A DNA stretch of 64,000 bases from Branchiostoma floridae (lineage: Eukaryota > Chordata > Leptocardii > Amphioxiformes > Branchiostomatidae), in the NCBI RefSeq assembly GCF_000003815.2, contig NC_049991.1:9866506-9930505 (forward strand), written 5' to 3'. Positions within the stretch are counted from its first letter, which is position 1. Each line of letters begins with the position of its first letter. The notes under the pieces were generated by a model. The model ran no database searches. It was not told the origin of the DNA and saw only the letters and a list, made by a program, of their open reading frames with translations. Made by a program: the position numbers and the translations under genes. Below, piece by piece: positions 1 to 64,000 of this stretch.

Positions 1-596
1 CTTTTACAATGTACATAGTACATCATGTGGACGAAGGTTTGACAAAACTCAATTGAGCAATTGGATGGGTTGTATAAACAGACAGTTCAGATACATTCGG
101 TTAGACTCAGTCACTGACAAAAGATAGTGGATGCTATCTCAAACGTCGGACCATTTATACAAAATCTGTCCGATTATTTAGATAAAGTTTGTACTGTGTA
201 CATTGTAGGAATTTGAAACTGTACATACTAGTAGTAGTAGTAGTAGTCCCTGTAGATGTAGTAAGATGCCATTTTCTTATATCAGAAATTGTGCCTTATT
301 GCTACGACCTGTAGCTTGTTTGAGCATACATGTACCAAAAAAAGGGTCTAAGTGGCAAGTGTGCAGATGTTGACACACTGGCAGCACCAAATCCGTAGGT
401 GTTTTTGGCACCTTTAGACAGATCAGCCGTGAGGCTCGGTGGGCGTCACTCCACCCTCATGGGGACAGGGACATGTCGAACTTAGGACCTACTGATTCTG
501 ATTCCAATGCTCTAGCCGTTGCACATAGACACACACGTGTAGAATAAAGGCTTTTATTTTAATATAATTCCAATTGTTAACCGTTCTATGTGCTAG

Positions 597-2037
597 GTTC
601 TACATTGGTTGTGACCGGTGCAATGACTGGTTCCACGGCCGGTGTGTGGGCATCCTGCCGGCCGAGGCCGACGAGATCGACTACTACATCTGCCCCAACT
701 GTCAATCATCCAAAGACATGCAGATGCACAACAAGTCTCTGAGTGAGAAGGACACGGATCAGCTGAAACGACTTCTCAAGTCCCTACAGGTTTGTTTAGA
801 ACTGTCATTGTGAAATAAGATTAATTCAATTAATTTTACTGTGGTTAATGTTGGAGAATGAGGTTTTTGCAGTCTTAAGAATCTGCTGTTGAAACTATTT
901 TCTACATGTACATACATTTAAAATGTAATGATTTCACAATAACTTAAAAGGAGAGGTCTCCATAAACTATGAAAAATAAAACCGCCACAAACATTTCAAG
1001 ATATTCATAAACAATGGTTTTTACCAGAAGTAAACTGTAGAATACTGAATTACCTTTCTTTAACTTGAAACGTGATGAAACTGCCAGGGCTGCCCAACAA
1101 GCCAGTGTCTATTACAAAGGGTTTGACATGGTGATGATCACAAAGATGTTGCAGAAGTTGTTGTACCAGTACTCCTTCATTGCAACTAAAGATTCAGAAA
1201 GTTTTTATTGGGATATATTTGAGTTTGGTGAAAAATTGACCAGACAGAATTAAGAACACGAGGTGTAGAAATAAAAGTAGAAATCTGTTGTTATTGGGTA
1301 CTATTGCATGTATGCAGAGTAACTTTGATTATTTCTATCTACAGTCTCACAAGATGGCCTGGCCCTTTGTAGAGCCAGTGAGTGAGCTGGAGGTACCAGA
1401 CTATTACCAGGTCATCAAGGAACCCATGGGTGAGTACTTAATATGCTCAGTTACTGGTGAGGCAATAGAATTAGTATTTCAGGATGAAAGTTATTCTGTG
1501 TTGTTTACTAATTGTAGTTAATATATAGTACAGATTGACTTCAAAGGAAGATTGCAATATTGTACTTAAAAATTTCACCAATGTCGACAATTTGACATCT
1601 TAAATCGGAATGGCTATGGCATTGGTTTTGAAGCGGGAATTTCAGTACAGCTTATTATGTTTCTTTTGTTGGTGATGTAAAATGACGAAACAGATCAAAT
1701 TTATACAGTACACATTTGTATTCCTAACGATATCTTTCTGTCATACACATGGAGGTAAAGACTGTTTGTTTGCAGTGGAAGCTCTTCCTGTTTTCAACCT
1801 ATTGATATGCCCAATTCTGTCCATTCCTGTTCTTGTGCAGACCTTTCAACTGTGGACAAACGACTCCGGCAGAAATATTACAAGACTCTGAACCAGTACG
1901 TAGCCGACATTTCCAAGATATTCGACAACTGTCGCTACTACAATCCCAGCGACTCTGCTTTCTGCAAGTGCGCCGAGGTTCTGGAGGGATTCTTCCTACA
2001 GAAGCTCAAGACTGTCAAATCTCGCTTAGGAAGCTGA
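597..2037 (+). CDS. BPTF: BPTF, 3' end: last PHD finger and bromodomain (5' part lies outside the window)
   Basis: Largest subunit of the NURF chromatin remodeler; the PHD-bromodomain pair reads H3K4me3 and acetylated histone tails in the nucleus. Three exons join in frame: 597-789, 1345-1429, 1841-2037, with GT-AG borders and phases 0 and 1. The first exon carries the second half of a PHD finger ([20 protein letters not shown] and later CPNC); its first zinc ligands must lie in an upstream exon. The next two give a bromodomain: [11 protein letters not shown], then [10 protein letters not shown], and the acetyl-lysine loop [14 protein letters not shown] with the conserved Asn. The protein ends KTVKSRLGS and stops at 2035-2037. 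The order PHD-linker-bromodomain at the extreme C terminus is diagnostic of BPTF/NURF301. The 1-596 stretch is upstream intron; I see no further exon in it. Confidence 0.95.
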
Positions 2038-3702
2038 GGGACTTTGCATAACATTGTACAGAATTTTTGATATGGTTGAATTTGTTGAATGAGACATTTG
2101 CAAGAGAAGGTTGTAGAGAACTACGTTTTATGATAGTAAGATTTGTATTTGTGGCCTTTTCATCTTGATATTATGTACATGTATATTACCGTGACGTGGG
2201 AAGAACGAATGTTGACTTTTGTAACTGTGGGAAAGCGAAAGATGGCAAGATGTAATGAGAATGTGTGCAGAAGTTTGAAAGTAGAGGTATTTATGTGAAA
2301 TTGTTTGTACATAAAGCTGCATTATGAATGCTTCGCTGTAGGATATTGCTGCAAAGAGATAGCGTATTGCGCTTATAGCTTAGAGATGCAATCTGAGCAA
2401 TTTTGTGGAATGTCGACCAGTTTTCAATGCACCTTTGAGATGACAACTTCTTTGTCTACCAGTGCCAGACTAGTGGTATGTACTGTATTTATTGTTGACA
2501 TTATTTATACTTGTGCAGTCCAGTCCAAACTGATACGACAGTAGGTGACCACTGAAGACAGCTTTGAGTTGAGCTATGAACAGTATTTCTGAAAACATCA
2601 ACATCTCGCAAACAGATTTGTGGTATCGTCTTCTAAGCTCAGTGGTTGTAACTGCATTTTTCACCCCAAAGCAAGTACAAATGTATTTGGACACTGAATG
2701 TGGAAGAGTGTACAGCATTGCTACTGCCTTGTCATGTTCTGTTGCAATGGGAATTCAGGGACAAGAATATAAATTTCCTGAATATTGATAATCTTACCAA
2801 ACACTGACCCTGGTTCCCATGAACCATAAATAAAATTGAAAGCATCCAAACTCACTGATTCTGTGTTACCGAAGGCCCAGTCCTGGTTGCACAATTACAG
2901 CCATTTGTATACAGTAACCTTTCGAAAAAACAGTCTTGACAATTTTTCTCGCCAAATTTTGTTCATTGATCTACAAAAATATACAGACCACGTATTTGGT
3001 TGTCCAATTGTATATTGATAATTTTTATCTACTAGACAACCTTGGAAAGACAAGGTGAGCATTTTCCCCACAATCATAAAAAATACTGTAGATAGGAGAA
3101 ATATTGTCCAGAGCCTAGGCTGGCACAGAGTGGTATCCAAGATACTGCATAGGTGATTGTTCCATTCAGAAGGATATCATGATATATGTCTTCTCATAAA
3201 TCATATACTATATGGTTAACACAAGAGGTCATATGGGTACATGTAAATAGACAAATATCACCATTGCACTTGTTTGTACTGCAAATTGACCTTGGTATAT
3301 GTCATGATGAAAAATCAAGGTACATTTGTAATACATTGTATATGGAATCCCTTAGTTATGTGGAGATTATGGTTAGACTTTTCTGAAAGTACTTTGGCAC
3401 AGACTTGTATGTGCCACAATGTTGCACAGTCATCTAAAAGCATATACTAGATGTAGCGCATTGTTTTGTATTTCTGCTTCTCATAGTCGTTATTATTAAA
3501 GATGCCCCATTTTTTTCTTTTTGTACAAAGTAAAGCTACAATAAATGTTACTATTGTATTTCCAGTACCACTGGTCGTTGCCATGATTCCTGTTTTTCTT
3601 TTTAGTAAATATTTAAGGATAAAACTGATGTTGTCTCTGTGTACCTTATCTCATGCAAAACATAAGTGCAAGCTGAGCATGGTTCAGTAGCCTCCTGTTG
3701 GG
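2038..3702 (+). other. BPTF 3' UTR followed by gene-free DNA
   Basis: AT-rich sequence with no convincing coding frame. The 3' UTR of BPTF must begin here. An AATAAA at 2829-2834 is a plausible polyadenylation signal, about 790 bases after the stop; the true cleavage site is not visible. The small open frames here show no family signal. Confidence 0.5.
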
Positions 3703-4598
3703 TAATTTTAAATATCTTTGATAATATATATATTTATTTGCAAATCCATGCCCGTAGGCTAATTGCAATGATACAGACAGTGAAAAGTAACAAGTGTCTA
3801 TTCTAAATACACACACGTCAGCTATCTATGTACATGCTTCTACTTCTTTACTGGGTGGTTTGACTTCTTCTTTGGAGGCAGTGGCTGATGAAAAGTCCCA
3901 CTTCTTTAATGATTAGTGGGTTCTGTGATTTTAACAGAAATATAGTTTTTTTGAGGTCTACTAACTGGTGAAAAGTTGGAAATAATGTTTTGATTGTGTC
4001 AAAAAGGTTGTTTCTTTCGTCCTCATAATGGGGGCAGTTACATATAAAATGTATTTCATCTTCCACTGCATCCGTCGCACAGTATTTACACAATCTATCT
4101 TGAACTGGCACTTTTTTATAACGACCCTTTTCTATCTCTAGTGAGTGAGCACTGATTCTTATCTTACATACATTGGATCTCTTGTCAGCGTCGTTCTGGT
4201 ATAGATAGGTTTCCATGGCATATTCGGTTTTGATATGTTTGTAAAATCTTAGTTTGCCGTTATCTTTAGACAATTGCTGGAAAAAGGTTTGGACATACAA
4301 GTCTGACAGTCTTTTCCTTAACAATGTACAAATATGTTTGTTGTCTATTCTAGAGTGAGCATAGTTCCATAGATAGGAATAACCATTATCATCAAGTATT
4401 TGTTTTACATGTTGGAGCCAAGTTTTCTTATGATTGTTTAAAGGTACATTTTGTTGACAGAGTAGTGCGTCTATTTGTAAAGGGTGTGTAGAGTAATCTA
4501 ACTGTTTAAGGCGTAGCCAGTACTTAACTATGCGGATTGCTATATCTATGCCTGTTGGATAGACTCCGAATAAACCAAGGAGGTTAATTTTAAATATC
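3703..4598 (-). mobile_element. 5'-truncated LINE insertion with 14-bp target-site duplication
   Basis: The body (3717-4584) is bounded on both sides by the identical 14 bases taattttaaatatc (3703-3716 and 4585-4598), the signature of target-primed reverse transcription. The element reads on the minus strand: the 3' end of a reverse transcriptase frame, then a short untranslated tail ending in AT-rich repeats at 3717-3740. A related uninterrupted sequence lies at about 6357-6400 (cctgttgggaaatg, then taaatatcagtagactgaacgcc), so an empty-site paralogue exists in the window. A short 3'-end fragment of the same family occurs at about 58922-58980. Confidence 0.85.
3848..4583 (-). pseudogene. LINE reverse transcriptase, C-terminal fragment
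   Basis: One uninterrupted minus-strand frame runs from the truncation point (about 4583) to a stop at 3848, some 245 codons. It begins LLGLFGVYPTGIDIAIRI and includes the Cys/His cluster CKYCATDAVEDEIHFICNC typical of the C terminus of non-LTR reverse transcriptases. The catalytic palm with its FADD-type motif is missing because the copy is 5'-truncated, so it cannot move by itself. The absence of any frame break and the perfect target duplication suggest a fairly recent insertion. Exact clade (CR1, L2 or relative) not determined. Confidence 0.75.
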
Positions 4599-5138
4599 AG
4601 TACTGTAGAATGAATGCCAGGTTAGATCTACTGTTAGTGAATCAAACTGTTCCCTTTTGTGCGTCGCGTTGTGTTCGAAAGTGTCAAACTTCTGTCTTAA
4701 TTCCAAGGTAGCTTATTTGAATAATTTTAGTTATTATTAACAATGTTAATTTGTGAAATTACGGTAAGCCATCGACCAAATCACTTTTTTTTTAAATAGC
4801 TCATTCAATCATTGTCACTTCCAAGAATAGTTTATGGTCATTGCGGTTCCCACAGCCTACATGTATGTCACGTGGTAATTGCAGTTCAGTCGACCGGTAC
4901 AACAGGTATACATGTAGGAGCCCTTCATACAGAGGTGACTACATACTTGTGTCGGATGAGCGCTACATGAACTCTCACTGCCGTCCATTCATTTCCTCAT
5001 AAGCAGGTAGGACACAATCTATGGATCATTTATATAACTATGAGCTGCTGCCATAATTGTCGGAGAAATTATTGAGAAACTTACGATCTCGACTTGCAAC
5101 AAATAACGAAAACCATTAGATGCGGCCGAGATTACTTA

Positions 5139-5190
5139 GTTTATTCAAGGAGGTTAAAAATCCTTTTTTTTTAACCTCCTTGGTTTATTC
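5139..5190. mobile_element. Ultra-short palindromic element with 8-bp target duplication
   Basis: Arms aaggaggttaaaaa (5147-5160) and tttttaacctcctt (5168-5181) form a perfect hairpin, flanked by direct repeats gtttattc (5139-5146 and 5183-5190). A second member with the same arms and its own 8-bp flanking repeat is at 53339-53405. It is too short to encode anything and must be non-autonomous. An 8-bp duplication would fit a hAT-like transposase (inference). Confidence 0.55.
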
Positions 5191-5867
5191 ATCTATCAAC
5201 TTGAAGATACTGCAAAATACAGGAGAAGGTATGGCGGAACAGGTGTTTGTTAGAAGACGCCTGTTCAAGGCCGAAACTTGCAACAAACGTCGGTAAATTC
5301 AAGTTCTCTCTAGCATTACCTGTTTTTATTAATGTTCCGCAACCAAACTCAATTTCATTTCTGAGCTTTGTGTGGATGGGGTCGGTAAAGAACACACACC
5401 ACGGTCTATGGCAAATCCAGAACTAACACGCATCAAATAACAACCACAATGCCCATAGCAGAATAGTGGCGGGATTTGCGACAGGTGTCATATGGGAAGT
5501 CAAAGTAAGGTTGAAATTTGCCAATAATTTCGTTTCTTGTGCGTGCATGGGGCATGCAGCGTACTGGTGTTAAAATTTAGAGATTTGATTCGTCGATAAG
5601 CTGGTAGATATATAGAGAAACATGCACGTGGGATAATGTTGGAGGGGTGGTATGCTTGAAAGGAAATGGCCCGGCAATACTGTCACCAGCTTAAACATTC
5701 AACCTTTGAAGTCAATGTTTCCGCTGCAATGACTCTTTTTTGACCTGCAAACCTAAATTCACGAGCACCTATGGTGCCTCGAGCCATTGAAAGTATTTTG
5801 GCGCAAACGTCTTGTATGTCACACAATTTGCACTACCATCTGAAACGCCTAAGATGTTCTAGTACAC

Positions 5868-6020
5868 CCCCACCTAACTACTTCTGCATTTCCCCCTACC
5901 CGTTCTCCTTTTCCCCCGGACTTCTCCTTAACCCCCGCTGTACTTCTGCTGTGCCCCCGTCCTTCTTCTTGGCCCCCGGTGTACTTCTGCTTGCCCCCCG
6001 CCCTTCTGCTTAACCCCCAA
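5868..6020. repeat. Pyrimidine-rich degenerate tandem repeat
   Basis: About six imperfect copies of a unit of about 25 bp of the form cttctgctt-n-ccccccg. The strand asymmetry (C and T on plus) is strong. The 80-residue open frames on both strands here are products of the repeat. Confidence 0.6.
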
Positions 6021-6617
6021 TGGCCGCCGTCAACCCGAATTTCACGTAGTCGACACGAAAATCGTTCAGAAAGCAACAAAAACGGTCGCGCCACGGAACA
6101 TGAAATAGCCTATTCTCAATGACACATTCTGGGCCACCTTTCTGCAAAGTGGCGTTTCACAACTCCTTCCCAGTCTTTACTTCAAAGGCTCGCCCTCTCG
6201 GTGAAGGGCGTATGCATCCTCCCCGTCATTGAAAAATGATTTCCGTTTTATTACATTTGACGTAGAACTGACTCTAACCCTCCACCCCCATCGTAATATC
6301 TGTTTACGGCTACGCCGCTGAAACAAACATAACGTGCAAGTCGTCCATGGTTCACTAGGCTCCTGTTGGGAAATGTTTTGTAAATATCAGTAGACTGAAC
6401 GCCAGACTACCGTAATGAATGAAATTGTCCCCTTTTGTGTGCAAATGTTGGAAAATACTTGGTTACAAAGTACTTTAATTGAACGGACAAAAGTAGTTAC
6501 CTCCACGTAAATTCGAGGAATTGTTTGGGTGTGTTTGTGTTTCCGCATATCTGTGTTTAACATACTAGTATTGTGGCTCACTGTGACCTCCAGGTGGATT
6601 GTAACGATATATGGGTC

Positions 6618-6717
6618 NNNNNNNNNNNNNNNNNNNNNNNNNNNNNNNNNNNNNNNNNNNNNNNNNNNNNNNNNNNNNNNNNNNNNNNNNNNNNNNNNNN
6701 NNNNNNNNNNNNNNNNN
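6618..6717. other. Assembly gap (100 N)
   Basis: Exactly 100 N, the conventional placeholder for a gap of unknown size. It lies inside the decayed tandem array. Confidence 1.
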
Positions 6718-7497
6718 GGGGGGGCGCTGGTTCGCGATTTTCAACGTTGGCTATATTCTTTATGACCTGAAAGAGATTTTGCCGTGCAAGGTAGTTTTGG
6801 CACGGCAAACTACCTTCGACCAGACAAGATTGTCAAATGTACCACTCACATGAAATAGTTGGTACGTGACTGTAGTAGCATTGCATTCCCCTTGGCCATG
6901 CCATGTGACGCGGCTACAGTTCAGTAGTTTTACAGGCCTGTCTAGTAGACAGGTCATGTTCATCAGACAGAGATAGCTACTGCCTGGACGAAAGATTGTG
7001 GTCCACTCATTATCTCACACAGGTAAGACATGTTTACAGGACACAGTCTAGATCTTTGACAAAGCTGTGTTCTGTTGCTGTGTACACTGTCGGGAAAGTT
7101 CCCGAGAAGATTTCTTTGTACTGTATTTTTACAACTTTTGGGGCAGATAATCTGTATAAATCTAAGGGATCGCATGTCAATATGTATCATTTATATCATG
7201 TGCTTCTTTATAATTTTTATGTATACTTGCATGACCCTCCTGAGTCAGGTCAGTACAATAACTTATCAGCTGCTGTCATTTACATGTAATGGAATTGAGA
7301 ATCACAGAAAACTGTACCGGTACATCTAACTTCCTTCCATTTTGTGCACGTGGCCATGGCAGGATGCAGCTAGCATGAAAAGAATACACTATATCGTACT
7401 TTAACCCTGCAAAACAACTGACAGCCTTGCCCTGTCCTGGATTGTCCTACATAGTCCTGTCCAATATGAGGTCTAGAGAGGCAGTATTGCCAGCGAT

Positions 7498-7545
7498 AAT
7501 GAATGAATGCATGAATGAATGAATGAAGACCTTTCTTGCAATGGG
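7498..7545 (-). mobile_element. LINE-type 3' tail, (TTCA)n
   Basis: Read on the minus strand this is tgcaagaaaggtcttcattc and further TTCA repeats, the kind of 3' end seen on CR1/L2-like elements. Only the tail is recognisable; the body is not evident. Similar tails occur near 16548 and 17606. Confidence 0.4.
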
Positions 7546-8954
7546 CTAGGTACTGGTCACATGCATATGGTAATAGCCATATAATATACATGTAACAATG
7601 GAAACAATCATATACATTTATATGTGCATAACGTTATATACGTCTAATCTACTCTTGTACATTCAACTTCCTCTAACCAAACCCTTATATACCCCACGTA
7701 GGTGCTAGGTGGGAAGCCTTCCATCAAAATCTCACGGTGACCAAATGAGCATGTCTTTGACTTTGTGTGTCAAAAGAGCAGGACGAAACTGCTGCCGGTT
7801 TGAGCAACTGTCTTGACATTTACTCAACTAGCGGCCATGTTCTGGTCTTTATTCAACTTGCAAGCACGACGTCGACTTGCCGCGAAATTAAGTTAGTTAA
7901 AAGGACTAAATTTCTGCAATAGCTCATTTAGTCATACATGTAGTCACTTCCATAAAAGAGTTCCTCGGCATTGCGATTCCCACGCCCGTGTCAGGTGGCG
8001 CTATTACAGTTCAATAACTTTACAGGTATGTTGTTAGACAGGTAGTGGTTAAATGATTATGCCGGATAAGCGCTTCAAGGGTATTAACTGTGGTCCATTC
8101 CTTTTCTCCCAAGCAGGTAGGGCACAATCTAGATCATTACCCTTGACAAAGCTGTGACCTGCGTCGGAAAAGTTACTGAGAATATTGCCATGTCTTTCAG
8201 AACTTTTGAAATAACTTTTCTTTATAAGTTTTTTATTTTTCATAGGATCTAAACAGGCTCTTGAGTTAGCATAAGGCCGAATGCTCATGGTTACCATCCA
8301 ATTAACCTGTGTATCAATCCAGTGACGCGAAAAATGTGGTGGGTTTGTTCAACAAGCGGCCATACTCCAACGAAATAGGGTCAGTTGGGGACAAAAAGTC
8401 ACAAGATGTGAGAAATTTCACCCCTAACAAACGCTGATAAAATCTTGCTCGCTCTTGTGCTACCCCTTCATTGTATTCCGTAATCAAAGGTACCAAATCC
8501 CAACTCAAATTCGAGTCTTGGTGTGGACGGGGAGGGGCACATTACACGTTATCTCACTATGGCAAGTCCAAAATTAACATACACTATCAGATAACAACCG
8601 CAACGCCCTTAGCAGAATAGTGGCGAAATAAGAAGTCAATGTAAGGTTAGAATTTGCCCAAAAATATGTTTCTTGTGAGTCAGAATGGTTTCGAGGCAGT
8701 TGTGATGATTTACAGATTTGATTTGTCGATAAGGTGGCAGATGTAGAGATATGCGCTTGATGTAATGGGGGGGGGGGGGTATGTTTGAAAGGAATTTAAC
8801 AGTGCTGTCACCCGCAAATAGTCAAACATAGATGTCAATGTGTCCGCTGCAATGATTCTTTTCTGACCCGACCTATAAAGTTCACCCAGGCGCCTCATGT
8901 AAGGCTGGGTATTTATGCCACTCAACCATGAAGTCTTGAGTTAGACACCCTTGC

Positions 8955-9013
8955 CTAGCCCGGTATCCAGCCGTATTATAGCTCCCAGGCCTCTTCTGTC
9001 CTCTACCAGGCTA
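8955..9013. mobile_element. 59-bp deletion derivative of an inverted-repeat element
   Basis: Begins tagcccggtatccagccgta and ends taccaggcta, matching the ends of the larger element at 16665-16844. In the paralogous copy C of the local array (near 9838-9870) the corresponding stretch reads straight through without it, so it is an insertion in copy B. Confidence 0.6.
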
Positions 9014-9900
9014 ACCCAGGCCTGCAGCAGTTGTCACCCACCCGATGTTGTGAACGGACGGCCGTCGGTACTCTAAGATTATTTCTTTGGACAGCCGCAC
9101 AACAAGGAATTTCGTACGGTTTTTATATAAAGGTATAAACAGGCACCCGCACTGGCGATCGGTGGGAATAACTAACGCCGAACTATCGCGGTGACCAAGC
9201 AAACTGGGTCTTTTTGTGTATCAATCCGTTGGTGCGAAACTGTCGTCGGTTTAGCAAATGTTCTTAAGTGTGTTCGACAAGGTGCCTTATTCAACTTGCA
9301 AGCAGTGAGAGTACGAGATCGACTTACAATAATATAAACGAATTGAAGTCGGTTGTGGAGACAAAAGAATTACAAGATGAGTCAGATTTCACTCGTAACA
9401 AATGTCCGTTAATTCAAGTTCCCCCGAGCGTACCTGTTCTTTGTGTTCCGTAAGGCGTAACCAAATCCACGGTCATTTCTGAGCTTTGTGTAGACAGGGA
9501 GGGGCACATAGCATGGTCTATAACAGGTGCAGAACTAACACACCCTATAGAGTATTAAATAACAACCACAATACCCTGCAGCAGAATAGTGGCGGGATTT
9601 GCGACAGGAGATATATTGTAGTCAAGGTAAGGCGGAAATTTACCCAAAAATAAGTTTCTTGTGGGTCCAGTGGGTTCTCTGTAACGGGACTGAACTATTG
9701 TGATGATTTAGAGGTTTGATTTGTCGACAAGGTGGTACTGAAGATAATTTTATGTTCCTCTCTTTCCTATCCGTTGTTCAAAGTGGGGAGGGGGGGGATT
9801 ACATGTATGTATGCCACTGAACCGGTAAGTCTTGAGTTAGACTCCCTGCAACTGTTGTCGCTCACCTTATGGTGTAGCCGGGGCGACTCTGTAGAAAACG

Positions 9901-12900
9901 CATTTACTTCTAATACATAGTACGGCCGTCGGTCCCCCTATAGGTGTTTGAGGAGGACAGCCACACTCGTTCTCGTCCCGCGTACGATCGTCCCATGTAT
10001 ATAGGGGTAGCTGGAGTCTACCAGTCCGTATGATGCAGCTTGTACTTGCATGCAGCTGTGCAATTACTACCTTAAGTTAGTGCTTCGGACGTTCAAGTGC
10101 AGGTACGTAAAGACAACATGCATGAAACTGGAAACTTGCGAGTTGGTCACCACACCACACCTGGCTGATACCGCGTGTTCCAACACAACTTGTTTTGGGG
10201 AGAAGAAATCGTCACATGTGTAGAATGAAATTTTACCTTACCTTCGCCATCAAGGTCATGTTTCGTGTGTGACATTCAGAGCTTGTGTGTGTGTTGTGTG
10301 AGGTTGTGTGGTTGTCTGTGTGTCCACCTGTAAAATTCCAGAATGTATGGATTGTCTTGATATTTTGGTATGTGGGTAGGTCTTCATGAGCGTTGAAATT
10401 ATCAGATTTGGGGCCCATTGTTGCCTGTCTATGGTACAGCAGTGGAACTTTCGTTTTTGATATCTTGTTTTCAATCTTACATTCTTTAGGCCGAGGGACA
10501 TTTCCTTAACTGTTGTACTTTATACATACTGTTTGTCAGTGATAAGAAATTAACCCGCCATGCTCCATTGACGTAGATCGTCTAACATGTAAGCTTAAAC
10601 GAGCTTACGACACATAAGACGACGTTCTGTGACGCGTGGTTTCTTAAGACAATGTAGGCTAACCATATCACTTACAACAGGCCAGACGATCCTATGACCT
10701 TAGGGTATTGCGTATGGTTCGGCTACAAGAAAGCTAGCATCTGATTTGGGTACACCCTTATGTATTTCATTTTCTACTTGATCATCTATCAGAATTGCAC
10801 ACTAACGTGAATGTGGACAAATTTAATTGATATAATATGATGCATGACTCAAACGGAATAAACTGAAAGGTCTTTTTGGCTACATTTGTGTTCTGTGGAA
10901 GATGACACGGTAACTAAACTCTCAGGTAAGGACTAACCACCCTGACCGATGTGGACTACCTTCCTCACTGCTAAATAGTCAGAAATTTGATAATGGACTG
11001 GGTTGACCATGAAACACAATTCATATATTTGTCATTGCCTTTGCTTTTGCCAAGAAGGTTATATTTTCGGGTGTAACTGTGTGTTTCAGTGAACGCGTGT
11101 GTTTGTGAACATGTAACTAGAGATGTCCTGCATGGAATTCTTTCAATTTTTGCCGTTCACTGACGTCGACACTTTAAGCATTCATCATGTCTCATTGTAC
11201 CTAAAATACTTAAATACTTTGGGTTCACGTGCAAATACACTTACGATGGCACAGCCCTGCGTTGGTGGTGGTTTATAGTGCTATGGAATTGCTGTTGCCA
11301 AGTCCAACCCCAAGTTTTATAGCACCAATGCGATTTCACTTACCTGACACTGCAAGTTACACGTCCACTTACCCGCACTTCACATGTTCTAACTCATGTA
11401 ATTTACAGGGTTATAAAAGCTAGACGGATTGATTGACCAGTCACGGGAGGGGGGCTTACTGAGATAAAAAGTTCTAGTATATGACGACCGAAGACTCGGT
11501 ATTTTCCATTTTTTCAAGGAATAACGGAAGCAAATTTTGGCTTCATCAGTCTGTCTCACCTGTTAATTACAACATGCTAGATCACAGAACAAGACCGTAT
11601 GTATAAGATCATGATGTCTGTCCATTTGGTGTATCAGTGCGCGTGACCTTTACCACAGCTGACCCCCCCCCCTCCCCCCCCCCCCCACACAAACATGTAA
11701 ACCTTCTCAATGATATCCCTTTGATTATGGTTATAACGAAGGACGTTACAATATCAGTGTGCCGCATCTACAGCTTCTGAATACTAGTAGAACCCGGATA
11801 TTAGCCCCAGGCATTTGGCGTGATGTAAATATCACCGATTTGTTGTGCAATAAACACAAACAGTAACGTTATAGATATATCCATGGTCCGCGCGCGGCCG
11901 TTACTGCAGAGTTTGTTTATTTACAGTCTATAACTCCTTTTTCATTGTTGCTACTTTCGTTTTTGTTAGCGCTAAATGTCGACCTTTCTCTTTGTTCGTT
12001 TTTCAAAGTACTTACAGCAGCTCCGTCTTGCGATCAGCCACACTACTGCATCAGTTTTCAGCCGTTGAACAAAATGGATTTACAAAACTGATAGCATATA
12101 ACGTTAAGTAAAAAAGAACAAAATCACATTGAATGTGCCCTTTCCAAAGCAACACATGCTTATCGTGATATCTCACTGGATCGTCGCCGAACTAGTGTAA
12201 ATTTTAAATAAAGAGTATGCCATTCCGAACACGTTGTTTTGCCCTCATTCCGCCATAAAAGTGAATAATTTAACATCTTTATAATATGTAAGCCATGTAA
12301 GATGCTATTCTCACATAGCACTAATGTTTTGTTCAACTTGTAAACCTGACCGGAAAGCTTAACGAGGCCCAATCAATATTCGACATAGATAGATGACTCG
12401 CTGTGACAGCGTCAGCCCGCACCATGCATACACCGCACTACGTTTTACAACGTGATACACATCCATTTTCTACCGTACTCTTTCAAATATTTGCTTATCT
12501 CATTCTGAAATATAAAACACTGGTGACCATCGCTTGGTTGTGGGGAGGGGGCCCATGTAGTAGCACTAGAAAAGCAAAGAGAAAACACTGTCAGATTTTT
12601 TGTACTATTGCACAAGCACATAAGGTACAAAGAGCCTGTGTATCTGCATGTACTAGTACTACTAGTCGGAGATGCAGTCATGAAGCTGTACATGTAAATG
12701 TCACAGTGTATAAGTATGTAATTATTGATGTTTTTCAATAAAGCTTTGTATAAAAAATCTAGAAATGAAAAAAAAATTAAAAAAGAACTGGATACTAGTA
12801 TTTGAAAATTATTTGAAAATGCTGCATGCATCTTATTTGAATGCCTGTAAGATTTGTACCAGCGAGAGAGGCGTGGGGGTACGTGCCCATTAACGCGTAG

Positions 12901-14266
12901 GCCGATATGCACCTGTCCATGCAAAACCTTGGAATATCGACTTAGCTGTGCCCGTGCATGTGTAAAACTATAGGATTCTAAGAATCTCAAGCACACTCTC
13001 TGTGTCTACCACACATACTGCTTTACGGTATTTCGTTCAGAATACAAATCAAGCCGTCTGGTGCCTCGAATCTCACACCTACAATAAAGTGCTTCATTCA
13101 TCATCACAGCGGCTGCTTGTCACCATAATGACATGGTCCATGTTTGTATATAGAGGTTTCTGAATAATGCAGTATCAGTTGTGCGGCCAAACACTCAAAA
13201 CAGTCAATAATTTGCACCTGATAACGGTACTTTATAAGAGCCAAGAAAAATCATATGCCCAAAGCTTTGATATTTCCTCCTTTGTCTGTGATCACTTTTG
13301 GTATAGGGCATTGTTTCTCTTACTAAGTCTGTGTAACACAAACTCCGCTGTCCAGGGCTGTAACTGGCCCTCCCCGCGGATGTTTGGCGGGCTGCTATAA
13401 GCGAGATTTAATCAGGCAATGTTTCTCTCTTTTCACTTATATTCAATAGTATGTAATTAACCATATCAATCAAATAATTTTTGTTCGCCGTCTCCCTTGC
13501 TACCCCCTCTCGTATTCACCCGTAGGGTTTACTTTGACTATCTCTCGGGGGAAATCAATGGATACCTCGTGCCCAGCGCACTGTTCGCATGGACGCAGGA
13601 GGCTGCATATGGCTCGTACCGTCAGTGCTTGTAGAACTGCATGCACTTCTGTAATGCTTCGTGAAAGTACGGTTTTTATCTCTTAGAAATAAGTATTCTG
13701 TATCGTCGGATGGTCTGTATTTTACCAGAAGCAACTGAGGGGCTATTAAAAGGTATGCACCGTCTCTTCCATAATTGTGTAGCGTGAAAATTGGGTCAGT
13801 AGCATTGTTCAATGTGTCAACGATGGTTTATTGTAGTATTTGGGGACAGATTTTTATTATTCGGCAGTGTTAGATCTCTGATTCTGCATCGTTGCTGTCT
13901 GTTAATACGTCCGTATCCTTTACATCTAACGTGTTCATTTGAAAAGACAATCTACTGTCACAGTAATTGGAGCCAAATGCAGGGAATTGCTATGTGTCAT
14001 ATTGATCTCTAAATCATTTCCTGACCACTCCCTACCTGCAACTGTTCATCTCATTATCTTAACGTTCTGACTTACTCCTTTCTGATTGATGAGGATGAGC
14101 TTGTTCTTTGGTACCTTAATACAAGATACAAGAACTACTACTAGATGTAGATTTAACAGTTTCGATCCTTTTCCGGCATTGGCATTTCAATTCCGTATAA
14201 TCTTGCATGCGCCATTGTTAGGCACGTTCTGTGGCTATTTTCGATTAAGCGTTTACTAATCTGATT
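9901..14266. other. Gene-free interval upstream of the FMO
   Basis: No exon recognised. It contains GT-rich DNA near 10270-10325, a C homopolymer tract at about 11662-11688, and a dispersed repeat at 13328-13416. The longest open frame (12445-12996, minus) has no family signal and a low-complexity composition; I do not call it. Promoter or enhancer DNA for the FMO presumably lies at the right end. Confidence 0.5.
13328..13416 (-). repeat. Dispersed repeat, inverted copy of 60830-60920
   Basis: About 89 bases running from tctgtgtaacacaaactccg to gcgagatttaatcagg are nearly the reverse complement of 60830-60920. At 60830-60920 the block is the right end of an insertion in the second copy of a segmental duplication, so it is probably the terminus of a mobile element. 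Confidence 0.65.
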
Positions 14267-14274
14267 TATAAAAA
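14267..14274 (+). promoter_or_regulatory. TATA-like box upstream of FMO
   Basis: tataaaaa lies 100-107 bases before the ATG at 14374, at a plausible core-promoter distance if the leader is short. An AG at 14340-14342 could instead be a splice acceptor for an upstream leader exon, in which case this is not the promoter. Confidence 0.3.
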
Positions 14275-14373
14275 TAGATTGTACTATTCATATCAACTAC
14301 GTGCGGTTATTCTGATCTTTGATGTTCAATTTGTACACTACAGGTAGATGTCGCTTGCAGGTCTGGGTGAAAT

Positions 14374-17300
14374 ATGACGTCATCAGACGAGAGGAGGGGC
14401 GGCATGGAGAGCACGAGGCGGGTAGCGATCATCGGGGCCGGGGTGAGCGGGCTGGCCTGCATCAAGGCCTGCCTGGAGGAGGGGCTGGAGCCGGTGTGCT
14501 TCGAGCAACATGACCAACTGGGTAAGCGGCGCCATTTTTTCAGCACCAAGGACAGCAGAAGTCAAGCATATTATGGGACTAGAGGAGTGCATAGTTATGA
14601 CATCATGCATTGTGACGTCACATTCCTATATATATATATGAAGACGTACAAGACAAATTAGATTCTTGCGTAACCGTCTTCTTTATGACGCTCGCTGGGG
14701 CGTCTCAACGGCACCCGCGTTCATCCAATGTTGTAACTCGTACATATGTAAATAATTGCTTTCAATTTTTTTCCACACCACTCATAGTTTCTTGCCATTC
14801 AATAGTCTTTCTCTCCCTCTCCTTACTTCTATGATAGACTTGTCTTGATTGGGTAGATAAATTGTACGCCTGAACGTAACACCCGTCCATGGCCCCCCGT
14901 TAAGCAATCGGCGCACCAATTCATGGGCCATTTTGGGATACTGATGGCCGGGCACTGTCGGGAGTAATTGCGTTTCAGCGCCATCCGGGGACGCGCTTAT
15001 CGTTCAAGAATCAATACCACCAACCCACGTACGAAACAGCACCCCAGCCGACAGGAATAAGTCTGGGAACAGAGCACCGCTGATACAGTTTACCTTTCGG
15101 TGTCAATAGTGCTTGACTGGAATCATTTGTCAGCAACGCCTTTCTAAAACTCGTCTATCGATTTATTCATGCCGTAATCTACTCGGCAGTGTGCGAGCGT
15201 TAATGCGGTCTGATGGTCTCCTGAAAGAGACCCATATGTCCTGTAAACGCGCCGTGTATTACTCGTTTAGAATGTTGTATGTATGAAATGATGCAGCAAA
15301 TTTAGTGCGTTTCCATGAAAGAGATACTTTACAACGTTATGCATTCATAGAGATGGTAGCTTACAATAGCCATTATGCAAGGACGTAATTTTTCTCTCAA
15401 TGAAAAATGCGACATAAACATTAACACGATTTCTCCACTATCACTGGTAATTCATTTTTACTTGATTAAGGAAAGTCTGCATACATACAGCATTCGTGTC
15501 GCAATATCCAATCCCATTAATTCAGTAACACATAACAGATGCCACCTTACCGCAGATTATTGTCATTATCCATATTCCATTCCCGTCTGCCGCAAACCGG
15601 ATCTAATGCAAATGTAGTGCATGCATAATGCTTCTTCCTTCGCGCCTAAATGAATTTTCTCTACTCCAGTCAATTTCATTCGTTGTTTCGTGAAACTCTG
15701 TCTTAAATGTTGTATATACAGAAAGATTTACTGGCAAGTTCGTGCGCAAAGGCTAGTTGTAAATACATGGACATGAGAAACACACATGTAGTAGAGACGT
15801 ACTAGGAAACAGGCCTGTTACAAGGGCAGTGATTGACATTATTGCAATTGTACATAACAAGAGACTAATTTAGATACTACTACTCGCGTTGGCTATATCT
15901 CACATATTGTTATATTTCTACTAAAGATTATTTGAAAGCGGCTAGGCTACGAAAACAACCATTTGTACCTGAGAATTTCAATACCTTGTGACATGGTGTG
16001 GTGCAATAGTACGGGGAGTTGACACGATCAATCATGCTTTGATCAATTTCAACCTTCTATGCTTTATATATACACGACATGTGCCTTTGTCACTAGAAAT
16101 TGGGACTAATATTTGCCTATATTAGATGTCTTTCCAGGCGCCTAAATGTAGTTTAGAGCGTAAGGGGGCAATTCACGCTTACATTCCACGAAGCAATGAT
16201 CATATTCAGCATTGCCCTTCAGTGACAAGTAAAGTCCGTTCGTGACTGGAATACTGATAGAAAACCATAAATTCAGTGTACGTGTACGTTTTCTGTTTCA
16301 TATGTATGCATTTCTAAGGATCACATGCTAAGCTTACAGAACTGTGACATCCAAAATTTAGACAAACCTTTGATTTGTAAAACATATCTGTTCTTACATT
16401 TTCAGTATCAAATAAGCGAGAAGAAGTCGAATTCACTGAGTATACTGTCTAGTAGAATAATATCCTTGTGTTGGTTGACATTGTAAATATATGCATTTGT
16501 CAACTATCATTTCGTTTCGACCTGTGCTTAACCCAGTGGGTATATGTACAATAAAGGTCTTCATTCATCATTCAGACATTGTTATACATTGCCTTATTGA
16601 TCTGACTTGGTTGCACTAAAGCTCATGTCTTCAGACGAAGTGTAATAGAAAACCAGTCACTTGATAGCCTGGTATCCAGTCGTAATATAGCTCCCGACTA
16701 GTCCCGAGTCTCTTCTGTCCTCTTCGTAATTGCGAAGAGGAGAGAAGAGACTCAGGAGCTATATTACGGCTGGATACTACTAGTAATTGCGAAGAGGAGA
16801 GAAGAGACTCGGGAGCTATCATATTACGGCTGGATACCAGGCTAGTCGCTTGAGGCCGTGGATAAGAATACAATCCAATTTCCCACTGATTAGTAGTTGA
16901 ATTACTAGTCAATCTGCCAATCCTGTTAATTCTATTTAGGAGGAGTTTGGTATTACACAGACGAGCCACGCCCTAACCAAGGAGCGACTATCTACAAGTC
17001 CCTGGTCAGTAACAGGACCAAGGAGATGATGTCATTTAGCGATTTCCCTCAACCCAAGGAGGCTCCGCCCTTCCTGCCGTACACGCAGGTTCACAGCTAC
17101 CTGCGGGAGTTCGCAGACAAATTTGAGCTCATGAAGTTCATCCAATTTGGTGTGCAGGTACGTAATGAATGAGATTATTGCCTGGTACATCTGTGTAGGG
17201 ACCGATCACGAGTTATAGCATGGGGGGGATCAGGGGAGCAGTGGTGAATTTGGAGAGTTGAGCAAAACTAAATTATAACCTGGAATGTAGGTTCATCTGT

Positions 17301-19886
17301 GACGGTAGTCAACATTATGTTACAATTCTAAACCTTATATCTGTACACAAAATAAGACTTTGTTGGTAAGCGCCTTATTTTGTGTACGGATACAAAGCTT
17401 AAAATTGTAACACTAATCATAACCTGTGTTTGGTGACAGAAAATCTGCGAGTTTTCTTTTCAAATAAAACAGTAGAATAAAAAAAGGAAGCCAACTGCAG
17501 CCTAGCCTTTAACTCACTTTAGATGTCATCCAACACAGTCTTCTGCGATATATTCGAGATAAAGAAAACCTATGCACGTTATCTGATAATGTACATGTGC
17601 AATACAAGAATGAATGAACTTTATTGCACGACATTTGTACATGGTACAATTGTAAGGCAACGGTGATAAGTCAGTCAATACAATGACTCGTCTAAGGTCT
17701 ATAACTACATGTATAGTACAGGAATGTGGACATAAATGGCGTATTGACATAGTGTAATATACAAGTTAAACAAGTCGGTCTGTTACTGTACAATATATTC
17801 TCTCTTTTTTATATTATTACATATGTATTGGCCTAAATACGAAGATAGTCTGGACATGACATAAGTAGATTGAAAGTACATGATCTCTGTGTCATGTATC
17901 TTGTTCCAGGTTCAGCACATCTGGCGGGCCGACGACTACACCACCTCGGGTAAGTGGCTGGTGCGCACGGCCCCGGTTGCCGCGGACAACAACAGGAACA
18001 CCTCTCCCCAGACCAGCCTGTTCGGCAGCGTCATGGTGTGCAGCGGCCACTTCTCCAAGCCCTTCGTCCCGAAAGTGCCCGGGCTTGAAGAGTTTACCGG
18101 AGTTGTCCTGCACAGCCGTGACTACAGCGGTGCGGAGTCCTTCAAGGGACGCAAAGTCATGGTAGTCGGTAAGTAGTCATCCCGATCCATTCCTTGTATG
18201 ACAAGATTTTCAAACTAGAACTTAAGGGGCTACATAAGGAATAGTCCTTGTGATAGGAATATTGTCGATGGAACTGAAATACCGCGCGAAAAAAATTAAG
18301 ATATATGTGAAATGGGCAATTCCAGTGGGTGTTGGTGGCCAAGTGTGCAAGGTTAAGTTTTTCGCATGCACTCAATTAGCTCACATATACCGCATGCACC
18401 AATGCCTTTACCTGTCTGGCATTGTACTGTAACGTTACATAGTAAAAATGCCAAACTCTAACCCTTGACTCAGTTACAGATATGAGATACAGTGACAGGA
18501 CGCTGCTGGTTTACTTAGAACGCCTTTGACTGCTGATAATGCTTTGTTTTGACTACTAGCTTACTACTTTGCATACAGTGGGGTTTCCTAGGGGTTTACT
18601 GGTTACAACATCCGATGATTTGCTGGAGAGGGGAATACGACAGTAAACTGGGTGACTTTGAATCTCACGTACGGTCTGCTTTAATACAGTCCGGCGGAGG
18701 GCATGTATATGGATGCCCTCTTTGTGTTCTTGACGAAACATGCACTGTTTGTTGTCCAAATCAGGCGGTGCCAATTCGGCCGGCGATGTGGCTGCTGAAG
18801 TTGCCCAGGTCGCGTCTGTAGTAAGTACAGCATCAGCTGGCCTTCGACACCACTTTAGAATTACACGTCTCACAAAATACAAAAATGAGACAAATTCTTT
18901 CACTTTTAGCGAGATAAACCACATTTATTTTGTGTGTGTTCTTTTTTCCCAATATCATATTTATTTTGAAGATGCATATGGGTTTCAGGTAAGGAAAAGG
19001 TCCTTGAAAAGGACTTCAACTGGTGTCGGTTTGGCTAGTTGGAGACACGCGTCGCAGTTTTGTGCCAAACATTTCCAACAGAATTTGGAGTCATATGAAG
19101 TAAAAGGGTAGGGCAGGGTCTTACACATAATTGAACTGAAGAGAATTTACACATTTTAATCATGATTGGAGAAGACCTAAAATGTAAGTTGAACTCTTGT
19201 TCTTGACACAGAAATAATGTAGCACCGAACAACGTTATCTAGAAAAACTTATAGACACTGGCAAGCAATGATTTTGCTTACGATATCAAAAACAGTGGGG
19301 GAGACAGGCTTTCGTGTTTCTCACATACTTTGCAATTTGATTTGATAAATATAACTTGACACCGCCCTCTTAGCTAAATGCTTATGTGCTACAAATTCCA
19401 AAATATCTAATTCCCCAACTATTGACTGACTTGATATCATGTATGGCATGTAACGTGCTAGGTAACAAAAAAAGCTAAACTTTTCGTAAGGAAAAAAATG
19501 ATTATGAATTTATAGATAATGCAGGCATAGAAGGCTTCACATAAACGAACATAGGCATATATATATACAATGTACTTACGGAAACATCCTACTGTGATCC
19601 TTACACAGTTAAGAGCTGCTAGGGAGGCATAGCATTGAGCGCTTTCTTTGTAATTCCTTAAGTTCGTTTCCCTTAATATAAATAATGTTACATGTAAGGT
19701 AATTTTAATGTACACTGTGCTATACTATAGAATCTACATATTAAGTAGAGCTCTTGATTCAGACACATTTTAATTTATATTGTAGGGTCGCTCAGGAAGT
19801 CATAGAACGGTTTGTTTTAATAAAATGTCTTAGCTATGCGATTATAGTTCATTAATTAATAAGAGGAACATGTGTGTCCGTCTGTA

Positions 19887-19979
<93 letters not shown>

Positions 19980-22900
19980 ATGTGCGTGCGCGCGCTTGCG
20001 TGTGTGTGTGTGTGTATACGTGTGCGCTTGCGTGNNNNNNNNNNNNNNNNNNNNNNNNNNNNNNNNNNNNNNNNNNNNNNNNNNNNNNNNNNNNNNNNNN
20101 NNNNNNNNNNNNNNNNNNNNNNNNNNNNNNNNNNNNNNNNNNNNNNNNNNNNNNNNNNNNNNNNNNNNNNNNNNNNNNNNNNNNNNNNNNNNNNNNNNNN
20201 NNNNNNNNNTACATAAGAATATCTCACGTACGGAACCCATATTCCTACGTAAGACTGTATGAAACCTAAGTCCATGGCAACGATACGAAATAACACCATC
20301 ACCATATGCACCGTTTATCTTTTGTTACTGTACAGGTTTACCTGAGTGTGAGGGACGGCACGTGGCTGTTCCCGCGGCTGGCGCAGGGAGGCAAGCCGAG
20401 GGACTTCTTCATACAAAGGGCCCGGCTGCACCTGCCGGAATGGCTGAAGAGGGTTCTGCTCAGACGTCAGTGTAACGCATGTCTGGACCACGACAACTAC
20501 GGACTGGAGGGGTGTAAAGACCCTATCTATGGGTCCACGATGATCAACGATGAGATGGCATTCAGACTGGCTACAGGAAAGGTAATGGAAATGTTTGCTT
20601 TTTTTGTTTTGCCTCGAAAAAAACCCCGCAGACCCTAATGTGCAGTCCTGACCACTGGGAAAATTGGTAAAAGCAAGTAAATTGTAGATTTGTGGTCATT
20701 TTGGGACCGGTCAAATCCTACAAGGCTCGGAACGGGGTTTGGAACCATTGTGAATTTTTTATGCCTTATTCTTTTTTTAATACAAACTGTATTAGCCAAC
20801 TGAAATATTCAAATAGATTTTCTATCGACTACCTAACATTATTCACGACACCATTCTATGGCCAAATCTTGTTTCATTTTCTTCCCCTGATCTTCATCTC
20901 CCAGAATACCAGTAGCGGATGTATTGTAAAGCATTTTTAAGACAGTATTGAATTGTGATGATGGTTATTTCTCCAGGTCGTGACCAGGCCGGTGGTTGAG
21001 AGGTTTACCCGCACGGGGGCAGTGTTCACTGACGGAACCAGCATTGACCAGCTGGATGCCGTGATATTCGCCACAGGGTACAACGTCGCCATCCCCTTCC
21101 TAGAATCGGACATTCTTCCACGTAAGTACCACAATTCTGTCTCCTGTCCAGTTATAAGCTGGCTTGGAGAAACTGGGTCCGTCCAGTTGATTTAGGAAAA
21201 CTTAACGTCTTTCAAGTCCAGCATTGATGCACGATAAGCACGCTTAAAATTTTAAGCCGGCAATTTTCTTGCTGATTTATTTAACGTTAAGGTATCTCGG
21301 TTGGCTAAATTGGCATTTTGACCTTCCACTGTTTTCTTATTAATAAATTAAGAAAGAATGGAGCCATAACGAATGTTGATAGATGGGCATTAGAGAATTC
21401 TAAATCTNNNNNNNNNNNNNNNNNNNNNNNNNNNNNNNNNNNNNNNNNNNNNNNNNNNNNNNNNNNNNNNNNNNNNNNNNNNNNNNNNNNNNNNNNNNNN
21501 NNNNNNNCTGTATTTTGTCATAGAAAAAAAAATAATATCAGAGGTAATAAAATGATGACGTCATCAATTCGGCCAAAATAATGTCAGATTTAGAATTCTC
21601 TAATGCCCATCTATCAACATTCGTTACGGCTCCATTCTTTCTTAATTTATTAATAAGAAAACAGTGGAAGGTCAAAATGCCAATTTAGCCAACCGAGATA
21701 CCTTAACCTCCCTGAGTTGAATGCTTCATCAGATCAGTAAAACCTCTTCTGTGCATTCGCTGTAGAATTTAACTTCCTCATTCGCCGTGCACTTTGCTGC
21801 GGTATGCCACATTTATTTTAGGTCAGGAATGCCCCAAACCCGTACAAATACGGGACTAATATACAGGCATCATTATGATAATGTATGTGCAGTCTGTACA
21901 TATATAAGCTCAGCAGGACTTAAGATACCCTCTATGCAATGTGGTTTGACAGGCGGTTAATACTTTTCTCTGACTACAGACTAATGAGAATACAACGGTT
22001 CCCTACATTCCGTACCTGCCTATCCTGACCATAGCATATATTCTGCAGGCGATGTGGGAGATCTGGAGCTGTACAAGATGATGTTCCCCGCCCGCCTGCC
22101 CCACTCCAGCCTGGCTGTTATAGGCTGTGTGGGGACCATAGGGCCCATCTTTCCCGTACTGGAGATCCAGTCGAGATGGGCTGCACTAGTGTTGTCAGTG
22201 AGTACACAACTTTTGTTTCACAATACTGAAACGCATCTCACTGCACTTCTTGGGCCACCGGTGCGGCACTGCGGGGTTCTTTCACTGCGGTACTGTTTTG
22301 ATATGTTCGCCGATTTTCTTATGGTTGTCCGTGACAAGTAGTCACAAACCAATGAAGATATCTCTAGAGGGCAACCTGGAACAGATTCGGCCTGTTTTCG
22401 CTGCAATGGATTTCTGAAAATATTAAGTAGATGGCCAATTTACTACTAATACATTCATTTGTTCAGCTGACATACATGACAATGTATGATTAATGTACAG
22501 ACAGGGTTGCCCAACTAGTTCCGGCTATCATCAGGCGTCAGAGTTTGAAGACTATACAAAAGAGTACATACAAATATACTACAAAACTGCATATCAATAT
22601 TTACCATACATCAAGTTACCTAAACATAAGAATCCTAGAGTTTTGTCAATTGAGGTAGTGCTCTACATATCATTCGTACTTTTTTTATTCAGCTAATTAC
22701 ACCTGAGAAGATTTAAAAGTCTTTGGAGGCAATATATAAGCCCAGTTTGTTGAAGTACAATACGACAAAAACACTTATTCCTTCACAAATGTTTAGTGAG
22801 AGCATTTATCTAATGGTGTTTGATGTATTGTAGTCCGCATAAACTGCAATCATTGCGTCATTTTTGTCCGTTCTTGTTTTCCTACCACAGGGGCGTTGTA

Positions 22901-23896
22901 AACTCCCCGATCCACAGTCTATGCAAGAGTGGCTTCGCAGCAACAGAGAAAAGTGTAAAAGCAAGATTGGGCGTGTCTCTTTGATGGTAAGCCATACTTT
23001 GTCATCTTTGCAATGAATTACCAAATGTTTACATTTCCTCCATGTATGAAGGCTTTGTTTTGGGCGTGTCTGTTTGTTATGTTGGTGTGTGTCCGTAGTT
23101 ATTTGAATACGCTCTGTCAGTAGAGTGGCAGGAAGTGAGTGAATGGGAAGATGGCGTCACCGCAGAGGTCAGAGTTGAGGTAGTGCCAGGGTTACTACTA
23201 GCATCAGACAGTCCAGGTCAAATGGTCAATGTCAACATACATCGACGTGGTCAATGGAACAGTTTACTAATTCACGAGGAGGTATTGGTTTTGGTCCCAT
23301 ATGGTATGTTTGCCGTAGACAGCTAATCCATAGGCAAATGTAATGAAAACCTTGATTAAACCATAATTAATGTGTCCTACCGAGACATACGTGAAACTCT
23401 TTTTAAAAAGTCTACGACCACTTTTTGGTGTTGTGTTTTTTTTACCTTTTCGTCAATCCATTGTACTAGTAATCTATTGCTCATGTTTATTGTGTGGTAA
23501 CTCTCATATTCCTTTGCTTATAGAACCTCACTACATCTTTATTAACAACTTTATTCCTCTGCCCCGCAGGTGTGTACCCTACCGTACTGTGAGGACATCG
23601 CTCAAGAGATGGGCGTCAGGCCGAGTTTCTGGCAGCTCCTCCTCCGTGACCCTTACCTCGCCTACCTGGTCTACTTCGGCCCGGCCTTCCCCACGCACTA
23701 CCGCCTGGTGGGTCCGCACCGCTGGGCTGGGGCCGCCAGGCACGCTAAGCTAGCTGTAGACAACACTTACTCTGCGACGAAAAAATCTGCACAGAAACCC
23801 GAGCACTGCTTCAGCACGAAGGTCACCATCGTTAAAGTCATGTTCACATCTCTTTGCGTGATTGCACTTGGCATTGTCATAGGGATTAGCTATTGA
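14374..23896 (+). CDS. Flavin-containing monooxygenase (FMO1-5-like), complete, nine exons
   Basis: NADPH- and O2-dependent monooxygenase oxidising soft nucleophiles (N, S), probably ER-anchored. Exons 14374-14521, 16940-17157, 17910-18168, 18765-18820, 20336-20581, 20977-21121, 22049-22197, 22891-22986, 23570-23896 join in frame to 547 aa (vertebrate FMOs are about 530). Seen: FAD motif IIGAGVSG (residues 19-26), FMO signature FxGxxxHxxxY as [11 protein letters not shown] (184-194), FATGY (340-344), and a hydrophobic C-terminal helix (about 524-545) as in membrane-bound FMOs. The NADPH-site glycine motif reads GGANSAG (209-215), with Ala where the family normally has the second Gly. Start at 14374; Met11 (14404) is an alternative just before the FAD motif. 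Introns hold several mobile elements, two gaps and a TG microsatellite. Neighbouring ABAT is convergent. I cannot say which vertebrate FMO is the closest orthologue. Confidence 0.93.
16500..16575 (+). mobile_element. LINE/SINE 3'-end fragment in FMO intron 1
   Basis: Ends acaataaaggtcttcattca then tcattca, the same tail type as at 7498-7545 and 13082-13110. Only the 3' end is recognisable. Confidence 0.4.
16665..16844. mobile_element. Inverted-repeat element (MITE) with internal duplication, FMO intron 1
   Basis: Ends tagcctggtatccag and ctggataccaggcta are perfect inverted repeats. The left arm continues through taatatagctccc and gagtctcttct to cctcttcg; the right arm is present twice in tandem, starting at attgcgaagagg. 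Flanks gtcacttga and gtcgcttga look like a 9-bp target duplication with one mismatch. A 59-bp deletion derivative lies at 8955-9013. The element sits just 95 bases upstream of FMO exon 2. Confidence 0.75.
17343..17387. repeat. Short hairpin in FMO intron 2
   Basis: Perfect 14-bp arms gtacacaaaataag (17343-17356) and cttattttgtgtac (17374-17387), loop of 17. Could be a tiny inverted-repeat element; no clear target duplication. Confidence 0.5.
17606..17660 (-). mobile_element. LINE-type 3' end in FMO intron 2
   Basis: Minus-strand sequence gtgcaataaagttcattcat followed by a further TTC is a typical LINE 3' terminus with a TTCA tail. Upstream body sequence to about 17760 may belong to it, but I cannot define its limit. 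Confidence 0.4.
19887..20034. repeat. TG/CA microsatellite in FMO intron 4
   Basis: Roughly 145 bases of nearly pure TG repeat, interrupted by ta, cg and gc steps, running directly into the assembly gap at 20035. The long open frames on both strands are artefacts of the repeat. The gap probably reflects assembly failure on this repeat. Confidence 0.97.
20035..20209. other. Assembly gap (175 N)
   Basis: N-run of 175, in FMO intron 4, adjoining the TG repeat; the exon joins on either side remain in phase, so no coding sequence need be missing. Confidence 1.
21287..21706. mobile_element. Foldback element with 121-bp arms and TTAA ends, FMO intron 6
   Basis: Left arm 21287-21407 and right arm 21586-21706 are reverse complements over all 121 bases, with one mismatch that I can see. 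The outermost bases are ttaa followed by ggtatctcgg on the left and ccgagatacc followed by ttaa on the right, so TTAA could be the target duplication, as for piggyBac-type transposition. The interior holds a 100-N gap and about 80 bases of AT-rich DNA; no coding frame is visible. Confidence 0.85.
21408..21507. other. Assembly gap (100 N) inside the foldback element
   Basis: Placeholder-size gap that begins exactly at the inner end of the left arm; the long palindrome is the likely reason for the assembly break. Confidence 1.
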
Positions 23897-23909
23897 TACT
23901 CCAATGGCC

Positions 23910-24002
23910 ATTCGGTGAAGCACAGTTGATATCCAAAGCACAATTCCTTTATTCCTTTTGAAAGGAATAAAGGAAAGGAATTCGGTGAAGCACAGTTGAT
24001 AT
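23910..24002 (+). terminator. FMO 3' end: duplicated 23-mer flanking a hairpin that contains AATAAA
   Basis: A 23-base direct repeat starting attcggtgaagcacag occurs at 23910-23932 and 23980-24002. Between them, 23944-23975 is a perfect 16-bp-arm palindrome (ttcctttattcctttt and its complement). The AATAAA at 23966-23971, 70 bases after the FMO stop, lies in the right arm and is the best candidate polyadenylation signal. Use of this signal is inference. Confidence 0.5.
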
Positions 24003-26908
24003 GAATAAGGTAGGATGGGCCAAACATTTACATTACACAGTAGCATGGAAAAGGGGAAGTAGTTTAGGGTTTGGGTCAGGGAATGCTTCATCGATCAGCA
24101 GAATTCTATTTTATATTTCACAAAGGGATATAGTTGTAACGTTACCCAATAGTGATTCTATTGGACAAAAGCAAATGTCAATGTTTCTCTGTAACCCCGG
24201 GTAAGTTTATTCTATGTGGCTGCTGTAGGCTGAAAGGTGGAAACTGAACTAGTATTGATAGAATTCGGATAAAAGCACGAGGTATGATATTCTGCTCAGT
24301 GTATACGTTAACCATTAGGTATCCAGGTATCACCATGTTCTATATGCTGGCTAGGCATTACAATAACGAGGGTGTAATATATATACATGTGTGCTAGTAA
24401 CACCATTTTCTGTATGGTGTCATTGGCATGGTAAGATGGATATAATTGTTCTGTACTGGAACCATGCCCCCCTCCCCCATCTGTACCAGATGTTATGTTT
24501 AACTAAACGTTCACAAATGTGTGGTAAGTGACATTCCACATATTGTAACTTATAATGAGGGGTATATATTTCACTGATTGAGGTAATTGAGGTGATGTTA
24601 CCATGATATGTAATCATTACCACACTTTTGTTTTTTGAATCTGCATTCCGTCATGGTGTACGTACTGAACATTTCTGCAATTCATGTAACGTTACATTAC
24701 AAAAATGCACCTTTGATGATTCCTTTCAACTGGCATACTTTTTACGGTTGTTTATGGAGACATAATTTTAGACCTTATTGTATATTTGCAGAAAGCTTAC
24801 TAGCACATTGATATTGGGCAGCATATTTGTACTCAATGTGTGTTTGTTTGAACTAATTTTAGTTATCTATACAATGTTACATTTTGTCGACGTATAGAAC
24901 GAAAACTAGCACATCACGAATTTTACGATGACAGGTTGTTAGAGGTTTACATGGGAGGATAGGTAAACCATGGGAACTGGTTAGTGCTAGCATGGGCAAG
25001 GCTTTACTGCGGTAAGGATTGTATATTGAGGTAGTTTCGAGTTAACATGGGACATGCAGGCTGCAATGGGTACAATATGATGCTAAATGAGCACAAAAAT
25101 CATATAGTGAACATTTGGCTGGAAATTTGATCAGAAATGACATTTCTAAGCAGAACAGGTTAGTTGTATGTAAGGCGTGAAAATTCTTTATCAGTATACA
25201 TAGCATGGTGTTTGTGTTTGTTGAATTTGAAATTAACTTCTATGAAGAGTGTGGAAACTTAACTATGATAATCATAAAATTTATTGATAGAGATTCTTAT
25301 TTTTCTCTTCTGATTGTAATTCTAGCTTTTCAGTTTAGAAAATGATTATGGTATGTATGCAGAAATTATAAAGTTTGCAGGTAGCCCTTTGTTGGTAACT
25401 AGGTTTAGAAAATGTCAATCAAAGTGTGATACTAACTTTGTTACAAAGTTATTCCGTATTGTTAATGTACCTGAGTCAAAAGTGTTACGGCGAACAGAAC
25501 CATGCTAGTTATGTTTGTCTCTCTGTGGACGTTTTAATCACAGAACAGTACAGATTACTGTGCTTGTACGTACTTATATGGAGGTTATGTGACACCTTTT
25601 AAATCGGTTACAACCGAGATATGAGCTCTGCATCTGAATTCCACCTCACGCTTGAGTGAAGATTGAATGTCATCTGAATAAAAATTGACCTTTTCACAAT
25701 CATTGTTATTTTGTGTATTTCTGTGTAGAAGTGAGGTTTTACCCAATCATACTAAGTCTGTATTGTAAGACATACATGTCTATACATATATTGTATGCAT
25801 AAAATGGGTATGAAGTACTGTAGATGGATACCATTGAATACTCATTGCGTATCATTATATTACATACTACGTGATCTTCAATGGTTGTAACTTGGACGAG
25901 TATTGTTACAGTAGTTGTACCACTTCCTAGTGCTACATATTTTACATAAGGGTTGATTAAGTTATCGTGAGGGGCACAGTAACAAGGTGGGTTGGTAGTA
26001 CACATAGTGTACAATATATACTTTTCAGTGTTGGCACAGTTATATAAAGTATATACGTATATACGTAAACATCTCCTACGTATACATTACATGGTCCAGG
26101 TATGCTTCGCAACCCCGTGTTTCGGTCTCATTTTTGATACGTCAATACAGGTATACTTTTATATTCTATTAGTAATATGGCACTTACGTGTACAAGTTGT
26201 ACGAACAATTCAAGTTAATGGTTTGGTAGATACTTTTTCTTCCGACGTAGTGAACGTACACATGTTATGTCTTTGCTGATGATTGAAGGTTGACGCAACT
26301 GTAGTTAGAAGGCCATCTTTTTGATATGTGATTCTTTAAAAGAATTCAAAAAAAAGGAATTTCGGGTTACTGCAAGCAAATTTTATGGATGACGTCCCCT
26401 TTAGAATTAAAAGCTAGCGTGCTAAAACGTTGGCAAAAACAATATGCCTACACATTTGTCAAATTCAGAGGCCCCCCAAGTTGCCTTCTTTACGAAATCT
26501 AAGTTGTCAGGACGGTTGAACGAATGACTAAACACACTGTATATACTAGAATTTCAAGTTTGTTCTGTTATATCTTCTTTAACTTTGGAATTAACTTTCT
26601 AATTATACGGCGTTCACGACATACATGTGCTCATTTTGGAGCTGCTCTGTACGGTTTACAGTATAGTTGAAAACGTTTTGTTTTATTTTTGGAAAAGGCC
26701 GAAAAGTGATGGACTCGCGGATGTCATCCACATAATCAAATCAACAAGGCCTAATTACATCACAGCTGCAGCTATATCTCATCTCAGAAACCCAATCCCT
26801 GCATTTAGGGCTATGCTACATACAGCTAGCTGATAAAGGTGGTTCTGACTTCCTAGAAGTTGACACTGAATCATCTACAGCAGAATCATCCATCCCGGCC
26901 CGCTCCTT
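24003..26908. other. Intergenic DNA between the convergent FMO and ABAT genes
   Basis: AT-rich with no exon recognised. It must contain the 3' UTRs of both genes. Apart from the repeat at 26640-26765 I see no defined element. A minus-strand AATAAA at about 26681-26686 could serve ABAT. Confidence 0.5.
26640..26765 (+). repeat. Dispersed repeat shared with 59555-59690 (inverted)
   Basis: Contains gatgtcatccacataatcaa followed by atcaacaaggcc, closely matching the reverse complement of 59555-59620; similarity continues through the acagtatagttgaaaac-like block. The matching open frames (DVIHIIKST) reflect the shared DNA, not a protein family that I recognise. Confidence 0.6.
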
Positions 26909-29900
26909 TCATCGGAAGTTCCCCTGAGATAACACGTCGTTGAAGATGTCTAAGAACATCTCGGCGTGATGAGGCTGGAAGATGAGCGCAGGTCGGCACC
27001 TGATGGTCCTCTCTCCACAGCCGCCTGCCTGGACTCCTGTTAAACACACAAATGTCCGTTCTACTGGTTGGATCTTCATGACTAAATGTACATCTTTGAC
27101 ACGCACGACCTCGTGCTAAACAATTGGCTCGTGGGGAAATTTTACGAGTGATAAACCGCCGTAACTTTCGGAATCGGAGAGCTAGGTGGGAGAAATTTCT
27201 ATTGTACTTTGTAATATTTGTATTACAGACATTGGGAACATTGAATCATGTACAACATAGACATTTCTGTTGCTTCAGAAAAGTGCATTGAATATGTCTA
27301 GCAGGCCAGGGCAATTAGAGACATTGTCAAGTGAGAAGAGTGGAATTGGTCTGGGCAACCGCCCGTGATGATTATGAAGTGACGTGGGCCTGCCTAATTA
27401 TTGCTGTCCACCGCGGTCAAAATAGGTAGCTTTGACTTAATTTGGTTATTTAAAAATGTGCGACATGTGTTATATCATAGTGCAGGATTGGAACCCATAT
27501 AAAAAACCTTGTCAACCTACCTTTGTTTCGGAGGGCCCGAATGACCTTGTTTCTGATTGTTTCTGTTGGACAGTCCACCGCACAGAAGCTGCCCTGTCCA
27601 CGGGTCCCGTCCAAGATGTCCGGGTATTTACTCTGATTGGAGGTCGGGATGATATTCAGTCAGCTCTATGCTATGCACACTTATTTGCCTACAATATCAT
27701 AGATTCAATAAACCTATGTATACAAAATATGAGATTCAAAACATAGGAAAAAATGATTCAACTAAGCTAACGGCACACTTCCAAATCGGTGCCGGTGCCC
27801 GGCAGTGCTGTTTGTGGAATCGAAAAATAGAAATGTATTTTTTTACGTAGAAATATATTTTCAAAATTACGTAAAAATATACACAAACAATTCCAACGAC
27901 TATTATCTTTAAGTCTTGTGTAGGGTGGTGTCTTTTATATTATACTTTTCGTTTCCGAAAGCTGCCTGTCCGGGCCCCGGATTGGAAATGGGAGCGAGTT
28001 TATAACTATAATAATACTGACGACAACCCTACCTCCAATGTCCGAAGACCCTCCATAAGAACGTCCCCAGTCTCACGCATGTTGTCTAACAGTCTGTCCT
28101 CTTCTATCACCCGGATGACGGCCTCCAGGAGTACCAGTTTGGCTGGGTCGCCTACCCACGTGTTGATGATACGGTATCCCTGGGGAGGACAGTTATGATG
28201 GGGATAATCAACTTTTTACTAAAGAGTTTAAAACTTGGCATTTCGGTGATAACTTTTTTGTAATACCACCATGCCCTTTCGGTAAAGATGTACCAAGACA
28301 CTGTTTCAATATTTGAAGTGAAACAATGAATGTCAATCAATCAACCAACTAACCAACCAACCAGTTATCTACTGGTCTCAACTGCGGATGCATGTCGGCT
28401 GTAAGCATCTTTCTCAAGGTAAGTTGACAATTCTTATGAGTTCCAATCCTACACGTATATGTACACATATATAACTGTGGCACATTTCCATAAAACAGAT
28501 TCAACTATTTTGTGATGTGTGAAATCTATAATTGAAGTACTGTACAAGCAATGTAGGACAAGCCATAAGGTTATGGTTTAAGACGTTTAACAAATTTGTG
28601 GACTTGTAGATTTAAAGAGAAGGTGGTCCATGCATACCCCCTGTGGCCGAAACTCCTCCTTGTAGTAATATCCGCCGATCAGCATCTTCTTGGCGAAGGT
28701 GACGAAGTCCGGCGGTTCCTCCAGCCCCCAGTGCTCGTGTGCCCACATCCTGCCTGTCAGGCCTACTCCTGTCTGAACCTCGTCCACTATCATAGCTGCA
28801 TCGTTCTGGGGGTTTATCATCGTATACGAGTTTGTATTAGGTCAATGAATTTTCAAATACACGTACAACTCTATACAACTGGATAAAAACGGAGATTTTC
28901 TTCCGGACGTTTCGAGTGACATCCATCACTCTTTTCCTGCGTCACTAGAATGAACTGACAGAAACAATTTAAAACACGTACATCTAACTAGAACAACCAG
29001 TTGAACATGCAAGGGTCAATGATTATAGCAGAAACAGGTGCTTAGTGTCGCCAAAATGAAAACTTTGAGATCTAGGGATGTTGCTCGTAGACATGAGAAA
29101 AAATTTGTATGTACAAAATGACTAATAAACTGTTGGGCGAAACAACTACATGTACTAAGTATCTAATACCTGCTAGGAAAAGAACAAGACATATTCGTGC
29201 CTTCAGTAACCAGAATTAGCAAACTACTATCGAAGTGATCAAAAACGAGTATTTTCCCTAACCTATTGTAGAACGCGTTGCCACCAAGTACATGTACATT
29301 AGGAGTATCCTAACTAGATTGCAACGCTTGCAGCTAGATGTTTAAAGCTTAGGTTTGGCAGCTGCTACCACGCGGTGTGGCCGCAAAGCTGGTGTGTTAT
29401 ACCAAAGGTTGGTTATACAGATTATGCAAAGATACATACAGAAAAAGATAAAGTCCTCTGACGTCTTCAACAATAATAATAGAAATCTCCAAGGAATAAA
29501 TGCATCCGTACGTCTTTCGCTATCCTCTGCAGCTGTCTGAAGAAGGTGTTGGAGGCGTGATGATCACCTCCCTCTGCCTGGATGGGCTCCACCACTAGCC
29601 CTGCCACGGGTTGGCCGGTCGTCTTAGACTCCACTATTATCTTCCACACCTGCAGTGGAATATGTCACTCATGTTAAACAGAGCGTTGATTTGTTGTCAA
29701 AACACATATTTAAATGCCTAAGCGTAAGCATGACTTTTGCTGCTTTATTTTCCATTTTGGACAGTATTTGAATAATCTACAAAAGGCATAAAGGGCATTG
29801 TCCTACCGAGACTTTTGTTTGTTTTGCATACCGCCTTATGGCATAACAGACCAGGCCTTTACTGAACAGCACAAGCTGCATCTCCGGACAGACGTATTCG

Positions 29901-32900
29901 AACCACTCACATCGGGAAGGACCTCTACTCTTACGGTGTGATGGGTTCTTTAACGTGCTCAAGATGTAGCTCAATGGTCAGTAGACATGATGCTATCATT
30001 CTCTACTACTCGGACTAGATATCCTTTGTTTCTCCCACTATAGAAAACAAAAGCTTACTGCATCAAGGCACCTCTCCTCCTCCCGTCTGTTCTCCTCCGT
30101 GTACAGCTCCAGCGGGTACCTGAGCTGAGGGAACGGCGCCACCGGCCACACAAGGGACGGGATGTCAACCTTCTGTATCGGCTTGGAATGGGACGTGGCG
30201 AGGCAACCTGTGGTACGTACACATGCCTAAACAAGTCGGAAACCTCTTGAAACTATACGTTACTGGGCAAAAATCGTAAAACGAAATTTAGATGAAAACA
30301 CGTGTCTGCCCAGAACTACGTCAAAAATTTCCTATACATGACAGAACGCATGGACAGGTCGATTTGTAAAGTTTGCGAGGATGCTGTGAGTAGAAGATAA
30401 ACGTAGAGCTTTAGAGGACCGGAAGGAATGGAGAGAAAGAGTCAAGAACATCCTAGCGACTAGCTCGACCAGGTGATGATCTGAACTTGGAATTAAATCT
30501 CACACCAAAATATCCGCCTAAATCGTAAGGTCTGATAATTTCGTCTTTTGTAACGCACAGCGGATTTGTTTATCGTAAAGGATGTATGTCATTGAAACGT
30601 TGTCTTGCTTATAACATACCTAGGGTTCTTCCGTGAAAGCCTCCTTTGAAAGACAGAATAGAGAGCTTGGGGCTACCCGGTGGCTGTTTGGAAAACACGC
30701 AGTTGGTCAGTTTTACAAACTATGTATACGATCGGGAACTTTTGCTTCTTTGAGTTTAGAATTCGAAAGAATGCACAAAAATAACTGTGTTTCGAGACAA
30801 ATGAGATGTAACGTTAATAACAATATCTTAGTGAGTTAAACTTACCATGTCCCGCATACATGACTCCAAGTCTTCTTTGGATGGCATGCTCCCACCGCGT
30901 TGCTTGGTCTGTCCAAAAAAGAAATCATGAATAGAATTATCCCCGACTGTTTCATAACGATTTATACGTTTCAAAATCTAAAAAAAGTACATAACACTGA
31001 CAGTCCTGAAGAAAAACAAAATACTGACATAGACACTGCTCTACATTACGTTACGCTGTAAGATGGAATCATTTATATTAGACGGGATGTATTTACCCTA
31101 TACCAAATGAAGACTGCTTTGTAAGCGTTCTCGTTTGCACACGTGCCGCACGCCATGGTCTGTACTTCCTTTAGTCCTGGTGGTGCTACCTGTGGAAAGC
31201 ATGCAGACACAAATCTTCAATAATATCATAACCAGGCTACAGCTATAAAGATAAGGGAATGGGCATTTGAAACACCATATAAATCTGCTTTTAAAAGTAT
31301 AAGATGCATGTCTATATCCTTGTATCAGTATTAATGCACATATCCTTTATTCACTAGAACACTGGTTATATAACGATAGAAAATATAATAATATACGATG
31401 ATCAAGCTTTGCCGGTGATTTTTTTCATGAAATTGAAATTTGCGCGTAATAATGTAAGTGTAATGGCCTGATTGTCTTAAGCCAAGATCTAGATGATGTA
31501 TAAATAAAACTGGAGAGAAACCTTACTCTCATCAGCACTTTCCCCATCTTGTCAGGAAAGTCCAGCGGTGGGAGGGTTCCTAACGATGGCCGGTTTATAA
31601 AGGTGCTCTGTAACAAAGCAAACAGTCGCTACGTGTTATAAACTTCTTGGTACGTTTGACCAATTGATGACGTCATGTATTCTCAAGATCACGTGTTGAT
31701 AAGACCACGTGTCTATGACTCTCGCGAGTTTACGTTTTGAAGTGATTGGTAATGATCCTGAAGAAGGCGACAGTGATTGTTGAAAATTTGATCCATGCAT
31801 ACATTTGTGTTGGAGGAAAGTTTAGCATTGTACTATAGTCGCTGCATGTTGCTGTGAATAACTACAGTGCATTACATATTTTTAAAGAGAGACCATTTTA
31901 GAATGCTACTTCCAGCTTATATAATTAGATATGTATACATACGTGCCATGCATACTCACAAGATTGTTTACGTCGCGTAGAGCATTCACCAGTGCTGGGT
32001 GGTTGTAACCTATGGAAAAACAAAAGTGCATTTAATCTAAAACACGTTTTGCTTTTCACCAAAAACCTGGCAACTATCATTTGGAGCTGCAATACTCACA
32101 TGAGAAATCCTGCTAGATACAATTTCGACTTCGTGCAATGGGCCTTCCAACGCTTGCAAACGACCCACCCTACGTGCTTAAAACTGAAGATTTCTCACTT
32201 ACCCAATGGCAGAGACGAGATCTGTGTGTAGATGTCCAGCAATCTATTGCCGTCTGCGTCCATCAACCAGTTTCCTCTGCTGCGCTCATAGTCACAGAAG
32301 AACTGCACAGCTTCGGTATTCTTTGTAGGAAAAACATGCAAACAAATGGATAGTATATACTTTTGAAAGTATTCATTTACATCTAGGTGTACAATATTGT
32401 GTTTATAGGCAATGCTTTTGTCGATTCGAGTATTTAATACAGTTGCACAACAGCCTCTGCAAGGAGCCGTACACTGTTTTCTTTGTTAGCAATCTTACGC
32501 TCACATAGGATTGTTGATGCGATGGTATGGCAACAGATGTTACTAATGCATAAGTCAGTCTCTGTCTATTGACGGTTAAAGTTTGAACAAACCTGTATCT
32601 TGTCCAAGTGCATCAGCAATGCCTACAGATAAGACAACACGGAGGCAAACTTTAGATCCGCGTAAGGCTCAGTGAATTCAATAAAAACATTACCGTTACT
32701 TCATGCGTTTTGTTGATTATCTATATGATCGATGTCAGTCAATTCTAACGTTTTTATTCAGTGAATGGCAATGTTCCTTCACCCCATTTCAGTTTCTATT
32801 TATGTTTCTCCAAAGCGTTAATCTTTAACATGGATTCTCTAACCCATTACCAAGATAATAGTCTTTCCGTTATCTAGCTCTGCTAGCCTGATGGGACATA

Positions 32901-35276
32901 CAGTTAGATTGATGAGCTGATCGACCGTGTCTATAATCTAGATGATCGTTCACTGCCAGAAAGTTCCTTTCATGGCGCACCTTTGAGCGTGGTCCCGGGA
33001 TTTCTGTCTTTACGATTGGTCGATCGTAGTCGTAATGATCGGGTAGCAGCTTGCGCCGGGCTGCATTAGTCGACAGGCACCTCCCAAAAACTGAAGTCAT
33101 AGAAAGCATTCTATTACAACAATTGTAGGTACATGTGCATAAGAATACAAATCGTAAGTTACAATAAAGTATCATTCAGACCAGATATACAAGATCAAAA
33201 ACTTGGTGGGAACTAAAAGTATCACACGAGGTACACCCACAAGAAGTTGTCCAGTCACATGGGAGGTAATGTACATGAAATGTTTTGAAAGTGTCTCCAA
33301 CAACTTAATTTTAAAAGCTACATTACCGGACAGATAAGTACCTCGAGCTCTAATACAATGAAGAATGGGACCCAACTTATTAGGAAACTCTGAAGGGAGG
33401 CGTTGCAATGGCGTCCACACATTTTTTGATGACGGTTCTGTCTCATAATTTTCCCGCACTAACGCACAGAGGAAGAGCTGTTATCAAGACACTAAGTGCA
33501 GTTTTCTAAACCTTTTTAATGAGACACTAAATTCAAAATATTGCCTGACTTGAAGGTTGGCAAATGATATATGATAGCACAAGAGACATGTAAATGCTGC
33601 AAATTGTAGTTTGGTATTATTAAACTATGGAGAGAATCAACGAGTCTTACACACTTGATTGCAACACACAAACCACGCATAAGACGACACAATATTTTGT
33701 TATCGTTGAACATCAAACGAAGACAACTTTTTTGGGGTAAGGTGAAAACATTCCAAAGGGGCTATCTTCTGTTGCCTCTATGATTACTTGTGTGTTGAAC
33801 ATGTCATGAAAATAGACAGATCTGTTTGTCAAATGTGCATCATTAGATCCTCCCAGAGGAAAGAATTCTTCACGAAGCTGTCGTCAACGCTAAAGGTCGG
33901 CATCAATCAAAGCAATGCCTGAAAGGTAGCGCTTAAGCGTTTGGCGCTTGGAAATGTATGAGTGTGCGAATTTTCTTGTCATGTGGAATCGCATATACGA
34001 AGACTGCATAACTAGCTGTTGCTACTGGCTGGTAAAATATCTGACTACAAATACATTTCAGAAATCTTGTCGTGTGTTTCGATGTTCACAAAACAGTATG
34101 TTGCTATTTAAAAGACGAACACAAGTCTCAAAACATAAATCTGTATATGTTCTTAATTTATGCTAGTCGTTTAAATCAGCATGATCTACCATTGCTCAGT
34201 GTGTCTTTGAATTAGGGACCATTGGAAATTCGAGATCTAACGGGAGCTGTCGCTACAGGAAAACGTGAATTGATATTGTGGTCGTACGCATACCTACAGG
34301 ATGTACGTAATGCATAATGGTGTTGACGGTCCAGAATGACTGTACGCTGCACTTTTGGACTTTTCAGTATTCAGGGCAGCAACCGGGAGATTTCAGATGA
34401 CGTGTTAACGTTTTTGCGCGAACCTTTAAGCTTTATCTACCAGAGACAATGCAGTAATGTGTATTTTTTGCTAAAAACTGTCAACATTCTTCAGTTTTTT
34501 TCGATAGGCCATCGTAAAGGCAGTTATCAAAAGGCATTTCATGCTGATATTTATCTGAAATTATTATTTTCCTACTATTTAATTTCGAGCATGAATTTAG
34601 AGTCATTTCTATGTTTAAGAGTGTAATGGTGTGTTTATGTATTTATCGTTTGAGCAGTGAGCTACAGGCAATAACAACGCGAGAAATGCTTAAGTTTTAA
34701 AGAGAAAAAAATACACGAAGTGGCGCATAGCAAATTTCACTTTCTCTGAATAATCATCTAACTTGTAAACGTTACACCTGCTAAAAGATGACGTCATGTT
34801 TATTTCGTGTAATACCCAGGATTGCCTGTTGTAATACGCCGTTACCCAGGACAGCCGTAGTGTCATATCACCAAACACACGGTATTCAAGATAGGACACT
34901 ACTGTATTGTTGAATGTGCCTTGTGAACATACATCACTGTTATCAACCACACAAAGACCCAGTCTAGTCATATATTTACTAATACAGTAACAGGGACGTC
35001 GTAGAGCATGAATAGTAACATAGTTTTTTTTCGGTAGACAAGCGATTATATTTGCGATATCTGTAAACAGTGCTAGCACATGGTATTGGTAATTCTCGTT
35101 GACCTAGGCTCAAAGTAATCGGTTGCAACAATTAATTAGACTTCTTAAAAATGTAAGCTAATAATTAAGTATATAAAACCGTGATGTGAAGATGCAATAA
35201 TTAGAATAATGTGACGTTACTTACAGTGCATCTGATGAAGCCTCCCCAGACGCCCTGTAGTCTTGACTGACCACAT
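26909..35276 (-). CDS. ABAT: 4-aminobutyrate aminotransferase, mitochondrial, complete, 15 exons
   Basis: PLP enzyme of the mitochondrial matrix: GABA + 2-oxoglutarate to succinate semialdehyde + glutamate. Exons in transcript order: 35276-35225, 33090-32981, 32622-32593, 32320-32203, 32009-31960, 31607-31527, 31189-31097, 30908-30846, 30683-30620, 30207-30059, 29649-29512, 28805-28638, 28179-28033, 27632-27521, 27036-26909. All phases agree and the product is 500 aa, the same length as human ABAT. Exon 1 encodes [17 protein letters not shown], an Arg/Lys-rich, acid-free mitochondrial presequence. Seen: [17 protein letters not shown], the 2Fe-2S cysteines in [10 protein letters not shown] (C161, C164), GGFHGRT, the PLP-ring Asp in VDEVQTG (D324), and the Schiff-base Lys in FAKKML (K356). 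The stop is at 26909-26911. Exon 1 is the least certain part; an in-frame Met in exon 2 DNA (MLSMTSVFG) would be the alternative. Confidence 0.95.
31660..31732. promoter_or_regulatory. Cluster of CRE, two E-boxes and a TCGCGA motif in ABAT intron 5
   Basis: Within about 70 bases: palindromic CRE tgacgtca (31668-31675), cacgtg at 31690-31695 and 31706-31711, and ctctcgcgag near 31720. Such density of exact palindromic sites is unusual in the surrounding AT-rich intron. A regulatory role is inference. Confidence 0.35.
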
Positions 35277-35600
35277 ATCCAGTCATGCGCGAGTCGCCCG
35301 CGAGAGAAGCGTGGAGAACGAGTCTATTCCCGGAGTAGTGACTAGCTGCTGAAGAGATCGCGCTAGCTGAGAGTGGCTCCCTTATCAAACCCCTCAGCCG
35401 GCCCCCTACATAAACAGCGATCCGTCCGTGCCGACCGATTCCTTCTTATTCTCAACCAAAACACTACTTCAGTGTCAAGGCGTCAGCATTACTGACCGTA
35501 CCGAACCCGCGCGATCACCGCTGGTTAGTCCCTGCCCTTGGTGCTGAAATCGCCTTCCCCGGGCCTCGCAGTCACGCCGTCATGCACACTACACCCGGTT
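35277..35600 (-). promoter_or_regulatory. CpG-rich probable ABAT promoter
   Basis: Directly upstream of the ABAT ATG the sequence becomes GC- and CpG-rich (for example gcgcgagtcgcccgcgagag-like tracts), in contrast to the AT-rich DNA on both sides. No TATA box is evident near the start. The limits are approximate. Confidence 0.5.
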
Positions 35601-38600
35601 ATACAACAATCTGACGCAACAGTTCAGCGATAATGTTACCGGCTGTGTGTTAGATACGTGTACTCATCACACTTGTCTTCTACATACTGCCCGCCTGTCT
35701 TACTAATGCCGCCCCTTCGTCCTATCGGGTGCATATTCCGCCAGGATCCGGCCCAAACCGGTTGCGAGCGTGAAAATCGCGTTGATGTTGCCTAGCTTGT
35801 GGGGAATCAGACTGGAAATTGAGATGTGCACGGCCTTCAAAGTTGTGTAGTGCATGAATATTTACAGTGGGTGCATCACAACAGGTTTCTATATGTGCCA
35901 TCATCCTATAAACAACACAACCAACCACTAAGGGTATTGTAAGTTGTCTCTGACAATTAATAAGCCTTGTACGCAGAGAAAAATCATATTCGCACTTAAT
36001 AACTTAATAGCAAATCAAAAATTCTTGTAACGCTAGGGTAATAAATAGAAAAACATATGTATATTCGCAAACCCGAGTGTAGCGTTTTAAACAATCAGTA
36101 TCAATACCAGCGCTTTCTGTCCATAGAACTATTTGTACAAAATCTTACAAGAGGCTTCTCTTTTTTATGGAAATAAAGGTAGTAGTTAAAATCCGACATT
36201 TTCCCGCCCAAACCTGACATACACTGCTGCAACGGTAGACAGAACTTGTATGCTACTGGAAGTCACTTGTCAACATGACTACAGACAAACGCTGGCATCA
36301 TTTACACTAATCTTCTCATCATTCAATGACCATACCCTGGGTTTGCCTACAAAAGATTCCATCCCCACCAACTACTTACTAGTATCTATGCTGTACATGA
36401 TGTTTATGATATAAGAACACTCATAGCTATGATGACTATATCATCACCCAGGCACTTAACGTTAATATCATGCACCAAAATGACACTATAATTTTTGTCA
36501 ACAAGTATGGGGTTTACATTCTAGACACATGTTGTTTTCAAACACCTTGAAATATTTGAATTATCTATAGAATAGTAGTGCCAGACTTTGTCCTTATATT
36601 AAAAAATTCAATCTACTTAGAATTGACTGGCCCAGGAAGCTTTTCGAAGAAAAAATTGACATGCAGGACCAAGTATGGCCATTAATGTTACATCACCTAT
36701 GGGGTCTTGCCTGAGGGAAGGCTTGACATTAGGGTAGGCAGCACAGAAAGCCACCTGATACCTCAATAGGAAATCTTTGAACAGAAGTCCTGCATACTCG
36801 ATTGGACAACACTAAGCAGCGTCTTGGTTTGACTTAAAATGCCTTCAAATCCAATCTAGGAACCGATATAAGGATAGCTTTATATTTTTTGAGTGCAAGT
36901 AAGATGCATGTAATCTGAATTTAGCATAATAGATTTACCTCTGTTATCAATGTGTATAAGCCACTGGTGCCAGTCAGGTATCTAGTAAAATGGCACATGA
37001 AGAATTGATCTTCCAAATGATTCAGACAAACCTACCTCATCACACTACATGGCCTGTTTTCAGAACCACAATTATTTGTATGCTGCACTGGTTGAAAATG
37101 CATTTTAAACAAGAATGTAAACAAACCTCAGAAACAAAACACCTATTTTTTTACAGTTGAATTAGCAGCTAGCAATATACATGTATTGAACTATTCTTTT
37201 AAGTACATGTCTGGTTTTACAAAGATAGAGTTTACCACAATGAATTTTATTGTAAAAGGTAGTTACCATTGTTTCATGAAGAGAAAACCTATATCCAATG
37301 ACATAATGGACAGACCCAAGAGACCAATCCGTAACAGACCTCCATTGCTCATCTTCTTTCCTTATACTGAACCTCACAAAATCTGACATGAATAATTTAG
37401 AACAAAAGCATCAAAATTGATCTGACCCATTTTTTACCTGCAAGCATTGGAAAATAATTGTCTTGTGATCTGGGCCAATACATACAAATGTACTGTAAAT
37501 GCAGAAACTTTTGCGGTGGATTAATGTTCGCGGTTTTCGTGGCGGCCGCTTCACCGCAAATTAAAACCGCCACGAACATTTTTCCATAACAGTAAGGGAC
37601 TACAGTGTATGGTGCTACTGAGAAATTAAAACCACCGCGAAAAGTCCATTTTCCCGCTAACGCGAAATTAAATCCCCGCAAAATTAAATCACCGTGAAAT
37701 TAAACGCATTTACAGTACCTTACTGCACTTCCCATGGTAATACTGTAAAATGATGTCTAACGGTTGTCTTGTTGAGACTTACTTTAAACTGACAAAAAGT
37801 TAATAACACTTAAGAGTACATAACACTACATTGACTATAACGTTAAGTAAAAGAGTGAAATACACAACAGCTACTCGATGACAAAAATTATATTTTCTAC
37901 AGTAACCATTTCAAAGGCTTCTGATGAATAGATTAAGCAAAGGAAGTTTTCAGCAATTATAACATTGGAACATATTTATACTATACTTTCCCAAAAGCAA
38001 AACTTTAAGTTCAACAGTACTGATGAATAATCTTATTTAGACAAAATGTGACTGAAAAGATATGCACATGGTTTTCTTTTTTTCTCCTACCCATATATAT
38101 TGACATATGGGAGAAGTTATATGGGGATAAGACACATTAAGTAAATCATCTCTGTGCTACATGGTTTGCATACTGATGTATTGATATATTTGTAACTACA
38201 TAAAATAGATCATCTACCATGTGCAACTTATGACAGCAATGATAGAGATGCATAACTTGTCTTTCTTGTGAGCCTGTTCTAGGAATGTGATATGGGAGGG
38301 GGGGCAAGATGGGAATTTCCAAATATATTTCTTTCATACGTAAACATATTGCCTTAGACATTCATCTTTCCTGAAATAGTCATAGTGCTGTTTCTTGTAG
38401 CTCCTCCCTAACAAAATGTCTTCTTCAGAAACATAGATATAGCTCAGACATTTACACTAAATCATTTCAAGAACTTTACCATACTCTGCATTCTGCCACA
38501 TATGAAAATATAGACTAACATGAAAGTTCATATAGCATTATGAAATATTATCAAAGATTGTGAATCTAAAACAAGTAATAATTGTAAACGAATGAATTGT

Positions 38601-38658
38601 TAAGAAAGATCATTTTTCTGACAATGTGTGACTTAATCTGATTGTTCTATGTTTTCCT
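35601..38658. other. Intergenic DNA between ABAT and TRMT1
   Basis: No exon recognised. It contains an inverted-repeat element at 37491-37717; the remainder is AT-rich and featureless to my reading. The TRMT1 3' UTR must occupy the right end, below 38659. Confidence 0.5.
37491..37717. mobile_element. 227-bp MITE, TA-flanked, ends CTGTAAATGC
   Basis: Starts tactgtaaatgc and ends gcatttacagta, a perfect 12-bp inverted repeat that can be read as TA target duplication plus 10-bp TIR, as in Tc1/mariner-type MITEs. The interior has repeated blocks of the form aaattaaaaccgccacgaac. A second member is at 54774-54984, and a decayed piece (ataaaaccgccacaaacatt) lies near 975-1000. Confidence 0.8.
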
Positions 38659-41600
38659 TCAAACTGATTCCTTGTCCTGTTCCACTGTACAGGAAGTGCT
38701 GTTTTCCTGTTCTACAAGCTCATGAGAATATCTGCAGTCATCCCCGTATACACAGTGGCCCTGCAAAATAGAGAGAGTCACGCATTTATACGCTTGAAAT
38801 GTTAGATATCATTCTGCAGACCTATTGAACAAAATTTAAAGAAAATCATTGCTCAAGTCATCAAAATCAATAATATACCTTAGCTTTATATCTTCTTTAT
38901 GAATGATTGGAGGAAGGAAGTAATGTTTGAACAAATGGACTGACTGAATTGATCATATTGGGCATGCATAGATCATCAGACCTTTTTCATATACTAAAAA
39001 TCTACTGCTACTGATGTACTATGGATATACATGTATTTTTGGTGAGGAGTGAATAGTGTGTTTGTGGGAGACTGACCTGTTTGAATCTCTTACAGGGGAA
39101 TTGTTTCAGGTCCAACAGTTCCTGCTGTCGTTTACCCTGCAGTCTTCTCCTCCTGTCTTCCTGAGCCTCCTCACTGTACATACACACACACATGTGTAAA
39201 CAAAACAAATAAACAAACACACACACACAACATAGGCATACATAAACAGACAGACACACACAGACACACAGAAAGAAAGAGAGGGAAAGAAAGAATGATA
39301 TATTACTCTTCCGTAATGTTACAATGGTACAATTTATGCACATAACTTTATATAACCATACTGAAATGATCTTTCATTGATGTTGGGTTTTCTATGGCAT
39401 TGATCAATGCCAGACAAACTAAAATGTATTTCACTAGTTCTGATGACTGAAGTTAGACAAGTATGTTTCATTTAAGGGTTAATGACCCGCCCCGAGGTGT
39501 ATATGGTGTCATAACGCCTGGTCCTTTGCTATAACTACTGAATAAAACCACTGATGTGAGCGAAGCGAACGAGGTGGTTTTATGAGGTGGTTATAGCAAA
39601 GGACCAGGCGTTATGGCACCATGTACACCGAGGAATAGGCGGGTCATTAACGTTATTATCATATAGCCTACCCAAACTTGCAAGCTCCTGTATGACGCAT
39701 AGATCTCTTGGTACTATACGTGTGAATTCCTTTGTCGAATTTCTGAAAATTTACATTTGTTCTTTGGTACATGCATATGTAAGGAGATTACACATTGCAT
39801 TTTAAAACAAAAATTTCCACAGAAAATATTCCAAACATTGCAGGCTTTTTAGAACAACAAAACTTATTATCAATGTTAGAAGGAGCCATTCCCCCTTGCA
39901 GTCTGTACTTATTCTCTCTGCTCTGGCATATGTTTCACTCCTTTTTATTGGCCGATGCCTGCATATACCTTACTTTCTTGTGTGTATTGCCACTTTTGAT
40001 TGGTCAAATGCAAATCGACACCGGTGCCGGTGTCAATTCATTCTGACCAATGAGAGGAGCGATAGCCACCTGCCTGGCCTGAATCTTTGTGTTACGGCGT
40101 CATAACCAACGTGGAACGGGGCCTTCTGATTGGTCTGCGGCACCTGGCTATATGATAATGTATTTTAATGACTGGTGGATATCTCTACCTGGAATCGTCT
40201 ATGAATTTGAATGACATAACTGGCACACAGCTTACCACCACAGTTAGAGTTTGTATAATGTGCATACCCTCGTCCAGCCCTAGCCTTTGGCCCCCAGTTT
40301 GGAGGGTTCTCCTGAAACCTCTTCAGACCTTTCTGTCGAGATGCAGGGTTGGCGTCTGCTCGGATAGTGAAGTTTGCCTCAATCCTGCAATCCATAAACA
40401 AACAAACAAAATAGACACTACAATTGTCAACAAACACAGACTGAGAAAAATCTTCAAAAAAACATCTAATACTGTCTCTGATCTTGCTTGCCTGATACAC
40501 TTGTATCTGCAAAGTACGATACGTTTGCAAGATCAACATACACAAATTCTTTGCCGATAATATCACATCCTATAAAAGAGCATAGTATTTTTTTTACGTG
40601 CATGCACACTATAGCAAGTAAGTTATGGAACTTCACCCTGGTTCTTTGCCCAGTATAGTAGAAGCTACAGCATCACTTGAAAGTCTGCTTGAGTTGGCTG
40701 GGTTCTGCTTAGCCTGAAAAACACATTATGTGTGCATACTGTTACAACAACAGAACTATTTCTGTCATGCAGTTAATATTCCTTTTGTTTAGTTACTATA
40801 TGCCTAACTACATTATGTAGCAGGCCAGGGGGCAATCATAGAAAATGTGGCATACATAACAGACTGGGTAAATTTTCACTTGGAATTCACTTCAAGCATT
40901 TATTGCATACACCTTGTGTATAAGTAATGTAGATGTAACTGTAGTATATGTGGTGGTGTTGAAATTCTGTTGTGAACAACAACAAAAACAAACAAACACA
41001 GTCTGTGTGTAGATAGTGTTTCTTACCCAGCCCCTCATGATGTCCCAGATGACATGTGCAGGTGCATCTGTCTTGACAGCTGTCTTACAGGTGTGGGACA
41101 AGGACACCTGGTACCCAGCATGTAAGATGGCAGACCTGGAGACAAGGGGAGGGTTGGGAAAGGTTACATACCTCATTTACCTCCATTCTGCAACCTTTAC
41201 CATCAATAGTAAAAGTAGAATGGCAGAGGACAAAGCTCTGTGAGTACATGTAGCTTAAGATACAAATTCTACAAGTAGATGCAACTTTAACATTTCTTTT
41301 AATTTGTAAAACATGCTGTGGTGAACAGCAGACAGAGAAAAATAAAATTAAAAAAAAACACTACAAAGCTCTACATAGCACTCAAGTTCAGTGGCATATC
41401 AATGGTACACAGCTGCCAAGTGTTTCATCTTAAATAGTGGTGATGGGCATAAGTCTTAGAAGCTTGGGGCTACTGTACTTTCCCTTATGTCATAAACCAC
41501 AGTGTCCTGTAGCCTCTGTTGTGTGTATGGATGTCCTGCCAGTTGAGGGTGTTAAAATGTTTGCTTAAACTGACCTGACAGCCAACAGAGGTGGACAGTT

Positions 41601-44600
41601 GACTCGGACCACACTGGCCAGTTTGTCCAGGCAGTAGAACATTGGGCAGTCTGGCAACTCCTGAATCAAATAAAAGGAAGAATGGAGATTGCAGATCATA
41701 AAATTCCAGGGTCAGAACATTCTTAATGTAAGAGCAATAATGTACATGTGAGAATGAGAATGATTTACTTGCCTAAAGGCTGAATTGTTTAACACATTAC
41801 AAGGGAGAGTGTACACTGCCAGGAAAGTTTGTTTGCATTAGACCATGACTAAAGGGGTAATGGAGGATACTTTTTGTGATATCCACAAACTGTACACATC
41901 ACATAAATGTACATATACAATTGTATATATGAGTATACATGTTACATACAATGATGATGCTTCTGTTACGTTATTAGACTATTTCTGGCTTTTCTCAGTC
42001 CCACAATCTTGTTTTCTTGGGCATTAACACACAAATGAGAGAGTTCTAATGTGATTACCAACTCCTAGGACCCACCTCAGACACCACACTGAGCATGCCC
42101 ACCATCCTCTGGGCTGTGTTGAACCTGTCTGAGGAGTTCTCCACGGAGCTCAGCAGTCTCTGGACAAGCCCTGCATCATGGAGTGGCTCTGCCCAGACAG
42201 GACCTCCAATCTACAACAAACACAGTTTATATCATGGAGAGGCTCTGCCCAGATAGGACCTCCAATCTACAACAAACACAGTTTATATCATGGAGAGGCT
42301 CTGCTCAGATAGGACCTCCAATCTACAACAAACACAGTTTATATCATGGAGCAGCTCTGCCCAGATAGGACCTCCAATCTACAACAGACACAGTTTATAT
42401 CATGGAGAGGCTCTGCCCAGATAGGACCTCCAATCTACAACAAACACAGTTTATATCATGGAGAGGCTCTGCCCAGATAGGACCTCCAATCTACAACAAA
42501 CACAGTTTATATCATGGAGAGGCTCTGCTCAGATAGGACCTCCAATCTACAACAAACACAGTTTATATCATGGAGCAGCTCTGCCCAGATAGGACCTCCA
42601 ATCTACAACAGACACAGTTTATATCATGGAGAGGCTCTGCCCAGATAGGACCTCCAATCTACAACAAACACAATTTATATCATGGAGAGGCTTTGCCCAG
42701 ATAGGACCTCCAATCTACAACAAACACAGTTTATATCATGGAGAGGCTTTGCCCAGATAGGACCTCCAATCTACAACAAACACAGTTTATATCATGGAGT
42801 GGCTCTGCCCAATCTACAACAAACACAGTTTACATCATGGAGAGGCTCTGCCCAGATAGGACCTCCAATCTACAACAAACACAGTTTATATCATGGAGAA
42901 GCTCTGCCCAATCTACAACAAACACAGTTTATATCATGGAGTGGCTCTGCCCAGATAGGACCTCCAATCTACAACACAGTTTATATCATGGAGAGGCTCT
43001 GCCCAGATAGGACCTCCAATCTACAACACAGTTTACATCATGGAGAGGCTCTGCCCAGATAGGACCTCCAATCTACAACAAACACAGTTTATATCATGGA
43101 GAAGCTCTGCCCAATCTACAACAAACACAGTTTATATCATGGAGAGGCTCTGCCCAGATAGGACCTCCAATCTACAACAAACACAATTTATATCATGGAG
43201 TGGCTCTGCCCAGATAGGACCTCCAATCTACAACAAACACAGTTTATATCATGGAGAGGCTCTGCCCAGATAGGACCTCCAATCTACAACAAACACAGTT
43301 TATATCATGGAGAGGCTCTGCCCAGATAGGACCTCCAATCTACAACAAACACAGTTTATATCATGGAGAGGCTCTGCCCAATCTACAACAAACACAGTTT
43401 ATATCATGGAGAAGCTCTGCCCAATCTACAACAAACACAGTTTATATCATGGAGCGGCTCTGCCCAGATAGGACATCCAATCTACAACAAACACAGTTTA
43501 TATCATGGAGAAGCTCTGCCCAATCTACAACAAACACAGTTTATATCATGGAGAAGCTCTGCCCAATCTACAACAAACACAATTTATATCATGGAGAGGC
43601 TCTGCCCAGGTAGGACCTCCAATCTACAACAAACACAGTTTATATCATGGAGTGGCTCTGCCCAGATAGGACCTCCAATCTACAACAAACACAGTTTATA
43701 TCATGGAGAGGCTCTGCCCAGACAGGACCTCCAATCTACAACAAACACAGTTTATATCATGGAGTGGCTCTGCCCAGATAGGACCTCCAATCTACAACAA
43801 ACACAGTTTACATCATGGAGCGGCTCTGCCCAGATAGGACCTCCAATCTACAACAAACACAGTTTATATCATGGAGAGGCTCTGCCCAATCTACAACAAA
43901 CACAGTTTATATCATGGAGGGGCTCTGCCCAGATAGGACCTCCAATCTAAACACAGGTTAAAGACAAGTTCTAGTAAATCAATCTACACTCCATCTACTT
44001 TAGGGTTGCCTGGAAAAACTGTTATTGCCATCAGTGTTACCGGATTCCCAGATCAGAGGAGTTCAAAGATGGTTCGAGTTTCCAGATCTGCTGGGTTCCC
44101 GTTCAGCAGGAATCCCTGATCATCATGATCATCAGCTTTTCTGGATCATCCAGAATCTCATACCCATTTCAAAAATTGCGACAAACCCAAATTCTAACAA
44201 GTCCACAACTTGATCCAAAATAACACACATAAAGGGATCATAATGTCTGTTATACTTCCATACACAATTCAGAGCTAAATTCCAAGGGAACCGTGTAAAC
44301 TGCAGTTCTGTACTGACCTGATGTGTGGCGCTGCAGTGTTCACATTTGGGCCCAACCGGAGGACCATTGCCTGGATGGAACTTCACACTGAATAGGACAT
44401 AGAAGTGAGGAGTCAGAGACAACATCATGCAATATGCATAACATGTATAAAACTGGATGTGGATTTTCTTACTTGTAATCAATAACATCCATATTCCTGT
44501 CAATTCACATATTTTAAGATTATCTATTTCATGATGGTAGTAGGGGAATTTTTTGTGGTGTTCTAATACGTTTGTATTTGAAATAATTCCCAAGGAAACT

Positions 44601-47600
44601 TATTTGAGTGATACAATGGAAACACATATTTAAGATGCAAAAAAAAATGCAAACACATTCAGATTTACAGTAGTATGCTGCAAATATATACACATGTAAA
44701 TTGATGTGGAGTACAATGCATGGAAGTAATACTGTTGCTCTATGGTATATCAACGGTACAATGAAGTTAAAGCAATACAACAGCACTGAAATATAGTGCA
44801 GCAAGAGCTACTGTACGTGTACAATAGTCCTGTTAGAACCACCACTGACCTGTTCTATAACATACATGTATCTTCACTACATCATGTATTTTCATCTTTA
44901 CCTGCGATTTTTCTCCACAATCCTGCCGATCCTCTGCACATTGAAGGTTTCGCAGCCAGAACAATGGTACACCATGGCTTGTTTACTATGGAAAACAGAA
45001 GACATCACTCAACAAAAACTATTTCTGTGAACATTACACCTATCAATCAATAAGACTAGGCCTAGGGGTTAATCAGTGGATCAACTCTGTCTATCTGGTC
45101 ATAGCATGCAACTTGCACTTACTGGTTACTGCAAATACATGTACTTTAACTTTCATATTGACTTTCTTTAATTGGCAGTAGGAGGGAAAATGAGGTTTTC
45201 ACTGTGTTTGAAGCTTATGGTGGAAACAATTTTGAAGTTAGTAGAACTACAAAACACATATTCGTGGTATTATGATTTTACAGTAGTAAGAGGTTGCTGC
45301 AAAATCACTGAGAATGAAACTATTGTGAACATTTCAAGTGATACATTCAAACCAACCTGGCAGATCTCTTGGCCTGTGCCTGGCTAATGTAGACTCGCAC
45401 AAACACACGGCAGTAGAAGTCTGCGAACAGCGATAGCTGAGGCACGATGTAGCGATGGTAACGGTTGGCATGACGATCCAAACAGGACAGGACAATCCGC
45501 AGGGCCTGCATAATCACAGGAGGTACCAGGCAACAGACTAGAGTCAATCAGTTGAAATTTACACTCCTAAATTTCCCATAAAAATGTTTTTACATTGCAT
45601 TGCATTGCAGTACTGAGAGATTTCTTACAGCAAAATAGCGGAGATGGCCTTTAACACACTATTTTTCTGATAAAGTCAAAAAGTTAGTCCTAAACAATAC
45701 AAGCAAAGGGGAAAAACTATACTAGGTGTTGATTAAAGCAGATACAAAATGTATAATCCTCCTGAAAATGAGTTTCTCAATCTCAACCAGAAACAGACCT
45801 AAATGCTCTGGACTAGTCAAAGTAGCTAAGGTAGCCCCAAAGCCTTTTTGAGGTCAAAGGGGCAGTGGGTTCTTATCCACTGTGTCTATAGCACAATATT
45901 GGAAGGCAGAGCCCATCCCTCTCCTTCCATTGCTTTCTGCAATTGCTTCCACAACCAAAGTCAGGTGCACATTTGATACTTGGGTGCAGGAAGGAAATCA
46001 AAGTTGTGTACAATGACTTGCCAGGACTGACAGCATTAGAAAATTCTATTAGAAGATCTATGTCTTATGCAAGATTGGGTAAGAATTTGGCAGTTACCAT
46101 CTCATGGCAGTACTTGGCTCTGAGTGACATGGAGCCATACTTGGTCCAGCAGGTTTCTGAGCCATTGCCACACATCACAGCAGCATCCGTACATGTGATA
46201 CACAGCAAACCTACAGGGAGATATAAAATATTACAGCAGACATCACAGCAGCATCCGTACATGTGATACACAGCAAACCTACAGGGAGATATAAAATATT
46301 ACAGCAGACATCACAGCAGCATCCGTACATGTGATACACAGCAAACCTACAGGGAGATATAAAATATTACAGCAGACATCACAGCAGCATCCGCACATGT
46401 GATACACAGCAAACCTGGGGGGAGATACAAAATATTACAGCAGATATCACAGCAGCATCCGTACATGTGATACACAGCAAACCTGCAGGGAGATACAAAA
46501 TATTACAACAGACATCACAGCAGCATCCGTACATGTGATACACAGCAAACCTGCAGGAGATACAAAATATTACAGCAGACATCACAGCAGCATCCGTACA
46601 TGTGATACACAGCAAACCTGCAGGGAAATACAAAATATGTGTTGCAACAGCAATGTTCCAATGTCCGAATCAGGTATTCGAATTGCCAACCGGCCCGCTT
46701 GAAACAGTTCGATTTATTCGAATGGAGCCTGTGTGATATGCCTTTCGAACCTGTGCGATACGGAAACGTATGGCCCGGTCCGGAACACCCGTATCGAACG
46801 TTTTCGCGTCACAGGTATGACATAAAAAATATTACAACAGACATCACAGCAGCATCTGTACATGTGATACACAGTAAACCTGCTGATAAATACAAAATAC
46901 TATGTCAACAACTTTTAACAGCAGTCTATGATTACCTTCAGTATCTCTAATAATGGAACTGACATGGATGAATAATATGAGCATTCCACAATTTGAGAAC
47001 AGTCTACAAAAATGCATGAACATGCCTATCCCTGGTCATATTCTGTAGAGATCAGTCTTTTAACAAAAAGTATCATTATATAAATGAAAAGATGTACTTG
47101 TATCAATTATGTACATTTTACAGTAGTGGCCATAATAGAAGCACACAGTATGAACATGCCCTACCTCCATCTTTCACTGACTGTACAGCACTGTCCAGAA
47201 AGGCCGACGGACTGCCATAGGGGTCAAGGTCAATGACATCGAACTTGATCTGCTTCCCGCGGTGTTCATACATGTAGGCACTGGGGAGATAACAACGGAT
47301 ACTGGATTCTAATTTTCAATGTTTTTAAAACTGCTTTTCTACACCTTAGGTTTACAGTACAATACGAGATCTGAACCTCTTTCAGAAAATTGATTTTACC
47401 TAGAACTACATTGTATAGAAGAACTTGTTTCCACCAAGTAAAGTAGGAGAATCTTCAATAGTTAGAACATGGACATCTTTTCTCAGCCAATCGGCCCTCC
47501 GGGACTCCAACAAACTCCTCTGGTGGGCAGAGCAGTACCAAATTCACATAGTCAGGCCACTCCCATGATCTAACTATTACATAGCTTCAAACAATGCTCA

Positions 47601-50011
47601 CAGCTAGATGTGTAAAGGTTAGGTGGTGGGGCATTCAGTGTTAATGTTATAGCTGGATCACCTACATTGATACAGATACCAGAAGAGAAAATATGTAAGA
47701 TGATCTATTAAGCCCCCATAACCAACCTGGCATCTGCATGGTTAGCCACGACCATGTCATCCACGCCGTTATGCGTGATGTTCTTCTGGATAGAGCTGAC
47801 TGCCTCTCGTGACAAGTCGTTGGCTACGATTTCCTTGATCCCCGGCACTTCCTTGGCGAACCTGACTGCACGAAGACCCGTCGCTGACAAGGCCTCCAGG
47901 ATAGTAATGCCGTCCTGGGAAGTAACGTGACAACACATGTGAATATTCAAAACAATATCTACATTTCTGCTGTCTTCATTCAAGCTTTAGCTTCAGATGT
48001 AAAGGGTTCACAAATAATGTACAATTTTGATTATTGCAATCCATGGCTGTATCATCAATATACTGTTTATGAAAACCTTAAATTTTCTATTGCTCATATT
48101 TAGTGTTATAAGTTACCAGGAGTAATTTTTTAAGCAATTGTATGAAAATATAAAAATTTTTGGTGCAGATGTTATTTCTTCATTTGAATAATTTACTGTT
48201 GTATTTTTAAACTCAAATTTCTTATTCAAATTTTTTAGGGCACCCTAATTTTTTTAGTCTTCGTTTTCTCCTGCTGAATGTCTATCTAACAATTCTTCCT
48301 ACCTATCCCTTACCTGGCATTTCTCCCCTGCTTGTACCATGTCTGTATTGTCCTGGCTCCCTGTTGGAAGGTCATCTGTTGCCAGCCTTTCTTTGTCCGA
48401 CTGTTCCAAACCTATTCCACCAACTACAGACATGTAAAAAAACAGTAAATTTCTTTCTTTAGTTTTGAACCAACATTTAACATCTATTATCATAATACCG
48501 GTACGTTTACGACGATTTCTCTAGCCATACTGAATTGACAAATTGTCAACGCATCATTTTCTCCAGTTACATGTTGCTGTTATAGGTTACCCTTGCCACT
48601 TCTTCTGTGTAACTTTTCTGCCACTCTTGTCCTGCTAAAAGCGTAATATTGTAATTGTAACACGCCGCGGAATTACACGGCGAACGGGCGCGTGGTTGGG
48701 AGGGGGTAAAAAATACCGGTAGGAAGAAACACGGCACAATTAACTGCCGCTATGTACATTTATACATCCTCTGATGTTCCTTCCTTTAGTGTCAGTAAAT
48801 GCATAAAACATAAACCTGCATGAGCATACAAAATGTCATGAGAAAACGGACGTATACTGTCAAGAATTTTCATTTAACTTCTGTCCGTCACAACCGCTAT
48901 GACGTAACACTTCACTGCTAGCGTAGATATAAAAATGGCGGGAAAATGGCTGCGTACGTTCAATTTTGCCCATTCAGTCGTAGATCCGGGCTATTATGCA
49001 ACGGTTCTTCACACTTTTACATGAGTTGTAGGTCACCAACAGAAATTCAAGATTGTTGTTGAATCATGTTCGTCTTGTGCCGTGAGCATGTGTAATTATG
49101 ATCTATAAATTTGGCAATGAATGTGACAGTGTGTTCGTCCCACGACGAGCTGCCTACCCCGAAAAAGATACTGAAAACTTTTGGCCTTGTTGTCTTCGAA
49201 TGCATTGTTATCGATGCTTTGTAAATGGTGTATTGGACACCTAGATGTCTGAAGTGTGCACAGCTCAGAAATAACTATTGTTGCATGTGTAGATCTCTTT
49301 AAGTTCCAGTATTTTTAATCTACCGGTATAAGTCTTACTACCGGTATTATGCCAATGCATGTTAAACTTTCTCTTGCTGTTTATGACAACAGTTTTGTAC
49401 TTGGAACTGTGCATTTGACAGCATATTGCTTGACTGTAATGCAAAGCATTCCTAACTATGCACCATGACAAACTCACCTGATACTCCTTTCTTCTTGAGT
49501 TGTTCTTCAGCAAATAGGCTGATGACAGCAACACTAGAAAAATGCGCAAGAACTTCATGAATTCATGATCATTTCAAATTGTTGTACTGCACAATATGAA
49601 AATGTCAGAGGAAATATTTTGATGATAACCATGATAATGAAATTGAAGGTTGACTTACGTTAGGTCCCTGTTAAACTCCTGTACAGGATTGTAAAACACC
49701 TTGTTCTTATTAGGGAACAGGATTTCTGCCTTCCCTTCCTTTACAATGGTATAGTCTGAAGGACTGACTGCGGTTTGGTCACTCTGGCCTGTTCCATTGG
49801 TGTCTGTGGGAACTTCGGTGCTAGTTCTTTGTGACACTTGCTCTGTCTTAGTTTCCATACTTCTTAAAAATGAACTGCCAAGGATATTAGTATCCTTTTG
49901 GCACAGAAACTCCTTGAGTCTTGGTTTGAGAAAACTAGGGTACCCACTCAGACAGCGCAATAAAAGTTTTGATGATGATATCGCGATTGCAGGTTTCAAC
50001 CTTGTCCACAT
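38659..50011 (-). CDS. TRMT1: tRNA (guanine26-N2)-dimethyltransferase, complete, 16 coding exons
   Basis: SAM-dependent enzyme making m2,2G at tRNA position 26. Exons in transcript order: 50011-49659, 49533-49478, 48423-48314, 47914-47727, 47280-47165, 46210-46098, 45505-45357, 44985-44902, 44387-44318, 42210-42076, 41660-41575, 41135-41027, 40713-40637, 40384-40268, 39173-39077, 38760-38659. Phases all agree; product 653 aa (human TRMT1 659). Seen: [17 protein letters not shown] motif [10 protein letters not shown] (about 179-188), catalytic DPYG (255-258), zinc pairs HCSGC (C370, C373) and CEHC (C405, C408), and the C-terminal CCCH finger C615-x7-C623-x5-C629-x3-H633. The N terminus [20 protein letters not shown] looks like a mitochondrial presequence; Met52 follows it in frame. 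Exons 46210-46098 and 42210-42076 each abut a tandem array of their own acceptor regions. Confidence 0.95.
39181..39290. repeat. CA-rich simple repeat in TRMT1 intron
   Basis: Impure CA, AAAC and AGAC repeats immediately upstream (in transcript sense) of the exon at 39173-39077, on the minus strand a pyrimidine/TG-rich tract before the acceptor. Confidence 0.7.
39478..39651. mobile_element. 174-bp near-palindromic MITE in TRMT1 intron
   Basis: gttaatgacccgcc at the left mirrors ggcgggtcattaac at the right, and the complementarity continues inward through aacgcctggtcctttgctat and atagcaaaggaccaggcgtt to a short centre near 39560. Arms of about 75-80 bp with scattered mismatches. No coding capacity. 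Confidence 0.75.
39655..40159. mobile_element. Candidate 505-bp inverted-repeat element next to the palindrome
   Basis: attatcatatagcc (39655-39668) and ggctatatgataat (40146-40159) are perfect 14-bp inverted repeats. Inside, gattggtcaaatgc and tctgaccaatgag form further partial inverted similarity. It abuts the MITE at 39478-39651, so one may have inserted beside or into the other. No coding frame. Confidence 0.45.
42175..43950 (-). repeat. Minisatellite of TRMT1 splice-acceptor/exon-start units (about 34 copies, 56 bp)
   Basis: On the minus strand each 56-bp unit is 20 bases of intron end (ataaactgtgtttgttgtag) plus 36 bases equal to the first 12 codons of the exon at 42210-42076 ([12 protein letters not shown]). 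The gene-proximal unit is the real exon start; it differs from the array consensus at two positions (GTC for ATC, CCA for CCT). I count about 34 units, including eight 43-bp variants missing 13 bases and two of 51 bp. Every unit I read keeps tgttgtag followed by attgg. Units 2-5 and 6-9 repeat as a four-unit block. Neither 56 nor 43 is a multiple of three, and read-through from a distal unit meets stop codons. Confidence 0.95.
46172..46640 (-). repeat. Second minisatellite of TRMT1 splice-acceptor/exon-start units (seven copies, 68 bp)
   Basis: Each 68-bp unit (minus strand) is about 29 bases of intron end (...atatctccctgtag) plus about 39 bases equal to the start of the exon at 46210-46098 ([13 protein letters not shown] when completed by the preceding G). 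Seven units with almost constant 68-bp spacing; the gene-proximal one is the real exon start. An eighth, more diverged unit lies at about 46842-46905 beyond an insertion. This is the same architecture as the array at 42175-43950 but an unrelated sequence at a different intron. Confidence 0.93.
46641..46824. mobile_element. Insertion splitting the 68-bp array
   Basis: About 184 bases of different composition, rich in ttcgaa and cgaat motifs, separate unit seven from the displaced eighth unit. Similar wording (attcga, cgaatg) fills 60296-60790. No clean terminal repeats found, so its class is unknown. Confidence 0.45.
48880..49052. promoter_or_regulatory. Promoter-like island inside TRMT1 intron 2
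   Basis: A CpG-rich tract (48655-48715) is followed by atgacgtaac (CRE-like, about 48899), tataaaa, and two adjacent motifs aaaatggcggg and aaaatggctgcg. These fit YY1-type initiator sites on plus and an E2F-like ttttcccgcc on minus. A plus-strand ATG in the first motif opens a 31-codon frame. This resembles a start region more than intron DNA; direction and product are unknown. Confidence 0.4.
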
Positions 50012-50582
50012 GAAAATGTTGCCTGGAAAAAAGAAAACAGTAAAACTCGCATAGTTCAACAACATCTAAGTCAAAAGGAAGAAGGCGCCATTAACGTTAT
50101 ATAGCTTGGGACTATGGTGGAGATCAAGTAGAGCCCGTCAGTGTGTCACTGGCCGGCCAAGCTGCAAGGGACATCGGCTGAGGCATGCAAATATAATATT
50201 TTTTCGGTTCAACTTATTTCCAGACCTCCGTTCTTATTCATAAGCAAAGAGAAGCCATAATTTACCTATCAAGCAAGGAATTCTATTATATTATAAGTAT
50301 AACATTTAAGACATTCATGCGCACGAAGGAGCTGATGCTATTTACGTTTATACACTGATAATGTTATGCTTTTTCAGCATGGCCGTACACGTTGGAAATA
50401 TCTGACCTACATTGTGACACACACAATATCTGCGGACATATTTAGGGGTGGTGCACACTGAAGGAGGTATAAAAGTACTCTTCAACTAAAATATCTATCA
50501 GGCAGCAACGTACCTGAGCGATTTTAAATAGATGAGATGGAGAGTCAAAATCCCATGCGCGCAGCCATCTTGTCTTGATGTT
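50012..50582 (-). promoter_or_regulatory. TRMT1 5' leader, first intron and start region
   Basis: The first coding exon begins at an acceptor (tttttccag, exon from 50022), so a leader exon must lie upstream. A good candidate is about 50582-50524, read on minus, ending in ctcag before gtacgt. Its beginning, caagatggctgcgcgcatgg, matches a YY1-type initiator (AAGATGGCnGC). That motif contains an ATG opening an 8-codon upstream frame (50578-50555, stop included). Confidence 0.5.
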
Positions 50583-53029
50583 GACTGACGTTCATATACA
50601 AATCGCTGGAGGGCGCTGCTGACTGGTGTTACACCTGTCAGTACAAAGTACAGTGGAAGAACTTTCAGCAATCCGCTAGATCAGACCATATGACTGCAGA
50701 GGACTTCATGCAGTCAGGACGCATTCCAGATATCATAAGCTAGAAACGATAAGACTACAATTGCTAAGACTAAGTTATCAAAGAAAATCGAACCAGGGGC
50801 TTCAAATATATCAGAGTTTTTTTCCAATGCTTTGATCACCTTGGTGTCCGAGGCTTGGTGCAAAAGTTAGAAATGCTGTAGAATGAACATTGCGCGCCAG
50901 GACCGCGGTCTACATTTTGACATCATAAGGCCACAGAAAAAAAATCTAAAGGATATGGTATCTGCGCACCTGATCAAAAATATCGTTCCCCTCCGGAGAT
51001 GGTGAAGTGACATTCAGAAAATACCACTGAAATGGACAGGAAACTATGTTGTGTGGTAGCCTTGAGTGTAGTCGTGCAGTACTACAGTGATGGCTAGCCT
51101 GAGTGCCATCCGATTTCTACCGGGACCTGATAACGAGTGGAAACTGATAACGGTTACCCAGGCTATGTAATACCATGTTTTGTCGTTTCAATTCTTGTCA
51201 CAAGGGTTGGTCTCTAGTTTACCCATTTTTTTTATGCTCTCTCGTTAGATTTAGGGTCTATCGAAGATGTTATCGATAATATTTACCTGTTGTGGTCTAA
51301 TCAATTTCTAGAGAGGTGGTGAAAAATATCAGGTGAACAATATCATGATTCATCACCGTGACACTGCTTCATTTTACAAACTGCTGTGTCGTTGTAAATA
51401 TGACTTGTCTAAAGGGTGCAGGAACGGGCCCACTCAAAGATTAAAGGATCCTTGGTCAAAGGATATGCCCTTCAGCTGGGTTCACGGAGCTTAATATCTT
51501 CTGTCTGAGTGGTTTACATAACCGTCTTCAGAAAGTGTGAAGTGAAGAAAAATCCAGCCAGGCGTTAGCCTCCACCAGACCTCTCTACGGGGTTATGAAT
51601 CATTCTGCAAGACTAATTGGGCAGAAAGTCGACTAGTCCGTGTTAAACAGGTTACCCGGTGTTTATAGGCAAACTCCCCTGGCAGGTTATCCACTCTATA
51701 GCCAGCGTACCGGTAAGTCTGGCAGGAACTAGGCGGGAGACGTCTTGGTGTGGGCGGCCTTGATAAGGTAGAAAGCCGGGCTGTTGTGTGGAGCTACAAT
51801 ATAATCCTTCCGGCTACTGATTCACAACATAAAGGTCATTAAGGACCCAGACAAACTACAGCTAATAACTGAAGATACTATATACTTCCTTGGCTAAGAA
51901 TTGATGATACGCATTCACAACGTAAACGAAACATACCGGTTGTCCCTTTTCTATAACTATTAGTCAGATTCTATATGATCTAACTAGCATCTAAATTTAT
52001 GTACTTTGATGCATGCATCTACATCATTTGACTTCAATCGATAAGATGAACATTTTCGATTTTTATAGAGCAATGTTCTGGTTAATTTCTTCCTTAGTAC
52101 TTGGTGAAAAATTACCGCGTTTATGTCTCAATTCTACAGGCAAAATCTAAATGAAATTCAATGTCTCTTTTTCTACATCCGGCTATGAACTTTGTCTCAG
52201 TGACTCGGCGACATTTGATGTGCGGTGGACGTAACAACATCACACATCAAGACGGTATAGGCGTACCTGGATTAAACAGACCTTTCAAGACTAACTGCAA
52301 GTTGCTTACTTTGAATCATTAATACGTTTTACCATCAGTTAACAGTGTTCCCAGTTGTTGTAAATGGGCTACACAATTTAGTTTGAGTGGCATGAGTTCA
52401 CTTTGAAGCACGTGGAAGGCCGAACTCAAAGCGCTTTTGCACTGGTGGTGTATGTAAACCCATCCTTTTGCTCTTTGCAGAGACTTAACTCACCTGGCCA
52501 TTAAGAACACGCGCACCTGTGTCCCAGCGTTTAAATGCATGTGGGATAGCACTTAAGGGCATAGAAAAGGTTCCAGACAGGCTTCCGGCTTAAGTATGTT
52601 TGACATTGGCGGAAAAATAAGTGAGAACTGTAGAATGAGCTTCAGCACTGGGATTATGAGCTACATCAAAAGAAAACAAGGAAAGCAGTAGATGTGAATA
52701 AACGTGATTCATCTTAAGGTCGGTAACCTGAAGAAAGTAAGACTTTGATGTACGCACTCGAAGCCTTTCTGTCTACAGTTCGCCGAGAAACTTCTCCAGT
52801 CACCGGACTTCCGTCACTTGCTACCACAAACCCGGGGGGGGGGGGGGGGCTATCACCGGGAGAGCCACAAGGGCCAGCAACCAACTAGACACTGTCAAAC
52901 CCAGAACCGAACGCTACAAAAAAGTGCAATCCCATATATGACATGCCTGCTGAACGAAAAGAATGGACATTAATATTAACAATGCGACTGAATATCATCT
53001 ATTATATATATGTAACGTTTTTTTGATGA

Positions 53030-53148
53030 TTTTATTGTATTTGTAGCGCAGTGGTGCTGTACAGCAAGACCTCAATTCAACCTCTGGTTGCCAGTGTCTT
53101 GTCTTAATTTTGAATAAACCATTTGATTGATTGATTGATTGATTGTTA
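53030..53148 (+). mobile_element. LINE/SINE 3' end with (GATT)n tail
   Basis: The block around gtagcgcagtggtgctgtac ends in ttttgaataaaccatttgat followed by four more TGAT repeats: an AATAAA plus a simple-repeat tail, as in non-LTR elements and their SINE partners. No coding part present. Confidence 0.45.
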
Positions 53149-53338
53149 ATCACTACAATTAATTACAAATTTGCATATGCCGAAAGAAAAGACGATGTGT
53201 GTCGCCCTGAATTGTGTATAGGTTTCTAATAGCTTTTAAAAAAAAAAAAAAAAGGTTTGTATGATTGGCACAGGCGATGAACGTTACATACAGTAATTGA
53301 TTGAGGCATTAAATAAACAGCGTGGCTAGTGACAAACT

Positions 53339-53405
53339 GTATAAACAAGGAGGTTATATCACCTGTGATATAACCTCCTTGTGATATAACCTCCTTGGTA
53401 TAAAC
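53339..53405. mobile_element. Ultra-short palindromic element, second member
   Basis: Between direct repeats gtataaac (53339-53346 and 53398-53405) lies aaggaggttatatcac, then gtgatataacctcctt, then the right arm a second time. Same arms (aaggaggtta) and same 8-bp flank size as 5139-5190, but a different target sequence, which supports true transposition. Confidence 0.6.
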
Positions 53406-53565
53406 TATTACAATGATTTATCATGGAGTCTTATAGCACACTTGAAGAGACTTTTTAGCCGTTTTACTATGGCCTTGAGGGGACAGTGATCGTATAGCTG
53501 TTCTCAGGCGTTCTGTATGTGGCTGGGGATGCTTTGGGGGAGGTGGGCACAAGGTAATGTTAAGG

Positions 53566-54180
53566 TTTTTTTAAAACATAATCTTTATTCATTTTTGAAA
53601 TAAAAAAACAATACAAAGTGGATGTACAAAAAAGCAACCTAAACCGGGAAAGACAAATTGCATTTTCCCAACTAAATTAATTTTACAATGCATAACCAAT
53701 GGGTCCCCACTTTAACAAGTGTTTTTCAGTTTTCTGTAAGTTTTGAGCAATGATGTATTCTACTTTGTAATAATAATGTACATAAAACCATCTATTGTAA
53801 GAATTTTCAAATGTCTACTTTTAAAGATATACACTTTAGCAATTAATAACAATGTGTTAAGAATAATAGGATAGCCTAAAGAACCAAATAATATAATTCT
53901 ACTTGTAAATCTAAATACAATATTCATATGCTTCCTGATCCAGTTTTCTATACCCCCCAAAATTTAACAAGAAAAGAACATTGACAAAAAATGTGGACGG
54001 GAGTTTCCTCCTCAGTCTTACAATAAGAGCAAAGTGTATTGTCTGATAATTTCCATTCATAAAGCTTATTCTTAAGAGCGAGAAAAGTATGCAAGAACTT
54101 AAATTGAAAGGATCTTAAATAGGAATCAATTTTGTTTTGTAGGTTAAACTGTATACTACACCCCATTGTATCTGGTCATT
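53566..54180 (-). pseudogene. LINE reverse transcriptase C-terminal fragment, frameshifted
   Basis: Minus-strand frame 54166-53948 contains LSDNTLCSYCKTEEETPVHI and a following CQCSFLVKFW, the Cys/His tail of a non-LTR reverse transcriptase, perhaps L1/Tx1-like. It then hits a stop; the family-like continuation (GGIENWIRKHM through ILNTLLLIAKVYIFKSR) is in another frame down to 53760. The break falls at a run of six G (minus), so a one-base homopolymer slip explains it. The 3' end near 53566-53580 is A-rich on minus (tgttttaaaaaaa). 5' part missing. Confidence 0.65.
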
Positions 54181-54773
54181 AAACAATTCCATCCAATATT
54201 CCTGGGCAATGTTATGGTTAAGTCATGGACTTGGACGGAGACACTACGAAGTTCATGATGCATGGTCCCTGTGGTACCCAGTGGCGCGCGGGTGTGGCAC
54301 AGAAAATCTAACAACTGCATCTGAGCAAGACCTGACGTTACAGGCGGAGTTGCAAAATTTTCCAAAATCAGCAGACACAGTAGGAGATTTTATATTTGGG
54401 TAAGATATTGCTTCAGGGTATGAAAAGAGCGGGATGGCAGCAAACGAGAACTGAAAAGGGGATCTCTGATATAATCGTCCCATATTAGTGACTTTCAATA
54501 TCAAAGGTTCCGCGAAAATGAACTGTAATGCAAGTGAAAACGTGATATACATTTAGTTACCAACACCGGCTGTATCTATTTGCCAGTTCCTGACTTACGC
54601 GAGAGTAAAGCTATAGACGAAAACACTAAATATTTTTTCCGGTCTTGCCTTGGGGTGTTGATAAGGCGCTGATGTTAGAAAATCAGGAAAGACGTTCTAA
54701 GCATTTCCACTGCCAGAGTATTAGAAACACGCGTATAAACAAGGCATGCCACGTGAATTAGAATTATGTATGA

Positions 54774-54984
54774 TACTGCAAATGCAGAAATGTTCGCGGT
54801 GGATTAATGTTCGCGGTTTTCGCGGTGACCACTTCACCGCGAACTGAAATCCACCGCGAACATTTTTCTATAATGGTATTAGACTGCAGTCTACGGTGTT
54901 ACCGCGAACTTAAATCCACCGCGAAAAGTCATTTTCCCGCTAACGGGAAATTAAATCCCCGCGAACTTAAATGCATTTACAGTA
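54774..54984. mobile_element. 211-bp MITE, second member of the 37491-37717 family
   Basis: Ends tactgcaaatgc and gcatttacagta, with internal gttcgcggttttcgcgg and aatccaccgcgaacattttt blocks in the same order as 37491-37717. Confidence 0.8.
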
Positions 54985-56447
54985 CTAATCATCGCCGTAT
55001 AACTGTGGGTGAATTAAATGTCAAGGCTCCTGGGTAAACCTATTTTACCAGCATAGAAAGGCCGTTAGAGATGACATCACGGCTGGTTGAACAGTAAACA
55101 CCGTTGTTGGCTACACATGGTAGAAATGACGTGAATTGAATGTGAGGTTCCAAACCATCTGTTCGCTTTTCTCTGTATCATATGGGCCGTATGGTGCGGG
55201 GGTTTGGAAAAGCAGTGTTTGAAGTTCAAGCGTCCGCGTTTTCATATATCTAATCATGAATTACTGCATGTAAACTCTTTTAGGGCAACGAAAACAAGTA
55301 AAGCCATTATTTGAGAAAACACAAGCCACATAAATCGTTTCATTGTAATACTTGTTCTCAAATCATCTTAGAACAAGACAATGGGTCATCGTATATACTG
55401 TATATCCATTGGACTACAGTATCAAATAACAAGTGATCAATTCTTGGTTGTAAACCTGCTGATTTTTATACATTAAAATCTCTGATTGTTCGACCTAACT
55501 GTTTGCAGAACTTAAAAGCAACTCTTGGTCATAAAATATGCACACACTCAAGTACCTCATAAAAGCCCTATACAATTGAAATGGCCGTGAAATATTTGGG
55601 CAATGATGGTTTTTAGGTTCCCGAAACAAAGATCAGTGCACACACATTTCGTGTAGGTAAATTTGCGCATAGATTTTACCCTTCTGAATGGAGCTTTTAG
55701 TCAACAACTTCATACATGAGCGAAATGTTTCGCCGCGTTCAACACGAACAACATATACATGAATGCACGAGTCTCCAAAGTGACGGTTCCATATGCCAGC
55801 ATTTCACCGCTCATAGCACATGTCTACACGGGTAAAACAATCCATACACAATATTATGATAATAAAAAATCTATCCTCTTCATAACGCCTTGAGAAAATA
55901 TGTTAGAAAATAGAAGATTTATGCTAAACAAGCTAGTAACAATACTTTTTGTCTATGATTTCAATAGCGGTGAATTCAAAGATGTCAAACCGGTAAATGA
56001 CTTCGGACATCAAAACCAACTGAGATTTGCAGCATGCGCACGCCATATCAAAAATGCTCTATACATCAGACAAGTCCTCTTATACTGAAATCAATAGCCA
56101 AATAAGATTTGCAGAATAGCATGCCTTATATTGACATCGTTCCATTCACTAATCTACAACGTCCTTGCAAATAGCGAGGAACACTTAATCAAGCATTTAC
56201 AGTCACTTACTGGTCAGCACTGTAAGATCCAGTTTCTCTTCTGTTTACCTAACATACGTCCAGTATAAAGCATTCCGCGATGCAAAGTTGAGGAGCAAAA
56301 TGGTGTTAAATGATTTTACTTTCTATCATGATTTACTTCTTAAATCATCTGTGAACAGTGGAAATTTCTGAAACAGAAAGAGTGGCTGTTTGATAGTAGC
56401 TGGTCCACAGTCCGCGTAGTCGTCGGTATGAAGAAGCAGCTAGAATT

Positions 56448-56690
56448 TGCAGTCTGTTTCTAGGAGCGACGTCAGGTTTCCAGACTGTTTCAAAGAGCAA
56501 AGTCTCCATTCTGTTTCTAGGAGCGAGGTTTTCAGTCTGTTTTTAGGAGCCAGGTCTCCATTCTGTTTTTAGGAGCGAGGTTTCAAGTCTGTTTCCAGGA
56601 ACGCGTTCGAACGAGTTTTCCAGTCTATTTCTAGGAACGAAGTTTCCAGTCTGTTTCTAGGAACGAGCTTTCCAGTCTGTTTCTAAGAGC
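56448..56690. repeat. Degenerate minisatellite, about nine copies of 26 bp
   Basis: Plus-strand unit cagtctgtttctaggagcga plus a short gtttc-type spacer. Copies differ by point changes and small indels. Its right end overlaps the last codons and the stop of the minus-strand gene at 56683-57108. Confidence 0.85.
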
Positions 56691-57108
56691 GAGGCTGTCT
56701 ATTTTCGATCCTGGTGGATGAGATGACAGAGATGGTGGCCTGTGACACGTCGCTGTGCCGGGACTGCAGGTGGCGGGAGAACGAGCTGCGGCAGCTCAGG
56801 GACCTCCCCTCGGTGTCCGACGTCTCCACGATCCCGGGCAGCCCGTCTAGCTCCTTCAGGTTGAGTCTCTGCGGCGGCGCGCCGGGCTGGTCCTCCTTCC
56901 GGCTCACCTCCAGTATGCTGCGGAGCCTGTACATCAGGGAGTCCGAGGGGTCGATGGGGGACGGCGGGGCGCTCTCCGTGAACACTATGGCCGTCTGAAC
57001 GGTGATCAGCTCGGACAGGAGCTTCCTCGTGTCGTAGTAGCTTTCCTCCTCCGGCGAGAGGGGACGGACAACAGTCTTGGAGCACATACAGCCTCCTACA
57101 GATCCCAT
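56683..57108 (-). CDS. Small unidentified protein with acylation-type N terminus
   Basis: A 141-residue frame starting at ATG 57108 in a strong Kozak context (ccagccATGGga). I do not recognise the family. It begins MGSVGGCMCSK: Gly2 with nearby Cys7 and Cys9 fits N-myristoylation plus palmitoylation, hence membrane attachment (inference). Codons are GC-ending and composition is normal through SPEEESYYDTRKLLSELITV, a serine-rich C-terminal half, and the end IENRQPRS, supporting real coding. The overlapping longer frame (56699-57340) is Arg/Pro/Gly-rich noise. The frame stays open upstream to 57207, so a 174-aa form is possible. The last codons and stop lie in a minisatellite. It could be a single-exon gene or a terminal exon. 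Confidence 0.6.
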   Translation of the reverse strand: MGSVGGCMCSKTVVRPLSPEEESYYDTRKLLSELITVQTAIVFTESAPPSPIDPSDSLMYRLRSILEVSRKEDQPGAPPQRLNLKELDGLPGIVETSDTEGRSLSCRSSFSRHLQSRHSDVSQATISVISSTRIENRQPRS

Positions 57109-57779
57109 GGCTGGTGTCACCAGTAAGACACACTGTGCGACCTGTGCGCCTTCCTGTCTTGTGTCTAGAATGCACGTTGTCTCCTGTTGTGTACGCGTTG
57201 TAGCCAAGGCTTGCCTTGTCTAAGACTGGCAAAGTTCTTCCTGTGTCTGCCTGCTGGACTGCTGACGACCTTGGCAGTTGTGATGTACCGCACAGTGACG
57301 AGGGATGATGACAAGTTGACTCCAGAAATTCCCTGGCCACGTCAGGCGAGAGACGCAGATCCGTGTGTCAGATCAGCTGTTAGCAGCCCGCCGTGTGACT
57401 ACGGAGTTTCCCAGCGTAAACAGCGCTATGTGTGTCACACCCAGAGCATGATGGTTATTTTGACGTCACAACACGTCAAAAGGCGCGTAAATAAAACGCT
57501 AAAAATGTACTAAGACAACGTCAGGCGGTATCAATGATAGGAGTTCCTTTGACGAAACCACAGAAAGTCGTGGTAATTGGTCTGGCCCAGGCACACACAC
57601 GTACCGTATAATGCCCAAGGGCAGTCATCGGGCCTTCAAACGGTTTGATTCCGTCATCGCTCCACCGCTGTCGGCATGGAAGTACGCAGACGCAAATGTG
57701 CAAGACAATTAAATGCTTAAGTCCGTTTGTCGCTGTTTGAGTCGTTTTTTTTGCTCGAGTTTCCAATGTAGAAACCGAA

Positions 57780-58860
57780 AACAAACAGAAGAATCTTCCA
57801 TGCAGACAACTTTGCTTCTTTCATAGCGAAAAAGGAATTGAACTCAATAAATAACTCTTCTTATTTTCCTCTATTAAGGCCTTACTTACACTGCGTTTCT
57901 GCGTATCTAAATATCATAGTACAATCATAGTGAAACTTTCTTCCAACACAAAGATGTACGCGTGTCAATTTTTTAAACGACTGTCGCCATCTTCAGGATC
58001 AAACACAGCTTCCGTGATTATTTCAAAAATCGATTAATCATTTTCCTTTTCTCCCATCTTTGATGTTCACGCTTCAACAACAAAAATTCAAAGTCAGGAA
58101 AACGTCCCGCTACAATTGACGGTCCAGGAACAATATCTACCACCCTTCCCTCCTTTTTGACCACTTTCTTTTTACAAACTTTTTTATTCGCACGCCTGCA
58201 TCAGTTTGGGGGTTTCCTAACTAGGTCATTTTCCTTACAATGCTAGTAAGCTATTGTTCTGCCCCTTCCGGAATACTATAACAGTAGATTTTTTTAGCTT
58301 GAGATAGATAGCACCTCAGTCGTCATGAAAAGTCTTCTCTTTGTTGGAAATGCATCATTAGCAAGGATGAGCACTTCGTACCCCATCCACTCATGCCATT
58401 TAATGACTGCATCATGTGTCAATTAGGCAAAATGTATTATCAATCTTTCTTTCTTTCTTTCTTCACAATGATACAACTCATTACATGGCTTACGCTGGTG
58501 ATGACTGGCAAAATATGCTGCCGGACATACACAGAAACCGTTACCTCAAAACCGACTGCTTTTGAAAATCGTCAGTCCTTGCAGTGAACCGAAGGCGTCG
58601 GTGTAACACTGTGGGTGGATCAAAGATGTCAGTTCCATGTCTTACGCAGTTTACTTACTTAACGCACAAATTACAAAACTGGTGTGTTACACCTTAGGTT
58701 ATGGGAGGACACAAATCTAGTAACTCCTATGAACCGTACCATCTTTGAAGCTGACATGCTATTGATACGAATAATGTGATGGAGGTTAATAAAGTTAGAA
58801 TTTATAGACTTCTTATCATTGTGCATTTTTCCATATAACCACCCCACCCCAGTGTACAAA
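57780..58860. repeat. Segmental duplication, copy 1
   Basis: Shares an ordered series of blocks with 58861-61070: ttcatagcgaaaaaggaatt, tcatagtgaaactttcttcc, ctgtcgccatcttcaggatc, ggaaaacgtcccgctacaat, ctctttgttggaaatgcatc, gacatacacagaaaccgtta, and gaagctgacatgctattga. No gene recognised. This is the less interrupted copy. Confidence 0.8.
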
Positions 58861-59067
58861 CTGAAAAAAAAAAAAAGATCTTCCAGACAACTTTGTTTCT
58901 GTCATAGCGAAAAAGGAATTAGTAATAATAATAATCTTTATTGCAAATTCATGCCCGAGGGCTAATTGCATACAAAGTAAAGTAATAATAAATAATTCTT
59001 ACTTCTACTCCATTTCTTATTTGCAGTATCTCAAAAATCATAGTAAAATCATAGTGAAACTTTCTTC

Positions 59068-59256
59068 CAGCGACAAGGAAGCTGGTGTGTTACGCCGAAG
59101 GGCGGTTATATCGGCTATATAGATACAGATGATGGCTACTTCTTCGTGTCCGAAGATCATTGGGAAGGTTGTCCTCGGTCTCCCCTGCACGCTCTCACCC
59201 CTCGTAGTCCAATCCTCGATCCGCGCCTCCTGGTGATACAGATACAGATACAGAAA
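59068..59256 (+). mobile_element. Non-LTR-type insertion with (GATACA)n tail
   Basis: Starts gaagctggtgtgttacgccg and ends gatacagatacagatacaga; copy 1 of the duplication lacks it. The simple-repeat tail suggests a non-LTR or SINE 3' end. Confidence 0.55.
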
Positions 59257-59494
59257 AAGATGTACGCGTATCAGATTTTTAAACCACCACTGTCGCCATC
59301 TTCAGGATCAATCACAGATGAGCTTCCATGATTATCTAAAAAAACCGAAACGCTTTAATCATTTTCATTTCCTCCCAGTTCATTGTTCACGCGTCAGCAA
59401 CAAAAAAAAATTCAATACATGTACTCGTATAAGGAAAACGTCCCGCTACAATTGATGGTCAAGGGACAACACCTGTCGCCCTCCCTCTTATGCC

Positions 59495-59728
59495 ATTTTG
59501 TCATCCTGGTAAGATCGGCATGATTCTTCTTCTCTTTCCTGGATCCTTGGAATAGGAGTAGTACCGGTAAGGCCATGTTGATTTGATTATATGGATGACA
59601 TCCGTGCGCGCATCAGTTTCGGCCGTTTCCAAAGAAAACAAAGTTTTCGACCATACTGTAAAACGTACAAAGCAGCTGTAAATGAGCAAACATATGCCTT
59701 AGATTGCAAAAAAAAGGTCATTTCAAAG
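59495..59728 (-). mobile_element. Insertion carrying the repeat shared with 26640-26765
   Basis: Copy 1 of the duplication lacks this stretch. Its minus strand contains gatgtcatccatataatcaa, as at 26728. No known element recognised. Confidence 0.5.
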
Positions 59729-60289
59729 GTGACCACTTACATTCCTAAAAGAAGCCAAATTTTTTGCCAAACTTTTTTTATTCACACGCTCGCATAGGTT
59801 TGGGCGTTTCCCGAAGATGCCATCCTTGTAGTCAAACCAACATGGCCTAACTAGGCCATACTTCCAGGCTGTGTAACACTACTAGTAAGTTAATTCCTCT
59901 GCTCCTTCCGGAATACTATAAAAGATCTTTTTCTTAGCTTGTGCTAGATAGTACTTCAGTTGTCATGAAAAGTTTTCTCTTTGTTGGAAATGCATCATTA
60001 GCAATGATGCATACTTCGTATCCCCACTCTTGCCACTAATGACTGCATCACGCCCTGTTCAACCAGGCAAAATCTATTGTCAACCTTTCTTTCTTTCTTT
60101 ATACACAATGCACCTTGCGCTGGTAATGACGAAAAATGCTGACAGACATACACAGAAACCGTTATCTCAAAATCGACAGCTTCGCGTCTGTCTTTGACGT
60201 GAACAAGACGTCGGTGTACCACTGTGGGTGGATCAAAGCTCGGTGCCTTACGCAGTTTGTACTCTATCTACAAAACTGGCGTGTTACAC

Positions 60290-60925
60290 GGTTACCCTTC
60301 ACACGAGAGCACGAATAGGGCAATTCGTAATGTGTTCTAACTGCATTCCAGCTATTCGTGCCCGTTCTTTTGGCTAGCCCGAAAAACATGTTAAAAACTG
60401 TCGAGGTGCATTCGAAGTGGAGAAATATCGAATGGCATTCATAGTGGATTCTAAGTGTATTCTAACCATTCCTGCTGCAGTCTGACCGCATTCTGTGGCA
60501 TCCCAAAATTATTCGAAACATTCTTATCTCATTCGATGGAGAATCGAAACGGCAAGCCATCTCGAATACTGCCCGAATGTGCCCGAAAGAATATATGGAA
60601 TGTAGTCGGAATGTCTAGAATACACTATGAATGCACAGGAATAGAAAATAATTTTCATTCCGACGGCATTCTGGCTCATTCCTTCTCGTGTGAAGGGGAT
60701 TTAAGGTCTATTTGGAATTCCCACCCGAATGGCCCCGAATGTGGCACGAATTTTGCAAATAATTCATTCCGGCTGGTTCTACTCGATTCCTGCTGATTTG
60801 GTTTCAGTGTGAAGGCCCTATTAGGTTTAGCCTGATTAAATCTCGCTTATAGCAGCCCGCCCAACATCCGCGGGGAGGAGGCAGTTACAGTCCTGGACAG
60901 CGGAGTTTGCGTTACACAGACTTAC
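60290..60925. mobile_element. Insertion of about 635 bp, rich in GAATG/ATTCG words
   Basis: Splits the block gtgttacac...cttaggt that is continuous in copy 1 (about 58682-58698). cccttcacacgag (60297-60309) is inverted as ctcgtgtgaaggg (about 60688-60700), and aatagggc is inverted as gccctatt further right, so one or two nested inverted-repeat elements are possible. The right end, 60830-60920, recurs inverted at 13328-13416. No credible coding frame. Confidence 0.6.
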
Positions 60926-61070
60926 CTTAGGTCATGGGAGGTCACAAATCTAGAACCTTCTATGAACCGCACTTTCTTTGAAGCTGACATGCTATTGACA
61001 AGAATAGTGTGCTATAGGTCAATAGAGATAGACTTCTTATTGTGGTGCATTTTTTGCCAGATCATCCCCC

Positions 61071-64000
61071 ATTTTCTACGTCTACGTTGGGGTGTCTGTA
61101 GTCCTCACTATCACCAAAAGCCACGTTTTTAGTCACAATGCATAAAGCATCGCTTCTTTTGTTTCAGTCAAATCGGGTTGTTAGGGTGTTGCAAAATCTT
61201 CTTCTCCTCACAGAGCATGATTTTCGTGTTCCTATCAGTGAAAAACATCCAGCTTCAGTACGTCACTTAGACTAATTTTGTTTTCCTTAAGGCCCCAGGA
61301 GACCATTCGCTGTAATTGATACTTAAAAAACACGTCATATACTAAACTCCCATCAAGTAAAATGAATGTAGTCAGAACAACAACATCGTCACGTTGAAAA
61401 TGCAGTTAATGAAAGTAGTCTGAAGGGGGCACGAAGAAAATAATAGATTTTTACATAAAACCGACGTTTAGATGTCTACCAGAAGAAGTGTGATAAACTA
61501 GACTACAGTAATAACTAGACTAAATGTTAAGAAACTAGAGTGACAAGAAATCTAGAGTATTTCTTATTGCCAGAAAGTATAGACTAATGAGCATTTAGAC
61601 GATGACGTGTATCTTTGTGTCAATCGTGTCAATAGGACCGGACATTTAGAAAAATATAGACCAAAGCGGAAAAGGGTTGGTGGTTTTCTTGTCCCTAAGG
61701 GCAGGAAACGGACATCAATATTGCTTGCGTCAATGAAAATTGAATATCAAAATAGGAATACGAAATAAGACATCAGATTTCTTTCTTCATATGTAGGCTA
61801 TCTCTGTATATAATGTTGGATCGTTTAGACGAGGTATCGATATCCCAAACCTTCAAAATCATATTCTTTATCATTATAATGATTAGGGGTAAAATAAAGT
61901 CTTGCTTTTGCACCATTTTACCGAATCATCGTCAGAGTTAGGATTGACAAGAACATGTGGTTATTCAAAGACTATAAAACAAAATATCGTGTCAATAGTG
62001 ACAGAAAAATCCTGTCAATAGTAGCGAAAATCCTACTATCCAGTCAATAGAGCAAAAATGTTGTTGAGAAGAATATCCCGTCAATAGCCTCGGCTTTTGC
62101 CACAGATGTTTATCAGCATAAATCGGAATGGTGAGTCTGGTCAAGATTTATTCTACATTACACTTTATTAGCATTTTTCTTTGAATTCACAATCTTAGAA
62201 ATAGTCGTAATTGCTTTGATATTTGGTACACAAAGACATTAACCGAGAAATCATCCCCAAACCAACCTCTTACCGAATATGGTTAACAAAACAAACAGTC
62301 AAGATCAAACGAAAAGATAGTAGTCGACAGCAAAGAAGTTGCCAATGTAGCAGTTGGCAGTACAGAAGCCCCATCTATCGAGACTTGTTATCATTGCAAC
62401 TGCGATATCAACCGTGCGAAATAGAGTGCCGACGTCTGTTTGCCCAGGTATATGGGGGTTTGCAGCCGCGGTGCTCTGTAATTTCAAACCTGAAGATACT
62501 GGTGATACTGATACTTCTTTGCACGATATTAGGGGCTCTTCCGAAATCATCATGATATGGGCCACCATAAGAGGTGCCTTTAGTATTGTGTGCGATTAGC
62601 TTGACCGAAGGCTACAGGGAAAAGATGCCTTTTTGCGAAAATGTTGCATTTCTAGTTCGATCTTAATTTTTTCTCTTTTCTTCGCTCTTTTATATTCGCA
62701 AAGAGCGCACTGATTTACCACACCGATGGCCTACTCGTAGTTTCACAGCATGTCGACGCCGCTGGTAGAAATAGAGCACAAAATCTAGGCCATACAAGAA
62801 AGCGACTGGCTCCTTTGTAAATACGTCAAAGCTCTTGTTGATGAAATGGGTTCACTGACATGGCACTTCAAGAGACNNNNNNNNNNNNNNNNNNNNNNNN
62901 NNNNNNNNNNNNNNNNNNNNNNNNNNNNNNNNNNNNNNNNNNNNNNNNNNNNNNNNNNNNNNNNNNNNNNNNNNNNNNNNNNNNNNNNNNNNNNNNNNNN
63001 NNNNNNNNNNNNNNNNNNNNNNNNNNNNNNNNNNNNNNNNNNNNNNNNNNNNNNNNNNNNNNNNATTAGTCTGAATTATTTTGAATAAAAGAATACTCTG
63101 AGCCACAATAATTAAATTATTTTCAAAAAATTGACTAAGAAAATACTCATTTATTTGAATTTCTTTGAATATTTTAGAAACATTTTGAAAGTAACTGTAC
63201 AAAAATATCTTTATTTAGAATAATTGTGAAACCTCTCTGTGGTTATTTCACATTTACAAATATTTACAAAAAATGGTAAACCTGGCCAAATGGTAAAATT
63301 AGTTTATTGCCCCCATAAAAGTAAGCCCTATTGTTGCATCTGTATATTTTTAGATTTCACTGCTGGGCACTGGTGGATCCTTTGTGGTGGGCCATTGTTG
63401 CATGGCACCCAACCATACTTTGCAAGGATGTGTGAATTGCTATCTTCCCAGCCCACCGAACCGTTTACAAAAAATGGTAGAAAATGGTAAATAATGGTAG
63501 AATGCTGTTATCATTATTTAGAAACCATTAGAAGTATCAAATTCCACACCATGAATATATCCAAAGTTTTGCAAGACCAGGGAAATATTTATAAAGTTGA
63601 AACAGTGTTAAAAATATTTCTGAAGTATCAAATGTCCTAGACATATAATTACAAAACTTATAATCAATTCTAAACAATGGCAACAAACATCCGCATGGTG
63701 TCTTGGAATGGACTCTACAAGAAGCTTATGTATTTCTAGAAATACGAAAATGTAGCTAAATATCACGTCACCGTTCCACCACCGGTAGGAGCTACTTGTT
63801 GAAAGCGAAAGAACTGCATTCACATTTAAAGACAATAGCTAGCTATAGAAAAATTGGAAAATATAGGCGTACAATATCTAACAGCTTTTCATTTGGATAG
63901 GGAAACAATACAGCCTTTGTAGGTACATCAGGTGTTGTTAATACGAGATGTTTACGTTCTAGAGCCTGAAGCCCAACACCTTTAGTCGCACGGAATGTAA
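61071..64000. other. Gene-free right end of the window
   Basis: AT-rich. Contains an unusual recurrence of gtcaatag at about 61990-62100 and a gap at 62877-63064. Overlapping open frames at 62223-62599 on both strands show no family signal. No exon recognised. Confidence 0.45.
62877..63064. other. Assembly gap (188 N)
   Basis: N-run in gene-free, AT-rich DNA. Confidence 1.

Follow-up and report, generated by a model that had tools for sequence, protein, structure and literature searches.

Two splice acceptor boundaries duplicated by minisatellites in an amphioxus TRMT1-like gene: a probable large "mirage" with 34 acceptors in one intron

Minisatellites which span exon-intron boundaries, termed "mirages", have already been described in amphioxus genes (Ebner et al., PMC3087553; PMC3902484; both cited here from partial texts), and regular splicing despite the presence of mirages is reported in these papers for Adh3, troponin C (TnC) and the globins. 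Lancelet PGBD5 provides further cases (PMC3902484), and Canestro 2002 is given as the founding Adh mirage paper by the papers which cite it. The unit lengths in the available parts of these reports are 10-72 bp in Adh3, 60 and 108 bp in PGBD5, and 150-160 bp in the globins (PMC3087553, PMC3902484). Two cases in human CBS offer a second point of comparison (PMC2630376, also a partial text). In 844ins68, a 68-bp junction duplication produces two competing sites of which the distal is strongly favoured; the wording of the paper is "donor", yet a title that it cites concerns 3' splice site selection. The 31-bp VNTR c.1444_1467+7(16_21), with 16 to 21 units, spans an exon/intron boundary according to its coordinates, and Lievers et al. 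2001, cited in the same paper, ties it by its title to reduced CBS activity.

The locus described here lies in a window of 64,000 nucleotides of Branchiostoma floridae DNA, which is the whole stretch that was analysed, and it belongs to a gene resembling TRMT1 (tRNA N2,N2-dimethylguanosine methyltransferase). The features on which the argument depends are the following.

38659..50011, minus strand: TRMT1-like coding region, from the GT-AG gene model, Pfam TRM and the PDB Trm1 structure 2dul
44318..44387, minus strand: exon 9, from the gene model, with the donor CAG/GTCAGT that faces the 34 acceptors
42076..42210, minus strand: true exon 10, from the gene model, including the exon part of the last repeat copy
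42175-43953, minus strand: array 1, a minisatellite with a 56-bp unit (TRF) on the intron 9/exon 10 boundary, with 34 acceptors

The gene model places 16 coding exons on the minus strand, all with GT-AG ends; the start ATG at 50011 was picked by eye, and the last exon, whose acceptor is at 38760, contains the stop. Exons 1 to 15 together encode 620 residues, of which residues 92-521 match Pfam TRM (PF02005) at 1.2e-134; this protein also matches the solved Trm1 enzymes 2dul (3.2e-44) and 3axs (2.3e-33). Donor 44318, which the original prediction had named, and acceptor 42210 are exon ends in this model, in which exon 9 ends in phase 0. The original prediction asked, as a check, whether the repeat's exon-like part is the true start of the exon, and on the protein side the answer is that it is: both Trm1 alignments cross the start of exon 10, the 2dul/3axs stretches being GPVWLGPLKD and IGGPLWIGKLWD. 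The gene model and the Pfam and PDB matches together indicate that an intact TRM protein results from joining at the last acceptors, which is compatible with undisturbed splicing of the gene.

The claim that the intron holds about 34 copies of its own acceptor proved accurate, since 34 were counted with a TAG/ATTG pattern on the minus strand, running from 43946 down to 42210, the last copy and the true acceptor; the consensus unit likewise has the proposed make-up of 20 intron bases followed by 36 exon bases. The assertion that every unit keeps both the AG and the exon start held in part: TAG/ATTGG is present in all 34 units, but the 12-codon stretch is incomplete in 8 of them, and the 12-residue starts of true exon 10 and of most full-length decoys do not read alike. 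The 33 spacings comprise 23 of 56 bp, two of 52 bp, which follow units 18 and 19 and reflect the loss of 4 nt from the intron part, and eight of 43 bp, which correspond to units 2, 8, 9, 11, 12, 17, 21 and 23, in all of which an identical 13-nt stretch is missing from the exon part. The search pattern required the TAG itself; because none of the 33 spacings is doubled, no TAG-less unit was skipped. At the edges of the array, the first unit deviates in its intron part, with TTTAACCTGTGTTTAG in place of ATAAACTGTGTTTGTTGTAG, and unit 34, on the exon side, deviates from the consensus at sites which are variable in the decoys too. Intron 9 is 2107 bp long, of which the span from first to last acceptor takes up 1736 bp (82%), leaving 371 bp without it. 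The part of the array near the exon contains a larger repetition:

42231..42678, minus strand: two adjoining four-unit blocks of 224 bp each within array 1, differing at one position

The single difference between these blocks argues for a recent tandem duplication, unless they were made by the assembly.

Array 1 is not a chance product, as can be seen when its boundary is compared with others in the gene. Within 3 kb, 23 further sites agree with the 40 nt around the exon 10 acceptor boundary at 30 or more positions, whereas at the 28 boundaries outside both arrays (13 acceptors and 15 donors) the best match within 3 kb is at most 23/40. Of 150 random control centres, 112 reach at most 24/40 and the remaining 38 score 33 to 40; these 38, whose positions were not printed, are taken to fall inside the arrays. 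On the opposite (plus) strand, long open frames lie over array 1 at 42649-43062 (137 residues), 43218-43613 (131 residues) and 43330-43950 (206 residues), and are probably a by-product of the repeat.

A second array, on which the original prediction was silent, is built like the first and lies further upstream in the same gene.

46172..46638, minus strand: array 2, a minisatellite with 67- and 68-bp units on the intron 5/exon 6 boundary, from TRF and acceptor reading
46840..46900 (edges approximate), minus strand: outermost, diverged copy of array 2, with its acceptor at 46879, from sequence comparison

Its acceptors at 46617, 46550, 46482, 46414, 46346 and 46278 lead in steps of 67 or 68 bp to the true acceptor at 46210, and with the outermost copy the array has seven decoys in addition to the true acceptor, with the AG present in 8 of the 8 copies found. 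Here the search pattern required the AG, but the spacings are so even that a copy could have been missed only between 46879 and 46617, where a gap of 262 bp lies. The array is split by about 195 bp of unrelated sequence with small inverted repeats (about 46640-46835), which possibly represents a mobile-element insertion, and of which blastn found no second copy in the window. The copy at the intron-side edge is diverged in both arrays. In all, 2 of the 15 acceptors in the TRMT1-like gene, and none of its 15 donors, have duplicated boundaries. The like build of the second array points to a general process rather than to a device specific to intron 9.

The arrays are probably best explained as boundary-spanning minisatellites of the mirage type, which are tolerated and spliced to the last copy. 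A short segment straddling the junction of intron 9 with exon 10 would have been tandemly duplicated and then expanded, perhaps driven by slippage or unequal exchange, and the array would be tolerated because the extra copies remain intronic. Donor 44318 would be joined to 42210, the sole acceptor that opens directly onto the full exon, whose donor follows at 135 nt, with the choice of acceptor presumably made by exon context, and the occasional choice of a decoy would yield a stop-containing mRNA that nonsense-mediated decay may be expected to clear. Among the options listed in the original prediction, that the array is simply tolerated is the one which fared best, in view of the amphioxus reports of regular splicing and of the fact that no constraint on the decoys was detected. 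The CBS 31-bp VNTR counts against simple tolerance, since it has been tied to reduced activity.

The case for tolerance is strengthened by the distribution of variation within the unit. Variable sites make up 4/20 of the intron-part and 7/36 of the exon-part positions of the decoys (Fisher p = 1.0, with small numbers), and the exon-part ones fall at codon positions 1, 2 and 3 in 3, 2 and 2 instances. Within these small numbers, neither the intron-exon comparison nor the codon positions gave evidence of coding constraint on the exon parts of the decoys. Units 28 and 32 also carry a nonsense variant, TGG -> TGA, probably a single event which was copied along with its block. The lack of a difference in variability and the presence of this variant make a coding use of the decoys unlikely. 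The same comparison led to the rejection of selection that preserves the AG in each unit, again on small numbers: with similar variability in both parts, the unvarying TAG needs no selection to account for it. No RNA structure that would mask the decoys was found either in the 891 nt adjoining exon 10, about half of array 1, whose fold is less stable than that of every one of 20 shuffles (z +3.68).

The sequences of the individual acceptors raise the question of how the correct one is selected. Candidates were scored with a coarse matrix built from the 12 acceptors of the TRMT1-like gene which lie outside the arrays, with acceptor 38760 excluded. Acceptor 42210 scores 1.36, the third lowest of the 14 scored, and the true acceptor of array 2 scores 4.2; on this matrix 27 of the 33 decoys in array 1 and all seven in array 2, with a maximum of 9.5, equal or exceed the true site. 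The matrix is small, and it also places 62 of the 142 AGs in intron 9 level with the true acceptor or higher, including a GGAG that follows many of the TAGs at a distance of 7 nt, so the only aspect of the scores to be relied upon is the near-equality of near-identical sequences. Because most decoys score at least as well as the true site, correct splicing cannot rest on the core acceptor, and in a working gene the selection has to depend on something beyond it. The complete exon 10, with its donor at 135 nt, would be an obvious candidate for directing this choice. The six decoys nearest to exon 10, however, would add only 56 to 336 nt to it, and exon definition alone would not obviously be enough to exclude them; the decoys must be disfavoured by some factor beyond the sequence features examined here. 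A bolder proposal takes 3' splice site choice in this animal to follow exon context ("last copy wins") over strength or order, for which the two arrays, with their 33 and seven decoys, would serve as a natural test; through leakage to the decoys, the length of an array would become a heritable control of the TRMT1 level that could be tuned and might be somatically unstable. This proposal is judged to be unlikely.

A splicing ladder, or a dosage control through nonsense-mediated decay, in which decoys are used at meaningful rates and the length of the array tunes the output of TRMT1, is possible in principle. It is consistent with the decoy scores, with the occurrence of two arrays in one gene, and with the fate of the decoy reading frames, which is as had been foreseen: only 42210 opens the complete exon and reads through it, while all 33 decoys of array 1 run into a stop, 5 to 38 residues downstream, as do 7/7 decoys of array 2. 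The repeat unit has stops of its own, however, so the stops that follow the decoys are a consequence of the repeat and not a sign of design; moreover, the splice part of the unit is not detectably more conserved than the rest, and other mirages are reported in the available part of PMC3087553 to be without effect on splicing. A regulatory role of this type is accordingly judged to be unlikely.

In favour of an error of assembly, by which the array would have been inflated or its copy number misstated, the window contains runs of N, and the copy number is known from the assembly alone. The mirage in BflGb6 haplotype 1 is described as having looked aberrantly assembled in the genome draft (PMC3087553, partial text), and the near-identical 224-bp blocks could be the part most easily created in this way. 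The units of array 1 are nevertheless varied, with the eight short ones interspersed and with several single-base variants, unlike the plain repetition of one unit, and the same gene contains a second array of like build, so that an artefact is considered very unlikely.

The least probable explanation is that the array is an intermediate in exon or intron gain, with some units spliced as in-frame micro-exons of 36 nt which add 12 residues. The candidates are these:

43812..43847, minus strand: candidate 36-nt in-frame micro-exon of unit 3, with a weak donor GAT/GTAAAC
43037-43072, minus strand: the same in unit 18
42834-42869, minus strand: the same in unit 22

Although GAT/GTAAAC occurs exactly 36 nt past the acceptor in these three units, exon 9 ends in a compatible phase 0, and PMC3087553 proposes, in the part available, intron gain from globin mirages, this explanation is highly improbable given a donor score of 3.06 compared with 5.25 to 12.35 for the 15 true donors (on a hand-entered matrix), an insertion that would land within the TRM domain, and the missense and nonsense variants in the exon parts of the decoys.

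The presence of two arrays on acceptors could suggest that minisatellites prefer exon boundaries, but this was not established. The chance that a random tolerated duplication in the gene spans an acceptor is 0.076 for a 56-bp or 0.098 for a 68-bp segment, and the corresponding chance that two of two do so is 0.006 or 0.010; when evaluated over the 10 tandem-repeat loci of the window (our own count of TRF loci with period at least 10), the chance of at least two acceptor-spanning loci rises to 0.17 or 0.26. Among the other repeats of the window, where the gene models cover TRMT1 alone, a 26-bp tandem repeat at 56450-56694 overlaps and then trails the stop codon of a minus-strand open frame; in a putative flavin monooxygenase gene, an array at 16726-16837 ends about 100 bp ahead of an exon (by eye), and a 57-bp repeat at 16660-16842 lies in an intron, in what appears by eye to be an inverted-repeat element. 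As candidates for further mirages, 56450-56694, 16726-16837 and 5903-6018 (the last by eye only) were rejected, no boundary-spanning repeat being seen in them.

If the preferred reading of the arrays as tolerated mirages is right, the gene adds a large example to a known class, with 34 acceptors spread over 82% of an intron and a second array. Near-identical acceptors which differ in distance and downstream context would form a test system for 3' splice site choice, and the arrays could show how often boundary duplications contribute to new exons or introns. The mirage genes named in the available parts of PMC3087553 and PMC3902484 do not include TRMT1, and the papers found on amphioxus and TRMT1, judged from titles and the beginnings of abstracts, did not deal with the subject.

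As far as their sequence features go, both TRMT1 arrays have those of the published mirage class. The unit spans the boundary in arrays 1 and 2, and the splice signals are kept, with the AG in 34/34 copies of the first and in 8/8 found of the second. As in Adh3, TnC, BflGb6, BflGb9 and PGBD5, to the extent that these are described in the texts available, a boundary has been tandemly duplicated into many copies which carry splice signals beside the authentic one, and the units of 56 and 68 bp fall inside the published range of lengths. The homogenisation within clusters that is reported for BflGb6 is matched in array 1 by the 224-bp blocks with their one difference; the edges of the BflGb6 cluster are reported to escape homogenisation, and in TRMT1 the intron-side copies are diverged while those on the exon side are not clearly so. 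Two arrays in one gene are found in PGBD5 as in TRMT1, but in TRMT1 acceptors alone are duplicated, whereas both ends are reported for the globins. What TRMT1 adds to the cases described in the available texts is the gene, the stop after every decoy, and the size of array 1: it has 34 copies, where one BflGb6 haplotype has 6, the other 3, and PGBD5 has 2 to 7. The human counterparts differ in other respects, as far as they are described in the available part of PMC2630376: CBS 844ins68 likewise duplicates a junction, but it is a human polymorphism with one extra copy where TRMT1 has an array, and the CBS 31-bp VNTR, an array in its own right, sits on the donor side, whereas both TRMT1 arrays sit on acceptors.
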